Part shown: positions 1 to 43,918 of the stretch, one piece after another
Numbering within the stretch: the stretch's first letter is position 1
Layout of the letters: each line of letters opens with the position of its first letter
Source of the DNA: Opitutia bacterium
GTDB lineage: Bacteria; Verrucomicrobiota; Verrucomicrobiia; Opitutales; UBA953
NCBI GenBank assembly: GCA_947377865.1
Contig: CANCHK010000014.1
Span: 1 to 43,918, forward strand
DNA: 43,918 nucleotides
Direction of reading: 5' to 3'
Position numbers and translations under genes: made by a program
The notes under the pieces: model-generated
Seen by the model: only the letters and a program-made list of their open reading frames with translations
The model's database searches: none
What the model was told of the DNA's origin: nothing

Positions 1-132
1 TGGATTGAGGGTTTTTCGGGCTTAAAGGCCATGTGGGACGCAGGTCAGGAGGGCTGTCGAGGCATAGACCCCAAAGCCCCCCGCCTTCCTGCTTGCAAGT
101 GAGAATTGTTATGCCCAAAACCCACTTTTGCA

Positions 133-2100
133 ATGAGCAACAAGGCCCACAACCCACAAGGTGGTAAAATCAACTCCCTGCAGGCCGCCATCGACTTGGT
201 CGCCACGGGTCAGCCAGCCTTCTGCCTCCACCAAGCCTGGGGTATCGGCGTCATCCGCGCCTATGATGAAGCCACCAAGCGCCTCACCGTGGATTTCCCG
301 GAGCAAAACAAGAAGGCCCACGCCATGGACGCCGCTTTCTTCCTCGGCAAGATCGAGGTCATCAATCCTAACGGCATCGTGGCCAAGGCCTACGGAGACG
401 CCACCAAGGCCGAAGTCGCCAACATGGTCGCCAACGATCCCGCCGGCGTCGTGAAGGCCCTGCTCGCCGAATACCCGACCGGGGAATGCACTTCCTACGC
501 CCTCGAGGCCAACCTCGACCGCGTCTACTTCGCTTCCCTACCTGCAGGCAAGGATCGCGCTACCTCCTTCAAGGCATGGTGGACCAAAGCTCGCGCTGCC
601 CTCCGCAAGGACCGCGCCATCCTCGTTCCCGAGCGCAAGGGCGGCCTTTACGCCCTCCTCGAAGCCCCCAAAGATCTCGGTGAAGACCTCTTCGCCCAGT
701 ACGAAAGCGCCCCTAATTTCGAACGTAAACTCGCCCTCCTCGAAGAGCTCGCCGGCAGCGCCGCCGCCGAGACCCGCTCCGCGGCTACCACCGCCAACCT
801 CGAGAAGGTTTCCGCTGACCTCATCAAGGAGATCAAGAAGCTAGAGACCGCCCGCAAGCGCGACAATCTCCCCGCCATCCTCGGCGGCATCTGGAATCGT
901 GATAAGTTCTTCCGCTCCGCCGTCGAGAATGTCGAGACCGTCAGCCCGACCGCCTCGGAAATCATCGCCCTCTGCACCGAAAGCGACCTCGCCTTCGTCG
1001 CACTAAACATCCCTCACACCACCGAGAAGATCCGTAGCCTGCTCGACCTCGTGCGCGCCCATCACGGCGACAACTGGTCCGAGCGCGCCTTCGACCTTCT
1101 CCGCAACCGCGATATCGGCGGCACCAAGAGCGGCTCCGCCAAGCTCGTCTCCGAATCGATCGCCTACCTCTGCGACCAGGAACTCGCCGCCGCCGTCTCC
1201 GCCCGCTTCGCCCAGTGGCTTGAGACCCGCGAACTGCGCGCACCGGTCATCATCTGGGTCATCAAGAACCGCGACTCTAAGAAGTACGCCGATATCGTCG
1301 GCCGCCTGATTAACCCTTCCCTGCTCGGCGCCATCCTCTCTTCGATCGACACCGAGTCCCTCGAGTCCAATTCCACGGCCCGCATCCCGCTCGCCAATGA
1401 ACTCATCAAGGACAAGGAGCTCATCGCCAACATCCTCGTCCCTGCCGACGGCAAGAAGGCCGACAGCGAGACCATCTTCGACCTCACCCGCACGATGATG
1501 AGCAGCCAGGGTTTCGATGAGATGACCAAGAAGGCCCTCCTCTCGCGTCTCGCCAAGATCGAGCCGCACGTCCAGCGCCTCGCCAAGTCCAAGCATTCCG
1601 GCTCCGAAGCCGAGGAAAAGGAACTCCTCGTCTCCAAGCACTCAAAGGAAGAAAAAGAGCGCGAGCTCGAGGACATCGTCAAGGTGCGCCTCCCCGCGGT
1701 CAAGGAAGCCATCCAGATCGCCAAGGAGCACGGCGACTTGAAGGAAAATTCCGAATACAAGATGGCCCGTCAGGACCATGACACCCTCGCCGCCCGTCGC
1801 GCCGAGCTCGACGCGCTGCTGAAGAAGGCCAAGGTCACCGATTTCAAGGAAGCCAACACGGACACCATCAGCGTCGGCTCCAGCGTGGTCCTCCGCCGCG
1901 GCTCCGACCAGACGGAGTTCGCCTACGACCTGCTCGGCGCCTGGGACGGCGAACCGGAGAAGTACATCCTCTCGTATATCTCCCCGCTGGCCAAGCAGTT
2001 CCTCAACCACAAGACCGGCGAGACCTTCACGACGAACATCAACGGCAAGGCTGAGTCCTGGACCGTCGTCCGCATCACCCGCTGGGTCGACAAGCGCTAA
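133..2100 (+). CDS. greA: Large GreA/GreB-domain transcription elongation factor with long N-terminal extension
   Basis: This 655-residue protein ends in a complete GreA/GreB module. A coiled coil (about residues 517-575) carries the tip motif GDLKENSEY at about 534-542, including Asp535 and Glu538, the two acidic residues Gre factors insert into the RNA polymerase secondary channel to stimulate cleavage of backtracked transcripts. An FKBP-like C-terminal domain follows. The first ~510 residues are an extension: a small domain around residues 20-70 (AWGIGVIRAYDE) and then a helical Ala/Glu/Lys-rich region. Ordinary GreA has about 158 residues; chlamydial GreA is also greatly enlarged, which fits a PVC origin. 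I chose ATG 133 because an in-frame TTG at 106 adds only nine unconserved residues. No Shine-Dalgarno sequence is visible at either start. A strong terminator follows the stop. The role of the extension is unknown. Confidence 0.88.
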   Translation: MSNKAHNPQGGKINSLQAAIDLVATGQPAFCLHQAWGIGVIRAYDEATKRLTVDFPEQNKKAHAMDAAFFLGKIEVINPNGIVAKAYGDATKAEVANMVANDPAGVVKALLAEYPTGECTSYALEANLDRVYFASLPAGKDRATSFKAWWTKARAALRKDRAILVPERKGGLYALLEAPKDLGEDLFAQYESAPNFERKLALLEELAGSAAAETRSAATTANLEKVSADLIKEIKKLETARKRDNLPAILGGIWNRDKFFRSAVENVETVSPTASEIIALCTESDLAFVALNIPHTTEKIRSLLDLVRAHHGDNWSERAFDLLRNRDIGGTKSGSAKLVSESIAYLCDQELAAAVSARFAQWLETRELRAPVIIWVIKNRDSKKYADIVGRLINPSLLGAILSSIDTESLESNSTARIPLANELIKDKELIANILVPADGKKADSETIFDLTRTMMSSQGFDEMTKKALLSRLAKIEPHVQRLAKSKHSGSEAEEKELLVSKHSKEEKERELEDIVKVRLPAVKEAIQIAKEHGDLKENSEYKMARQDHDTLAARRAELDALLKKAKVTDFKEANTDTISVGSSVVLRRGSDQTEFAYDLLGAWDGEPEKYILSYISPLAKQFLNHKTGETFTTNINGKAESWTVVRITRWVDKR

Positions 2101-2120
2101 GCACCAGCCAAAGGCCCGCT

Positions 2121-2152
2121 GAGGAAGCCCCGGAGACGGGGCTTCCTCTTTT
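2121..2152 (+). terminator. Rho-independent terminator after the GreA-domain gene
   Basis: A perfect 11-bp stem (2121-2131 with 2138-2148) around a 6-base loop is followed directly by TTTT. It begins 20 bases after the stop codon of the GreA-domain gene and separates it from the downstream ArsR-type gene. Confidence 0.9.
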
Positions 2153-2185
2153 GACACGGACGCCGGCGCGCCCCAACCTGCCCGC

Positions 2186-3124
2186 ATGTCCGACCCCTGG
2201 GAAACCCTGCGCCTTCTGGCCGACCCGACCCGGTCCCGCATACTGCACTTGCTGCACCGTGGGGAACTGGCCGTCGGTGAGCTTCAGGAGATCCTCGGAT
2301 TGCCCCAGTCGCGCATCTCGACTCATCTCGCTTTACTCCGCAAGGGCCAGCTCGTAAACGACCGCCGCGATGGAAAGAAGTCCTTCTACTCGCTCGCACG
2401 CGACCTGCCGGTGAGCGTCGCCGATATCGTAGAAGTAGCCCTCGCGGCCAGCGCACGAGAGCCTAAATCGGCCGCCGACCAACGCGCCCTGCAGCGGATC
2501 GTCGAGAAACGCCGTCAGAAGGCGGAGCAGCACTTCAACCTCGTCGCCGACCGCCTAGGACGCAATTACTGCCCAGGACGATCCTGGGAAGCTATCGGCC
2601 AGATGCTCTTCCTTCTGACGCCGCGGGTACGCATCGCAGACCTCGGTGCTGGCGACGGAACATTGTCGCGCCTACTGGCACGTCAGGCCGAAAGCGTCCA
2701 CTGCGTCGACAACTCCCCACGAATGGTCCAGGTCGGGCGTGCGTTGGCGAAGAAAGAACACCTGCGCAATCTGACCTACGTCCTCGGCAATATCGAAAAA
2801 GTCCCCCTGCCTGACCGAAGCATCGACCTAGCTCTACTCAGCCAGGCACTGCACCATGCCGAGAACCCCCGCCAAGCCCTGGCGGAGGCCTTCCGCATTC
2901 TCAAGCCCGGTGGCCGCCTGCTCATCCTCGACCTTCGTGCCCATCGCTTCGAGAAAGCCCGCGAGCTTTACGCAGACCGCTGGCTCGGCTTCAAAGAGAA
3001 CGATTTGCACGACTGGATCGAGGAAGCCGGCTTCAGTCAGTCCGAAGTCCGAGTGGTCGCCAAAGAGACCAAAGAGCCTTGCTTCGAGACCATTCTGGCG
3101 AGCGGCATAAAGCCCACCGCCTGA
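2186..3124 (+). CDS. ArsR-family HTH regulator fused to a SAM-dependent methyltransferase
   Basis: The 312-residue protein has two parts. Residues 1-75 form an ArsR/SmtB winged helix: LLADPTRSRILHLL, then the recognition helix region LPQSRISTHLALLRKGQLV and a beta wing DRRDGKKSFYSL. Residues 130-312 form a class I methyltransferase, with motif I ADLGAGDG at about 151-158, an acidic residue at the end of strand 2 (VDNSPRMV), and RILKPGGRLLILDL as the post-motif segment. ArsR-methyltransferase fusions are widespread; some lie by methionine-cycle genes and are thought to sense S-adenosyl compounds. No such gene adjoins here, so target and substrate are unknown. No clear metal-binding Cys cluster is seen in the HTH part. 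The gene lies alone after a strong terminator and probably has its own promoter. Confidence 0.85.
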   Translation: MSDPWETLRLLADPTRSRILHLLHRGELAVGELQEILGLPQSRISTHLALLRKGQLVNDRRDGKKSFYSLARDLPVSVADIVEVALAASAREPKSAADQRALQRIVEKRRQKAEQHFNLVADRLGRNYCPGRSWEAIGQMLFLLTPRVRIADLGAGDGTLSRLLARQAESVHCVDNSPRMVQVGRALAKKEHLRNLTYVLGNIEKVPLPDRSIDLALLSQALHHAENPRQALAEAFRILKPGGRLLILDLRAHRFEKARELYADRWLGFKENDLHDWIEEAGFSQSEVRVVAKETKEPCFETILASGIKPTA

Positions 3125-3262
3125 GTTATTCACAGGGTCGGCGCCCGGGGGTTTATTCGGCCCCATTCTGGCGATTAAAAAAGGGCTTATTGCTTGGCAA
3201 TCCTTGGCTTTCTTGGCTACTTAAACCTACCCCGACGCGGAGCGAAACGCTCCCCTCACCCG

Positions 3263-6200
3263 ATGCTTATCCAAGAGTCCCGCACCTACAAACTGGCCAA
3301 GGCGGCCTTGCTTGCCGTTCTAATCGCAGTGACTCCGGTCATAGGAAACCTCCCTGCACAGAATCGTCCTCTGCCCGGCGCCCAGAAGCAGGAAGAAGAC
3401 CCGCTTTCTATTATTTATAAAGCCGCGGTAAAAAGCTTCGAGGAGAAGAATTACAAGGAAGCCCTCGCCCAGTTCGAGGAACTCGACGCCAAGGCCGTCG
3501 ACGTTGAACTCAAACTTAAGGCCGTCGTCTCCTTCCAGAAATCCCTCTGCTACTTCTTCACCAAGGATTGGCCACGCGCCCAAGCCGAACTCACCGCCTT
3601 CCTAGACAAGTACCCAAAGGGCACCGAGGACTTCCTGTCCGACAGCGATAACCGCCGCGGCACCGCCGAGCTACTGCTTATCGAAGCCCTATCGAAACAG
3701 GGCAAATGGGAGCTCGCCCTCACCCGCCTCGAGAAGATTCGCACCAACACCCTCGCCCGCCCCGAGGAACGCGTGAACGCCTTCACCTTGTCCGCCCAGA
3801 TTATCGTCGAACGAGCCAAGAGTGGCCAAGAAGACGCCAAGAAAGCCGCCTATTCTCAGGCCATCGGCCTTCTAAAACAGGCGACCGCCGACGGCATCAA
3901 CACCCCAGAACGCCGCGAAGCCGCCTACAAGCTGGTCGAGATGTACACTAAGCTCGGCCTAGCCAAGGAAGCATCCCAGCTGAAGAACGAGATCGACGCC
4001 AAGAGCAGCGGCTCGCCCGTGGAGGTCGTCCGCTCAAACTTCCAACGCCTTGAAATCGGCGACGCCCGTTTCGCCGCCGCCGAATCTGCCGCCGACGAAG
4101 CCTTCCGCGCCGACTTCTACCGCCAGGCGCTCACCAACTACCAGGGGACGCTACGCCGGGCCAATCTGACCAGCTCCTTCGGTCGTGCCATTGAAGCCAA
4201 GCAGGCCGAGGTGGAAACGATGACGAAGAATTTTCCCAAGCCGAAGCCTGAGCAGGCCGCCAACATCGAGAAGGCCAAGCAAGAAGTGGCCCAATTCAAA
4301 AAGATTCAGGAGGAGTTCAACGTGAATAAGGATTACGACGCCTTCATCTCTTACCGCATCGGACTCTGCCTGCTCGAACTAAAACGCCCCTGGGAGGCCC
4401 ACGTCGCCTTCCTAGATATCTTCGAGAACAGCCCTGGATTCAGCCGCATCTCCGGCGCATACTACTATCACATCCTCGCCCTGCGTCGTATCGGCCGCAA
4501 CAACGAAGCCCAGGCGAAGTGCAAGGACTTCATCGCGAAGTTCCCGAAGGACGACCAGGTCTCCGCCATCGCACTAATCCTCGGCGACATCTCACAGGAA
4601 CGCGAAGATTTTCCCGAAGCGATCGAACACTACAAGTGGGTCAAGGCCAACGTGAAGACCCTCACCCCTGAGGTGGAAGAAGAAATCGATTTCCGCCTCG
4701 CCTCATGCCTCTTCTCCCAAGTCGACTGGGCGCCCGCCCAAAAAGCCTTCGAGGAGTTCCTCAAGAAGCACGACCGCTCGCCGGTGCGCCAGCAGGTGCT
4801 CTACATGAATGCCCTCTGCTCGTTCTTCCAGGGAAAGTACAAGGAAACCAAGGTCGATTTCGACAAGTACCAACAGGAATACCCGAAGGGCCAGTTCATC
4901 CCCGACGTCCGCTATCGCCAAGCCATCGTCAAGTTTGGCGTCAACCCGCCCGACATCGCCGGCACGATCAAGCTCTGCGAAGAGTGGATCAAGGACTACG
5001 CCAAGGACAACACGGACGAGGTCATCGCCCAGACCCCGGAAGTCCATACGCTGATCGGCGACGCCAACATCCGTCTCGCCGACGAGATCGACAAGAAGGT
5101 CAAGGCCGCCGACATTGACGTCCGCCTCAATGCCCGCTCGCCTGACAAGGCCAAGTTCGTAGAGATCAAGGCCAAACTCGAGAAGGAAAAGGAAGCCGTC
5201 ACCAACAAGGCCATCGACGCCTATGAGGCCGCCGCCAAGAGCGCCCGCACCAATCCTCAGGCGCTTGAATTCGTCCTCGGCGAACTCCGCAAGCTCCTCC
5301 CTGGCCGCGGCGAGCACAAGCGCATGCGCGACCTGTTCAAAGAGATCTTCGACTGGAATCACAACGACCCGAAGGCGATGACTTACCTCTACGAGGTCAT
5401 CCGCTCCACCGAGCGCATGGGTGACATGCCCGAATTCGCAGCCGAATCCGAGAAAGTCCGCAAGAAGTTCAGTGCTCAGCTTGCTGACGCCCGCAAGAAG
5501 GTCGATGAACTCGAGCGCCGCGACAAGGTCACCAAGGAAGAAGTCGACGCTGCAAAAACCGGGACCAAGAAACTCTCCGCTGAACTCGAAACCGAACTCG
5601 CCAAGGTCGAAACCAAGCGCCAAGCCTCCATCGCTGACCAGAAGAAGCGGGCCCTCAAGATTCTTTCCGACGCCGTCTCCGAATCCATCAACGACCGCAC
5701 CCAAGAAGGCACCGAGAAACTCATTGTATTCCTCGCCGAAAAGCTCGCTCGCAAGATCAAGCGAGTGAAGCCGGGTACCAAGCCCGAGCCGAGCGCCTAC
5801 ACCAGCGCCGACGCGGAGAAGGAACTCGTCAAGCTACTCCGCCTCGAGGAACACCGCGATTCGCTCGTTGCCCAGGCCCGCGGCTTCTTCGCCCTAGGAC
5901 AGCTCGGCGTTTTCACGCGCGAGCCCGAAAAGACCGCCGCCAATTTCGCCAAGATTGCCGCCAACTACAAGGCCGAGGAGCTCAATCCCACCATCCTTGG
6001 ACTGGTCGGCGATAACCTTCTCACAAAGGGAGACCATAAGAAGGCCTCCGAATACTTCACCTACATCCTGGAGCACTCCCGCTCGTCAGAATACGCCGAC
6101 TACGGTTTCGCCGGCCTCGCTGAGATTGCCTACGCCAACAAGAAATACGCCGACGCCCTCTCGCTCTGTGACGAGGCCATCGCCAATAATATCCTGATGT

Positions 6201-6601
6201 CGAAGGAGCTCGACCTACGCTTCACGCGCGCCCGCTCGCTCGCCGAGCTCTCAAAGTACGCCGAGGCGAAGAAGGAGTTCGAGGAGATCGCCAAGACGAA
6301 GGAATGGCGCGGCGAGAAAACCGCCGCCTCGCTCTACTGGCTCGGGCTGATGGCCGAACGCCAGGCGACCGACGAAAAGGGCTACAACGAGGCCATCGCC
6401 TACTACCGACGCTGCTACATGACCTGGAAGAAATATGAGGTCTGGGCCGCGAAGTCTTATTTCGCTTCCGCCAAACTATTCGCCACGAAACTCAACCAGA
6501 AGGACGCCGCCAAGCTGATCCTAAAGGAGATGTTCGAGAAGGACCGAATCAAAGACACCCGCGAAGCGGAAGAAGCCAAAGCCTTCCTCCTAGGACTCTG
6601 A
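3263..6601 (+). CDS. Very large exported TPR protein, first gene of an ExbB/ExbD operon
   Basis: A 1112-residue protein that starts with a signal peptide (positively charged QESRTYKLAK, then AALLAVLIAVTPVIG). The rest consists of many helical tetratricopeptide-like units, for example AAVKSFEEKNYKEALAQFEE near the N-terminus and a FALGQLGVF...KIAANY block near the C-terminus. A charged coiled-coil segment lies around residues 720-810. TPR arrays hold protein partners together, so this is probably a periplasmic scaffold. Five genes follow on the same strand with spacings of 4-52 bases and end with ExbB, ExbD and ExbD, so a role in an envelope motor complex is likely. I chose ATG 3263 because it places the signal peptide at the start; an in-frame TTG at 3194 would add 23 residues ahead of it. 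No enzymatic motif is seen. Confidence 0.82.
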   Translation: MLIQESRTYKLAKAALLAVLIAVTPVIGNLPAQNRPLPGAQKQEEDPLSIIYKAAVKSFEEKNYKEALAQFEELDAKAVDVELKLKAVVSFQKSLCYFFTKDWPRAQAELTAFLDKYPKGTEDFLSDSDNRRGTAELLLIEALSKQGKWELALTRLEKIRTNTLARPEERVNAFTLSAQIIVERAKSGQEDAKKAAYSQAIGLLKQATADGINTPERREAAYKLVEMYTKLGLAKEASQLKNEIDAKSSGSPVEVVRSNFQRLEIGDARFAAAESAADEAFRADFYRQALTNYQGTLRRANLTSSFGRAIEAKQAEVETMTKNFPKPKPEQAANIEKAKQEVAQFKKIQEEFNVNKDYDAFISYRIGLCLLELKRPWEAHVAFLDIFENSPGFSRISGAYYYHILALRRIGRNNEAQAKCKDFIAKFPKDDQVSAIALILGDISQEREDFPEAIEHYKWVKANVKTLTPEVEEEIDFRLASCLFSQVDWAPAQKAFEEFLKKHDRSPVRQQVLYMNALCSFFQGKYKETKVDFDKYQQEYPKGQFIPDVRYRQAIVKFGVNPPDIAGTIKLCEEWIKDYAKDNTDEVIAQTPEVHTLIGDANIRLADEIDKKVKAADIDVRLNARSPDKAKFVEIKAKLEKEKEAVTNKAIDAYEAAAKSARTNPQALEFVLGELRKLLPGRGEHKRMRDLFKEIFDWNHNDPKAMTYLYEVIRSTERMGDMPEFAAESEKVRKKFSAQLADARKKVDELERRDKVTKEEVDAAKTGTKKLSAELETELAKVETKRQASIADQKKRALKILSDAVSESINDRTQEGTEKLIVFLAEKLARKIKRVKPGTKPEPSAYTSADAEKELVKLLRLEEHRDSLVAQARGFFALGQLGVFTREPEKTAANFAKIAANYKAEELNPTILGLVGDNLLTKGDHKKASEYFTYILEHSRSSEYADYGFAGLAEIAYANKKYADALSLCDEAIANNILMSKELDLRFTRARSLAELSKYAEAKKEFEEIAKTKEWRGEKTAASLYWLGLMAERQATDEKGYNEAIAYYRRCYMTWKKYEVWAAKSYFASAKLFATKLNQKDAAKLILKEMFEKDRIKDTREAEEAKAFLLGL

Positions 6602-6605
6602 CCCC

Positions 6606-7622
6606 ATGCGCCTCACTTTCCTCCTTCCCGCCCTTGCGCTCCTTGCCGCCGCTACGTCGACGGCCCAGACCTTCGTCTTCAAGGGCGAGCGATGGGAGAT
6701 CAACGATCCATTCGCCCTCGACAACTCAATCCCACCGAAGCCCATCGTCGACCCCAAGAAAGGAACCGTCAACGCGATCAAAGGCTCCATCGAACGCACC
6801 AGCATTACGGGCGGCATCGAGGCGACACTGACGCGCAAGCTCTCCGAGGTCACCGAGGTGATTTGGCCGCCGCCTGCCCGACTCAAGGAAGCCCAGGCCA
6901 ACGTCAGCCGTGGCGAACCTGCCAAAGCCCTCGACAACGTCGAGGCCGTGCTGAAGTTCTTCGAACCGATTAAGAACGTCCCCGGCTCCTGGTGGGTCAA
7001 GGCCTCCATCGTCAAACTCGACGCGCTCGACCGACTGCAGAATGACGCCGCCACGGCCAGTTTCCTCGATGCGTTCGAGAAGGAGGATGCCGCCAAACTC
7101 CCCGAAGTCGCGACACAGATCCAGCTCGCCCGCCTGATGCAGCGGGCACGCAAAGGTGACCACGAGTCGGTCATCAAGGAATCGACCGAACTCCTCGCCA
7201 AGGTCGAAAGCGCCGAACTCCAAGCCCGCCTCCATATCGTGAAGGGCAACTCCCTCCTCGCCGCCAAGAAATATGAGGCCGCGATGACTACCTACCTCCG
7301 CGTGCCGGTCTTCTTCGGCTCCGAGACGGAACTCATCCCCAAGGCCTTACTTGGCGCCGCCCGATCATTCCGCGGCATGGACAGCCCCGCCCTCCGCGAC
7401 CAAAAACTGGAAGCCGTCTCCAATCGCTATCTGTACGACATCATCGTTTCTTACCCAGTCTCCAAGGAGGCCGAAGAAGCGAAAGCCATGCTACCCAAAG
7501 AAGAACGCGCCAAGGCCGAAGCCGACCAGAAGAAGATCGCCGCCGGCGGGCCGCTTCCCGAAGGCGTTATCATGGCCAAACCCAAGCTTGCCGACGAAGA
7601 GAAGGTTGAAGGCAATAAGTGA
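6606..7622 (+). CDS. Exported helical/TPR-like protein of the ExbB/ExbD operon
   Basis: This 338-residue protein has a clear signal peptide: MRLTFLLPALALLAAATSTAQ with a plausible cut after Ala-Gln. There is no lipobox cysteine, so it should be soluble in the periplasm or bound to partners. The mature part starts with a short FKGERWEIND segment, then a helical region with TPR-like units (AQANVSRGEPAKALDNVEAV; LHIVKGNSLLAAKKYEAAM) and ends in a charged tail. It begins 4 bases after the stop of the giant TPR gene and lies 52 bases before exbB, so it is almost certainly co-transcribed. I do not recognise a named family. Its position between a TPR scaffold and a TolQ/ExbB channel suggests an accessory subunit of that complex. 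Confidence 0.78.
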   Translation: MRLTFLLPALALLAAATSTAQTFVFKGERWEINDPFALDNSIPPKPIVDPKKGTVNAIKGSIERTSITGGIEATLTRKLSEVTEVIWPPPARLKEAQANVSRGEPAKALDNVEAVLKFFEPIKNVPGSWWVKASIVKLDALDRLQNDAATASFLDAFEKEDAAKLPEVATQIQLARLMQRARKGDHESVIKESTELLAKVESAELQARLHIVKGNSLLAAKKYEAAMTTYLRVPVFFGSETELIPKALLGAARSFRGMDSPALRDQKLEAVSNRYLYDIIVSYPVSKEAEEAKAMLPKEERAKAEADQKKIAAGGPLPEGVIMAKPKLADEEKVEGNK

Positions 7623-7674
7623 GTCCTTGCCCCTTTCCAAAACCTAACCTAAAACCACATACCACCCCATCATC
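7623..7674 (+). promoter_or_regulatory. G-free C/A-rich leader before exbB (no Shine-Dalgarno)
   Basis: The 44 bases before the exbB ATG contain no G. They carry two overlapping copies of CCTAACCT-like sequence (7642-7650), then ACCACATACCACCCC. No purine-rich ribosome binding site is present. Similar leaders precede the first exbD (8461-8492), pilC (31544-31568, minus) and pilB (33252-33279, minus). I read this as an initiation region kept unstructured rather than one using anti-Shine-Dalgarno pairing. Confidence 0.45.
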
Positions 7675-8460
7675 ATGAAGATGAACTTACGCTCCACCTC
7701 CCTCAGTGCCGTCTTCCTCGGCTTGATGACCGTCGCCGCCTCGGCCCAGGAAGCCGCTGGCAAACACGAGAAGACCCTTATGGACCTCTTCCACGAAGGC
7801 GGCTGGGTCATGTACCCGATCACCCTCTGCTCCGTGGCCATGATCTGGTTCATTGTCGACGGCTTCATCCGCACGAGCGCCGGCAAGCTCTACCCGGTCG
7901 AACACGTCACCCAGCTCCGCGAACTCTTCAAGAAGGGCGACTACGTGGGCGCCTACGCCTTCGCCAAGACCGCTGGTTCTCCCGTCGCCGACGTCGTCCG
8001 CGCCGGTGTCGCCTTCACCCCGGATGGCAAGACCATGACCGAAGAGGCCATCCTCTCCGAAATCACCCGCATCCAGGGCGAACTCAAGGGCCGCTCCTCC
8101 TACCTCTCCGTGATCGGCGTCTGCACCCCGATGATCGGCCTCACCGGTACCGTGACGGGCATGATGAAGGCGTTCGAAAAGCTCGGCTCATCTGGCGTTG
8201 GTGACCCCTCTAAGCTGGCCGAAGCAATCGGCGAAGTGCTCGTGGCGACCGCCTCGGGCCTATTCATCGCAATTCCGGCATTCATGTCCTACTACCTGCT
8301 GGCCAACCGCATCAACAAGGGCATCCACGACATCCAGGAGATTGCCACCAGCCTGTTCCGTGCCTTCCCCTACGACGAAGTCGCAGGTCGCAAGGTCGGC
8401 GACGAAGAAATCTACGCCGCCAAGCCAGATTGGAACGCGTCTTCCAACGTCCAGTCGTAA
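7675..8460 (+). CDS. exbB: MotA/TolQ/ExbB-family proton channel protein
   Basis: This 261-residue protein has the ExbB/TolQ layout. An N-terminal signal-like helix (residues 5-23) is followed by a first core membrane helix around GGWVMYPITLCSVAMIWFIV (39-60), a cytoplasmic helical loop, and two close C-terminal helices, VIGVCTPMIGLTGTVTGMM (about 143-163) and EVLVATASGLFIAIPAFMSYY (about 186-206). The GLTGTVTGM and ATASGLFIAIPA segments are the most conserved part of the family and line the proton path. ExbB/TolQ pentamers work with ExbD/TolR dimers to use the proton motive force on a periplasm-spanning partner. Two exbD genes follow directly. Many PVC and Bacteroidota ExbB proteins carry the extra N-terminal helix seen here. 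Which partner is driven cannot be read from this gene alone. Confidence 0.93.
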   Translation: MKMNLRSTSLSAVFLGLMTVAASAQEAAGKHEKTLMDLFHEGGWVMYPITLCSVAMIWFIVDGFIRTSAGKLYPVEHVTQLRELFKKGDYVGAYAFAKTAGSPVADVVRAGVAFTPDGKTMTEEAILSEITRIQGELKGRSSYLSVIGVCTPMIGLTGTVTGMMKAFEKLGSSGVGDPSKLAEAIGEVLVATASGLFIAIPAFMSYYLLANRINKGIHDIQEIATSLFRAFPYDEVAGRKVGDEEIYAAKPDWNASSNVQS

Positions 8461-8492
8461 GCCCTTTCCACCCCTAACCCAAAAAAACAGCC

Positions 8493-8933
8493 ATGGCAGG
8501 CGGAGGAGGAGGCGGAGAAGGGGAACCAGAGTTCCAGGTCGCGCCGATGATCGACGTGCTCTTGGTGCTGCTCATCTTCTTCATGTCCATCACCTCATCG
8601 CAGGTGCTCAAGGTGGACAAGAATATCTCCCTGCCCGTCGCCGCCAACGGCGTAAAGCGCGACGACAAGGCCGCCGCAGGATTGATCAATATATCGTGGG
8701 ACAAGACCACGGGCCAGGCGAAGTACAAGCTCGACGACCGCGAACTCGACCCGAACGACAAAGACGGCATCGCGAAGGAACTCTCGGACCGCAAGGGAAC
8801 CAACGAGAAGTACCGCTTGCTGATCCGCGCCGACAAAGAGTGCCACGCCAAGTACATCTCCAAGGCGCTTGAATGGGGTGCTGAAGCCGGCATCGACAAC
8901 ATCGCCTTCTCTGGCCTCAACCACGAAGAATAA
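8493..8933 (+). CDS. exbD: ExbD/TolR-family proton channel subunit, copy 1
   Basis: The 146-residue protein has a short glycine-rich cytoplasmic N-terminus, one membrane helix and a periplasmic domain, as in ExbD/TolR. The helix follows the signature FQVAPMIDVLLVLLIFFM, with Asp21 at the position of the single proton-carrying Asp of the family (Asp25 in E. coli ExbD). The periplasmic part contains a LLIRADKECHAKY segment typical of the ExbD fold, where K-x-D facing a paired helix closes the domain. It lies 32 bases after exbB and 3 bases before a second exbD. Sequence identity to copy 2 is low outside the helix, so the two probably form a heteromeric pair or serve different roles. Confidence 0.92.
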   Translation: MAGGGGGGEGEPEFQVAPMIDVLLVLLIFFMSITSSQVLKVDKNISLPVAANGVKRDDKAAAGLINISWDKTTGQAKYKLDDRELDPNDKDGIAKELSDRKGTNEKYRLLIRADKECHAKYISKALEWGAEAGIDNIAFSGLNHEE

Positions 8934-8936
8934 ACC

Positions 8937-9380
8937 ATGAAGCAACGCGAACAGCAGGCGGAGGCCAACCCTGGCTTCCAGATTGCCCCGATGATCGACG
9001 TGGTCTTCGTCATCATGCTCTTCTTCATGGTCATGGCCGGTGCGGTGAAGGTCGAACATGAGCTAAAGACCACTCTCCCTGGCAACGCTGAGACAGCCAA
9101 AGAGACTGAACTGCCCGACGAGGTCACCATTGGAGTGAGCGAGACCGGCGAAGTCACCCTCAACGAGGACCCCGTCGGCGCCCCCGGGGATAAGCTCCTC
9201 GAGAACCTCTACAACCAAATGAAGCAGATGGGCCAAGCCGCTGAGCAGTCCAAGACTAAGCTGCTCATCACGGTCCAAGCCGAAGAGAACGCCCGCTACG
9301 AGCGCGTCATCAACGTCCTCGACTGCCTCGCCAAGGCGAATATCACGAACGTCACGTTCGCGGTATCGGATACGGAGTGA
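8937..9380 (+). CDS. exbD: ExbD/TolR-family proton channel subunit, copy 2
   Basis: This 147-residue ExbD/TolR protein has the signature FQIAPMIDVVFVIMLFFM with the catalytic-type Asp21, and a periplasmic domain containing KLLITVQAEENARYERVINVLD. It starts 3 bases after copy 1 and is the last gene of the run, which ends in a hairpin terminator at 9401. One TolQ-like plus two TolR-like subunits is also the make-up of the Agl gliding motor of Myxococcus and of several PVC Exb operons. That similarity is of arrangement only. No TonB or TolA gene adjoins it, so the energised partner must be encoded elsewhere. Confidence 0.92.
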   Translation: MKQREQQAEANPGFQIAPMIDVVFVIMLFFMVMAGAVKVEHELKTTLPGNAETAKETELPDEVTIGVSETGEVTLNEDPVGAPGDKLLENLYNQMKQMGQAAEQSKTKLLITVQAEENARYERVINVLDCLAKANITNVTFAVSDTE

Positions 9381-9400
9381 GAGTCCGCACCACCGGCACC

Positions 9401-9431
9401 TCAGGCCGCTTTCGGGCGGCCTGACTGTTTT
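9401..9431 (+). terminator. Rho-independent terminator ending the TPR-exbB-exbD-exbD operon
   Basis: A perfect 9-bp stem (9401-9409 with 9416-9424) around TTTCGG is followed by a short T run at 9428-9431. It lies 20 bases after the second exbD stop and before the small lipoprotein gene. Confidence 0.75.
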
Positions 9432-9475
9432 GCGCATTTGCCAAACATAGCGGACGCCCTATGCTCACCCTCAAT

Positions 9476-9622
9476 ATGAAGACCTTCCTTGTCGCCACCA
9501 TCGCCCTCGCCTGCCTTGCCCTCTCGGGCTGCATCATTGTCATCGAACAGGCTCCCGCCGAGAAGGTGGCACCGGCCAAGAAGGCAGCGGCGAAGCCGAA
9601 TCCAGACAGTTCGTCAAAGTAA
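9476..9622 (+). CDS. Small 48-residue lipoprotein
   Basis: A short gene encodes a lipoprotein: MKTFLVATIALACLALSGC gives a positively charged start, a hydrophobic core and a lipobox (L-S-G-C) with the lipidated Cys at residue 19. The mature part is about 30 residues, begins IIVIEQAPAEK, and is rich in Ala, Lys and Pro. After lipidation it would be a short flexible peptide on a membrane. An in-frame ATG at 9461 would add five residues; I prefer 9476 since it gives a standard signal peptide. The gene sits alone between the exb terminator and thrC, and its stop is 3 bases from the convergent thrC stop. No family is recognised. The general type resembles entericidin-like small lipoproteins. Confidence 0.7.
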   Translation: MKTFLVATIALACLALSGCIIVIEQAPAEKVAPAKKAAAKPNPDSSSK

Positions 9623-9625
9623 GCC

Positions 9626-10960
9626 TTAGCGTCCGAAGCCGGCTTCGGACTCGAGGACCTTACGGACGGCCTCGAAATCGTTGCCGATCCTAATCGGCGC
9701 CGGCGCCGGCAGTTCACCAGGGAAACGGGAAGCGTTGGCGTCACCGAAAGCTTCCTGCAGTACGTCGGGGAACTTGGCGGGATGTGCGGTACCGAAGACC
9801 ACGACATCATCGAGCTTCGTGCCATCGCGGGCCAGTAAGTCCTCGGCGGCCTTCCAACCGACCGCGGTATGCGGGCAAAGGATATAACCGCTGGCATCGC
9901 GGACGCGACGCATGGCGTCGAGCGTAGCCTTATCATCGACGGTGACGGCGCTGACGGCGGGACCGCCCTCGCGCCAGGCGAGCAGGCGACTGAGGTTGTT
10001 CGGGTCACCGATATCCATGGCATTAGAAGCCGTGGGCTTGGCGCGACGCGGACGATATTCACCGGTGGTGAAGAGCTCAGGGAGCGGCGAATTGGTGTTG
10101 GTCGCGGCGACGAGCGCGGCGACATCAAGGCCCATGCGGCGGGCGAGTTGTACGGCGCCGACATTGCCGAGGTTACCCGAAGGCACCACAACGCCCATGC
10201 GGCTACCCGGCGCCAGCAGGCGCTTGGCGTGGAAAGCGAACGGAACCTGCGCAATCAGACGGACGGGATTGATAGAATTGGCGGTGAGCAGCGGGCGACG
10301 ACGACGCAGCGACTCGTCGGCCAAGGCGCGCTTCACCATCGCCTGACAATCGTCAAAGGTGCCGTCGACGGACAGCGCGACGACGCCAGGTCGGGCACGG
10401 GCGATCTGCGATTCCTGCACGCCGCTGACGCCGATACGCGGGTAAAGCACCACGGCACGGACGCCGGGGACGCCGGAGCAGGCTTCGGTGACCGCAGCGC
10501 CGGTGTCACCAGAGGTGGCGGCGAGGACGGTTAGCTGCGGGAACTCGTCGCCAAGGACGCGCGCGGTGACACGCACGAGCGTGCGGACGGCGAAATCCTT
10601 GAAGGCCGCGGACGGGCCATGGAAGAGTTCGAGGACGGCGATGCGTTCGGCAGGCGTGCCCTTGTATCCCTCGGGGCGCAGGAGCGGCACCGGGAAGTTG
10701 AAGGCCTCCTGGCAAAGCTGCCGGAGTACCGCCGGCCCGAGCACCTCCGCGAAATACGGGGCGATGACGGCCTCAGCGAGGTCAGCGTAGGAGGCCTCGC
10801 GGTGACGCTCCACGAAGTCAGGCGCGATCTGCGGAATATGCGTCGGCACCCAGAGGCCACCCTTGGCGGGCATGGCCGAAAGCAATACGTCACGGAGGGA
10901 ACCGCGACAGGTGGCGTCGGCGGTGGAGACGAATTCCAACTTAGGACTCGGAGAGGACAT
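9626..10960 (-). CDS. thrC: Threonine synthase
   Basis: A 444-residue PLP enzyme that converts O-phosphohomoserine to threonine. The PLP lysine lies in GPSAAFKDFAVRTL (Lys121); the cofactor phosphate loop is represented by GNLGNVGAVQLARR, and AATSGDTGAAV is the conserved substrate-loop segment of threonine synthase. Length and N-terminal domain (TRGSL-like CRGSLRDVLL, GLWVP) fit the E. coli/yeast-type class II enzyme. The start ATG at 10960 lies inside the 3' end of thrB, giving a 20-base overlap, so translation is probably coupled. A GTG six bases further upstream is a possible alternative start. The pair makes threonine from homoserine; the homoserine dehydrogenase gene is not in this window. 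Confidence 0.95.
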   Translation of the reverse strand: MSSPSPKLEFVSTADATCRGSLRDVLLSAMPAKGGLWVPTHIPQIAPDFVERHREASYADLAEAVIAPYFAEVLGPAVLRQLCQEAFNFPVPLLRPEGYKGTPAERIAVLELFHGPSAAFKDFAVRTLVRVTARVLGDEFPQLTVLAATSGDTGAAVTEACSGVPGVRAVVLYPRIGVSGVQESQIARARPGVVALSVDGTFDDCQAMVKRALADESLRRRRPLLTANSINPVRLIAQVPFAFHAKRLLAPGSRMGVVVPSGNLGNVGAVQLARRMGLDVAALVAATNTNSPLPELFTTGEYRPRRAKPTASNAMDIGDPNNLSRLLAWREGGPAVSAVTVDDKATLDAMRRVRDASGYILCPHTAVGWKAAEDLLARDGTKLDDVVVFGTAHPAKFPDVLQEAFGDANASRFPGELPAPAPIRIGNDFEAVRKVLESEAGFGR

Positions 10961-11894
10961 GGACACCCTTGGGATTGATGCGCGAGACGTAAGGCGTGGC
11001 CTTGATCGGCACCGAAGAGAACACGGCGGCGACCGCGGCGGCGACCTTGCGGGCGGTCTCTTCACCGTCGCAGAGCGCGAACACGCTGGGTCCGGCGCCG
11101 GAGATTGAGAAGCCGAGCGCTCCGGCGGCCATGGCGGCGGCCTTGGCGCGGTAGAACTCGGGGATGAGTCGGTGGCGGTGCGGCTCGGCGATGAGGTCAT
11201 GGAGCGAACGGCCGATGAGGGCGTAGTCGCTCTTGAAGAAGCCGCACAGGAGGCCTCCAAGATTACCGCTCTGCTGCGTGGAAGTCTCGAGCTGGATCTG
11301 GCGCGGCATGATCTCGCGGGCGACCTTAGTCAGCACGACGATGTCAGGATGCACGACCGCGGCCCAGAGACGTTCCGGGATCGGCACGTCCATGACGTCG
11401 AGTTCGGCGTTGGAACGGATGAGGGTGATGCCGCCGAGGAGACACGGGCCGACGTTGTCGGCATGCCAGGCGCCATCGGCCGCGGCTTCGCCGGCGACCA
11501 CGAAAGGCAGGAGCTGACGACGCGACAGCGGATCGCCGAGAAGACGATTGACGACGAAGGCGCCGCCGACCGCGCTCGCGGCACTGGAGCCGAGGCCGCT
11601 GCCGAAGGGCATCTTCTTGTGGATCTCCATCTCGATGCCGAGGTCGCTCTTGCCGAGGTGACGGAGGAGCGCGTGGGCGGAGACGCCGGCGGTGTTCTTC
11701 TTCGAATCGAGGGGCAGACGGCCATCGTCGCCGGTAATCTTGGAGATGCGCAGGCCAGGGGTCGTCGAGAAGCGGGCCACGATCTCGTCGCCGGGGGCGT
11801 CGATGCAGAAGCCAAGCACGTCGAAACCGCAAGCCACGTTGGCCACGGTGGCAGGCGAAAAGATACGGACTTCTTTGAGCGGCTGAGCGGACAT
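10941..11894 (-). CDS. thrB: Homoserine kinase
   Basis: A 317-residue GHMP kinase that phosphorylates homoserine. It has the three family motifs: FSPATVANVACGFDVLGF at the N-terminus, the ATP loop MPFGSGLGSSAASAVG at residues 95-110, and the C-terminal ALGFSISGAGPSVFAL. The start is ATG 11894, preceded seven bases upstream by AAAGGGGG, one of the few clear Shine-Dalgarno-like sites in the window. Longer in-frame openings upstream run into the opposite-strand NAD synthetase gene. thrC follows with a 20-base overlap, forming a two-gene thrBC operon. About 85 bases separate it from the divergent NAD synthetase start, so both promoters must share that space. Confidence 0.95.
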   Translation of the reverse strand: MSAQPLKEVRIFSPATVANVACGFDVLGFCIDAPGDEIVARFSTTPGLRISKITGDDGRLPLDSKKNTAGVSAHALLRHLGKSDLGIEMEIHKKMPFGSGLGSSAASAVGGAFVVNRLLGDPLSRRQLLPFVVAGEAAADGAWHADNVGPCLLGGITLIRSNAELDVMDVPIPERLWAAVVHPDIVVLTKVAREIMPRQIQLETSTQQSGNLGGLLCGFFKSDYALIGRSLHDLIAEPHRHRLIPEFYRAKAAAMAAGALGFSISGAGPSVFALCDGEETARKVAAAVAAVFSSVPIKATPYVSRINPKGVHVLSES

Positions 11895-11908
11895 ATGACC
11901 CCCTTTAA
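11895..11908 (-). promoter_or_regulatory. thrB: Shine-Dalgarno-like site that fixes the thrB start
   Basis: Reading the minus strand, AAAGGGGG lies directly before a short spacer (TCAT) and the ATG at 11894. This supports the 317-residue thrB start over longer alternatives and stands out because most genes here lack such a site. Confidence 0.55.
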
Positions 11909-11979
11909 CAGGGTTGGGCAGACCTTTCGGGTTGCCTCCCCATCGGTCAACGGTGAACATGACCGCTAACAGTCCTTTA

Positions 11980-13923
11980 ATGTCCAACCGCATCCACCAG
12001 AACGGTTTTGTGACCGTGGCGGCCGCCTCGCCGGCCCTCCGCCTGGGGGACCCTGCGGCCAACGCCGCCCTCATCATCCAAGCTCTGGAAAAAGCCGCCC
12101 AAGAGGGGGTGGAAATCGTCGTCCTCCCAGAACTCTGCCTGACCGGGTACAGCTGCGGCGACCTCTTCGGCCAGCGGACCCTCCTGAACGGCGCCGTAAA
12201 GGCCCTTGGGCAGGTTTGCGAGGCCACGGCCAAGCTTGGCCTCACCGCCCTCGTCGGCACCCCTCTGGAGGTCAACGGACGCCTCTTCAACGTGGCCGTC
12301 GCGGTCTCCCGCGGCAAGATCCTCGGCGTCGTCCCGAAGACCCACCTCCCCAACACGGGCGAGTTCTACGAGCAGCGCTGGTTCGCCTCCGCCCGGGTCG
12401 CCCCGGTCGCCGAAGTCGAACTCCTCGGCCAAAAGGTCCCCTTCGGCACCGACCTCCTCTTCCAGGCAACCGACATGCCGGACTGCATGCTCGGTATTGA
12501 GATCTGCGAAGACCTCTGGGCCGTCGAACCTCCGAGCGGCGCCCAAGCCCTCGCCGGGGCCACCCTCCTCTGCAACCTTTCCGCCAGCGACGAGCTCCTC
12601 ACCAAGGCCGCCTACCGCCGCGACCTGGTGAAGTCGCAGTCCGCCCGCTGCCTCGCCGCCTATGTCTACGCCGCCGCCGGCGCCGGGGAATCGAGCACCG
12701 ACATCGTCTACAGCGGCCACGGCCTCATCGCCGAGAACGGCGTCGTCCTCGGCGAATCCGAACGCTTCCGTTTCGACCTAGCCCTGATCGTCTCACAGAT
12801 TGACCTCGACCGCCTCGCGGCCGAACGTCGCCGCAACAGCACTTTCTTCGGCGCCCCGGTGGCCGTCCGCCCGCGCGTCATCGACTTCACCCTCGGCGTG
12901 CCGACCGGCCAGACGCCCAAGCTCCGCCGCCGCTTCAGTCAGCACCCGTTCGTGCCCTCAGACCCGCACCGCCGCGACGAGAACTGCCAGGAGATCTTTG
13001 CGATCCAGTCCACGGGCCTCGCCCGCCGTATCCGCCACACAGGACTCAAGCACGTCATCATCGGCATCTCGGGCGGCCTTGATTCGACCCTCGCCCTACT
13101 CGTCACTCTCGAAGCCTTCAACCGCCTCGGCCTCGACCGCAAAGGTATCATCGGCCTGACGATGCCCGGCCCCGGCACCTCCGCCCGCACGCGCGTCAAC
13201 GCGATGCGTCTGATGGAGACGCTCGGCATCACCGCCCGCGAGATCCCAATCAACGAGGCCGTCGAGCAGCACCTGCGCGACATCCAACATCCACCCGGCA
13301 AGCACGACATCACCTTCGAGAACACCCAGGCCCGCGAACGCACGCAGATCCTGATGGACGTCGCCAACCAGAGCCACGGCTTCGTCGTCGGCACCGGCGA
13401 TCTTTCCGAAGCCGCGCTCGGCTGGTGCACGTTCAACGCCGACCACATGTCGATGTATCACGTGAACATCGGCGTGCCGAAGACCTTGGTGAAGCACCTC
13501 GTCGGCTGGGCCGCGCACGCACGACACGTCGGCACCGAACGCGCCATCCTCGAGGACATCGTGGCCACCCCAGTCAGCCCCGAATTGCTTCCGCCGGGCG
13601 ACGACGGCGAGATCGCCCAGCAGACGGAGATGCTGGTCGGCCCATACGAGCTCCACGACTTCTTCCTCTACCACGTCATTCGCAACGGCTTCCGTCCCTC
13701 GAAGGTCCTGTGGATCGCAGAGCACGCGTTCGCCGGGAAATATGACCAGACGGAGATCCGCCACTGGCTGCGCTCGTTCCTGAACCGCTTCTTCAGCCAG
13801 CAGTTCAAGCGTTCGGCCATGCCGGACGGCCCTAAGGTGGGCTCGCTGGCCCTGTCCCCCCGCGGCGATTGGCGCATGCCTTCCGACGCCGAGGCGACGG
13901 CGTGGCTTGCCGAACTGGGCTAA
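11980..13923 (+). CDS. nadE: Glutamine-dependent NAD+ synthetase
   Basis: A 647-residue two-domain enzyme that amidates nicotinic acid adenine dinucleotide to NAD+. The N-terminal nitrilase-type glutaminase carries the Glu-Lys-Cys triad: Glu51 in [15 protein letters not shown], Lys120 in [13 protein letters not shown], and Cys176 in [10 protein letters not shown]. The C-terminal synthetase has the PP-loop [10 protein letters not shown] near residues 363-372 and [15 protein letters not shown] downstream. This is the long form (about 650-680 residues) rather than the ammonia-dependent short NadE. I chose ATG 11980 because family members usually begin about ten residues before FVTVAAASP; an in-frame ATG at 11959 is also possible. 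The flavoprotein gene starts 9 bases after the stop, so they may be co-transcribed. Confidence 0.95.
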
Positions 13924-13932
13924 CCCTGCTTG

Positions 13933-15408
13933 ATGGGAGACGTGAGCCCTCCCGCGCAGACGCATCCCGCCGCCACCCAGGCCCTCCTGGCGAAGCTGGG
14001 TCCGCAGGTCGTCCTGACCGACGAAGCCGCGTGCTTCGCGGCGTCGTTCGACAACATGCGTCTGTCGTTCATGCCTGAGGCGGTCGTCCGCCCGGCGACG
14101 GAAGAAGACATCGGTGTCACACTGAAGCTCGCCAATGATCACCGCGTGCCGGTCACGGTCCGCGGCCGCGGTACCGGCACGACCGGCGCCTGTGCCCCGA
14201 TCAAGGGAGGCTGGGTCATCCACCTCGACCATTGGGACAAGATCGAAATCGATCCAGTGTCGGCGATGGCGACGGTACAGCCCGGTGCAATCACGGCACA
14301 CATCAACGACCTCGCTGCTCCGCACGGACTCTTCTTCCCGCCCGACCCTTCTTCGGTGAAGCACTGCAGCATCGGCGGCAACATCGCCACCAACGCCGGC
14401 GGCCTGCGCGCCGCGAAATACGGCGTCGTCCGCGACCACGTCTACGCGCTCGAGGGCTTCCTTCCGACCGGGGAGAAGGTCCGCTGGGCCGCACCGTTGC
14501 GCAAGTTCGTCAGCGGCCTCAATCTGCGTGACCTGTGGATCGGCTCCGAAGGCACGCTCGGCGTGATCACGAAGGCGACGATTAAGCTCTCCGTCCTACC
14601 CGCCGCCCGTCGTACCTTCCTGTTGGCCTTCCGCACCGATGAAGCTGCGCTCGAAGCGGCTATCGACCTGATCTCGCAGCGCGTGAATCCTTCGGTGCTC
14701 GAGTTCCTCGACATCCAGACGGTCGCCGCCACCGAGAAACGCCGCGGCCAGCGCGTGTTCACCGACGCGGAGCTCTCCGGCTCCGCCGAGACCCACGCCG
14801 CTTTGCTGGTCGAGATCGACGGCCATCCCGCCGTCCTCGCCGACGACGCCGCCAAGGTCCTCGCGTGGGCCAAGCGCCACGCGGTCGCCTTCCGCGCTCC
14901 CGAGGACCCGACAGAGGCCGAAGCCCTCTGGGAACTCCGCCGTACCTGCTCCCAAGCGATGTTCGCCCTCGGTGACGCCAAGCTCAACGAAGACGTGGTG
15001 GTGCCAATCCGCAGCTACGTTGCCCTACTCCGCTTCACCCGCGAGATCCGCGACCGCTTCGGACTGGCGACGCCGACCTTCGGCCACGCCGCCGACGGTA
15101 ACTTCCACGTGCACATCATGTACGACCGTTTTAATCCAGAGCACTGCCGCAAGGCCGAGCAGGCTATCCGAGAGGTCATGGAGAAGGTCGTCGAACTCGG
15201 CGGCGCCATCACCGGCGAACACGGCATCGGCCTCGCAAAGTCACCCTTCCTCACGCTCCAGCACACGCCGGCCGAGATCGGCGCAATGCTGGCGATCAAG
15301 AAGGCGCTGGATCCGAACGGCATCCTCGCCCCGGGCCAGATCTTCGAACCCTTCAACGTCTGGGAGCATCGCCCAATCAAGGTCACGTTGCCCTGGGACA
15401 AGCACTGA
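13933..15408 (+). CDS. glcD: FAD-linked oxidase, glycolate oxidase GlcD / D-lactate dehydrogenase family
   Basis: The 491-residue protein has an N-terminal PCMH-type FAD domain (about 48-225; VTVRGRGTGTTGACAPIKGGWVIHL, then PPDPSSVKHCSIGGNIATNAGG) and a C-terminal FAD-oxidase domain ending with GAITGEHGIGLAKSPFL and LDPNGILAPGQIF, the signature of GlcD and related D-2-hydroxyacid dehydrogenases. The reaction is probably oxidation of glycolate or D-lactate. The next gene, 3 bases on, is a phosphoglycolate-phosphatase-like HAD enzyme, which favours glycolate salvage. No GlcE or iron-sulphur GlcF subunit adjoins, so either they are elsewhere or this is a stand-alone D-lactate-type enzyme. I start at ATG 13933; a TTG lies immediately before it. 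Confidence 0.85.
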   Translation: MGDVSPPAQTHPAATQALLAKLGPQVVLTDEAACFAASFDNMRLSFMPEAVVRPATEEDIGVTLKLANDHRVPVTVRGRGTGTTGACAPIKGGWVIHLDHWDKIEIDPVSAMATVQPGAITAHINDLAAPHGLFFPPDPSSVKHCSIGGNIATNAGGLRAAKYGVVRDHVYALEGFLPTGEKVRWAAPLRKFVSGLNLRDLWIGSEGTLGVITKATIKLSVLPAARRTFLLAFRTDEAALEAAIDLISQRVNPSVLEFLDIQTVAATEKRRGQRVFTDAELSGSAETHAALLVEIDGHPAVLADDAAKVLAWAKRHAVAFRAPEDPTEAEALWELRRTCSQAMFALGDAKLNEDVVVPIRSYVALLRFTREIRDRFGLATPTFGHAADGNFHVHIMYDRFNPEHCRKAEQAIREVMEKVVELGGAITGEHGIGLAKSPFLTLQHTPAEIGAMLAIKKALDPNGILAPGQIFEPFNVWEHRPIKVTLPWDKH

Positions 15409-15411
15409 GCC

Positions 15412-16077
15412 ATGCCCCGCACCGTCGCCGTCTTCGATTGGGACGGAGTCGTCATCGACTCCTCAGTCGCCCATGAACGCTCTTGGGAAGCCCTCGCCAA
15501 GGAGGAGAAGCTCCCTTTGCCAGCCGACCATTTCAAGCGCGGCTTCGGTAAGCGTAACGAGCTGATCATCCCCGATATCCTAAACTGGACGCGCGACCCC
15601 GTCGAAGTAAAGCGCCTGTCCAACCGCAAGGAGGCCCTCTACCGCGACATCGCCCGCACCGGACACGTCCGCCTGCTCCCCGGGGTCCGCGAACTCTGCG
15701 GCGCTCTTAAAGTCCTCGGCATCCCATGCGTCATCGGTACGTCGACGCACAAGGAGAACCTCGCGCTGTCATTCGAGCTCTTCGGCATCGGAGCCTTCTT
15801 CGCCGGCGCGGTGGCCAGCGAGGACGTCACGAAGGGCAAGCCCGACCCTGAAGTCTTCCTCAAGGCCTGCGCCCTCGGCGGCGGGGACCCGGCGACTTCT
15901 TTCGTCTTCGAGGACTCCTTCTCCGGCCTACAGGCCGGCCTCTCCGGAGGCTTCATCACAATCGCTCTCGCGACGACAAACACCCGCGAGCAGCTGGAGC
16001 CCGTCGGAGCCCATCGCATCGTTAAGGACCTTTCGGAAGTCGACCCGCAGTGGCTCGCCCGAGGACGACTGGTCTGA
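15412..16077 (+). CDS. HAD-family phosphatase, phosphoglycolate phosphatase-like
   Basis: A 221-residue HAD hydrolase with all four motifs. Motif I is FDWDGVVIDSS with nucleophile Asp9 and acid/base Asp11; motif II is the Thr/Ser in IGTSTHKEN; motif III is the Lys in KGKPDPEVFL; motif IV is FEDSFSG. A helical cap of type C1 lies between motifs I and II (about residues 17-85), as in Gph and beta-phosphoglucomutase. The position just after a glycolate-oxidase-type flavoprotein (3-base gap) suggests that it dephosphorylates 2-phosphoglycolate, a product of DNA 3'-end repair or of Rubisco; uvrB follows 1 base later. Sequence alone cannot separate phosphoglycolate from other sugar phosphates. Confidence 0.83.
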   Translation: MPRTVAVFDWDGVVIDSSVAHERSWEALAKEEKLPLPADHFKRGFGKRNELIIPDILNWTRDPVEVKRLSNRKEALYRDIARTGHVRLLPGVRELCGALKVLGIPCVIGTSTHKENLALSFELFGIGAFFAGAVASEDVTKGKPDPEVFLKACALGGGDPATSFVFEDSFSGLQAGLSGGFITIALATTNTREQLEPVGAHRIVKDLSEVDPQWLARGRLV

Positions 16078-16078
16078 G

Positions 16079-18064
16079 ATGGAGTTTCGCCTTAAATCCG
16101 ACTACCGCCCGATGGGCGACCAGCCGACCGCAATCGCCGCGCTCGACGCTTCCTTGCGCGCCGGCAACGCCCGCCAGACGCTCCTCGGCGTGACGGGCTC
16201 CGGCAAGACGTTCACAATGGCGAACCTGATCGTGCAGCAGCAACGCCCGGCCTTGATCATCTCGCACAATAAAACGCTAGCCGCGCAGCTCTACTCGGAA
16301 TTCAAGAACTTCTTCCCCGAGAACGCGGTCGAATACTTCGTCAGCTACTACGACTACTACCAGCCGGAGGCCTACGTGCCGTCGACGGATACCTTCATCG
16401 AGAAGGATTCGGCCATCAACGAGGACATCGAACGCCTTCGCATCAGCGCCAGCAGCGCCCTGCTCTCCCGTCGAGACGTCGTGGTGATCGCGTCGGTCTC
16501 ATGCATCTACGGACTCGGCTCGCCCGAGGACTTCCTGGCCGCGATGATCGCGCTCAAGACAGGCATGACGATGCGCCGCGACGAACTTCTCGCGAAACTC
16601 GTCGCCAACCAATACGTCCGCAACGACGCCATCCTAGAGCGCTGTAACTTCCGCGCCCGCGGCGAGACGATTGACGTCTGGCCGGCCTACATGGAGTCCG
16701 CAGTTCGCCTTGAATTCTGGGGCGACACGCTTGAGGCCATCCGTGAACTCGACCCGGTCAGCGTGAAGCCGGGCAAGCAACTGCAGAAGTTCGACCTCTA
16801 CCCGGCCAACCAGTATGTAATGGCCCCGGGACGCGTGAAAGCCGCCGCCGCCGCCATCCGTGCCGAGCTCGAGGAACGCGTCGACCATTTCGAGAAGACG
16901 AACCGTCTCGTGGAGGCCCAGCGCATCCGCATGCGCGTCGAGCATGACCTCGAGATGCTCCGCGAGACGGGTTTCTGTCCAGGTATCGAGAATTACTCGA
17001 TGCATATGTCCGGCCGCCGCCCCGGCGAGCGCCCGCACTGTCTCCTGGACTTCTTCCCGAAGGACAAGCTGGTCTTCATCGACGAAAGCCACGTCTCGGT
17101 CTCGCAAATCGGGGGGATGTACCACGGTGACCGTGCGCGCAAAGAACGCCTCGTCGAGTTCGGCTTTCGCCTGCCCTCCGCCCTCGAGAATCGCCCGCTC
17201 CGCCCGGAAGAGTTCGATGTGATTGTCGACCAAGCCGTCTACGTCTCCGCCACGCCTGCGCCCCACGAATATAAGGTCTCTGCCGTCATTGCCGAACAGG
17301 TCATCCGCCCGACGGGACTGCTCGACCCGGTGATGGAAGTCCGCCCGATTGCCGGCCAGGTCGAGGATATCATCGGGGAGGCCAAGGCCGTCGCCGCCCG
17401 CGGATTCCGTACGCTCGTCACGACCCTCACGAAGCGGATGTCCGAAGACCTCGCCAACTTCATGCGGGATAGCGGCCTGAAGGTCGAATACCTCCACTCC
17501 GACATCGATGCTATCGAACGCGTCGAGATCCTCCGCCGCCTGCGCGCCGGCTCGTTCGACGTCCTCGTGGGCGTCAATCTTCTCCGCGAAGGCCTCGACC
17601 TCCCGGAAGTAGCGCTCGTGGGTATCCTCGACGCCGACAAGGAAGGTTTCCTCCGCAGCGAGACGAGCCTCATCCAGACCTCCGGCCGCGCGGCGCGCCA
17701 CGTCGAAGGCAAGGTATTGCTCTACGCCGACGTGATGACGAAGTCGCTCACGCGAGCCCTGACCATCTGCGGCGATCGCCGTAAGCGTCAGGAGGCCCAT
17801 AACACGAAGTACGGCATCACCCCCAAGAGCACGAGCCGCAAGATCGAGGAAAGCCTCGTGGACCTCGAAGCCGACGAAACCCTCGCGGTGGCTGAAGGCA
17901 CCGACGACCGCGACATCGCGCGCGTGCTGTCCGATATGGAAACCGAGATGCTCGCGGCGGCGGACGAATTACAATTCGAACGTGCGGCGAACCTGCGCGA
18001 CCAGATCGAAGCCCTGCGCACCGGGAAGCCGGCTTCGCCGAAGCGCCACAAGGGCCGCCGCTGA
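16079..18064 (+). CDS. uvrB: Excinuclease ABC subunit B
   Basis: A 661-residue UvrB, the DNA-loading helicase-like subunit of nucleotide excision repair. It has Walker A GVTGSGKT at 37-44, the damage-probing beta-hairpin region [25 protein letters not shown], the DESH box in [16 protein letters not shown], helicase motifs including [18 protein letters not shown], and a C-terminal UVR domain ([16 protein letters not shown]) that binds UvrC. Length is typical. The ATG lies 1 base after the HAD gene stop, so it is probably translated as part of the nadE-glcD-HAD-uvrB run. Its stop codon abuts the convergent mutL stop with no base between them. Confidence 0.97.
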
Positions 18065-19795
18065 TCAGCCGAAGCGTCGTGAAAGATCGGCGTCCGTCCA
18101 CTCGACATACGTCCGGCGTCCACGCGGGCAGGTGCCGGGCTGCACGGTGCGGAACAACGCCTGCACGAGCTCCATCAGTTCGGCGTCCGACAGGCTATCG
18201 CCCTTACGACGTGCCTTCATGACGGCAATCTTGGCGAGGGCATCATAAGCGAGCGACGGGCGACCAAAATCGCCTTCGCGGCGGGCCATCTCGGCCAGCA
18301 GGTCGCGCACGAAGGCTAGGGCTTCCTCGGGCTCGAGCCATGCAGGCAGCGCCTGGATGCGCCAGAAATTGCGGCCGTATTCCTCAAAATCGAAACCGGC
18401 GGAAGCCAGCAGCGGCATGCGCTCCTTAAGCACCGAGGCGGGCAGAGGATCGAGTTCGATGCTCAGCGGTACGAGCATCGGCTGGCTGATAGGCTTCTGC
18501 GCGGTGAATTGCGCGAGGATGGACTCGTAGAGCACGCGCTGATGCGCGGCACCGATATCGAGGATCGCCAGACCAGTGGGCGTTTCAAAGACAGCGCGCT
18601 CTTCGCGAAGGCGGGAGAGCAGGCGCCAGCCGAGGCGGACCGCCGGCACATGGGTCGGCTGAGCTGGAGAGGCGGAAGGCGGCACATATGCAGCCGGCGC
18701 TCCGCCCTGTGCGATTGGCGCACTGACCGTCGGCGGCACGCCAGCCGCCAACAGAGTTGCCGGAGCGATCGATGAAATTGTCGTAGTCGGCAACCCGTCG
18801 TCAGCGCGTGCGCGCAGGACGGCGAGAACGGACTCAATCAGGAAATTACGGACCTTGGCTTCATCGCGGAAACGCACTTCGCGCTTGGCGGGATGGACGT
18901 TCACGTCGACCCAGGCCGGATCCATCTCCAGGAACACGAACGCTAACGGATAGCGGCCCTTGGGGATGAGCGTGTGATAACTCTCCGTCAGCGCAAAGGC
19001 CATCGTGCGACTATCCACCGGACGTCCATTGACGACGGTCACCAGATCCTGACGCGTGCCGCGGCTCACGCCGGGCTTACCCAGCAGGCCGCTGAGGCGC
19101 ATGCCCGGACGCTCGAAGAGTGGCATGATCGTGACTTCTTCGGCCACTTGGCGACCCCAGATCTCACGGACACGATCCAGCAGCGGAGCCTTGCCCGGCG
19201 AACGGAAGATTTCACGACCGTCTTCTCGGAGCAGGAAACCGACTTCCGGGTGGGCGATGGCGTAGAGACGGACCAGGCGCACGATGTGGGCGGCCTCGGT
19301 CTCATCCGACTTTAGGAACTTGAGGCGAGCCGGGACCGGGTGGAAAAGATTAGCGACCTCGATACGCGTGCCCGGCGCCATGCCATGATCGCGGCGATGG
19401 ACGAGCTTGCCGCCGTTGATAGCGACCTCGGTACCCGAGGGAGCCGAGGCGGGCCGGGTCTGCATCGTGAACCGGGCCACGCTGGCGATGGACGGGAGTG
19501 CTTCGCCACGGAAGCCGAAGGTCGAGATTCGGTCGAGGTCAGAAGCCAGCTGAATCTTGCTGGTCGCATGACGCTCGAGGCTCAGGAGAGCCTCATCGCC
19601 CGTCATGCCTTTGCCGTCGTCCTCGACAATCATCTGGGCCTTGCCGCCACGGGAGAAGTCGACCGTCACGCGGTGTGCTCCAGCGTCGAGGGAGTTCTCC
19701 AGCAGCTCCTTGATGACCGCGGCGGGGCGTTCCACCACCTCGCCGGCGGCGATCTGGTTGGCCACTGTCGGCTCAAGGATGCGGATCGTCGACAT
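18065..19795 (-). CDS. mutL: DNA mismatch repair protein MutL lacking endonuclease motifs
   Basis: The 576-residue protein has an intact GHKL ATPase domain: IAAGEVVERPAAVIKELLENSLDAGA (15-40), EDDGKGM (58-64) and RGEALPSIASV (96-106), with NVHPAKREVRF at 299-309. The linker (about 330-385) is rich in Pro/Ala. The C-terminal dimerisation domain aligns with MutL endonucleases, but the catalytic motif that reads DQHAAHER in most MutL proteins is DIGAAHQR here (413-420), the CPHGRP motif is CPRGRR (556-561), and the ACR-type motif is IAVMKA (523-528). It therefore looks like a non-nicking MutL. No mutH is seen in the window. It is convergent with uvrB. A CCTAACC sequence precedes the ATG in place of a Shine-Dalgarno site. 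Confidence 0.93.
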   Translation of the reverse strand: MSTIRILEPTVANQIAAGEVVERPAAVIKELLENSLDAGAHRVTVDFSRGGKAQMIVEDDGKGMTGDEALLSLERHATSKIQLASDLDRISTFGFRGEALPSIASVARFTMQTRPASAPSGTEVAINGGKLVHRRDHGMAPGTRIEVANLFHPVPARLKFLKSDETEAAHIVRLVRLYAIAHPEVGFLLREDGREIFRSPGKAPLLDRVREIWGRQVAEEVTIMPLFERPGMRLSGLLGKPGVSRGTRQDLVTVVNGRPVDSRTMAFALTESYHTLIPKGRYPLAFVFLEMDPAWVDVNVHPAKREVRFRDEAKVRNFLIESVLAVLRARADDGLPTTTISSIAPATLLAAGVPPTVSAPIAQGGAPAAYVPPSASPAQPTHVPAVRLGWRLLSRLREERAVFETPTGLAILDIGAAHQRVLYESILAQFTAQKPISQPMLVPLSIELDPLPASVLKERMPLLASAGFDFEEYGRNFWRIQALPAWLEPEEALAFVRDLLAEMARREGDFGRPSLAYDALAKIAVMKARRKGDSLSDAELMELVQALFRTVQPGTCPRGRRTYVEWTDADLSRRFG

Positions 19796-19961
19796 GGTTA
19801 GGCAGGCTTGGCCGCGGACCGTCCGAAGGGACGACCGATAACGCGGCTGGGGCGGACGGAAGGCACGGGGAGACCTTTGCCCTTAGCCCCCTCCCCTGCA
19901 AGTCGAACGGCTCGGAAACGGTCTTTGTTGCACCCTGCCGAAGGATGCCAACCTTCCAGAC

Positions 19962-21965
19962 GTGTCGAACCGACTGGCCCACGAAAGCTCGCTCTACCTC
20001 CGCCAACACGAGGCCAATCCCGTGCATTGGTGGCCGTGGTGCGCCGAGGCCTTCGCCGAGGCCAAGGCGAAGGACAAGCCCGTGCTGGTCTCGGTCGGCT
20101 ACTCTTCCTGCCACTGGTGCCACGTCATGGCCCGCGAATCCTTCGAGCAGCCCTGGGTCGCGGAGCTGATGAACCAGCACTTCGTCTGCATCAAGGTCGA
20201 CCGCGAGGAACGCCCAGAGGTCGACAAGCTGATGATGGACGCGGTGCAGATGATCCAAGGCCACGGCGGCTGGCCCCTCAACTGCTTCTGCCTTCCGGAC
20301 GGACGGCCTTTCTTCGGCGGCACCTACTTCCCGCCCGAAGACCGCGGCCATGGCCAGGTACCTTGGCCGCAACTGCTGATGCGTGTCTCCGACTTCTACC
20401 ATCGCAACAAGTCCGAGCTCGCCGCCAACGCCGACGCCATCGCGCAGAACCTCACGCACCTTACGCGGGCCCCCGACGCCGATGGCAGCGCGCCTTCACC
20501 CGACGACCTTGTCGACGCCGCACGTCGCATCTGCGAGCAGCATGATGACACCTTCGGAGGTTTCGGTGCCGCACCGAAATTCCCGGCTCCGCACACGCTC
20601 AACTTTCTGCTCGGCATCCGCGGCGTCGCCGCGGTCGAAGCCGACCGGGCCCTCGCCTCGCGGATCGACGCCGTCCTAACAATCACCTTGGGCTCAATGG
20701 CGCGCGGCGGACTGTTCGACCAGGTCGGCGGCGGCTTCCACCGCTACTGCGTCGATCGCGACTGGACCGTGCCGCATTTCGAGAAGATGCTGTACGACAA
20801 CGCTCAGCTACTCGGCACCTACGCCGAAGCCTGGGCCCGTTACCGCGACCCGCTCTACGCCGACGTCTGCGCCGAAACAATCGAATGGATGCTCCGCGAG
20901 ATGCGTACCGCCAACGGCCTGTTCGCCGCTTCGCTCGACGCCGATACGGATCACCACGAAGGCACTACCTACATCTGGACTGCACCCGAAGTGGCAGCCG
21001 CCCTAGGCGAGGAAGCCTTCGCCTTCGCGCAAGCCTACGGGCTGTCTGACAAGGGGAACTTCGAAGGGAAGAATATCCCCAAGCTCAAGGGTGACCATGC
21101 CACCCGACGCCGTTTCACTGCCGCACGTGGCAAGCTGCTGGCACTCCGTGATCGACGGCCCCAGCCGGCCCGCGATGACAAGAACCTGCTCAGCTGGAAC
21201 GCCCTGCTCGTCGGTAACCTTGCCAAGGCAGGATGGATCCTAGGCCGCAAGGACTGGGTCGAACTTGCCATCACGCTCGAGGCCAACCTCTGGAGACGTT
21301 TCGCCAACCAAGACGGCGCACAGCTTAGTTCGGTGGCGCATGGCGACAAGATCACGCTCGGCGGCAACCTGAGCGACTACGCCTGGTTCGCGGAAGCGGA
21401 GCTAGGTCTGGCCGCCTATGCCGGCTGGGCTCGCCCCGCGCAAGCGCACCCTTACGCCGAGCGCGCCGAGCGACTCCTCCTCGCCGCGCAGAAACATTTC
21501 GGTGATCCGCATTCCGTAGGATTGTTCGTCGTGCCAGCCAATCGGGATGATCTTTCCGTCCGCCAGAAGGACTGGTTCGATAACGCCATCCCATCCGGCA
21601 ACTCCTCGCTCCTCCACGGCTTCGGCCAGATTCAGATGCTTTCGACGGACATGCGCTGGGCCCGCGAGTTCGCCGACCTCTCGACAGCCTACGGAGGCCT
21701 CTGCAAGAACGTGCCCAACGGCGTCGCCCATGCCTTGGACGGCATCGCACGCTTTGCCCTTGGCCATGCGACCGTGAAATCTTCAGGCCCGTGGGACGAG
21801 CTACGAAGTGCCCTCAGCGGCGATGAAAAGACCGCTCCGCACGCCCGACCCTTCCGACAGGTATTCCTCATCAGGGATCCCTCTACGGCCGGCTTCGCGG
21901 TCTGCGTAGGCCAGACCTGCCTCGCGCCCGTCCCGACCGCCCAAGAGGCCGCCGCTAGCCTCTGA
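19962..21965 (+). CDS. DUF255 thioredoxin-fold protein (YyaL / SPATA20 family)
   Basis: This 667-residue protein begins with a DUF255 thioredoxin-like domain, starting at [20 protein letters not shown] and carrying [18 protein letters not shown] with Cys50-x2-Cys53; [15 protein letters not shown] and [23 protein letters not shown] follow. The remaining ~480 residues resemble an (alpha/alpha)6 barrel as in N-acylglucosamine epimerase-like proteins ([33 protein letters not shown]). The family is widespread from bacteria to human SPATA20, but its reaction is not settled. There is no signal peptide, so it is cytoplasmic. The start is GTG 19962; no in-frame ATG fits the family N-terminus. It stands divergent from mutL and 43 bases before the next gene. 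Confidence 0.9.
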
Positions 21966-22008
21966 CGGGCAATCCGCTCTTGCCCACGCCAGAGGGAGGG
22001 GGAACATC

Positions 22009-23763
22009 ATGGCTGGCATGTCAGCCGACCCCCACTATGTCTACGGCCAAGGGCAGAGCTCGCGCTCAAGCTACCCTATCCTGTTGGGGATGGTTATCGT
22101 CGAGGCCATCGGCTACAAAGAACGGAAGTATCGTCCGAACTTCAAGCGGATCGCCCAACTCTCGCCGGTCTTCCTCTTGATTGCTTGGACAGGCATGTCC
22201 GAGGTCAATTACTTCAAGGAAAGATACATGAACGGCATCCCGACCACGCGCCGGGCCGACATGTACCTATACCTTCCAGACAGCCTAATCAACTCGGCTA
22301 CGAATCTCTTCCTGGGAAAGGAACAGATACGCCTCCGGGAACGCGAGAAACTCCTTTCGGTCAAGGATTCCTACGGTCGGTCCGCCCACCTGTACCGCAA
22401 AGGCGAATACTATGTGAGTGTCGCCAAGGCCGCCCTCGTTCGCCAGGATTACGCGGAGTTCGCCAAGTACATCGGTACCGGCGCGCAGCTCTCCCCAGGT
22501 AATCTTGAGGCGCAGCGACTGTGCGCCGACCTTTTCTTCGCCTTCCAGCGGCCGCTCGACGGCTACCAGCTCCTCGAGGAGTCGTTGGTCTTCGCCAAGA
22601 AGGATCAGGAATATTTCCGCCAATATATCTACCGCTGTTTCATGCTCGACCAGGATGCGCGAATGATCGCCACCGCGACGAAATACCTAGCCGACAAGGA
22701 AGTGTCGCCGGAAATCCAGTCCGACCTACGTTTTGCCGCTGCGCAGGCACACTTCCTTCGCGGAAACTTCGCGGAGTCTACCCGTCTCATCAAGGAATAT
22801 AAACTGGACCTGACCGCTGACGGCTACCTGCTCAACTGCCAGATTCTCTGGGAAAGCGGCGACCGGGCCGGCGCCTTCGCCGACCTAGACGCTGCCCTGA
22901 TTGTCTATCCGGCGGGCATTCGACTGCTGGAGATGAAGACCCGCTGGCTCAAGGAGATCGGCGAACTTTCGCGCGCGAAAGACTGCCTAGACCTGCTGGC
23001 AATCCGAAGCCCCGACGCACCCGGCCCACTCATCCAATCATTGTACCTCCTGCCCGGGGACGAAAATCGTGCAGCCCGTGCGGCCGTCATCGAAAAAGCC
23101 TTCACCCGCTTTGGGGGTCAGGAGCAGCCGATGCTCGACCTCGCTCGCTTCGGCAATGACACCGCCGACGTCGCGCTGACTACCCGCCTCGCCAAGCACG
23201 CCAAAGAACGCCGCTTTACTAATCGTGTCCGCTTCGATCTCGTCCACGTTGAATGCCTCCTTAACGCAGGCCGCGCCCGCGAGACGATCCTACTGGTGGA
23301 CGAGCTATACAAGGAGGCGGAACACGACCAGTGGGTTGCCGAGACGCGCATCGCCTTCGAAGCCCTCCGAACGATTGCCTACTTCGCCGACGGACAGACC
23401 GAAATTGGCTCAATTAATCTCCAGAAGCTTATGCTGAACCGCAGCGTGCCGCCGCAGGTACTGATCTCTGCTAGCCGCAAGCTCATCATCGCTAAACGTT
23501 TCGACGAGGCCAACGACGTACTCATCCAAGCCCATCTGCAGAACGAATCAAACCAGGCGGTGCTGCAGCAGATTGTCCAGCTGAAGCTCGCCAATCCGCG
23601 GATTGCCGCCGACCTCGAGACTTACCTGCGACGACTGATGCAAAACCGACGTCCGTCGAAAGAAGTCCTGGAGACAGCCCTCAGACGCCTTGGCTCCGAC
23701 GTCTACCTGTTCTCCGATGACCGCGAAAACCTGCTGCGCGACATCGAAGCCAAGCTCAGGTAA
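22009..23763 (+). CDS. Membrane-anchored helical repeat (TPR-like) protein of unknown function
   Basis: A 584-residue protein I do not recognise. A ~45-residue N-terminal segment, rich in Ser, Tyr and basic residues, is followed by one likely membrane helix around LSPVFLLIAWTGMSEV (about 51-66). The rest (about 120-584) is a long series of helix pairs with TPR-like spacing, for example AKAALVRQDYAEFAKYIGTG and LRFAAAQAHFLRGNFAESTRLI. It is likely a protein-interaction scaffold held at the membrane. The start ATG 22009 is preceded by AGGGAGGGGGAACATC, an unusually strong purine-rich site for this genome; a second ATG lies 9 bases on. Its last 8 bases overlap the end of the convergent ApbE-like gene. 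Function is unknown. Confidence 0.72.
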   Translation: MAGMSADPHYVYGQGQSSRSSYPILLGMVIVEAIGYKERKYRPNFKRIAQLSPVFLLIAWTGMSEVNYFKERYMNGIPTTRRADMYLYLPDSLINSATNLFLGKEQIRLREREKLLSVKDSYGRSAHLYRKGEYYVSVAKAALVRQDYAEFAKYIGTGAQLSPGNLEAQRLCADLFFAFQRPLDGYQLLEESLVFAKKDQEYFRQYIYRCFMLDQDARMIATATKYLADKEVSPEIQSDLRFAAAQAHFLRGNFAESTRLIKEYKLDLTADGYLLNCQILWESGDRAGAFADLDAALIVYPAGIRLLEMKTRWLKEIGELSRAKDCLDLLAIRSPDAPGPLIQSLYLLPGDENRAARAAVIEKAFTRFGGQEQPMLDLARFGNDTADVALTTRLAKHAKERRFTNRVRFDLVHVECLLNAGRARETILLVDELYKEAEHDQWVAETRIAFEALRTIAYFADGQTEIGSINLQKLMLNRSVPPQVLISASRKLIIAKRFDEANDVLIQAHLQNESNQAVLQQIVQLKLANPRIAADLETYLRRLMQNRRPSKEVLETALRRLGSDVYLFSDDRENLLRDIEAKLR

Positions 23764-24691
23764 CCGCTTCCTCCGAGGAAGTTGGCTTAACTCCAGGCGC
23801 TGGCCGTTCGGTCACCTCGAAATAGCTTACGGAGCCCAACTTCGTATCGTCCGGCAACCATAGGCCGCGACTGCAGCCTCGGTTGACGAACTCTTCTGCC
23901 TCGGAGAGGGAAAGAACTGAGGCGGCCATGGCCAGCCCCTCGGCCTCGAGGGCGGACGTCGCGATCGCCCGGACCGGACCAGCAAGGGAAACCAGCTGAC
24001 CGGTGCGCGGATCGATGAGATTATTGCGGGCGGGGTCGGCCGTCTTACTAGCCATGGCGAAACGGCAGAGTTTAATCTCGGACCGGTCGCCTACCCCGAT
24101 GCGCCAACCGGCGGATTCGCCGGGTGGATCAAGTGCAAGGGTGACGCTGCCGGAGGCCATCAACAGGGCGCGATGGATACCCCAGCTGCTCTCAAGCATG
24201 TCGGCCATGCGGTCGAGCGCGTAACCGCGGACAATCGCACCAAAATCGACGGCAGCCCCGAACTTGGCACAATGGAGCTCACAGCCGTCGAGACGAAATT
24301 CACCTTCACGATAGGCCGAGACGACCTGCGTCCAAGCGGCGTCGTCGGGATTAAAAGGCAGGTCGCCACGCTTCTTCCAATACTGGAAGAGCGCTCCCGC
24401 ACTGGCATCGAAAGCCTTACCAGTATCGGCGCTGACGTCCTTAGAGAAATTCCAAAGGGCCTGGACATGCTCTGAGGCGGCGACCATCGCCCCTTCGGGC
24501 ATCAGGTTAATCGACGCAACCGGGCCGCTGTCATGACGGAGGTCGGTCTGGAAATCCAGATCGTCGAGGAGCTGGAAGAGGGCTTCGGCGGCATTGCGCG
24601 CGTAAACGCCGTCCTCAGAAGCGATCCGGACCCAGAAACTGGAGCCGAAGGCTTCGTGCGAGAAGTTGTGAATGATGGGGGCGTCTTCCAT
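23756..24691 (-). CDS. ApbE-like FAD:protein FMN transferase homologue with altered motifs
   Basis: The 311-residue protein has the ApbE order of motifs: FGSSFWVRIA near the N-terminus, KAFDASAGALFQYWKKRG, VDFGAIVRGYALDRMADML, and NLIDPRTGQLV. ApbE enzymes move FMN from FAD onto a Thr of target proteins such as NqrC or RnfG. Here several conserved positions differ: the usual GG before the middle strand is SG (LLMASGSVTLAL), and the C-terminal ALxADGLAT-type metal site reads ALEAEGLAMAA, replacing Asp with Glu and Thr with Met. No signal peptide or lipobox is seen, unlike typical exported ApbE. It is the last gene of a minus-strand run, 3 bases after the Agl23-like gene. It may be a divergent or altered enzyme. 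Confidence 0.78.
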   Translation of the reverse strand: MEDAPIIHNFSHEAFGSSFWVRIASEDGVYARNAAEALFQLLDDLDFQTDLRHDSGPVASINLMPEGAMVAASEHVQALWNFSKDVSADTGKAFDASAGALFQYWKKRGDLPFNPDDAAWTQVVSAYREGEFRLDGCELHCAKFGAAVDFGAIVRGYALDRMADMLESSWGIHRALLMASGSVTLALDPPGESAGWRIGVGDRSEIKLCRFAMASKTADPARNNLIDPRTGQLVSLAGPVRAIATSALEAEGLAMAASVLSLSEAEEFVNRGCSRGLWLPDDTKLGSVSYFEVTERPAPGVKPTSSEEAVT

Positions 24692-24694
24692 GGC

Positions 24695-26113
24695 TTACTT
24701 GCCGATGAAAACGCTTTCGTAGCTTTTGGCAACCAGCACCCAATACCGGTCACCTCCTTCGCGGAGCGTCAGGGAGGAAACGGCGTAACCCGGCACCGCC
24801 GGCTCACTGGAGTCGGTCGCGGGAATCAAGCGGAGGGGCGCTTGGGCCGCCTGAGGGAAATTGCCATAGCCTACGGGATATTTCCTTAGGTAATAAGGCA
24901 ACGGCCAGTAGTGCCCGCCCTCCACCGCGACGTAGAACCGGACGCCCTTGTATTGCTGACGGAGAAGCGCGACGCGCTGCTCGAACTCCCGGAGAGGCGT
25001 CCGGGAGGTCTCAGAGTGGGTGGAGAAATCACCCGCCGCATACACGGACGACACGAGGAGCCCGAGTAACAACAGGCCGTCACGTCGCCAGCCTTCGCCC
25101 AGTTGGGAGGGGACCAACAGCACCAATGGTAAGGCCATGACGCCATAGAGCAGCCAAGGGGTCTTGTAAGGCAGCAGGAGGTGAAGGCCAAAGATCAAAC
25201 CGACGAAGACCAGAATGAGATCGGCCGTGCTTGAACGGAAAGGGAGGTGGCGTTCGCGCAGGAATCGCTGGAGGGAAAACTCCGCCAGCCAAAGAGCGGC
25301 CCAAATCCATGGCCAATAGCTAACCGCTACCAACGTATCCTCGGAATGCCCACTCGCCACGCCAAAGGATCGGCCGAGCTGGGTCCACCAGCTCGCCAAG
25401 CCGTGAATATCTGTAAAGGCGACACTCTGGAAGAAAGCCCAGGAAAGAACCGACCCGGCGAGGAATGCGAAAAATCGTCGGCCTATCCAGGGGCGGCGAA
25501 CGATCGTAAGCGCGACGAAGAAGAAAAGGATGTAAGCCGCCGCGGAGACCTTGGAAGCCAGAGCGAAGCCGAAGGCCACGCCTGAAAGTAATCGCCAAAA
25601 GGCCTTACGCTCGGACGTTTCGGAGCGGAGCCACAAGACCACGCCCCAGGCAAGCCCCGCCACCAACAACACCTCCTGGACGAGGTAGAAACCGAACGGG
25701 GCGCCACCGCCAATCAGGAAACAGAATGCCGACGCCGTGGCACGGGAGACCAAACTCACCCCGGGGAGTGCCAACGCCGCCAGCGAAAGGAGCAGCAGAT
25801 AGCAACCCGTGACGTTGCGGAGATAGGACTCCGACATGTCCATGAACGGGGTGCCGGTAAGCTTTGAGGCGGCTAAAACTGACATCGCCAAGGTCGGACC
25901 GTGGAAGCGATCTTCGTTCGCGCTGTAGGGAAGGCCCTCGGACAGCTCCTGGGCGCGCGACCACTGCACCGCCTCATCCGCATGCAATGGCGGCGACATC
26001 TCCGCTGAGAGGAAGCGCGGCGCGGACTGCAAGCCGATCAGCGAGACAAGCAGAAAACAAGCGGCGACTGCCGCGAACATGGCCCAGGGCTTATTCATGG
26101 CGCCCGCTTCCAT
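24695..26113 (-). CDS. Polytopic membrane protein, Agl23 / TIGR03663-like (PMT superfamily)
   Basis: A 472-residue protein with about ten hydrophobic helices after a first helix at residues 10-29. The first extracytoplasmic loop has LHADEAVQWSRAQEL (acidic pair Asp46-Glu47) and RFHGPTLAMSVLA, and a late loop has LLPYKTPWLLYGVMALPLVLL. These match the HPDEA...YHGP...YKTPWL pattern of the TIGR03663 family, now called flippase-activity-associated protein Agl23, a relative of GT39 protein mannosyltransferases that use polyprenyl-linked sugars. A soluble tail of about 110 residues follows. The family assignment is from recalled motifs. Spacing is 3 bases from both neighbours, so it is co-expressed with the thioesterase and ApbE-like genes. 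An ATG at 26098 is an alternative start. Confidence 0.68.
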   Translation of the reverse strand: MEAGAMNKPWAMFAAVAACFLLVSLIGLQSAPRFLSAEMSPPLHADEAVQWSRAQELSEGLPYSANEDRFHGPTLAMSVLAASKLTGTPFMDMSESYLRNVTGCYLLLLSLAALALPGVSLVSRATASAFCFLIGGGAPFGFYLVQEVLLVAGLAWGVVLWLRSETSERKAFWRLLSGVAFGFALASKVSAAAYILFFFVALTIVRRPWIGRRFFAFLAGSVLSWAFFQSVAFTDIHGLASWWTQLGRSFGVASGHSEDTLVAVSYWPWIWAALWLAEFSLQRFLRERHLPFRSSTADLILVFVGLIFGLHLLLPYKTPWLLYGVMALPLVLLVPSQLGEGWRRDGLLLLGLLVSSVYAAGDFSTHSETSRTPLREFEQRVALLRQQYKGVRFYVAVEGGHYWPLPYYLRKYPVGYGNFPQAAQAPLRLIPATDSSEPAVPGYAVSSLTLREGGDRYWVLVAKSYESVFIGK

Positions 26114-26116
26114 GAC

Positions 26117-26536
26117 TCAGGCTCCGAAATGCTTCTCTAGCGCCGTCTTGATTTCAAGCGGCACCAGCGCGGCCGACATCGGCCCTTGCCCTTCGCGCCA
26201 GGCGTAGACGGTCGTCAACGCCCCCTTGGCGACAAACCGATTGCCGACCTTGGCTTCGAAGCCCCAGACGATTTTCTTGTCGCCCAGCTCGATCGGAGTC
26301 AGCGACACCGTCACGACGTCCTCACGGTAGATCGGCGAAAGGAAATCGCATTCGACGCGCACGCGCGGGAAACCAGTGAGTTTGGCACCTTCGGCGCGTA
26401 TAAAAGGCAGCTTCAACTGGCGGAAGAGTGCCTCTTCGGTGGCCTCGACCCAGAAAAAGACCGTCGAGAAATGCACGATGCCCGCGGCATCGGTATCCGA
26501 GAAGTTGGCGCGGTAATCTGCCGTGAAGGGAGCCAT
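26117..26536 (-). CDS. YbgC-like acyl-CoA thioesterase (4HBT hot-dog fold)
   Basis: The 139-residue protein fits a single 4HBT hot-dog domain. The active-site stretch FSDTDAAGIVHFSTVFFWVEATEE (about 12-35) matches the DTDxxGxVxHxxY signature of YbgC/4-hydroxybenzoyl-CoA thioesterases, with the catalytic Asp at about residue 16. In place of the usual Tyr-x-W the helix has FSTVFFWVE. ybgC heads the tol-pal operon in many Proteobacteria, so finding a YbgC-like gene next to TonB-like VWA genes is notable. The ATG at 26536 was chosen because the upstream in-frame sequence runs back into the VWA gene and lacks any fold signal. The Agl23-like gene starts 3 bases after its stop. The acyl substrate is unknown. 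Confidence 0.85.
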   Translation of the reverse strand: MAPFTADYRANFSDTDAAGIVHFSTVFFWVEATEEALFRQLKLPFIRAEGAKLTGFPRVRVECDFLSPIYREDVVTVSLTPIELGDKKIVWGFEAKVGNRFVAKGALTTVYAWREGQGPMSAALVPLEIKTALEKHFGA

Positions 26537-26573
26537 GCGCCTATCCAAGCCGTCCCGCCCAAGGGTGCAACCG

Positions 26574-27650
26574 TCAAGGCGACTTGCGGACGCCCTTACG
26601 CAGCCAAGAAACTGAAGTGGCGGCGCCGCCCGAGGCCGCCACGCAGGCCTGCAGGAATGCCTGCGGCTCCTGTTGAACCGTGAACAGGTAAAGCCGCGGG
26701 CCACCCCCGCGTTGGGCCTTGGCGAAGGCATCCAGCCATTCGCGTTGCCAAGGAGCATGGCCTTTCTGCACCCCGCCGACCTTATGGTATGAACTATCCG
26801 AATAGATCAGCTTCGGCTCACCCTTCTTGGCCTCATAGAGCCGGACCCCATCTTGGAAATCGGAGAAGACCACCAAGGCGTCGTAAGGCTCCTCCAGCAG
26901 CCGGTCCATCCAAGCGCCCAGCGAACCCTTCTCGCAAGCCACGCGGACCTTTACCTGTACCGCGCGACCGTTCGGCGTCAGCGTTTCGACCACGGTCTGC
27001 GTGGGACCTTCGCGTAATCGCGGGGCATCGCCATGGAAGCGCCGGCCATAGACGACCACGTCCCCCAGGCCCACAACCCGCGCCCCGTCGAAGCGGAACA
27101 CATCGGCGTCGGGGAACTCCTTGCGGATCTCCGCCTCGACCCGCGGGAGATAGCTCCGCATCGAACCGGAGCAATCCAGGTAAACCGCGACCCGTTTCGC
27201 GCGGATAAACGCGCCCATCACCGGTCGGCCGACGAAGCCAGCCCCGTTGCCCAGACCGGCGCCGAGACCTTTGCCGCCGAACCCGCCAAGTCCACGCCCC
27301 ATCCCACCCTTCCCTTGTCCTGCGGATAAACCGGCGAGCCCCATCTCCGGCGTCATCGCCTTCATCGGTGGCAACGCCAGCGTCGCGCTGGCCGACTTCG
27401 TCGTCAGCCGTTTCTGCGGCGTCGGCACCTTAGGCTGACGCTGGACCGGATGCGTGGCCGTCGGACCGCCCGACTTGCCTCCGGCGACCGCATGCGAAGT
27501 GAACTCCTGCTTCGGCGGCATCGCTGGCTGGCGAAAGACAATCCAGCAGGCTGCAACGACGAGCAAGCCATGGAGCCCCAGCGAGAGCAGCAGACTACGC
27601 AGCGAGCGTGCCTGCGGACGACGTCCGATCACCGATTCCGAAATGGCCAT
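26574..27650 (-). CDS. VWA-domain protein with TonB-like N-terminal membrane anchor (short paralogue)
   Basis: A 358-residue protein. Residues 18-39 form one membrane helix, LLSLGLHGLLVVAACWIVF, whose Ser23-x3-His27 matches the Ser16/His20 motif by which TonB binds ExbB-ExbD. A linker rich in Pro, Lys, then Gly (about 42-145; TKSASATLALPPM at 84-96) would span the periplasm. The C-terminal VWA-like domain has the metal site DCSGS (159-163) and FSDFQDG with Asp264. VWA domains bind ligands through a metal ion. Its paralogue lies upstream on the same strand, separated by a terminator, and the thioesterase gene starts 37 bases downstream. I infer an energy-coupled periplasmic VWA protein. No substrate can be named. 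Confidence 0.8.
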   Translation of the reverse strand: MAISESVIGRRPQARSLRSLLLSLGLHGLLVVAACWIVFRQPAMPPKQEFTSHAVAGGKSGGPTATHPVQRQPKVPTPQKRLTTKSASATLALPPMKAMTPEMGLAGLSAGQGKGGMGRGLGGFGGKGLGAGLGNGAGFVGRPVMGAFIRAKRVAVYLDCSGSMRSYLPRVEAEIRKEFPDADVFRFDGARVVGLGDVVVYGRRFHGDAPRLREGPTQTVVETLTPNGRAVQVKVRVACEKGSLGAWMDRLLEEPYDALVVFSDFQDGVRLYEAKKGEPKLIYSDSSYHKVGGVQKGHAPWQREWLDAFAKAQRGGGPRLYLFTVQQEPQAFLQACVAASGGAATSVSWLRKGVRKSP

Positions 27651-27746
27651 GCCTCCAGTCTACGATGGCAGGCGACGGCTCAAGAGACGGAAGACACGGA
27701 GAATACCTGCCCGTGGACCAGACGTTGACCCTAGAAGCGGGCCAAC

Positions 27747-27777
27747 AAAAAGGCGAAGCCAGGTGGCTTCGCCTTTT
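27747..27777 (-). terminator. Terminator between the two VWA genes
   Basis: A perfect 13-bp stem (27748-27760 with 27765-27777) around a 4-base loop is followed on the minus strand by a run of five T. It begins 20 bases after the stop of the long VWA gene, so the short paralogue downstream probably has its own promoter in 27651-27746. The stem also ends in TTTT on the plus strand. Confidence 0.88.
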
Positions 27778-27796
27778 GAAAAACCCGAAGCTCGCC

Positions 27797-29815
27797 TTAT
27801 CGGCTCGGGGCGGCGCCGCGGGCATTTCCCGTGGTCGAAGGCGCCGCACGGAAACGAATCAACGCATTAGCGGCATCAGCCGTCGACGGGGCGGATAACT
27901 CAATGACAAAGAAACCAGGGGCGGCTTTATTCGGAGTCACCGAAACAATTTTCGTCGAGGGAGGAAAACGGGCGTCCTGAATGAGCATGCCGGGCCTGAG
28001 ATCGACGGAGCCCGAAACGTTTTCGATGGTCTTCGAGTCCTTGGCAAGCGTACCGACAGCTTGGATCAGCGGCGTGAAGGTAAATACGACATTAGTAACG
28101 TCTTCCGTCAGCGGAGCGGAAATCTTCATCGGTTTTACGCCCACACGCTTCGTCAACTCACCCTCCTTGACTTCCTTGAAGGTAGGCAGCTCGACGATGA
28201 ATGCGTCCTTGGGGACACCCTTTCCGGAAACAGGCATGCCGACGTACATGTCGTCGAAATCAGCCGGCCGGCCAGCCCCGGTCTCTTTTGTTACGGCACG
28301 TAAGGCCCCGCCGTTAGGGATTAAATTCGAAATCAATGCCTCACCTTTCTTTGCGGAGCCAAATTTCACCAAGATTGCCGAACCTTCGGAGGCGGAGACA
28401 CAACGCTGCAAGACGGTACCAGGCTTATTCCCATAGGTTTTCACGGTACTGATCAGGTAAAGGCGGGGTCCTTTGTTTTCGCGGGCGCCTGCGAAAGTTT
28501 TCTCCCATTCGTCTTCCCACTTTTTTTCTTCAGGGAGGCGCCTATCGCCTCCATTATTGCAAACGACGCGGCCGGAAGCGGCCGCAGTGAGAGGCTTGCT
28601 GAGAGTGAAATTAACGTTTTCCTTAATCTCGGCGACCGTCGTACCCACGGGAATGCCCGACCCTAGTGCCACCATGCCAACAATGAGGCCGGTGGTGTCC
28701 TTGCACTGCACGATTGGCTGACCGGAAGCCCCGCCGCTAGCGATAAGTGTGACGGAGCGGGAGAAGCCTGACCCGCCGGTATTACGGTCGCTGAAGACCT
28801 CAGGCGGCGTGGCCTTCATGCCTTTGTCAGGCTTGTAAGCCGGCACATTTCCAGCCGCTTTGGTCCGGATCTGCATGACTCCGTCCTGAAAATCAGAGAG
28901 AATAATCAGCGCATCGTAGGTACGATCGTCCTTTAGAACGTCGAGCCAGGCACCGACGGAAAATTTTCTGAAATTATCTCCGTGCTTCTTGAAAATAGCA
29001 CGCCCCTGAGACGTCAACTTCGCTGGATTGGTGTCAGTGGGCGCGATTTCACCCTTGGCGTTCTTCTTCACGGCGACGGATGGAGGATCAAAGAAGGACT
29101 TACCCTTAAATTTATCCCCTCCGACTACCTCGCCGTCCTGGACTTTGATAAATACGCCATCACTCAGATACACGTCGGCATCCGGGAACTGGACGCGGAT
29201 CTCGGCCTCGACGCGCTCGAGGTAAGGCAACATAGACGCCGAGGCGTCGAAGTAGACCGCCAGGCGCTGGGAGAAGATGTTCGCACCCATGACCGGCTTC
29301 GCGACGAAGTTCTTGCCGCCGCCAGAGCCCATGCCCTTTCCAGCGCCGATGCCACCGCCAGAGCCGCCGCCGAAGCCCTTGGAAGCGCCGCCGGCCATCG
29401 CGCCGGAAATCATCGAGGAAGCCGAGGCCGAGCTCGGCATGTCGGGTAGCGCGATCGAGGCTGAAGCACTCTTGGAAGTGATGCGGGTCGTCGTCTTGGC
29501 GAGCGACTTGACATTCTTGGGCTGCACCTTGCGCTCGGTGCTCTTGACGCGTTCACCGCCAGAACCGCCGCCCGCGCCCGTGGCAAAGGTGTTCGCATCC
29601 TTCTTAGCGTTGTCGGTGACCGTCGAGACGACGAAAGCTGCAGCGACGAACACCAGCAGGACGTGGATTGCGAGCGAGACCGAAAGACCGCTGGCTCCGA
29701 TGCGCTGCCAGAACGAGCGCTTCATGCGCTTCGAACCAAGGGAGTCGGTTTCGATCTTCTTCAGGTTAGCCGGAGGGACGTCGCCTGGAGGGGGCGTGGG
29801 AGTTTCTTCGCTCAT
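27797..29815 (-). CDS. VWA-domain protein with TonB-like anchor and three extra repeat modules (long paralogue)
   Basis: A 672-residue paralogue of the short VWA gene. A basic segment (MKRSFWQRIG) precedes one membrane helix with TonB-type Ser47-x3-His51 (SLAIHVLLVFVAAAFVV). A Gly/Ser/Lys-rich linker follows (about 75-170, with SKSASASIALPDMP as in the paralogue), then the VWA-like domain: FDASAS (189-194) and LSDFQDGV with Asp308. Compared with the short copy it has an insertion of about 80-110 residues after SDFQDGV and a C-terminal extension of about 180 residues. Both contain related modules of the form VGMxVxGxGxPxxTxV...LSxPxT (about 355-419, 510-580, 586-655). The gene is first in the minus-strand run and ends with a terminator. 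Ligand unknown. Confidence 0.8.
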   Translation of the reverse strand: MSEETPTPPPGDVPPANLKKIETDSLGSKRMKRSFWQRIGASGLSVSLAIHVLLVFVAAAFVVSTVTDNAKKDANTFATGAGGGSGGERVKSTERKVQPKNVKSLAKTTTRITSKSASASIALPDMPSSASASSMISGAMAGGASKGFGGGSGGGIGAGKGMGSGGGKNFVAKPVMGANIFSQRLAVYFDASASMLPYLERVEAEIRVQFPDADVYLSDGVFIKVQDGEVVGGDKFKGKSFFDPPSVAVKKNAKGEIAPTDTNPAKLTSQGRAIFKKHGDNFRKFSVGAWLDVLKDDRTYDALIILSDFQDGVMQIRTKAAGNVPAYKPDKGMKATPPEVFSDRNTGGSGFSRSVTLIASGGASGQPIVQCKDTTGLIVGMVALGSGIPVGTTVAEIKENVNFTLSKPLTAAASGRVVCNNGGDRRLPEEKKWEDEWEKTFAGARENKGPRLYLISTVKTYGNKPGTVLQRCVSASEGSAILVKFGSAKKGEALISNLIPNGGALRAVTKETGAGRPADFDDMYVGMPVSGKGVPKDAFIVELPTFKEVKEGELTKRVGVKPMKISAPLTEDVTNVVFTFTPLIQAVGTLAKDSKTIENVSGSVDLRPGMLIQDARFPPSTKIVSVTPNKAAPGFFVIELSAPSTADAANALIRFRAAPSTTGNARGAAPSR

Positions 29816-29952
29816 CGCTTAAAGGGGGTGGGCAATCTTCCCTCCGCCGTAGCATGCTTCAACCCTTTTTGCCCCGGAGGGGAAGCTGGAAGTCGCATAA
29901 GAAATGGCTTGCGAGTCGGCCTTGGCCGCTTTCTCCTTCGCCTCCCACTTAT

Positions 29953-30030
29953 TGCAGGGTGGAGCAGCCCGGTTAGCTCGTCAGGCTCATAACCTGAAGG
30001 TCGTAGGTTCAAATCCTACCCCTGCACCCA
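29953..30030 (+). tRNA. Initiator tRNA-Met (anticodon CAT), CCA encoded
   Basis: A full cloverleaf: acceptor 29953-29959 with 30020-30026, D stem GAGC/GCTC, anticodon stem TCAGG/CCTGA around CTCATAA, T arm GTAGG-TTCAAAT-CCTAC, then C and CCA (30028-30030). The purine-pyrimidine A11-U24 pair and the overall sequence identify it as the initiator rather than elongator Met or Ile2. Two features differ from E. coli tRNA-fMet: position 1-72 is a matched U-A pair instead of the C-A mismatch, and the anticodon-stem pair 29-41 is A-U, so only two of the three G-C pairs remain. The D loop is one base longer. Confidence 0.93.
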
Positions 30031-30217
30031 ATTTTAAGCCCTTGAAGGGCAGCCACTTAAATGAGTGGCCAAAAAGATTCGGAATAGGCTTGAACCGGCC
30101 GGAATTAATTGCACGGTATCAGGTATTAAATTTGTCCTACGGGACAATGGGGTAAGTAAGATAAAGCAGTAAAAAACAGGCGGCTTGCATAGGGGTATGC
30201 AAGCCGCCTCCTTTTTT
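30031..30217 (+). ncRNA. Structured AT-rich region after tRNA-Met, possible small RNA or tRNA trailer
   Basis: This stretch has no convincing gene and is more AT-rich than its surroundings. It holds a series of hairpins: GCCCTT-G-AAGGGC (30038-30050), GCCACT-N6-AGTGGC (30052-30069), TTGTCC-TACG-GGACAA (30132-30147), and a strong terminator at the end (30178-30217). The third has a C(UACG)G loop, the UNCG class typical of stable RNA. Either the tRNA transcript runs on through this region and is processed, or a separate small RNA is made. I recognise no known RNA family. Confidence 0.35.
30178..30217 (+). terminator. Strong Rho-independent terminator, plus strand
   Basis: A perfect 13-bp stem (30178-30190 with 30197-30209) around a 6-base loop is followed by CC and six T. 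No protein gene on the plus strand ends nearby, so it must serve the tRNA-Met transcript or the RNA candidate at 30031-30217. Confidence 0.88.
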
Positions 30218-30245
30218 AAGGGGTCACTCCCCTGCCCTGGACACG

Positions 30246-30275
30246 AAAAAGCCCGGCTCCTTGCGGACCGGGCTT
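30246..30275 (-). terminator. Terminator after pilC, minus strand
   Basis: On the minus strand, an 8-bp stem (AAGCCCGG at 30268-30275, paired with 30249-30256) around an 11-base loop is followed by TTTTT. It lies 23 bases after the pilC stop and closes the pilus motor block. Confidence 0.78.
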
Positions 30276-30298
30276 CGTCGTGTCGGTGCGGACCGGCC

Positions 30299-31543
30299 TC
30301 AGCCGCCGCCAGTCATCTTGGTGATGAGCGCAATCAGGGGCAGGAACATCGCAAGCACGATCGTACCGACGACCACGGCAAGGAACACGATGAGCACGGG
30401 CTCGATGATCGACGTCAGCGCGGTCACGGCGTTGTCCACCTCTTCGTCGTAGATGTCCGCGACGCGGTTGAGCATCTCGGGTAACTGACCCGTCTCTTCA
30501 CCGACCTGAATCATCGAGGTGACCATCTGCGGGAAGACTCCAGACTGCTCGAGCGGCACAGAGAGCGGCTCGCCGTCGCGAACACGGTCATGGACGCGTT
30601 CGAGGGATTTCGCGATGACAACGTTGTCGAGGGTGTCGCGGGTGATGGTGATGGACTGCAGGATTGGCACGCCGGAAGCCATCAGTGTGCCGAAGGTACG
30701 GGCAAAGCGCGAAACGGAGACAATCTGGACGAAGGAGCCAACCTTCGGAAGGCGGAAGATGATACGGTCGAAGAGCTCCTTGCCCTTCTCGGTGGCCAGC
30801 CAGCTCTTCAGGCCAAAGTAGATGCCGAAGATGACGACCGGAGTCGCCCACCAGAACACTGTGAGCAACTTTGAGATTCCGACGACGAACTGAGTCAGCG
30901 GCGGCATCTGGGTCTTCTGGCCGTCGAGCAACTTCTGGAAGGAAGGAACGACCTTCACCATCAAGATATAGACGATGATGACGGCGACGGACATAACGAC
31001 GCCCGGGTACACCATCGCGGACTTCACCTTCTTCTGGATGCGCTCGGCCTTTTCACGGAACTTCGCAAGACGGTCGAGGACCTTGTCGAGGACGCCACCT
31101 GCTTCGCCCGCGCGAATCATGTTTACGAAGAGCTTATCGAATACCTTCGGGTGAGCCTGGAGGGCTTCTGAGAGATTGTTACCTTGGGAAACGCTCTCCG
31201 CGATGTTGCCAAGGATGGCCTTAAAGGCCGGGTTGCGTTCCTGCTTGGTAATGAGTTCCAAGGCACGGAGCAACGGCAGCCCAGCGATAATCAGCGTAGC
31301 CAGCTGGCGGGTCATGATCGTCACGTCGTTCTGCGTGACCTTGGCACCGAACGAGAAACCAGCCTTAGCCGGGGCAGCAGCGGTAGCCGCGGCCTTGGAA
31401 GCACCAGCGTTGGCGGCAAGGGTGGTGACCATGAGGCCTTTCGCCATGAGCTTCTGGCGAGCCTGTTCATCGGTGGCGGCCTCAATCTTACCGGAGGTCT
31501 GCGCTCCGTTGCGGTCGATGGCGGTGTACTTATAGTCGGGCAT
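30299..31543 (-). CDS. pilC: Type IV pilus / type II secretion inner-membrane platform protein (PilC/GspF)
   Basis: A 414-residue member of the GspF/PilC family with two repeated cytoplasmic four-helix domains (about 75-190 and 275-395). It has three membrane helices: YPGVVMSVAVIIVYILMV (about 183-200), the FWWATPVVIFGIYFGL region, and EPVLIVFLAVVVGTIVLAMF near the C-terminus. Family signatures such as ARQLATLIIAGLPLLRAL-like RQLATLIIAGLPL and GEETGQLPEML are present. The N-terminal 60 residues (YKYTAIDRNGAQTSGKIEA) are the usual start. The platform connects the assembly ATPase to the pilin fibre. ATG 31543 was chosen from that N-terminus; its leader lacks any G and overlaps a CCTAACC at the end of the upstream ATPase gene. 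It is the last gene of the four-gene motor block. Confidence 0.93.
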   Translation of the reverse strand: MPDYKYTAIDRNGAQTSGKIEAATDEQARQKLMAKGLMVTTLAANAGASKAAATAAAPAKAGFSFGAKVTQNDVTIMTRQLATLIIAGLPLLRALELITKQERNPAFKAILGNIAESVSQGNNLSEALQAHPKVFDKLFVNMIRAGEAGGVLDKVLDRLAKFREKAERIQKKVKSAMVYPGVVMSVAVIIVYILMVKVVPSFQKLLDGQKTQMPPLTQFVVGISKLLTVFWWATPVVIFGIYFGLKSWLATEKGKELFDRIIFRLPKVGSFVQIVSVSRFARTFGTLMASGVPILQSITITRDTLDNVVIAKSLERVHDRVRDGEPLSVPLEQSGVFPQMVTSMIQVGEETGQLPEMLNRVADIYDEEVDNAVTALTSIIEPVLIVFLAVVVGTIVLAMFLPLIALITKMTGGG

Positions 31544-31568
31544 GGGAGTGGTGGGGGTATTGTTAAGG

Positions 31569-33251
31569 TTAGGTGTACTTGAGGACTTCCTCGATCGAGG
31601 TGTGGCCGTCGAAGATGCAGCGGAGGCCATCTTCACGAAGCGGGCGCATACCCGACTCAATAGCCTTCTGCTTGATCACGAGAGTCGGGGCCTTCTGCGT
31701 AATAAGGGAGCGGAGCTGGTCGTTGATCGTCATCAGCTCGAAGAGGCCTTGGCGGCCCTTGTAACCCGAGCGGTTACAATCGGCACAGCCCTTGCCGTAG
31801 TAGAACTTCTTGTTGGCGATCTCGAGCGCGTCCACGTCGAGCATATTGACGACGTCCTTGTCCGGCTCGTAGGCCGTGCGGCAGGTCTTGCAGACGCGAC
31901 GCAGGAGGCGCTGGGCGAGCACGCCTTCGAGCGAGGCCGAGATGAGGAACGGCTCCAGACCCATATCGATTAGTCGGGTGACGGCGCCGGGCGCGTCGTT
32001 GGTGTGGAGCGTGGAAAGCACGACGTGGCCGGTCAGGGACGCCTGCACGGCGATCTGGGCGGTCTCGAGATCTCGGATTTCTCCGACCATGATGGTATCC
32101 GGGTCCTGTCGGAGGAACGAACGCAGTGCGGCGGCGAAAGTCAGGCCGACCTGATGATTGATCGGGACCTGCATGATGCCCTCGACCTCGTATTCGACCG
32201 GGTCTTCGGCGGTGAGGATCTTGACGTCCTCGGTGTTTACTTCACGGAGCGCAGAGTAGAGAGTGGTGGTCTTGCCGGAACCAGTCGGGCCAGTGACGAT
32301 GAAGATGCCGTTAGGGCGTCCCACCATCGCACGGATACCTTCCTTGATATCATCCTGCATCGACAGTGCCTCGAGACTCAGATTGACGACGGTCTTGTCC
32401 AGAATTCGAAGCACGACAGACTCGCCGAACTGCGTCGGCAGGGTCGACACGCGGAGGTCAATCTGTCGGCCGCTGATGGTGGTCTTGATGCGTCCGTCCT
32501 GCGGAACGCGGCGTTCGGCGATGTTGAGCGAGGAGAGAACCTTGACGCGGGCGATGACGGCCGAGGCAAGATTCTTGGGCGGCGGCGCCATCTCGTAGAG
32601 CGAACCGTCGATGCGGAGACGGATACGGAACTCATGCTCGAAGGGCTCGAAGTGAATGTCCGACGCCTTAGCCTTCACGCCTTCCTGGAGGACCAGATCG
32701 ACGAAACGGATGATCGGCGCCTGGCTAGCTTGCTTGGTGACGTCCTCGTCTGTGACAGCGACGGCATCGACTTCGCCGAACTCGCCGAGTAACTCTTCCA
32801 TCGAGGAGGAAGTGGGTTCGCCGTAGACGCGCGTAACGGCGGCCTCGACCTGGGCGGGGTCGGCGACGGCCAGCTCGATGTCACGCTGCAGGATAAAGCT
32901 AAGCTCACTGATGACGGAAGCGTTGAAGGGATCCTTCGCGAGCAAAGTCAGCTTACCGGCTTCGTCGGCGACAGGCAGGACGACGTACTTATGGGCCTGC
33001 GGAGCCTTGAGAAGCTTGGTCAGAGCCTCGCCGGGGTCGGCCGGAACGGCGGAGTAATACTGGACCTGCATGTGATCGGCGACGGCCTGGAGGATGGTCG
33101 GGCGATCGGCGAGTCCGGCATCCACGAGGCTGTCGCAAAACGACTTGCCGGTGGTGGCGTGCGACTCCCAAATCTCCTCGGCCTGGGCAGGTGTCACGAG
33201 ACCAGCCTCGAGGGCGATATCGCGGATTACGTCACTATGGTCGTCGAACAT
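31569..33251 (-). CDS. pilB: Type IV pilus / type II secretion assembly ATPase (PilB/GspE), copy 1
   Basis: This 560-residue ATPase has an N-terminal MshEN/GspE-N region (about 1-145), then the secretion ATPase core: Walker A GPTGSGKT at 321-328, Asp box [12 protein letters not shown], Walker [12 protein letters not shown] near 387-397, and His box [14 protein letters not shown] zinc site is formed by CKTC (454-457) and GCADC further on, as in GspE/PilB. It powers pilin polymerisation at the inner membrane. The ATG at 33251 follows a C-rich leader almost free of G. It lies 28 bases after pilT and 25 bases before pilC. A second PilB-like gene heads the same block, so the two may serve different pilins or act together. 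Confidence 0.93.
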
Positions 33252-33279
33252 GGGAATGGGTGGGGGAAGGGGTGGTCGG

Positions 33280-34353
33280 TCAACGGTTAGTGGCTTCGCC
33301 GCGCATGCGGACACGCATCGAGCTCGGGCTCTGGCAGTAATTGAAGACCTCCTGCTCGGAGATCAGGCCTTGGAAAAAGAGCGTGAGGAGATCGCCGTCG
33401 AGCGTGCGCATGCCGAGCGCGCCGCCGGTCTCGATGTCGGTGAGCAACTGGAAGGTCTTCCCGTCGCGGATCTTGGCGGCGACGCCGTCGTTGCAGACCA
33501 TGATCTCATAGGCGGCCACGCGCTTGCCGTCGGTCGTCTGCAGCAGCGACTGCGAGATTACCGCCGTAAGGGAGGTCGACAGCTGGTCGCGGATCTGCCC
33601 GCGACTCTGGTCCGGGAAGGCGTCTACGATGCGATCGATTGTCCGGGCAGCGCCAGAAGTGTGAAGCGTGCCGAGGACGAGGTGGCCGGTCTCCGCGGCA
33701 GTGATAGCAGCCTCAATGGTCTCGAGGTCGCGGAGCTCGCCAATCAGAATTACGTCTGGATCCTGACGGAGTGCGGAACGCAGACCTTCCGCAAACGAAG
33801 ACAGGTCGGTCCCTACCTCGCGCTGGGTAACCAGGCAGTTCTTATGGGGATGGGCGTATTCGATCGGGTCTTCGATTGTGATAATGTGACCCTGCTCGTT
33901 TTCGTTGATCCAATTGATCATCGAGGCGAGGGTCGTCGATTTGCCCGAGCCGGTCGGCCCTGTCACCAGAATCAGCCCGCGGGCGCGACGCAGCATATCC
34001 TTGATGGTCGGCGGCAGTCGGAGCTGCTCGAGCGTGAACATCTTGGAAGGCAGCAGGCGCAGGACCATGCCATGGCCCGCCTGGCCGCGGTAGGCATTAA
34101 CACGCAGGCGAACGCCCTCGCGGAAGGTGAAGGCGAAGTCGCAACTGCCGTCGGACTCGAAGCGAGGAAGATGAGAGGCTGGCACGAGGGCCTTGACCAT
34201 GGCCTTGGTCTGTTCAGATGTGAGGGCGGGGCCTTCGATGGAGACGATCTCTCCGCTAACCCGGAGACTAGGTGAGCGGCCCGCGGAGATATGCAGGTCC
34301 GAAGCACCATTCTCCATCATGGCCTCCAGCAGCTGGTTCATCTTGTAGGCCAT
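33280..34353 (-). CDS. pilT: Type IV pilus retraction ATPase PilT
   Basis: A 357-residue PilT-family ATPase that drives pilus disassembly. It has the short N-terminal domain typical of PilT ([32 protein letters not shown]), Walker A GPTGSGKS at 132-139, ITIEDPIEY, Walker [11 protein letters not shown] and His box [20 protein letters not shown]. The C-terminal PilT signature AIRNLIRE-like segment appears as [19 protein letters not shown] with the following [18 protein letters not shown]. There is no zinc-binding CxxC, which separates it from the PilB copies. The ATG at 34353 lies 4 bases after the stop of the first ATPase gene; an internal ATG at 34341 is an alternative. PilT implies retractile type IV pili rather than a pure type II secretion system. 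Confidence 0.94.
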
Positions 34354-34357
34354 GCGC

Positions 34358-36082
34358 TCAGATGACGTCGTCCGCAACGGTGGCGCCGAGCACTTCCTCG
34401 ATTGTGGTCATACCGGAGGCGACCTTACGCTGGCCGTCCTCGCGCATAGTGCGCATGCCGGCCTCACGAGCCTTGCGGCGGAGATCGACGAGATTGGAGC
34501 CGCCGTAGATCATCTCTTGGATCTCCTCCGTGATGACGAAGAGTTCGAAGACACCGCGACGGCCCTTGTAGCCGCGCTCGCCGCACTTGGGGCAACCGGC
34601 GCCCTTCATAGGCGTTGCGCTCGCGAGATCCTGCTCAGTCATGCCGATGGAATATAGCTCCTTTGCGGTCGGCTTATACGGGGCGGCGCAGGCCTGGCAG
34701 TTTCGGCGCACCAGTCGCTGCGCGAGAGCGCCACGCAAGGCCGCCGACACGAGGAACGGCTTGACGCCGATGTCGACGAGTCGGGTAACGGAGCTGACGG
34801 AGTCGTTAGTGTGAAGCGTTGAGAACACCATGTGGCCGGTGAGGGCCGCATTGACCGCGATCTCCGCGGTCTCGAGATCTCGGATTTCACCGATCATGAC
34901 GATGTTAGGCGCCTGACGCAGCATCGCGCGAAGGGCGGCAGCGAACGTCATGCCGACATCGCGCTTGACCTGTACCTGGTTGATGCCGGCCATCTGGTAT
35001 TCGACAGGGTCTTCAACGGTGATAATCTTGCGGTCGGGCTTGTTAATGTAGTTCAACGCCGAATAAAGCGTAGTGGACTTACCCGAGCCGGTCGGGCCGG
35101 TGACGAGGAAGACGCCGTCCGAACCAGAGATCAGGCCCTGGAACTTGGCTTGGTCATCGGCGAAGAAACCGAGCTCGGGCAGGCCAAGCTTGAGACCTTC
35201 CTTATCAAGGATTCGCATGACTATGGACTCACCATAGACGGTCGGGAGAACCGAGACACGCAAGTCGATGTCACGTCCGCCAGTGCGGGCCTGGATGCGT
35301 CCGTCCTGCGGGATGCGCTTCTCGGCGAGTGAGACTTCCGCCATAAGCTTGAGTCGGGAGATGATTGAGGCCTGCAGCCGCTTAGGAGGACCCTTCATTT
35401 CCTGGAGTACGCCGTCGACGCGGAAGCGCACGCGGAAACGCTTTTCGAGAGGTTCGAGATGGATGTCCGAAGCCTTGCGGCGAATGGCGTCAACAATGAG
35501 GGAGTTGACGTAGCGGATGATCGGGGCGTCATCCTCCTTGACGTCTCCGCCCTGCGGGAGCTCGACGGCAAGGCCATCGTCGCCGCCCTTGCCGAGGATG
35601 TCGGAGTAAGAATTCGACCCGCCGATCTGACCGCCGTTATAGCAGCGGGAAATGGCATCCTTGAGCTCATCAGGGGGAGCTAGCTTCGGATTGAGTGCGA
35701 GCTTGAGGACGCGCGAGACGGAATCGATGGTCTCAGTGTCGAGGGGATCAGAGATCGCAACCAGGAGTTCGACGCCATCCATCTGCAAGGGTAGGATATT
35801 ATGCTTCTCGGCCTGCTCGCGGCTGATCAACTTGAGAATATCATCGGACGGCGAGACTTGGGCGACGTCCACGAGCTCCATGTCAAACTCCTGACTGAGC
35901 GCAGCGGTGATCTTGGGCCAGGCGACCTTACCCGTCTCAACAAGCTTGGCGATGGCGAGGGTGTCGGCGCTCTGGCCTTCCGGGATAGGCTCAATGGCAG
36001 CACGGGCCTCGGTCACATCGGCGAGGGACACCAGTCCCTTGTCCTGAATGAATTGGATGACGTAGTCGTCGGCGGTCGTCAC
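34358..36082 (-). CDS. pilB: Type IV pilus / type II secretion assembly ATPase (PilB/GspE), copy 2
   Basis: A 574-residue PilB/GspE ATPase and the first gene of the pilus motor block. The N-terminal MshEN-type domain (about 1-150) is followed by the core with Walker A GPTGSGKS at 329-336, ITVEDPVEYQM, Walker [14 protein letters not shown]... and the His box GHMVFSTLHTNDS. Zinc ligands are in CQACAAPY and CPKCGERGYKGRRG. It is clearly paralogous to copy 1 but differs in the N-terminal half. The start is GTG 36082; no in-frame ATG fits the family N-terminus. The leader is rich in C and T and contains an imperfect hairpin (36121-36143). pilT starts 4 bases after its stop. Confidence 0.93.
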   Translation of the reverse strand: MTTADDYVIQFIQDKGLVSLADVTEARAAIEPIPEGQSADTLAIAKLVETGKVAWPKITAALSQEFDMELVDVAQVSPSDDILKLISREQAEKHNILPLQMDGVELLVAISDPLDTETIDSVSRVLKLALNPKLAPPDELKDAISRCYNGGQIGGSNSYSDILGKGGDDGLAVELPQGGDVKEDDAPIIRYVNSLIVDAIRRKASDIHLEPLEKRFRVRFRVDGVLQEMKGPPKRLQASIISRLKLMAEVSLAEKRIPQDGRIQARTGGRDIDLRVSVLPTVYGESIVMRILDKEGLKLGLPELGFFADDQAKFQGLISGSDGVFLVTGPTGSGKSTTLYSALNYINKPDRKIITVEDPVEYQMAGINQVQVKRDVGMTFAAALRAMLRQAPNIVMIGEIRDLETAEIAVNAALTGHMVFSTLHTNDSVSSVTRLVDIGVKPFLVSAALRGALAQRLVRRNCQACAAPYKPTAKELYSIGMTEQDLASATPMKGAGCPKCGERGYKGRRGVFELFVITEEIQEMIYGGSNLVDLRRKAREAGMRTMREDGQRKVASGMTTIEEVLGATVADDVI

Positions 36083-36208
36083 AGTGGGGAAATCCGGAGC
36101 GGAAGATAGGGGTAGGGAGATTGTTCCTCAGAGAGGAGAACAACGGGGAAAATGACCCTAAATCCGGGCACCCTTCCCGCAACCGCAAATTAACCAAAGA
36201 TGGGCTGA

Positions 36209-36784
36209 CTACGGAGCTGAAAGACGGCCGACCAAGGCCGCGACCTGCTCGCGAAGAAAAAAAGGTTCTCCGTCGTTCCAAAGCACGACATCGGAACGCT
36301 TAACCTTCTCGGCAATAGTCATTTGCGAATTGATTCTTTGGTAGACTTCCTGCTCGGACAGCCCCTTTTTGAGCAGACGAGCCCGACGCACCCCATCCGA
36401 GCAAGCGATGCACACGATGAACGCGAAACCTGCGGTAAGATTCTTTTCGAAAAGCAACGGGATTTCGACTACATGATGTCGCTTGGCATCTAAGACGGCC
36501 TGTTGCCGAAGGCGGGCCACCTCTGGGTGCGTCAGGCCTTCAAGAAAAGCGAGCTCCACCGGGTCAGCGAAAACTTTGGCGGCGATCCAGCGACGATCAG
36601 GCCGACCATCCGGCCCTAGGCAGGCATCTCCCCAACGAGCCCGCAACTGGCTCACGCATCCGGCGGACTCCAATACCTGCCGCGCCAGCTGATCGGCGTC
36701 GACGACGTTGAATCCGAACTCCGCAAAGCAGGCAGCCGCCGCGGACTTGCCGCAGCCGATACCGCCCGTGAGTCCGATGACCAT
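36209..36784 (-). CDS. coaE: Dephospho-CoA kinase
   Basis: A 191-residue P-loop kinase that carries out the last step of coenzyme A synthesis, phosphorylating the 3'-hydroxyl of dephospho-CoA. It begins MVIGLTGGIGCGKSAAA, with the Walker A loop at residues 7-14, followed by VVDADQLARQVLE, the CoaE dephospho-CoA-binding signature. Further conserved segments are GLTHPEVARL, VVEIPLLFE and RINSQMTIAEKVKRSDVVLWNDG. The length is typical. It follows ftsH by 37 bases and precedes the pilus block by 126 bases. Adjacent placement with ftsH and tilS suggests a housekeeping operon. Confidence 0.95.
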   Translation of the reverse strand: MVIGLTGGIGCGKSAAAACFAEFGFNVVDADQLARQVLESAGCVSQLRARWGDACLGPDGRPDRRWIAAKVFADPVELAFLEGLTHPEVARLRQQAVLDAKRHHVVEIPLLFEKNLTAGFAFIVCIACSDGVRRARLLKKGLSEQEVYQRINSQMTIAEKVKRSDVVLWNDGEPFFLREQVAALVGRLSAP

Positions 36785-36821
36785 GCCCTACCCTACCGTC
36801 CCGGCCTGCGGAGGGCAAACC

Positions 36822-38822
36822 TCAAGCGGGGCTGGGTGCGGACTGCAAGCCAGGCCCGGCATCGGCCTCGGGACTGGCCGCAGGCTGGGCGACTTCCGGG
36901 GTCGGAGCAGTCACCACGGCAGGGCCGGCGATCGGCGTCTGGATGCTACCGGTCTTCAGGATTTCCATGACATGGACTCCGTCCAGGGTCTCGTACTGCA
37001 GAAGCGCCTCGGCAATCTTGCGATGGGCTTCAGCGTTCTCGGCGATGAGTTTTTCCGCGCGAACATACTGTTCCTGCACAATCGTGGAGATAGCCTCGTC
37101 GATGCGGCGCGCGGTCGCGTCGCTGTGATTCTGGGTGCGCGAAATCTCGCGGCCCAAGAAGACGGTGTCGGAATTTTCCCCGAAAGCAATCGGCCCAAGG
37201 TCGCTCATACCCCAGTCGCAGACCATCTGGCGGGCGAAGCGGGTGGCCTGCTTGATGTCGCTCGAGGCGCCATTGGAAATCTCTCCGGAGATGACCTTCT
37301 CACCGATGCGTCCAGCCATCGCCATGCAGATATAATCAAGCAGGCGCTTACGGGAGTACCCTAGGATCTCCTTGGTCGGCATGAGCATGGCCATACCGAG
37401 AGCGCGACCCCGCGGGATGATAGTAACCTTGTGCAGAGGGAGCGCACCATCGTCTATGAGTGCCTGCACAACTGCGTGTCCGGCTTCATGGTAGGCCGTG
37501 TTCTTCAGGTCGGAATCGTCCATGACCTTCTTGCGCTCGCGGCCATAGGCGATCTTGTCGCGAGCTTCCTCGATGTCAGACATCTCGACCTTCTCGCGAT
37601 TACGGCGGCCCGCATGAAGCGCGCCTTCGTTGAGGAGATTGGCAAGGTCAGCGCCGGACATACCTGTCGTGATACGCGCGACGCGCTGGAGGTCGACGGA
37701 AGGAGCGAGCTGAAAACGCTTGGCGTGCACAGCTAGGACGGCTTCGCGGCCGCGGAGATCAGGAAGGTCGACGAAGACCTGACGATCAAAGCGCCCCGGG
37801 CGCAGCAAGGCAGAATCAAGGACATCAGAGCGATTGGTGGCACCGATGACGATCACGCCGGCCTGGCCGTCGAAACCATCCATCTCGACTAGCAGGGAAT
37901 TGAGAGTCTGCTCGCGCTCGTCGTTGCCGCCACCGACGCCGGCACCGCGCTGGCGGCCGACCGCGTCGATCTCGTCGATGAAGATGATACAGGGGGCGAG
38001 CTTGCGGGCCTGCTCGAAAGTGTCGCGCACGCGGGCGGCGCCGACGCCGACAAACATCTCGACGAAGTCGGAACCGCTGATGCTAAGGAAAGGCACGCCG
38101 GCCTCGCCGGCGACGGCGCGGGCGAGCAAAGTCTTACCTGTTCCAGGCGGACCGACCATGAGCACACCCTTCGGGATGCTGGCGCCGATCTTGGTGAAAC
38201 GCTTGGGGTCCTTGAGGAAATCAACAATCTCCTTCACTTCTTCCTTAGCCTCGTCGCAGCCCGCTACGTCCTTGAAGGTCGTGGATTCCTTATCGGTGGA
38301 ATTAAGGCGGGCGCGGGACTTGGCGAACTGCATTGCCCCGCGGTTGGCGTTCTTGAGGAAACGGAACATCATGAACAGCACGACACCCGAGACAAGGAGC
38401 GTGGGCAGCACGTTGTAGAGGAACATCGTCCAGCCAGTCTGGGCGGGGACTTCCTTAAAGGCGTCACGGGAGACCGAGGCCCGCAGGGTCTCGAATTCCT
38501 TCTCGGTCAGATGGCCATCGGCGAAGAAGCGTGATTTTTCGTCTTCCTTGGCGCCCGCAACTTCGAGCTCGCCAGTGACATGCACCCAGCGCTCAGAGCC
38601 CGCGGTCGGGTTCGGCTGGAGCGTAAGGTTCTTGATCTTCTTCTCCTGGGCGTAAGCGAGGACCTGGGTGACCTCCAGTTTCTGGACGGCGTTACGGGAG
38701 TCGGTGCCCGGAATATTGAAAAGGGCGATGATGACGGCCATCAGCAGTAACCACACCAGCACGGGCTTGGCGTTGAGGCGGGGGCCGTTTTTATTATCTT
38801 CCGGCTGGTCGTTTTGACTCAT
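36822..38822 (-). CDS. ftsH: ATP-dependent zinc metalloprotease FtsH
   Basis: A 666-residue membrane-bound AAA+ protease. It has a first membrane helix at about 20-38 ([19 protein letters not shown]), a periplasmic domain to about 132, and a second helix around 133-155. The AAA domain has Walker A GPPGTGKT (224-231), Walker [12 protein letters not shown], the pore motif [10 protein letters not shown] and second region of homology [12 protein letters not shown]. The zinc site HEAGH is at 445-449. The C-terminus ends in a Pro/Ala-rich tail. FtsH removes unassembled membrane proteins and short-lived regulators. It starts 11 bases after tilS, the common tilS-ftsH pairing in bacteria. Confidence 0.97.
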
Positions 38823-38833
38823 GGGCAGAGGAT

Positions 38834-40222
38834 TTAACCTAAGCAGGGGTCACGCCAAGTCAACCGGAGAGCCCCCTTGGTGGGACCAGCTAGGCGGGCG
38901 AATTCGGCCGGCGGCAAGCCAGGCACCCAAAGGATGCTCCCAGCCGAAATTACCACGGGTAATGCTTCCCGTTGCTCCGTAGGGATTTTCCGATTGATGA
39001 GCAGGTCGGAGAGCTTTGCCGAACCGGGCGACCCAAGGGGGTGATAGCGATCTCCCTCCACCCTGCCTCGCCACGTCAACGTCGTGGGCGGCGCGTCGAT
39101 ATAGACTTCGCGGGCGGGCGAAATGTCACCGCGAGACAGACTTGCCCACAGGGAGTCGTCGACATCCACGATCTCAGCGAGCAAGCCGCATTCGTCATCA
39201 ACCGAACCCACCTGCAATCGACGCTCATCGGAACCAAACGCTGGTGCCTCCGTTAGGACGGAAAGTTCCCCGCCTTTCACACGTACAACCACACCGCGCA
39301 CAGCGCACTGAATCTCGTCGCCGGCGACAATCGCCGCCGTCAGCGGCAGGAGGGATTTTGAGCTTGGATCGACGACCCCTTGGCGATGAAGGAACTCGCG
39401 TAGGCATTCCTGAATCAAGGCGTGAGGACGGCCCTTCAACGCACCTACGGGCATGGTGCCGGTGGCGGAGATGACGCAGCCCAGTTCGCGAGCCCACTGG
39501 AGTAATGCCGCCTGCGCTTCGCCAATAATACGAGCAGAACGTGCGAACCCTTCGGCGTAACCTTCTCCGAGCGCCGCCTCCCCGCCTTCGGCCAGCCAGA
39601 AGCGAACACGATTGCGGGCCGCGACGGGCAGGAGATTGGTCGCGTCTTCGCGCCAAGGAATGCCGGCAGCACGAAGGGCGGCGAGTAAGGTCGACTTCGC
39701 GATGCCGGCTTCAATCAACGGCCGCCAGCGACGGTGGCCATCGCGGAAATCCTGCAGGGCGCGTGGAGCGGCGAGGCCTGCCAAGCCAGCCCCACGCGCG
39801 AGCCGGAGCAACGCATTCTCGACGACATCATCGAGATGATGGGCGGTGCAGAGAAGCTCGAAACCGATGATTTGACGCTGTTCGGCGAAGAAAGCATCGC
39901 GGTCGGAACGCAGGTCAGCCTCCGAAGCGGCGCCCTGCCCCGCCCTCACGCCCAGCACGCAAGGCACCCCGAGCGCGGTGCAGAGAGCGGAAACGAAGCG
40001 CGCGTCTTCGGCGGATGCTTCGCCACGCACACGATGGTCGAAGTGTAGGACGCGCAGGCGCGGACGCACGGCTTCGTCCGCCCATAGCGCGCAAAGCAAA
40101 TAAACTGAATCGGCGCCACCCGAGACAGCCATGGCCACTGGACCAGGAGCAGCTGGCGCAGAGGGTAGACGCGGCAGCCGTGAAGTGGCCGCGCGCAAGG
40201 CATCGGGAGTGGGCAAGCTCAT
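38834..40222 (-). CDS. tilS: tRNA(Ile)-lysidine synthase
   Basis: This 462-residue enzyme attaches lysine to cytidine 34 of the CAU-anticodon tRNA-Ile, which changes its reading from AUG to AUA. The N-terminal PP-loop ATPase has MAVSGGADSVYLL at about 31-43; HFDHRVRGEAS and CTAHHLDDVVENALLRLARGAG are TilS signatures. The C-terminal part contains RVEGDRYHPLGSPGSAKLSDLLINRKIP, the substrate-binding TilS-C domain. I use ATG 40222; a GTG six bases upstream is possible. It lies 53 bases after serS and 11 bases before ftsH, so the four genes serS-tilS-ftsH-coaE run in the same direction. Confidence 0.94.
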   Translation of the reverse strand: MSLPTPDALRAATSRLPRLPSAPAAPGPVAMAVSGGADSVYLLCALWADEAVRPRLRVLHFDHRVRGEASAEDARFVSALCTALGVPCVLGVRAGQGAASEADLRSDRDAFFAEQRQIIGFELLCTAHHLDDVVENALLRLARGAGLAGLAAPRALQDFRDGHRRWRPLIEAGIAKSTLLAALRAAGIPWREDATNLLPVAARNRVRFWLAEGGEAALGEGYAEGFARSARIIGEAQAALLQWARELGCVISATGTMPVGALKGRPHALIQECLREFLHRQGVVDPSSKSLLPLTAAIVAGDEIQCAVRGVVVRVKGGELSVLTEAPAFGSDERRLQVGSVDDECGLLAEIVDVDDSLWASLSRGDISPAREVYIDAPPTTLTWRGRVEGDRYHPLGSPGSAKLSDLLINRKIPTEQREALPVVISAGSILWVPGLPPAEFARLAGPTKGALRLTWRDPCLG

Positions 40223-40275
40223 CGGCACGCGTTCAGACTACGTCGCGCTGCCGCCCTGCCAATCCAAAGCGAACG

Positions 40276-41544
40276 TCAGAACGACAGCGTGTCCTTGCCG
40301 TACCAGCGACGGAGCGCTTCGGGCACACGTACGGTACCATCGGCCTGAAGATTGTTCTCCAGAATGGCGGCGAGGACGCGCGGGAGGCCGAGGCCAGAAC
40401 CGTTGAGGGTGTGGACGAATTCCGGCTTTCCATCCTTCGGGCGGAATCGTATCCCCGCACGACGGGCCTGGAAGTCGGTAAAATTCGAGCAGCTCGAGAC
40501 CTCGAGCCAGCGCTTCTGGCCGCCGGCCCAGACTTCGAGGTCGTACTGCTTGCTGTGCGAGAAACCGATGTCGCCGGCACAGATCATCAGCACGCGGTAA
40601 GGCAGATTCAACTTTTGGAGCAGACGCTCGGCGTCGCCGCGAAGGAGTTCGAGCTCTTCGAACGACTTGTCGGGGTGCGTCCACTTAACGAGTTCGACCT
40701 TGTCGAACTGGTGCAGGCGGTTCAGGCCGCGAACGTGCGCGCCCCAGCTGCCGGCTTCGCGACGGAAGCAAGGCGTATAGCCGACGCGCTTCACCGGCAG
40801 CGAGGCTTCGTCAAGGATCTCGTCGCGGAAGAAATTCGTGACCGGCACCTCAGCCGTAGGGATTAGGTAGAAATCATCCGTCTGCGCGTGGTACATCTGG
40901 CCTTCCTTGTCGGGCAGTTGGCCAGTGGCCGTGGCGGACGCGGCATTGACGAGCAGCGGCGCGTGAACCTCGGTGTAGCCGTTAGCGCCGGCCTCCTCGA
41001 GGAAGTATTGGATCAGCGCGCGTACGAGGCGGGCCATGTCACCGATATAGAACGGGAACCCCGCGCCAGCGACCTTAACGCCTCGCTCGAAATCGATGGC
41101 CTTGTTGAACCAGGAGATATCCCAGTGCGCCTTAGCAGAAGGCGAGATCAGCTTGGCGTGGTCGCCCCATTCGAGGATGACCTTATTGTCGGCCTCGGTG
41201 CGTCCTTCGGGCACGGAGTCGTGGGGGATGTTCGGGACGGAAAGCGCGACAGCCTTCATCTGCTCTTCGACTTCGGAGACCTTCTTCTCGAGCTCCTTCA
41301 CCTTGGCGGAGGCTGCCTTCATCTCGGCGACCTTGGCCTGGAATTCCGGCGAGCCCTTCGGCATCGCAGCCATCTCCTTGTTCGCCGCGTTCTGCGCGGA
41401 ACGGGCGACCTCGAACTCGGCCACCGCGTGGCGGCGGGCTTCGTCGGCGGCTAGGACGGCATCAAGGTCGACCTGAAACTTCTTTCGGGCGACGCCCTTG
41501 CGGACGAGGTCGATGTTTTCGCGAAGGAACTTGGGATCCAGCAT
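40276..41544 (-). CDS. serS: Seryl-tRNA synthetase
   Basis: A 422-residue class II synthetase. Residues 1-110 form the long antiparallel coiled coil that binds the tRNA-Ser variable arm (MLDPKFLRENIDLVRKGVARK; KVKELEKKVSEVEEQMKAV). The catalytic domain contains TAEVPVTNFF, motif 2 CFRREAGSWGAHVRGLNRLHQF, the VSSCSNFTDFQARRAGIRFR segment and motif 3 HTLNGSGLGLPRVLAAILEN. Length is typical for bacterial SerRS. ATG 41544 was chosen from the conserved MLDPKFLREN start; in-frame sequence upstream is not conserved. It is divergent from the DUF4337 gene and heads the serS-tilS-ftsH-coaE run. Confidence 0.97.
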   Translation of the reverse strand: MLDPKFLRENIDLVRKGVARKKFQVDLDAVLAADEARRHAVAEFEVARSAQNAANKEMAAMPKGSPEFQAKVAEMKAASAKVKELEKKVSEVEEQMKAVALSVPNIPHDSVPEGRTEADNKVILEWGDHAKLISPSAKAHWDISWFNKAIDFERGVKVAGAGFPFYIGDMARLVRALIQYFLEEAGANGYTEVHAPLLVNAASATATGQLPDKEGQMYHAQTDDFYLIPTAEVPVTNFFRDEILDEASLPVKRVGYTPCFRREAGSWGAHVRGLNRLHQFDKVELVKWTHPDKSFEELELLRGDAERLLQKLNLPYRVLMICAGDIGFSHSKQYDLEVWAGGQKRWLEVSSCSNFTDFQARRAGIRFRPKDGKPEFVHTLNGSGLGLPRVLAAILENNLQADGTVRVPEALRRWYGKDTLSF

Positions 41545-41675
41545 GGGCCGACTTTGCCCAATCCCCCCGCCCGAGGGCAACGGGGAATTGTCGCGGCTTA
41601 CCTGTTCCGCGGACCCACCGGAAAGAAATACGTTGAGACAAAGCCCAAAAACCTTTGCTTCGTGTCCACACCACC

Positions 41676-42281
41676 ATGACCGAAACCAAGAAAGACGCCC
41701 CTGCTCCTACTCCCGATGCCTGGACCAAGTGGGTCGCCCTCTCCACCACCCTCCTCGCCGTGTGCGCCGCCTTCGCGACGCTCAAGGGTGGTAGCTTCTC
41801 GACGAAGACCCAGCTGGCCACGGTCAGCGCTTCGAACAAGTGGGCCTATTACCAGGCCAAGAGCCTGAAAGAGACCGCCCGCGACACCGAGAGCACCATC
41901 ATCAAGGTGATTGAAGCCGCCACGCCGACCCCTGAAGCCAAGGCGATTGCCCGCAAGGCCATCGATAAGGCCGACGAAGAGATTAAACGCTACAAGGGCG
42001 AGAAGGCCGAGATCATGAAAGACGCCGTCTACCTCGACTCAGAAGCCGCCTACAGCCAGTCCCGCGGCGGCAACTTCGGCCTTGCGATCATGTTCCTGCA
42101 AATCGCCATCATGCTCTCCGCCATCGCGGCCCTGATGAAGAAGAAGTCGTTCTGGATCGTCGGCCTCTGCGCCGGGGCGATCGGCGTCGGATTCCTCACC
42201 TACGCCTGGCCGCTCTACGAGAAGCTCAATCCCCCGCCCGTTGCGCCCGTCCATGCGGACGCCGCCAAGGCCGCGAAGTAA
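41676..42281 (+). CDS. DUF4337-like membrane protein
   Basis: A 201-residue protein with one membrane helix near the N-terminus (KWVALSTTLLAVCAAFATL, about 18-37) and two more near the C-terminus (LAIMFLQIAIMLSAIAALM and WIVGLCAGAIGVGFLTYAW). The part between is helical and charged (SNKWAYYQAKSLKETARDTES; ARKAIDKADEEIKRYKGEK). The motif SNKWAYYQAKS and the three-helix layout match DUF4337 proteins as I remember them; no function is established for that family. It stands alone on the plus strand between serS and ndk, and is followed by a strong terminator. ATG 41676 was chosen since upstream in-frame sequence is short and begins with TTG. Confidence 0.75.
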   Translation: MTETKKDAPAPTPDAWTKWVALSTTLLAVCAAFATLKGGSFSTKTQLATVSASNKWAYYQAKSLKETARDTESTIIKVIEAATPTPEAKAIARKAIDKADEEIKRYKGEKAEIMKDAVYLDSEAAYSQSRGGNFGLAIMFLQIAIMLSAIAALMKKKSFWIVGLCAGAIGVGFLTYAWPLYEKLNPPPVAPVHADAAKAAK

Positions 42282-42306
42282 GCCCTTGCGACAGTCTTAA
42301 AAAGAC

Positions 42307-42340
42307 AAGCCCCGCAGCGCGAACTGCGGGGCTTATTTTT
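42307..42340 (+). terminator. Terminator after the DUF4337-like gene
   Basis: A perfect 11-bp stem (42307-42317 with 42324-42334) around CGCGAA is followed by A and five T. It lies 25 bases after the stop codon and just beyond the convergent ndk stop. Confidence 0.9.
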
Positions 42341-42353
42341 GCTATGCTTTCGC

Positions 42354-42788
42354 TTAGACTCGGCTTGCCTCGGGGGCGAAGACTTCGTCGGGACGGAAGA
42401 AACGGCGGACCTCGGCGTCCGCGGCGGCGGGGCTATCGGAGGCGTGGCAGACGTTGCGCATCATCTCGGTGCCGAAATCGCCACGGATGGTGCCCTTGGG
42501 GGCCACTTTAGAATTGGTCGGTCCGAGGAGTTCGCGGACGCGGGAAATCACATTGTCGCCGACGAGGACGGCGACGATCACCGGGCGGGAGGACATGAAG
42601 GCCTCGATCTCCGGGTAGAACGGCTTGTCAGCGACGTGAGCGTAGTGCTCGCGGAGCTGAGCCGGCGTGAGGCGGGTCATCTTGCTGGCCTGGATCTCGA
42701 AGCCGGCGGCTTCGAAGCGGGCGAGGACGGTGCCGCACAGACGGCGCTCCATGCAGTCGGGCTTGAGGATGATAAGAGTCTTTTCCAT
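42354..42788 (-). CDS. ndk: Nucleoside diphosphate kinase
   Basis: A 144-residue Ndk that transfers the gamma-phosphate of ATP to nucleoside diphosphates. It begins MEKTLIILKPDCMERR, contains LLGPTNSKVAPKGTIRGDFG and the phosphorylated His115 in NVCHASDSP (usually NxxHGSDS, so Gly is Ala here). Length is standard. The ATG at 42788 has GAGGGGG eight bases upstream as a possible ribosome binding site. A 20-base inverted repeat lies just upstream (42802-42821). It follows ispF by 88 bases on the same strand and converges with the DUF4337-like gene. Confidence 0.96.
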   Translation of the reverse strand: MEKTLIILKPDCMERRLCGTVLARFEAAGFEIQASKMTRLTPAQLREHYAHVADKPFYPEIEAFMSSRPVIVAVLVGDNVISRVRELLGPTNSKVAPKGTIRGDFGTEMMRNVCHASDSPAAADAEVRRFFRPDEVFAPEASRV

Positions 42789-42801
42789 AGGGTCCCCCTC
42801 G

Positions 42802-42821
42802 TACTGAAGGGTCGTTCAGTA
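42802..42821 (-). promoter_or_regulatory. Inverted repeat in the ndk leader
   Basis: TACTGAA and its exact complement TTCAGTA are separated by 6 bases, centred about 23 bases before the ndk start. Such a site could bind a dimeric repressor or form a leader hairpin close to the ribosome binding site. No T run follows, so it is not a terminator. Confidence 0.4.
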
Positions 42822-42876
42822 TTCGCTTTTAGGGCTTAAAATACAAGCCGAACCTTAAGATACCCCAGAAAACGGC

Positions 42877-43377
42877 CTAATTGCCCTTAAAAACAAGGCA
42901 GATTGCTTGGACTGCGAGGGCTTTCCCCTGCCCGATTGAGTCCATTCCTTCGTTGGTCGTAGCCTTGATGCCCACCTGGGACGGGGAAATTCCGATGATT
43001 CCCGCCACCTTGGCCTTCATGGCGTCGACGTGGGCCATCACCTTCGGGCGCTCGCCGATGATCACGATATCGACATTCCCGACGACCCATCCGCCGTTGG
43101 CCTTCGCTTCGGCGACGGCCTTCTGCACGATGACGGCGGAATCCAATCCTTTGATGGCGGCGTCGGTGTTCGGAAAATAATGCCCGATGTCGCACAAGCC
43201 AGCGGCTCCGAGGATTGCATCGGCGACGGCATGTAGCACCACGTCGGCATCGGAATGCCCTTCCGGACCGACTTCCGAAGGGACATTCACACCGCCTAAG
43301 ACGCAGGGGCGACCAGCGACCAGGGGGTGAATGTCATACCCGAGACCGACTCGAAAAGCTGGCTGGGGCTGGTTCAT
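42877..43377 (-). CDS. ispF: 2-C-methyl-D-erythritol 2,4-cyclodiphosphate synthase
   Basis: A 166-residue IspF, the fifth step of the methylerythritol phosphate route to isoprenoids. The metal-binding residues are in GYDIHPL (Asp15, His17) and GHSDADVVLHAVADA (His49); IGHYFPNTDAAIKGLDS and KATTNEGMDSIGQGKALAVQAI complete the family signature. It has the single-domain length (about 160), not the IspDF fusion. ispD is not in this window. ATG 43377 fits the family N-terminus. It is divergent from tRNA-Cys and 88 bases upstream of ndk. Confidence 0.96.
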   Translation of the reverse strand: MNQPQPAFRVGLGYDIHPLVAGRPCVLGGVNVPSEVGPEGHSDADVVLHAVADAILGAAGLCDIGHYFPNTDAAIKGLDSAVIVQKAVAEAKANGGWVVGNVDIVIIGERPKVMAHVDAMKAKVAGIIGISPSQVGIKATTNEGMDSIGQGKALAVQAICLVFKGN

Positions 43378-43429
43378 GCCCCGTTCTTAGGCGATATTAT
43401 GGCCAAAGGGAAGCCCTTGCACAAAACCC

Positions 43430-43458
43430 TTGAAACGCCCTCCCCGAGGAGGCATTTT
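43430..43458 (+). promoter_or_regulatory. Possible promoter for tRNA-Cys
   Basis: TTGAAA (43430-43435) lies 17 bases before CATTTT (43453-43458). The first matches the -35 consensus at five of six positions, the second is a poor -10. The spacing and distance to the tRNA are plausible, but this is a weak call. Confidence 0.3.
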
Positions 43459-43477
43459 GTGGACCTGTTAGTGTTAA

Positions 43478-43552
43478 GGCGCGGTAGCCAAGTGGTAAGG
43501 CCGGGCTCTGCAAAAGCCCCATGCGTCGGTTCAATTCCGACCCGCGCCTCCA
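43478..43552 (+). tRNA. tRNA-Cys (anticodon GCA), CCA encoded
   Basis: The acceptor stem GGCGCGG/CCGCGCC (43478-43484 with 43542-43548) pairs fully. The anticodon stem GGGCT/AGCCC encloses CTGCAAA with GCA at 43510-43512, and the T arm is GTCGG-TTCAATT-CCGAC. The discriminator is T, the main identity base of tRNA-Cys, followed by CCA. A terminator follows. Confidence 0.95.
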
Positions 43553-43561
43553 GTTTAAAAC

Positions 43562-43598
43562 AAGAAGGGCGTCCCGAACCGGGACGCCCTTCTTCTTT
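43562..43598. terminator. Bidirectional terminator between tRNA-Cys and argG
   Basis: A perfect 15-bp stem (43562-43576 with 43580-43594) with a 3-base loop is followed by T-rich sequence on the plus strand and by GTTTT on the minus strand. It can end both the tRNA-Cys transcript and argG. Confidence 0.9.
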
Positions 43599-43611
43599 CC
43601 TGAGACTGACC

Positions 43612-43918
43612 TTAGCGGACCGTCTTGCTGAGGTTGGCGACGCCGTTGACCTTCGAGTTCACGCGCAGGCGCAGGCCGTTGAGGCGGATGAAGCCCGTGG
43701 CGTCGTCCTGATTGTAAGCCTTGGTCGGGTCCGCTTCCATCGTGGCGATGTGCGGGTTGTAGAGCGAATGCGGGCTCTTGCGGCCGGCGACGTAGACGCA
43801 GCCCTTATAGAGCTTCACGCGGACGGTACCGGTGACATTGCGCTGCGACTCGGTGATGAGGGCCTGGAGGGCGAGGCGCTCCGGAGCATACCAGAAGCCG
43901 TTGTAGACGAGCGTGGCG
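43612..43918 (-). CDS. argG: Argininosuccinate synthase, C-terminal part (cut by window edge)
   Basis: The last ~102 residues of ArgG, which joins citrulline and aspartate using ATP in arginine synthesis. The visible part reads from [20 protein letters not shown] through [34 protein letters not shown] and [16 protein letters not shown] to the stop. These are the conserved C-terminal segments of the family ([12 protein letters not shown], grkSpxSLY, GFIrl). The reading frame stays open to the right edge of the window, so the start and the ATP site lie outside. The stop is 14 bases from the bidirectional terminator. Confidence 0.9.

Follow-up and report, generated by a model that had tools for sequence, protein, structure and literature searches.

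Results

Genes and features of the locus

The window, which here means the whole stretch of 43,918 nucleotides of DNA from a freshwater Opitutia bacterium that was analysed, contains two paralogous genes, vwaS and vwaL, and, 18–19 kb away on the opposite strand, a motor cluster of the order exbB-exbD-exbD (Table 1). The one exbB and two exbD genes given by the initial annotation were confirmed with Pfam; TolQ/TolR models gave the motor subunits higher scores than ExbB/ExbD models did, and none of the scores reached its cut-off. No gene encoding the anchor described below follows exbB-exbD-exbD in the window; VwaS and VwaL are the anchor proteins closest to it. Small TPR-like proteins are encoded upstream of the motor in 77 of 90 clusters. 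The one in the window reached 37.8 bits against NCBIfam NF052542, whose cut-off is 75, and no function was adopted from its match to Mul1B because the score was below cut-off; in the main text of an Akkermansia paper, Mul1A is named once, in a figure legend (PMC11790493). The VWA pair is unlikely to belong to the upstream secretion/pilus-type operon (T2SSF and T2SSE genes), since a tRNA gene and a strong terminator-like stem intervene.

Table 1. Positions of the motor cluster, the VWA gene pair and neighbouring features in the window.
Feature	Position	Strand	Description
Large TPR protein	3194..6601	+	Counterparts precede the motor in 81 of 90 clusters (matching of TPR profiles is loose)
Small TPR-type protein	6606..7622	+	Upstream of exbB; weak sub-threshold matches to Mul1B and YbgF
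exbB/tolQ-like motor subunit, candidate driver	7675..8460	+	Pfam MotA_ExbB, E=4e-25; in the tree among motors with an adjoining anchored transducer
exbD/tolR-like 1	8493..8933	+	Pfam ExbD, E=6e-16
exbD/tolR-like 2	8937..9380	+	Pfam ExbD, E=5e-24
vwaS	26574..27650	-	358 aa; TM anchor 17-39 (S23-x3-H27), disordered Gly/Pro/Lys spacer 47-136, VWA-like domain 140-346 (D159xS161xS163)
vwaL	27797..29815	-	672 aa; TM anchor 43-68 (S47-x3-H51), disordered spacer 68-169, VWA-like domain from 172 (D190xS192xS194)
tRNA-Met	29953-30030		Between VWA pair and T2SSF gene
Terminator-like stem, 14 pairs	30178..30209	-	Detected on both strands
T2SSF gene	30299-31660		Upstream of VWA pair

Architecture of VwaS and VwaL

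The initial annotation described two paralogues, each starting with one membrane helix that contains Ser-x3-His, and both the reading frames and the motif residues were verified (SLGLH at residues 23–27 of VwaS, SLAIH at residues 47–51 of VwaL). AlphaFold2 predicted a single N-terminal helix, a disordered spacer and a folded domain for both proteins, with a mean pLDDT of 72 for VwaS and 60 for VwaL, so the VwaL model is less confident. The long spacer that had been proposed was recovered as a Gly-rich region of about 90–100 residues with pLDDT below 50 (residues 47–136 and 68–169, respectively), and the anchor alignment showed a conserved Phe (76%) soon after the helix.

The proposed VWA-like domain with a MIDAS site stood in part. 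The motif DxSxS, the sole part of the site examined, was present in all 92 ORFs having both the window VWA head and the anchor, and the C-terminal domain of VwaS was predicted as a confident alpha/beta fold; VwaL has extra beta-rich stretches within and beyond this domain. The domain is divergent: neither protein matched a Pfam or NCBIfam family at E<=0.1, and Foldseek against the PDB returned nothing at E<=0.001, the top probability among the 50 matches listed belonging to the VWA domain of CLCA1 (probability 0.80, E 0.05). A divergent VWA domain is the most fitting interpretation, mainly on the strength of DxSxS, the alpha/beta order in the prediction and the related proteins.

VwaS might alternatively be a lipoprotein or a secreted protein whose helix is a cleaved signal, as V-A-A-C at residues 32–35, read from the sequence, resembles a lipobox. 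This is highly improbable because the Cys is poorly conserved; it is missing in VwaL and several relatives (L013, L014 and L017), its column in the anchor alignment being Ala in 21% and Cys in 15%, and the hydrophobic stretch extends beyond it.

Conservation and specificity of the anchor

A profile built from the helix, the spacer and an R-I...LPD segment matched 162 of 9714 ORFs in the loci set, many of which had been fetched around anchor genes, and none of the same 9714 ORFs reversed, so the Gly-rich spacer is unlikely to have produced the matches through its low complexity. Ser-x3-His occurred in or near the best TM-like window in 15 of 619 other ORFs (2.4%), a control of ORFs with a TM-like window rather than of verified genes. 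A chance motif was rejected on comparing this with the anchors bearing the window head type, among which Ser and His were both present in 26 of 26 non-redundant sequences. In the whole set, reduced from 162 to 62 non-redundant anchors (<60% identity), His was found in 61 and Ser in 51, with Ala in 10 and Thr in one. Conservation of Ser and His in homologues, on which the initial annotation had made its reading depend, was thus observed, with the exceptions given below lying outside the profile.

The anchors had been gathered with a profile that contains the motif, which biases their Ser and His conservation upward, and for this reason the ORFs missed by the profile were inspected as well. Among 124 ORFs with the window VWA head, 93 matched the profile and 31 did not. 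The latter comprised 12 with a signal-peptide-like start (judged by eye), nine truncated at the locus end, seven with a Ser-x3-His helix and three free of the motif, namely L101 (Asn replaces His), L111 and L118. After Ser and His, conservation within the helix is next seen at +11 and +15, matching the spacing of the published SHLS motif, which has Leu and Ser there; the window head type has Ala (22/26) and Val (21/26).

The number of Lys and Arg residues flanking the helix in 156 anchors averaged 4.1 before and 2.3 after it, being higher before the helix in 128, equal in 14 and lower in 14. With this excess on the N-terminal side, the VWA domain should lie in the periplasm, as judged from the flanking charges; the cytoplasmic placement that would have opposed the initial annotation is disfavoured to the same extent.

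The same anchor adjoins motors in other families

We ranked 369 genomes of the class by their match to the window exbB and took the first 67 outside the window family, 60 of which were fetched through exbB, while seven better-ranked ones were already present from the VWA search. In the 60 clusters chosen by exbB, an anchor gene came immediately after exbB-exbD-exbD, in the same orientation, in 39 and lay upstream in one. The remaining 20 included four near a contig end and 16 with neither an adjacent or upstream profile match nor a close contig end; one of these 16, L221, encodes a DUF4159 protein whose Ala-x3-His helix escaped the profile. Over all 67 clusters the anchor gene was downstream in 45 and upstream in two.

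The 39 adjacent anchor genes encode several heads: squalene-cyclase-like in 16 (three clusters also having a PA14-like one), PA14-like in 10, DUF4159 in seven and the VWA_3 group in six; the head type of the window proteins occurs in none of the 39. Heads were grouped by similarity with single linkage, and examples were scanned with Pfam. The DUF4159 label exceeded the Pfam cut-off in 3/3 examples scanned and the squalene-cyclase-like label in 3/4. The PA14-like label did so in one of eight (L117, 2.3e-8), the others giving weak, GLEYA-like or no matches. Four of the 11 VWA_3 members scanned exceeded a VWA family cut-off (L083, L102, L033 and L186), two were below it (L108 and L113), and the five f3 members (L216–L220) had neither a VWA match nor DxSxS, so that five of the six motor-adjacent VWA_3 labels derive from clustering alone. 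Near an exbB, L114 has a Pfam VWA domain; it falls outside the anchor profile and lacks the motif His. The initial idea of a VWA domain taking the place of the TonB C-terminal domain was correct in that no such domain is present, and it was too narrow, as the same anchor bears these other heads.

Distribution in the window family and position of its motor

In the window family, 0 of 21 clusters (20 fetched ones, covering 2.5–6 kb downstream, and the window) had an anchor gene within the stretch covered. The proposed ExbB/ExbD-driven VWA system is partly supported, with the stronger evidence coming from beyond the window: the adjacency in 39/60 outside clusters speaks for it, whereas this 0/21, the 0/39 for the window head and the replacement of the SHLS Leu and Ser by Ala and Val weigh on the other side.

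Anchor matches were nevertheless found in all 61 genomes of the family (218 in total, 1–7 per genome, median 3). The VWA protein was present in 58 of 61 and a window-type exbB also in 58 of 61, as a single copy in 57 and with a second weak match in the 58th; the co-occurrence with exbB and exbD that the initial annotation had predicted therefore holds at the family level. In all 21 pairs on a shared contig the motor and VWA genes are 16.5–19.8 kb apart (hand-transcribed), the other genomes having them on different contigs or lacking one; this spacing was regarded as synteny only and was not used as evidence of coupling. In G098, from the window genus, two proteins with PA14-like heads have an anchor and spacer resembling those of VwaL, the one scanned giving Pfam PA14 at E=0.03.

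Across the 369 class genomes, with an anchor/VWA match at E<=0.001 and a motor match at E<=1e-53, both were found in 48, the anchor only in 39, the motor only in 12 and neither in 270; at a motor threshold of E<=1e-25 the numbers were 72, 15, 118 and 164, in a hand-transcribed tally that takes the 369 ranked genomes to be G000–G368 and makes no correction for descent. Of the 87 genomes with an anchor/VWA match, 39 thus had no strong motor match and 15 no exbB match at E<=1e-25. In a tree rooted on other motors, in which deep nodes are weak (some <0.4), the motors of the window family (f1) grouped with those of f35 and f12, most of which bear linked heads (local support 0.98). The simplest history would be that the window family lost its linked head gene, rather than never having had it, and uses dispersed heads instead.

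VwaS and VwaL could instead partner another motor, such as the exbB-exbD pair on contig C54 or C36, leaving the window exbB-exbD-exbD to serve something else. The genome does hold at least four exbB-like genes (in the window and on C36, C39 and C54), yet a 278-aa protein of its own follows the C54 pair; this protein has a Ser-x3-His helix, resembles TolA only in position and helix, and matches no Pfam family. Moreover, no anchor protein was found in nine regions around other motors or TonB from the window genome and two relatives, against 39/60 beside the exbB-exbD-exbD type, and we consider this alternative unlikely.

Another possibility is that Ser-x3-His was inherited from a transducer ancestor and that the dispersed VWA copies, no longer powered, now serve as static anchors in the periplasm for adhesion or scaffolding. 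That the window head type is never motor-adjacent, that the motif is absent in the three relatives named above, and that in relatives a third paralogue between the two genes has the same VWA domain with a signal-peptide-like start and no anchor would all fit such a role. A static anchor would, however, not need a His in the membrane, and Ser and His are kept more strictly here (26/26) than in the anchors of the partly motor-adjacent VWA_3 group (Ser 6/11, His 10/11), so a purely static function appears quite unlikely.

Anchors beyond the class

Among 288 genomes of the phylum, own class included, the anchor profile found matches (E<=1e-5) in 42, as many as 17 in one genome. Ser-x3-His was present in 20/20 anchors sampled from 12 genomes of other classes and in 8/8 from the window family. 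The heads in other classes were PA14-like, VWA_3 or squalene-cyclase-like by similarity. Seven other-class regions, picked for their anchors, have exbB-exbD-exbD immediately before the anchor gene. One such motor was seen among the six regions fetched from G458, the other five having PA14-like heads; this genome has five exbB matches overall, so a single motor is unsupported for it. The class in which up to 17 anchors per genome occur is not that of the window, and its genomes hold several weaker exbB matches.

Discussion

Considering the results above, VwaS and VwaL are probably force transducers anchored in the inner membrane, of the TonB/TolA type in function and driven by the ExbB-ExbD-ExbD of the window. 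The Ser-x3-His helix would dock on the outside of a pentamer of the ExbB-like protein (7675–8460), beside the two ExbD-like proteins, and proton flow through the motor would pull or twist the flexible spacer. Through the periplasmic VWA head, this force could then reach a metal-dependent partner located in the periplasm or at the outer membrane. As the head gene of the window family lies outside the motor operon, one motor may serve several anchored heads, VWA and PA14-like, that are encoded elsewhere.

For the wider group, we give about an even chance to a modular proton-driven machine, with one ExbB-ExbD-ExbD' per family genome, 1–7 arms that share helix and spacer, and exchangeable heads (two VWA sequence groups, PA14-like, a squalene-cyclase-like toroid and DUF4159), so that a single power unit would handle several tasks in the periplasm or at the outer membrane. 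Should one motor indeed drive many arms whose heads are unrelated, the phylum would possess a modular platform for force transduction, and those exbB-exbD-exbD clusters that have no linked transducer would gain partners open to testing. The anchor profile picks candidates for such partners from the sequence by itself, including genes that are not neighbours.

The textbook examples of proteins that transmit force across the periplasm are TonB and TolA. As in TonB (PF03544), VwaS and VwaL have one N-terminal helix and a spacer able to span the periplasm, and would have an ExbB/ExbD partner; they differ in having no PF03544 C-terminal domain (Pfam, E<=0.1), the TonB C-terminal domain of this assembly being on another contig, C30. 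The likeness to TolQ-TolR-TolA lies in the sub-threshold preference of the window motor subunits for TolQ/TolR models, and the differences are two distinct exbD/tolR genes and a VWA head in place of any recognised TolA domain.

A class of vWA force transducers has already been published from Tichowtungia and other PVC bacteria (PMC12204202; Mol Biol Evol 2025), and VwaS and VwaL are not new as a class. According to the main text of that article, a second family, TPH-vWA, is encoded beside tolQ without tolR, often as heterologous pairs, and has a pore helix bearing Asp and no SHLS residues. The window proteins share the vWA heads with this family, in which heterologous pairs are frequent; their helix, read from the sequence, has Ser and His and no Asp, and assignment to TPH-vWA was rejected on that ground. 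A D-box spacer motif has been described elsewhere (PMC10907165). The main text of another report lists TolQ/ExbB and TolR/ExbD genes for a Verrucomicrobiota isolate and says nothing about the heads described here (PMC13274419).

The transducers of the first published family are described in the same main text as joining an N-terminal helix with the SHLS motif to a vWA head through a disordered linker some 100 residues long; in PVC bacteria the gene frequently, though not universally, follows a TPR gene, a tolQ-like gene and two tolR-like ones (PMC12204202). Their motor box is a predicted beta-strand following the helix; AlphaFold2 predicted no such strand in the spacers of VwaS and VwaL. PA14, squalene and DUF4159 receive no mention in that main text, and the main texts of the open-access literature searched yielded no case of this anchor with a different head. 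Two points accordingly appear to be new relative to that literature: the same anchor with other heads, and one motor with several dispersed heads. The window proteins are like these transducers in their Ser/His membrane helix, disordered linker of about 100 residues and vWA head. They differ in that their genes are paralogous and lie on the strand opposite to the motor, 18 kb away from it, in a family whose 21 clusters all lack a linked transducer; in addition, Ser and His alone are retained from SHLS, and the same anchor also bears PA14-like, squalene-cyclase-like and DUF4159 heads.

Variation in the anchor, heads and gene order

The Ser-x3-His motif of the anchor helix was altered in one VWA relative (locus L101), which has Asn at the expected His position, and was replaced by Ala-x3-His in DUF4159 proteins of unknown function at three loci (L225, L228 and L221), where exbB-exbD-exbD directly precedes their genes.

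Two extra beta-rich stretches of vwaL were modelled with moderate to low confidence, and shorter paralogues lack them. In family f85, from another class, each genome held 4-17 matches to the anchor profile, and the sampled heads were PA14-like (7/9) or VWA_3-like (2/9). In the window's genus, PA14-like-headed proteins occur in tandem, with an anchor resembling that of vwaL. In relatives, vwaL and vwaS flank a third gene that encodes the same VWA and that the window lacks; at the three loci listed, this gene has no membrane anchor and its start looked signal-peptide-like by eye.

Coordinates of the features discussed
Feature	Locus	Position
Extra beta-rich stretch, vwaL	window, 27797-29815	residues ~339-420
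Extra beta-rich stretch, vwaL	window, 27797-29815	residues ~541-656
VWA relative with Asn	L101	9437-10489
f85 loci	L254-L259 (G458), L265 (G587), L266 (G492)	
Tandem PA14-like-headed proteins	L098	8410-9774, 9812-11197
Tandem PA14-like-headed proteins	L272, L273	
Third VWA gene	L043	5097-5903
Third VWA gene	L048	5073-5840
Third VWA gene	L057	2348-3115
exbB-exbD and 278-aa protein	L274 (contig C54)	4221-6329

Another exbB-exbD in the window's genome

On contig C54 of the window's own genome, exbB-exbD is followed by a 278-aa protein, whose helix carries Ser-x3-His with Ser at +15. A Pfam scan of this protein returned no family, and it is TolA-like by position only.
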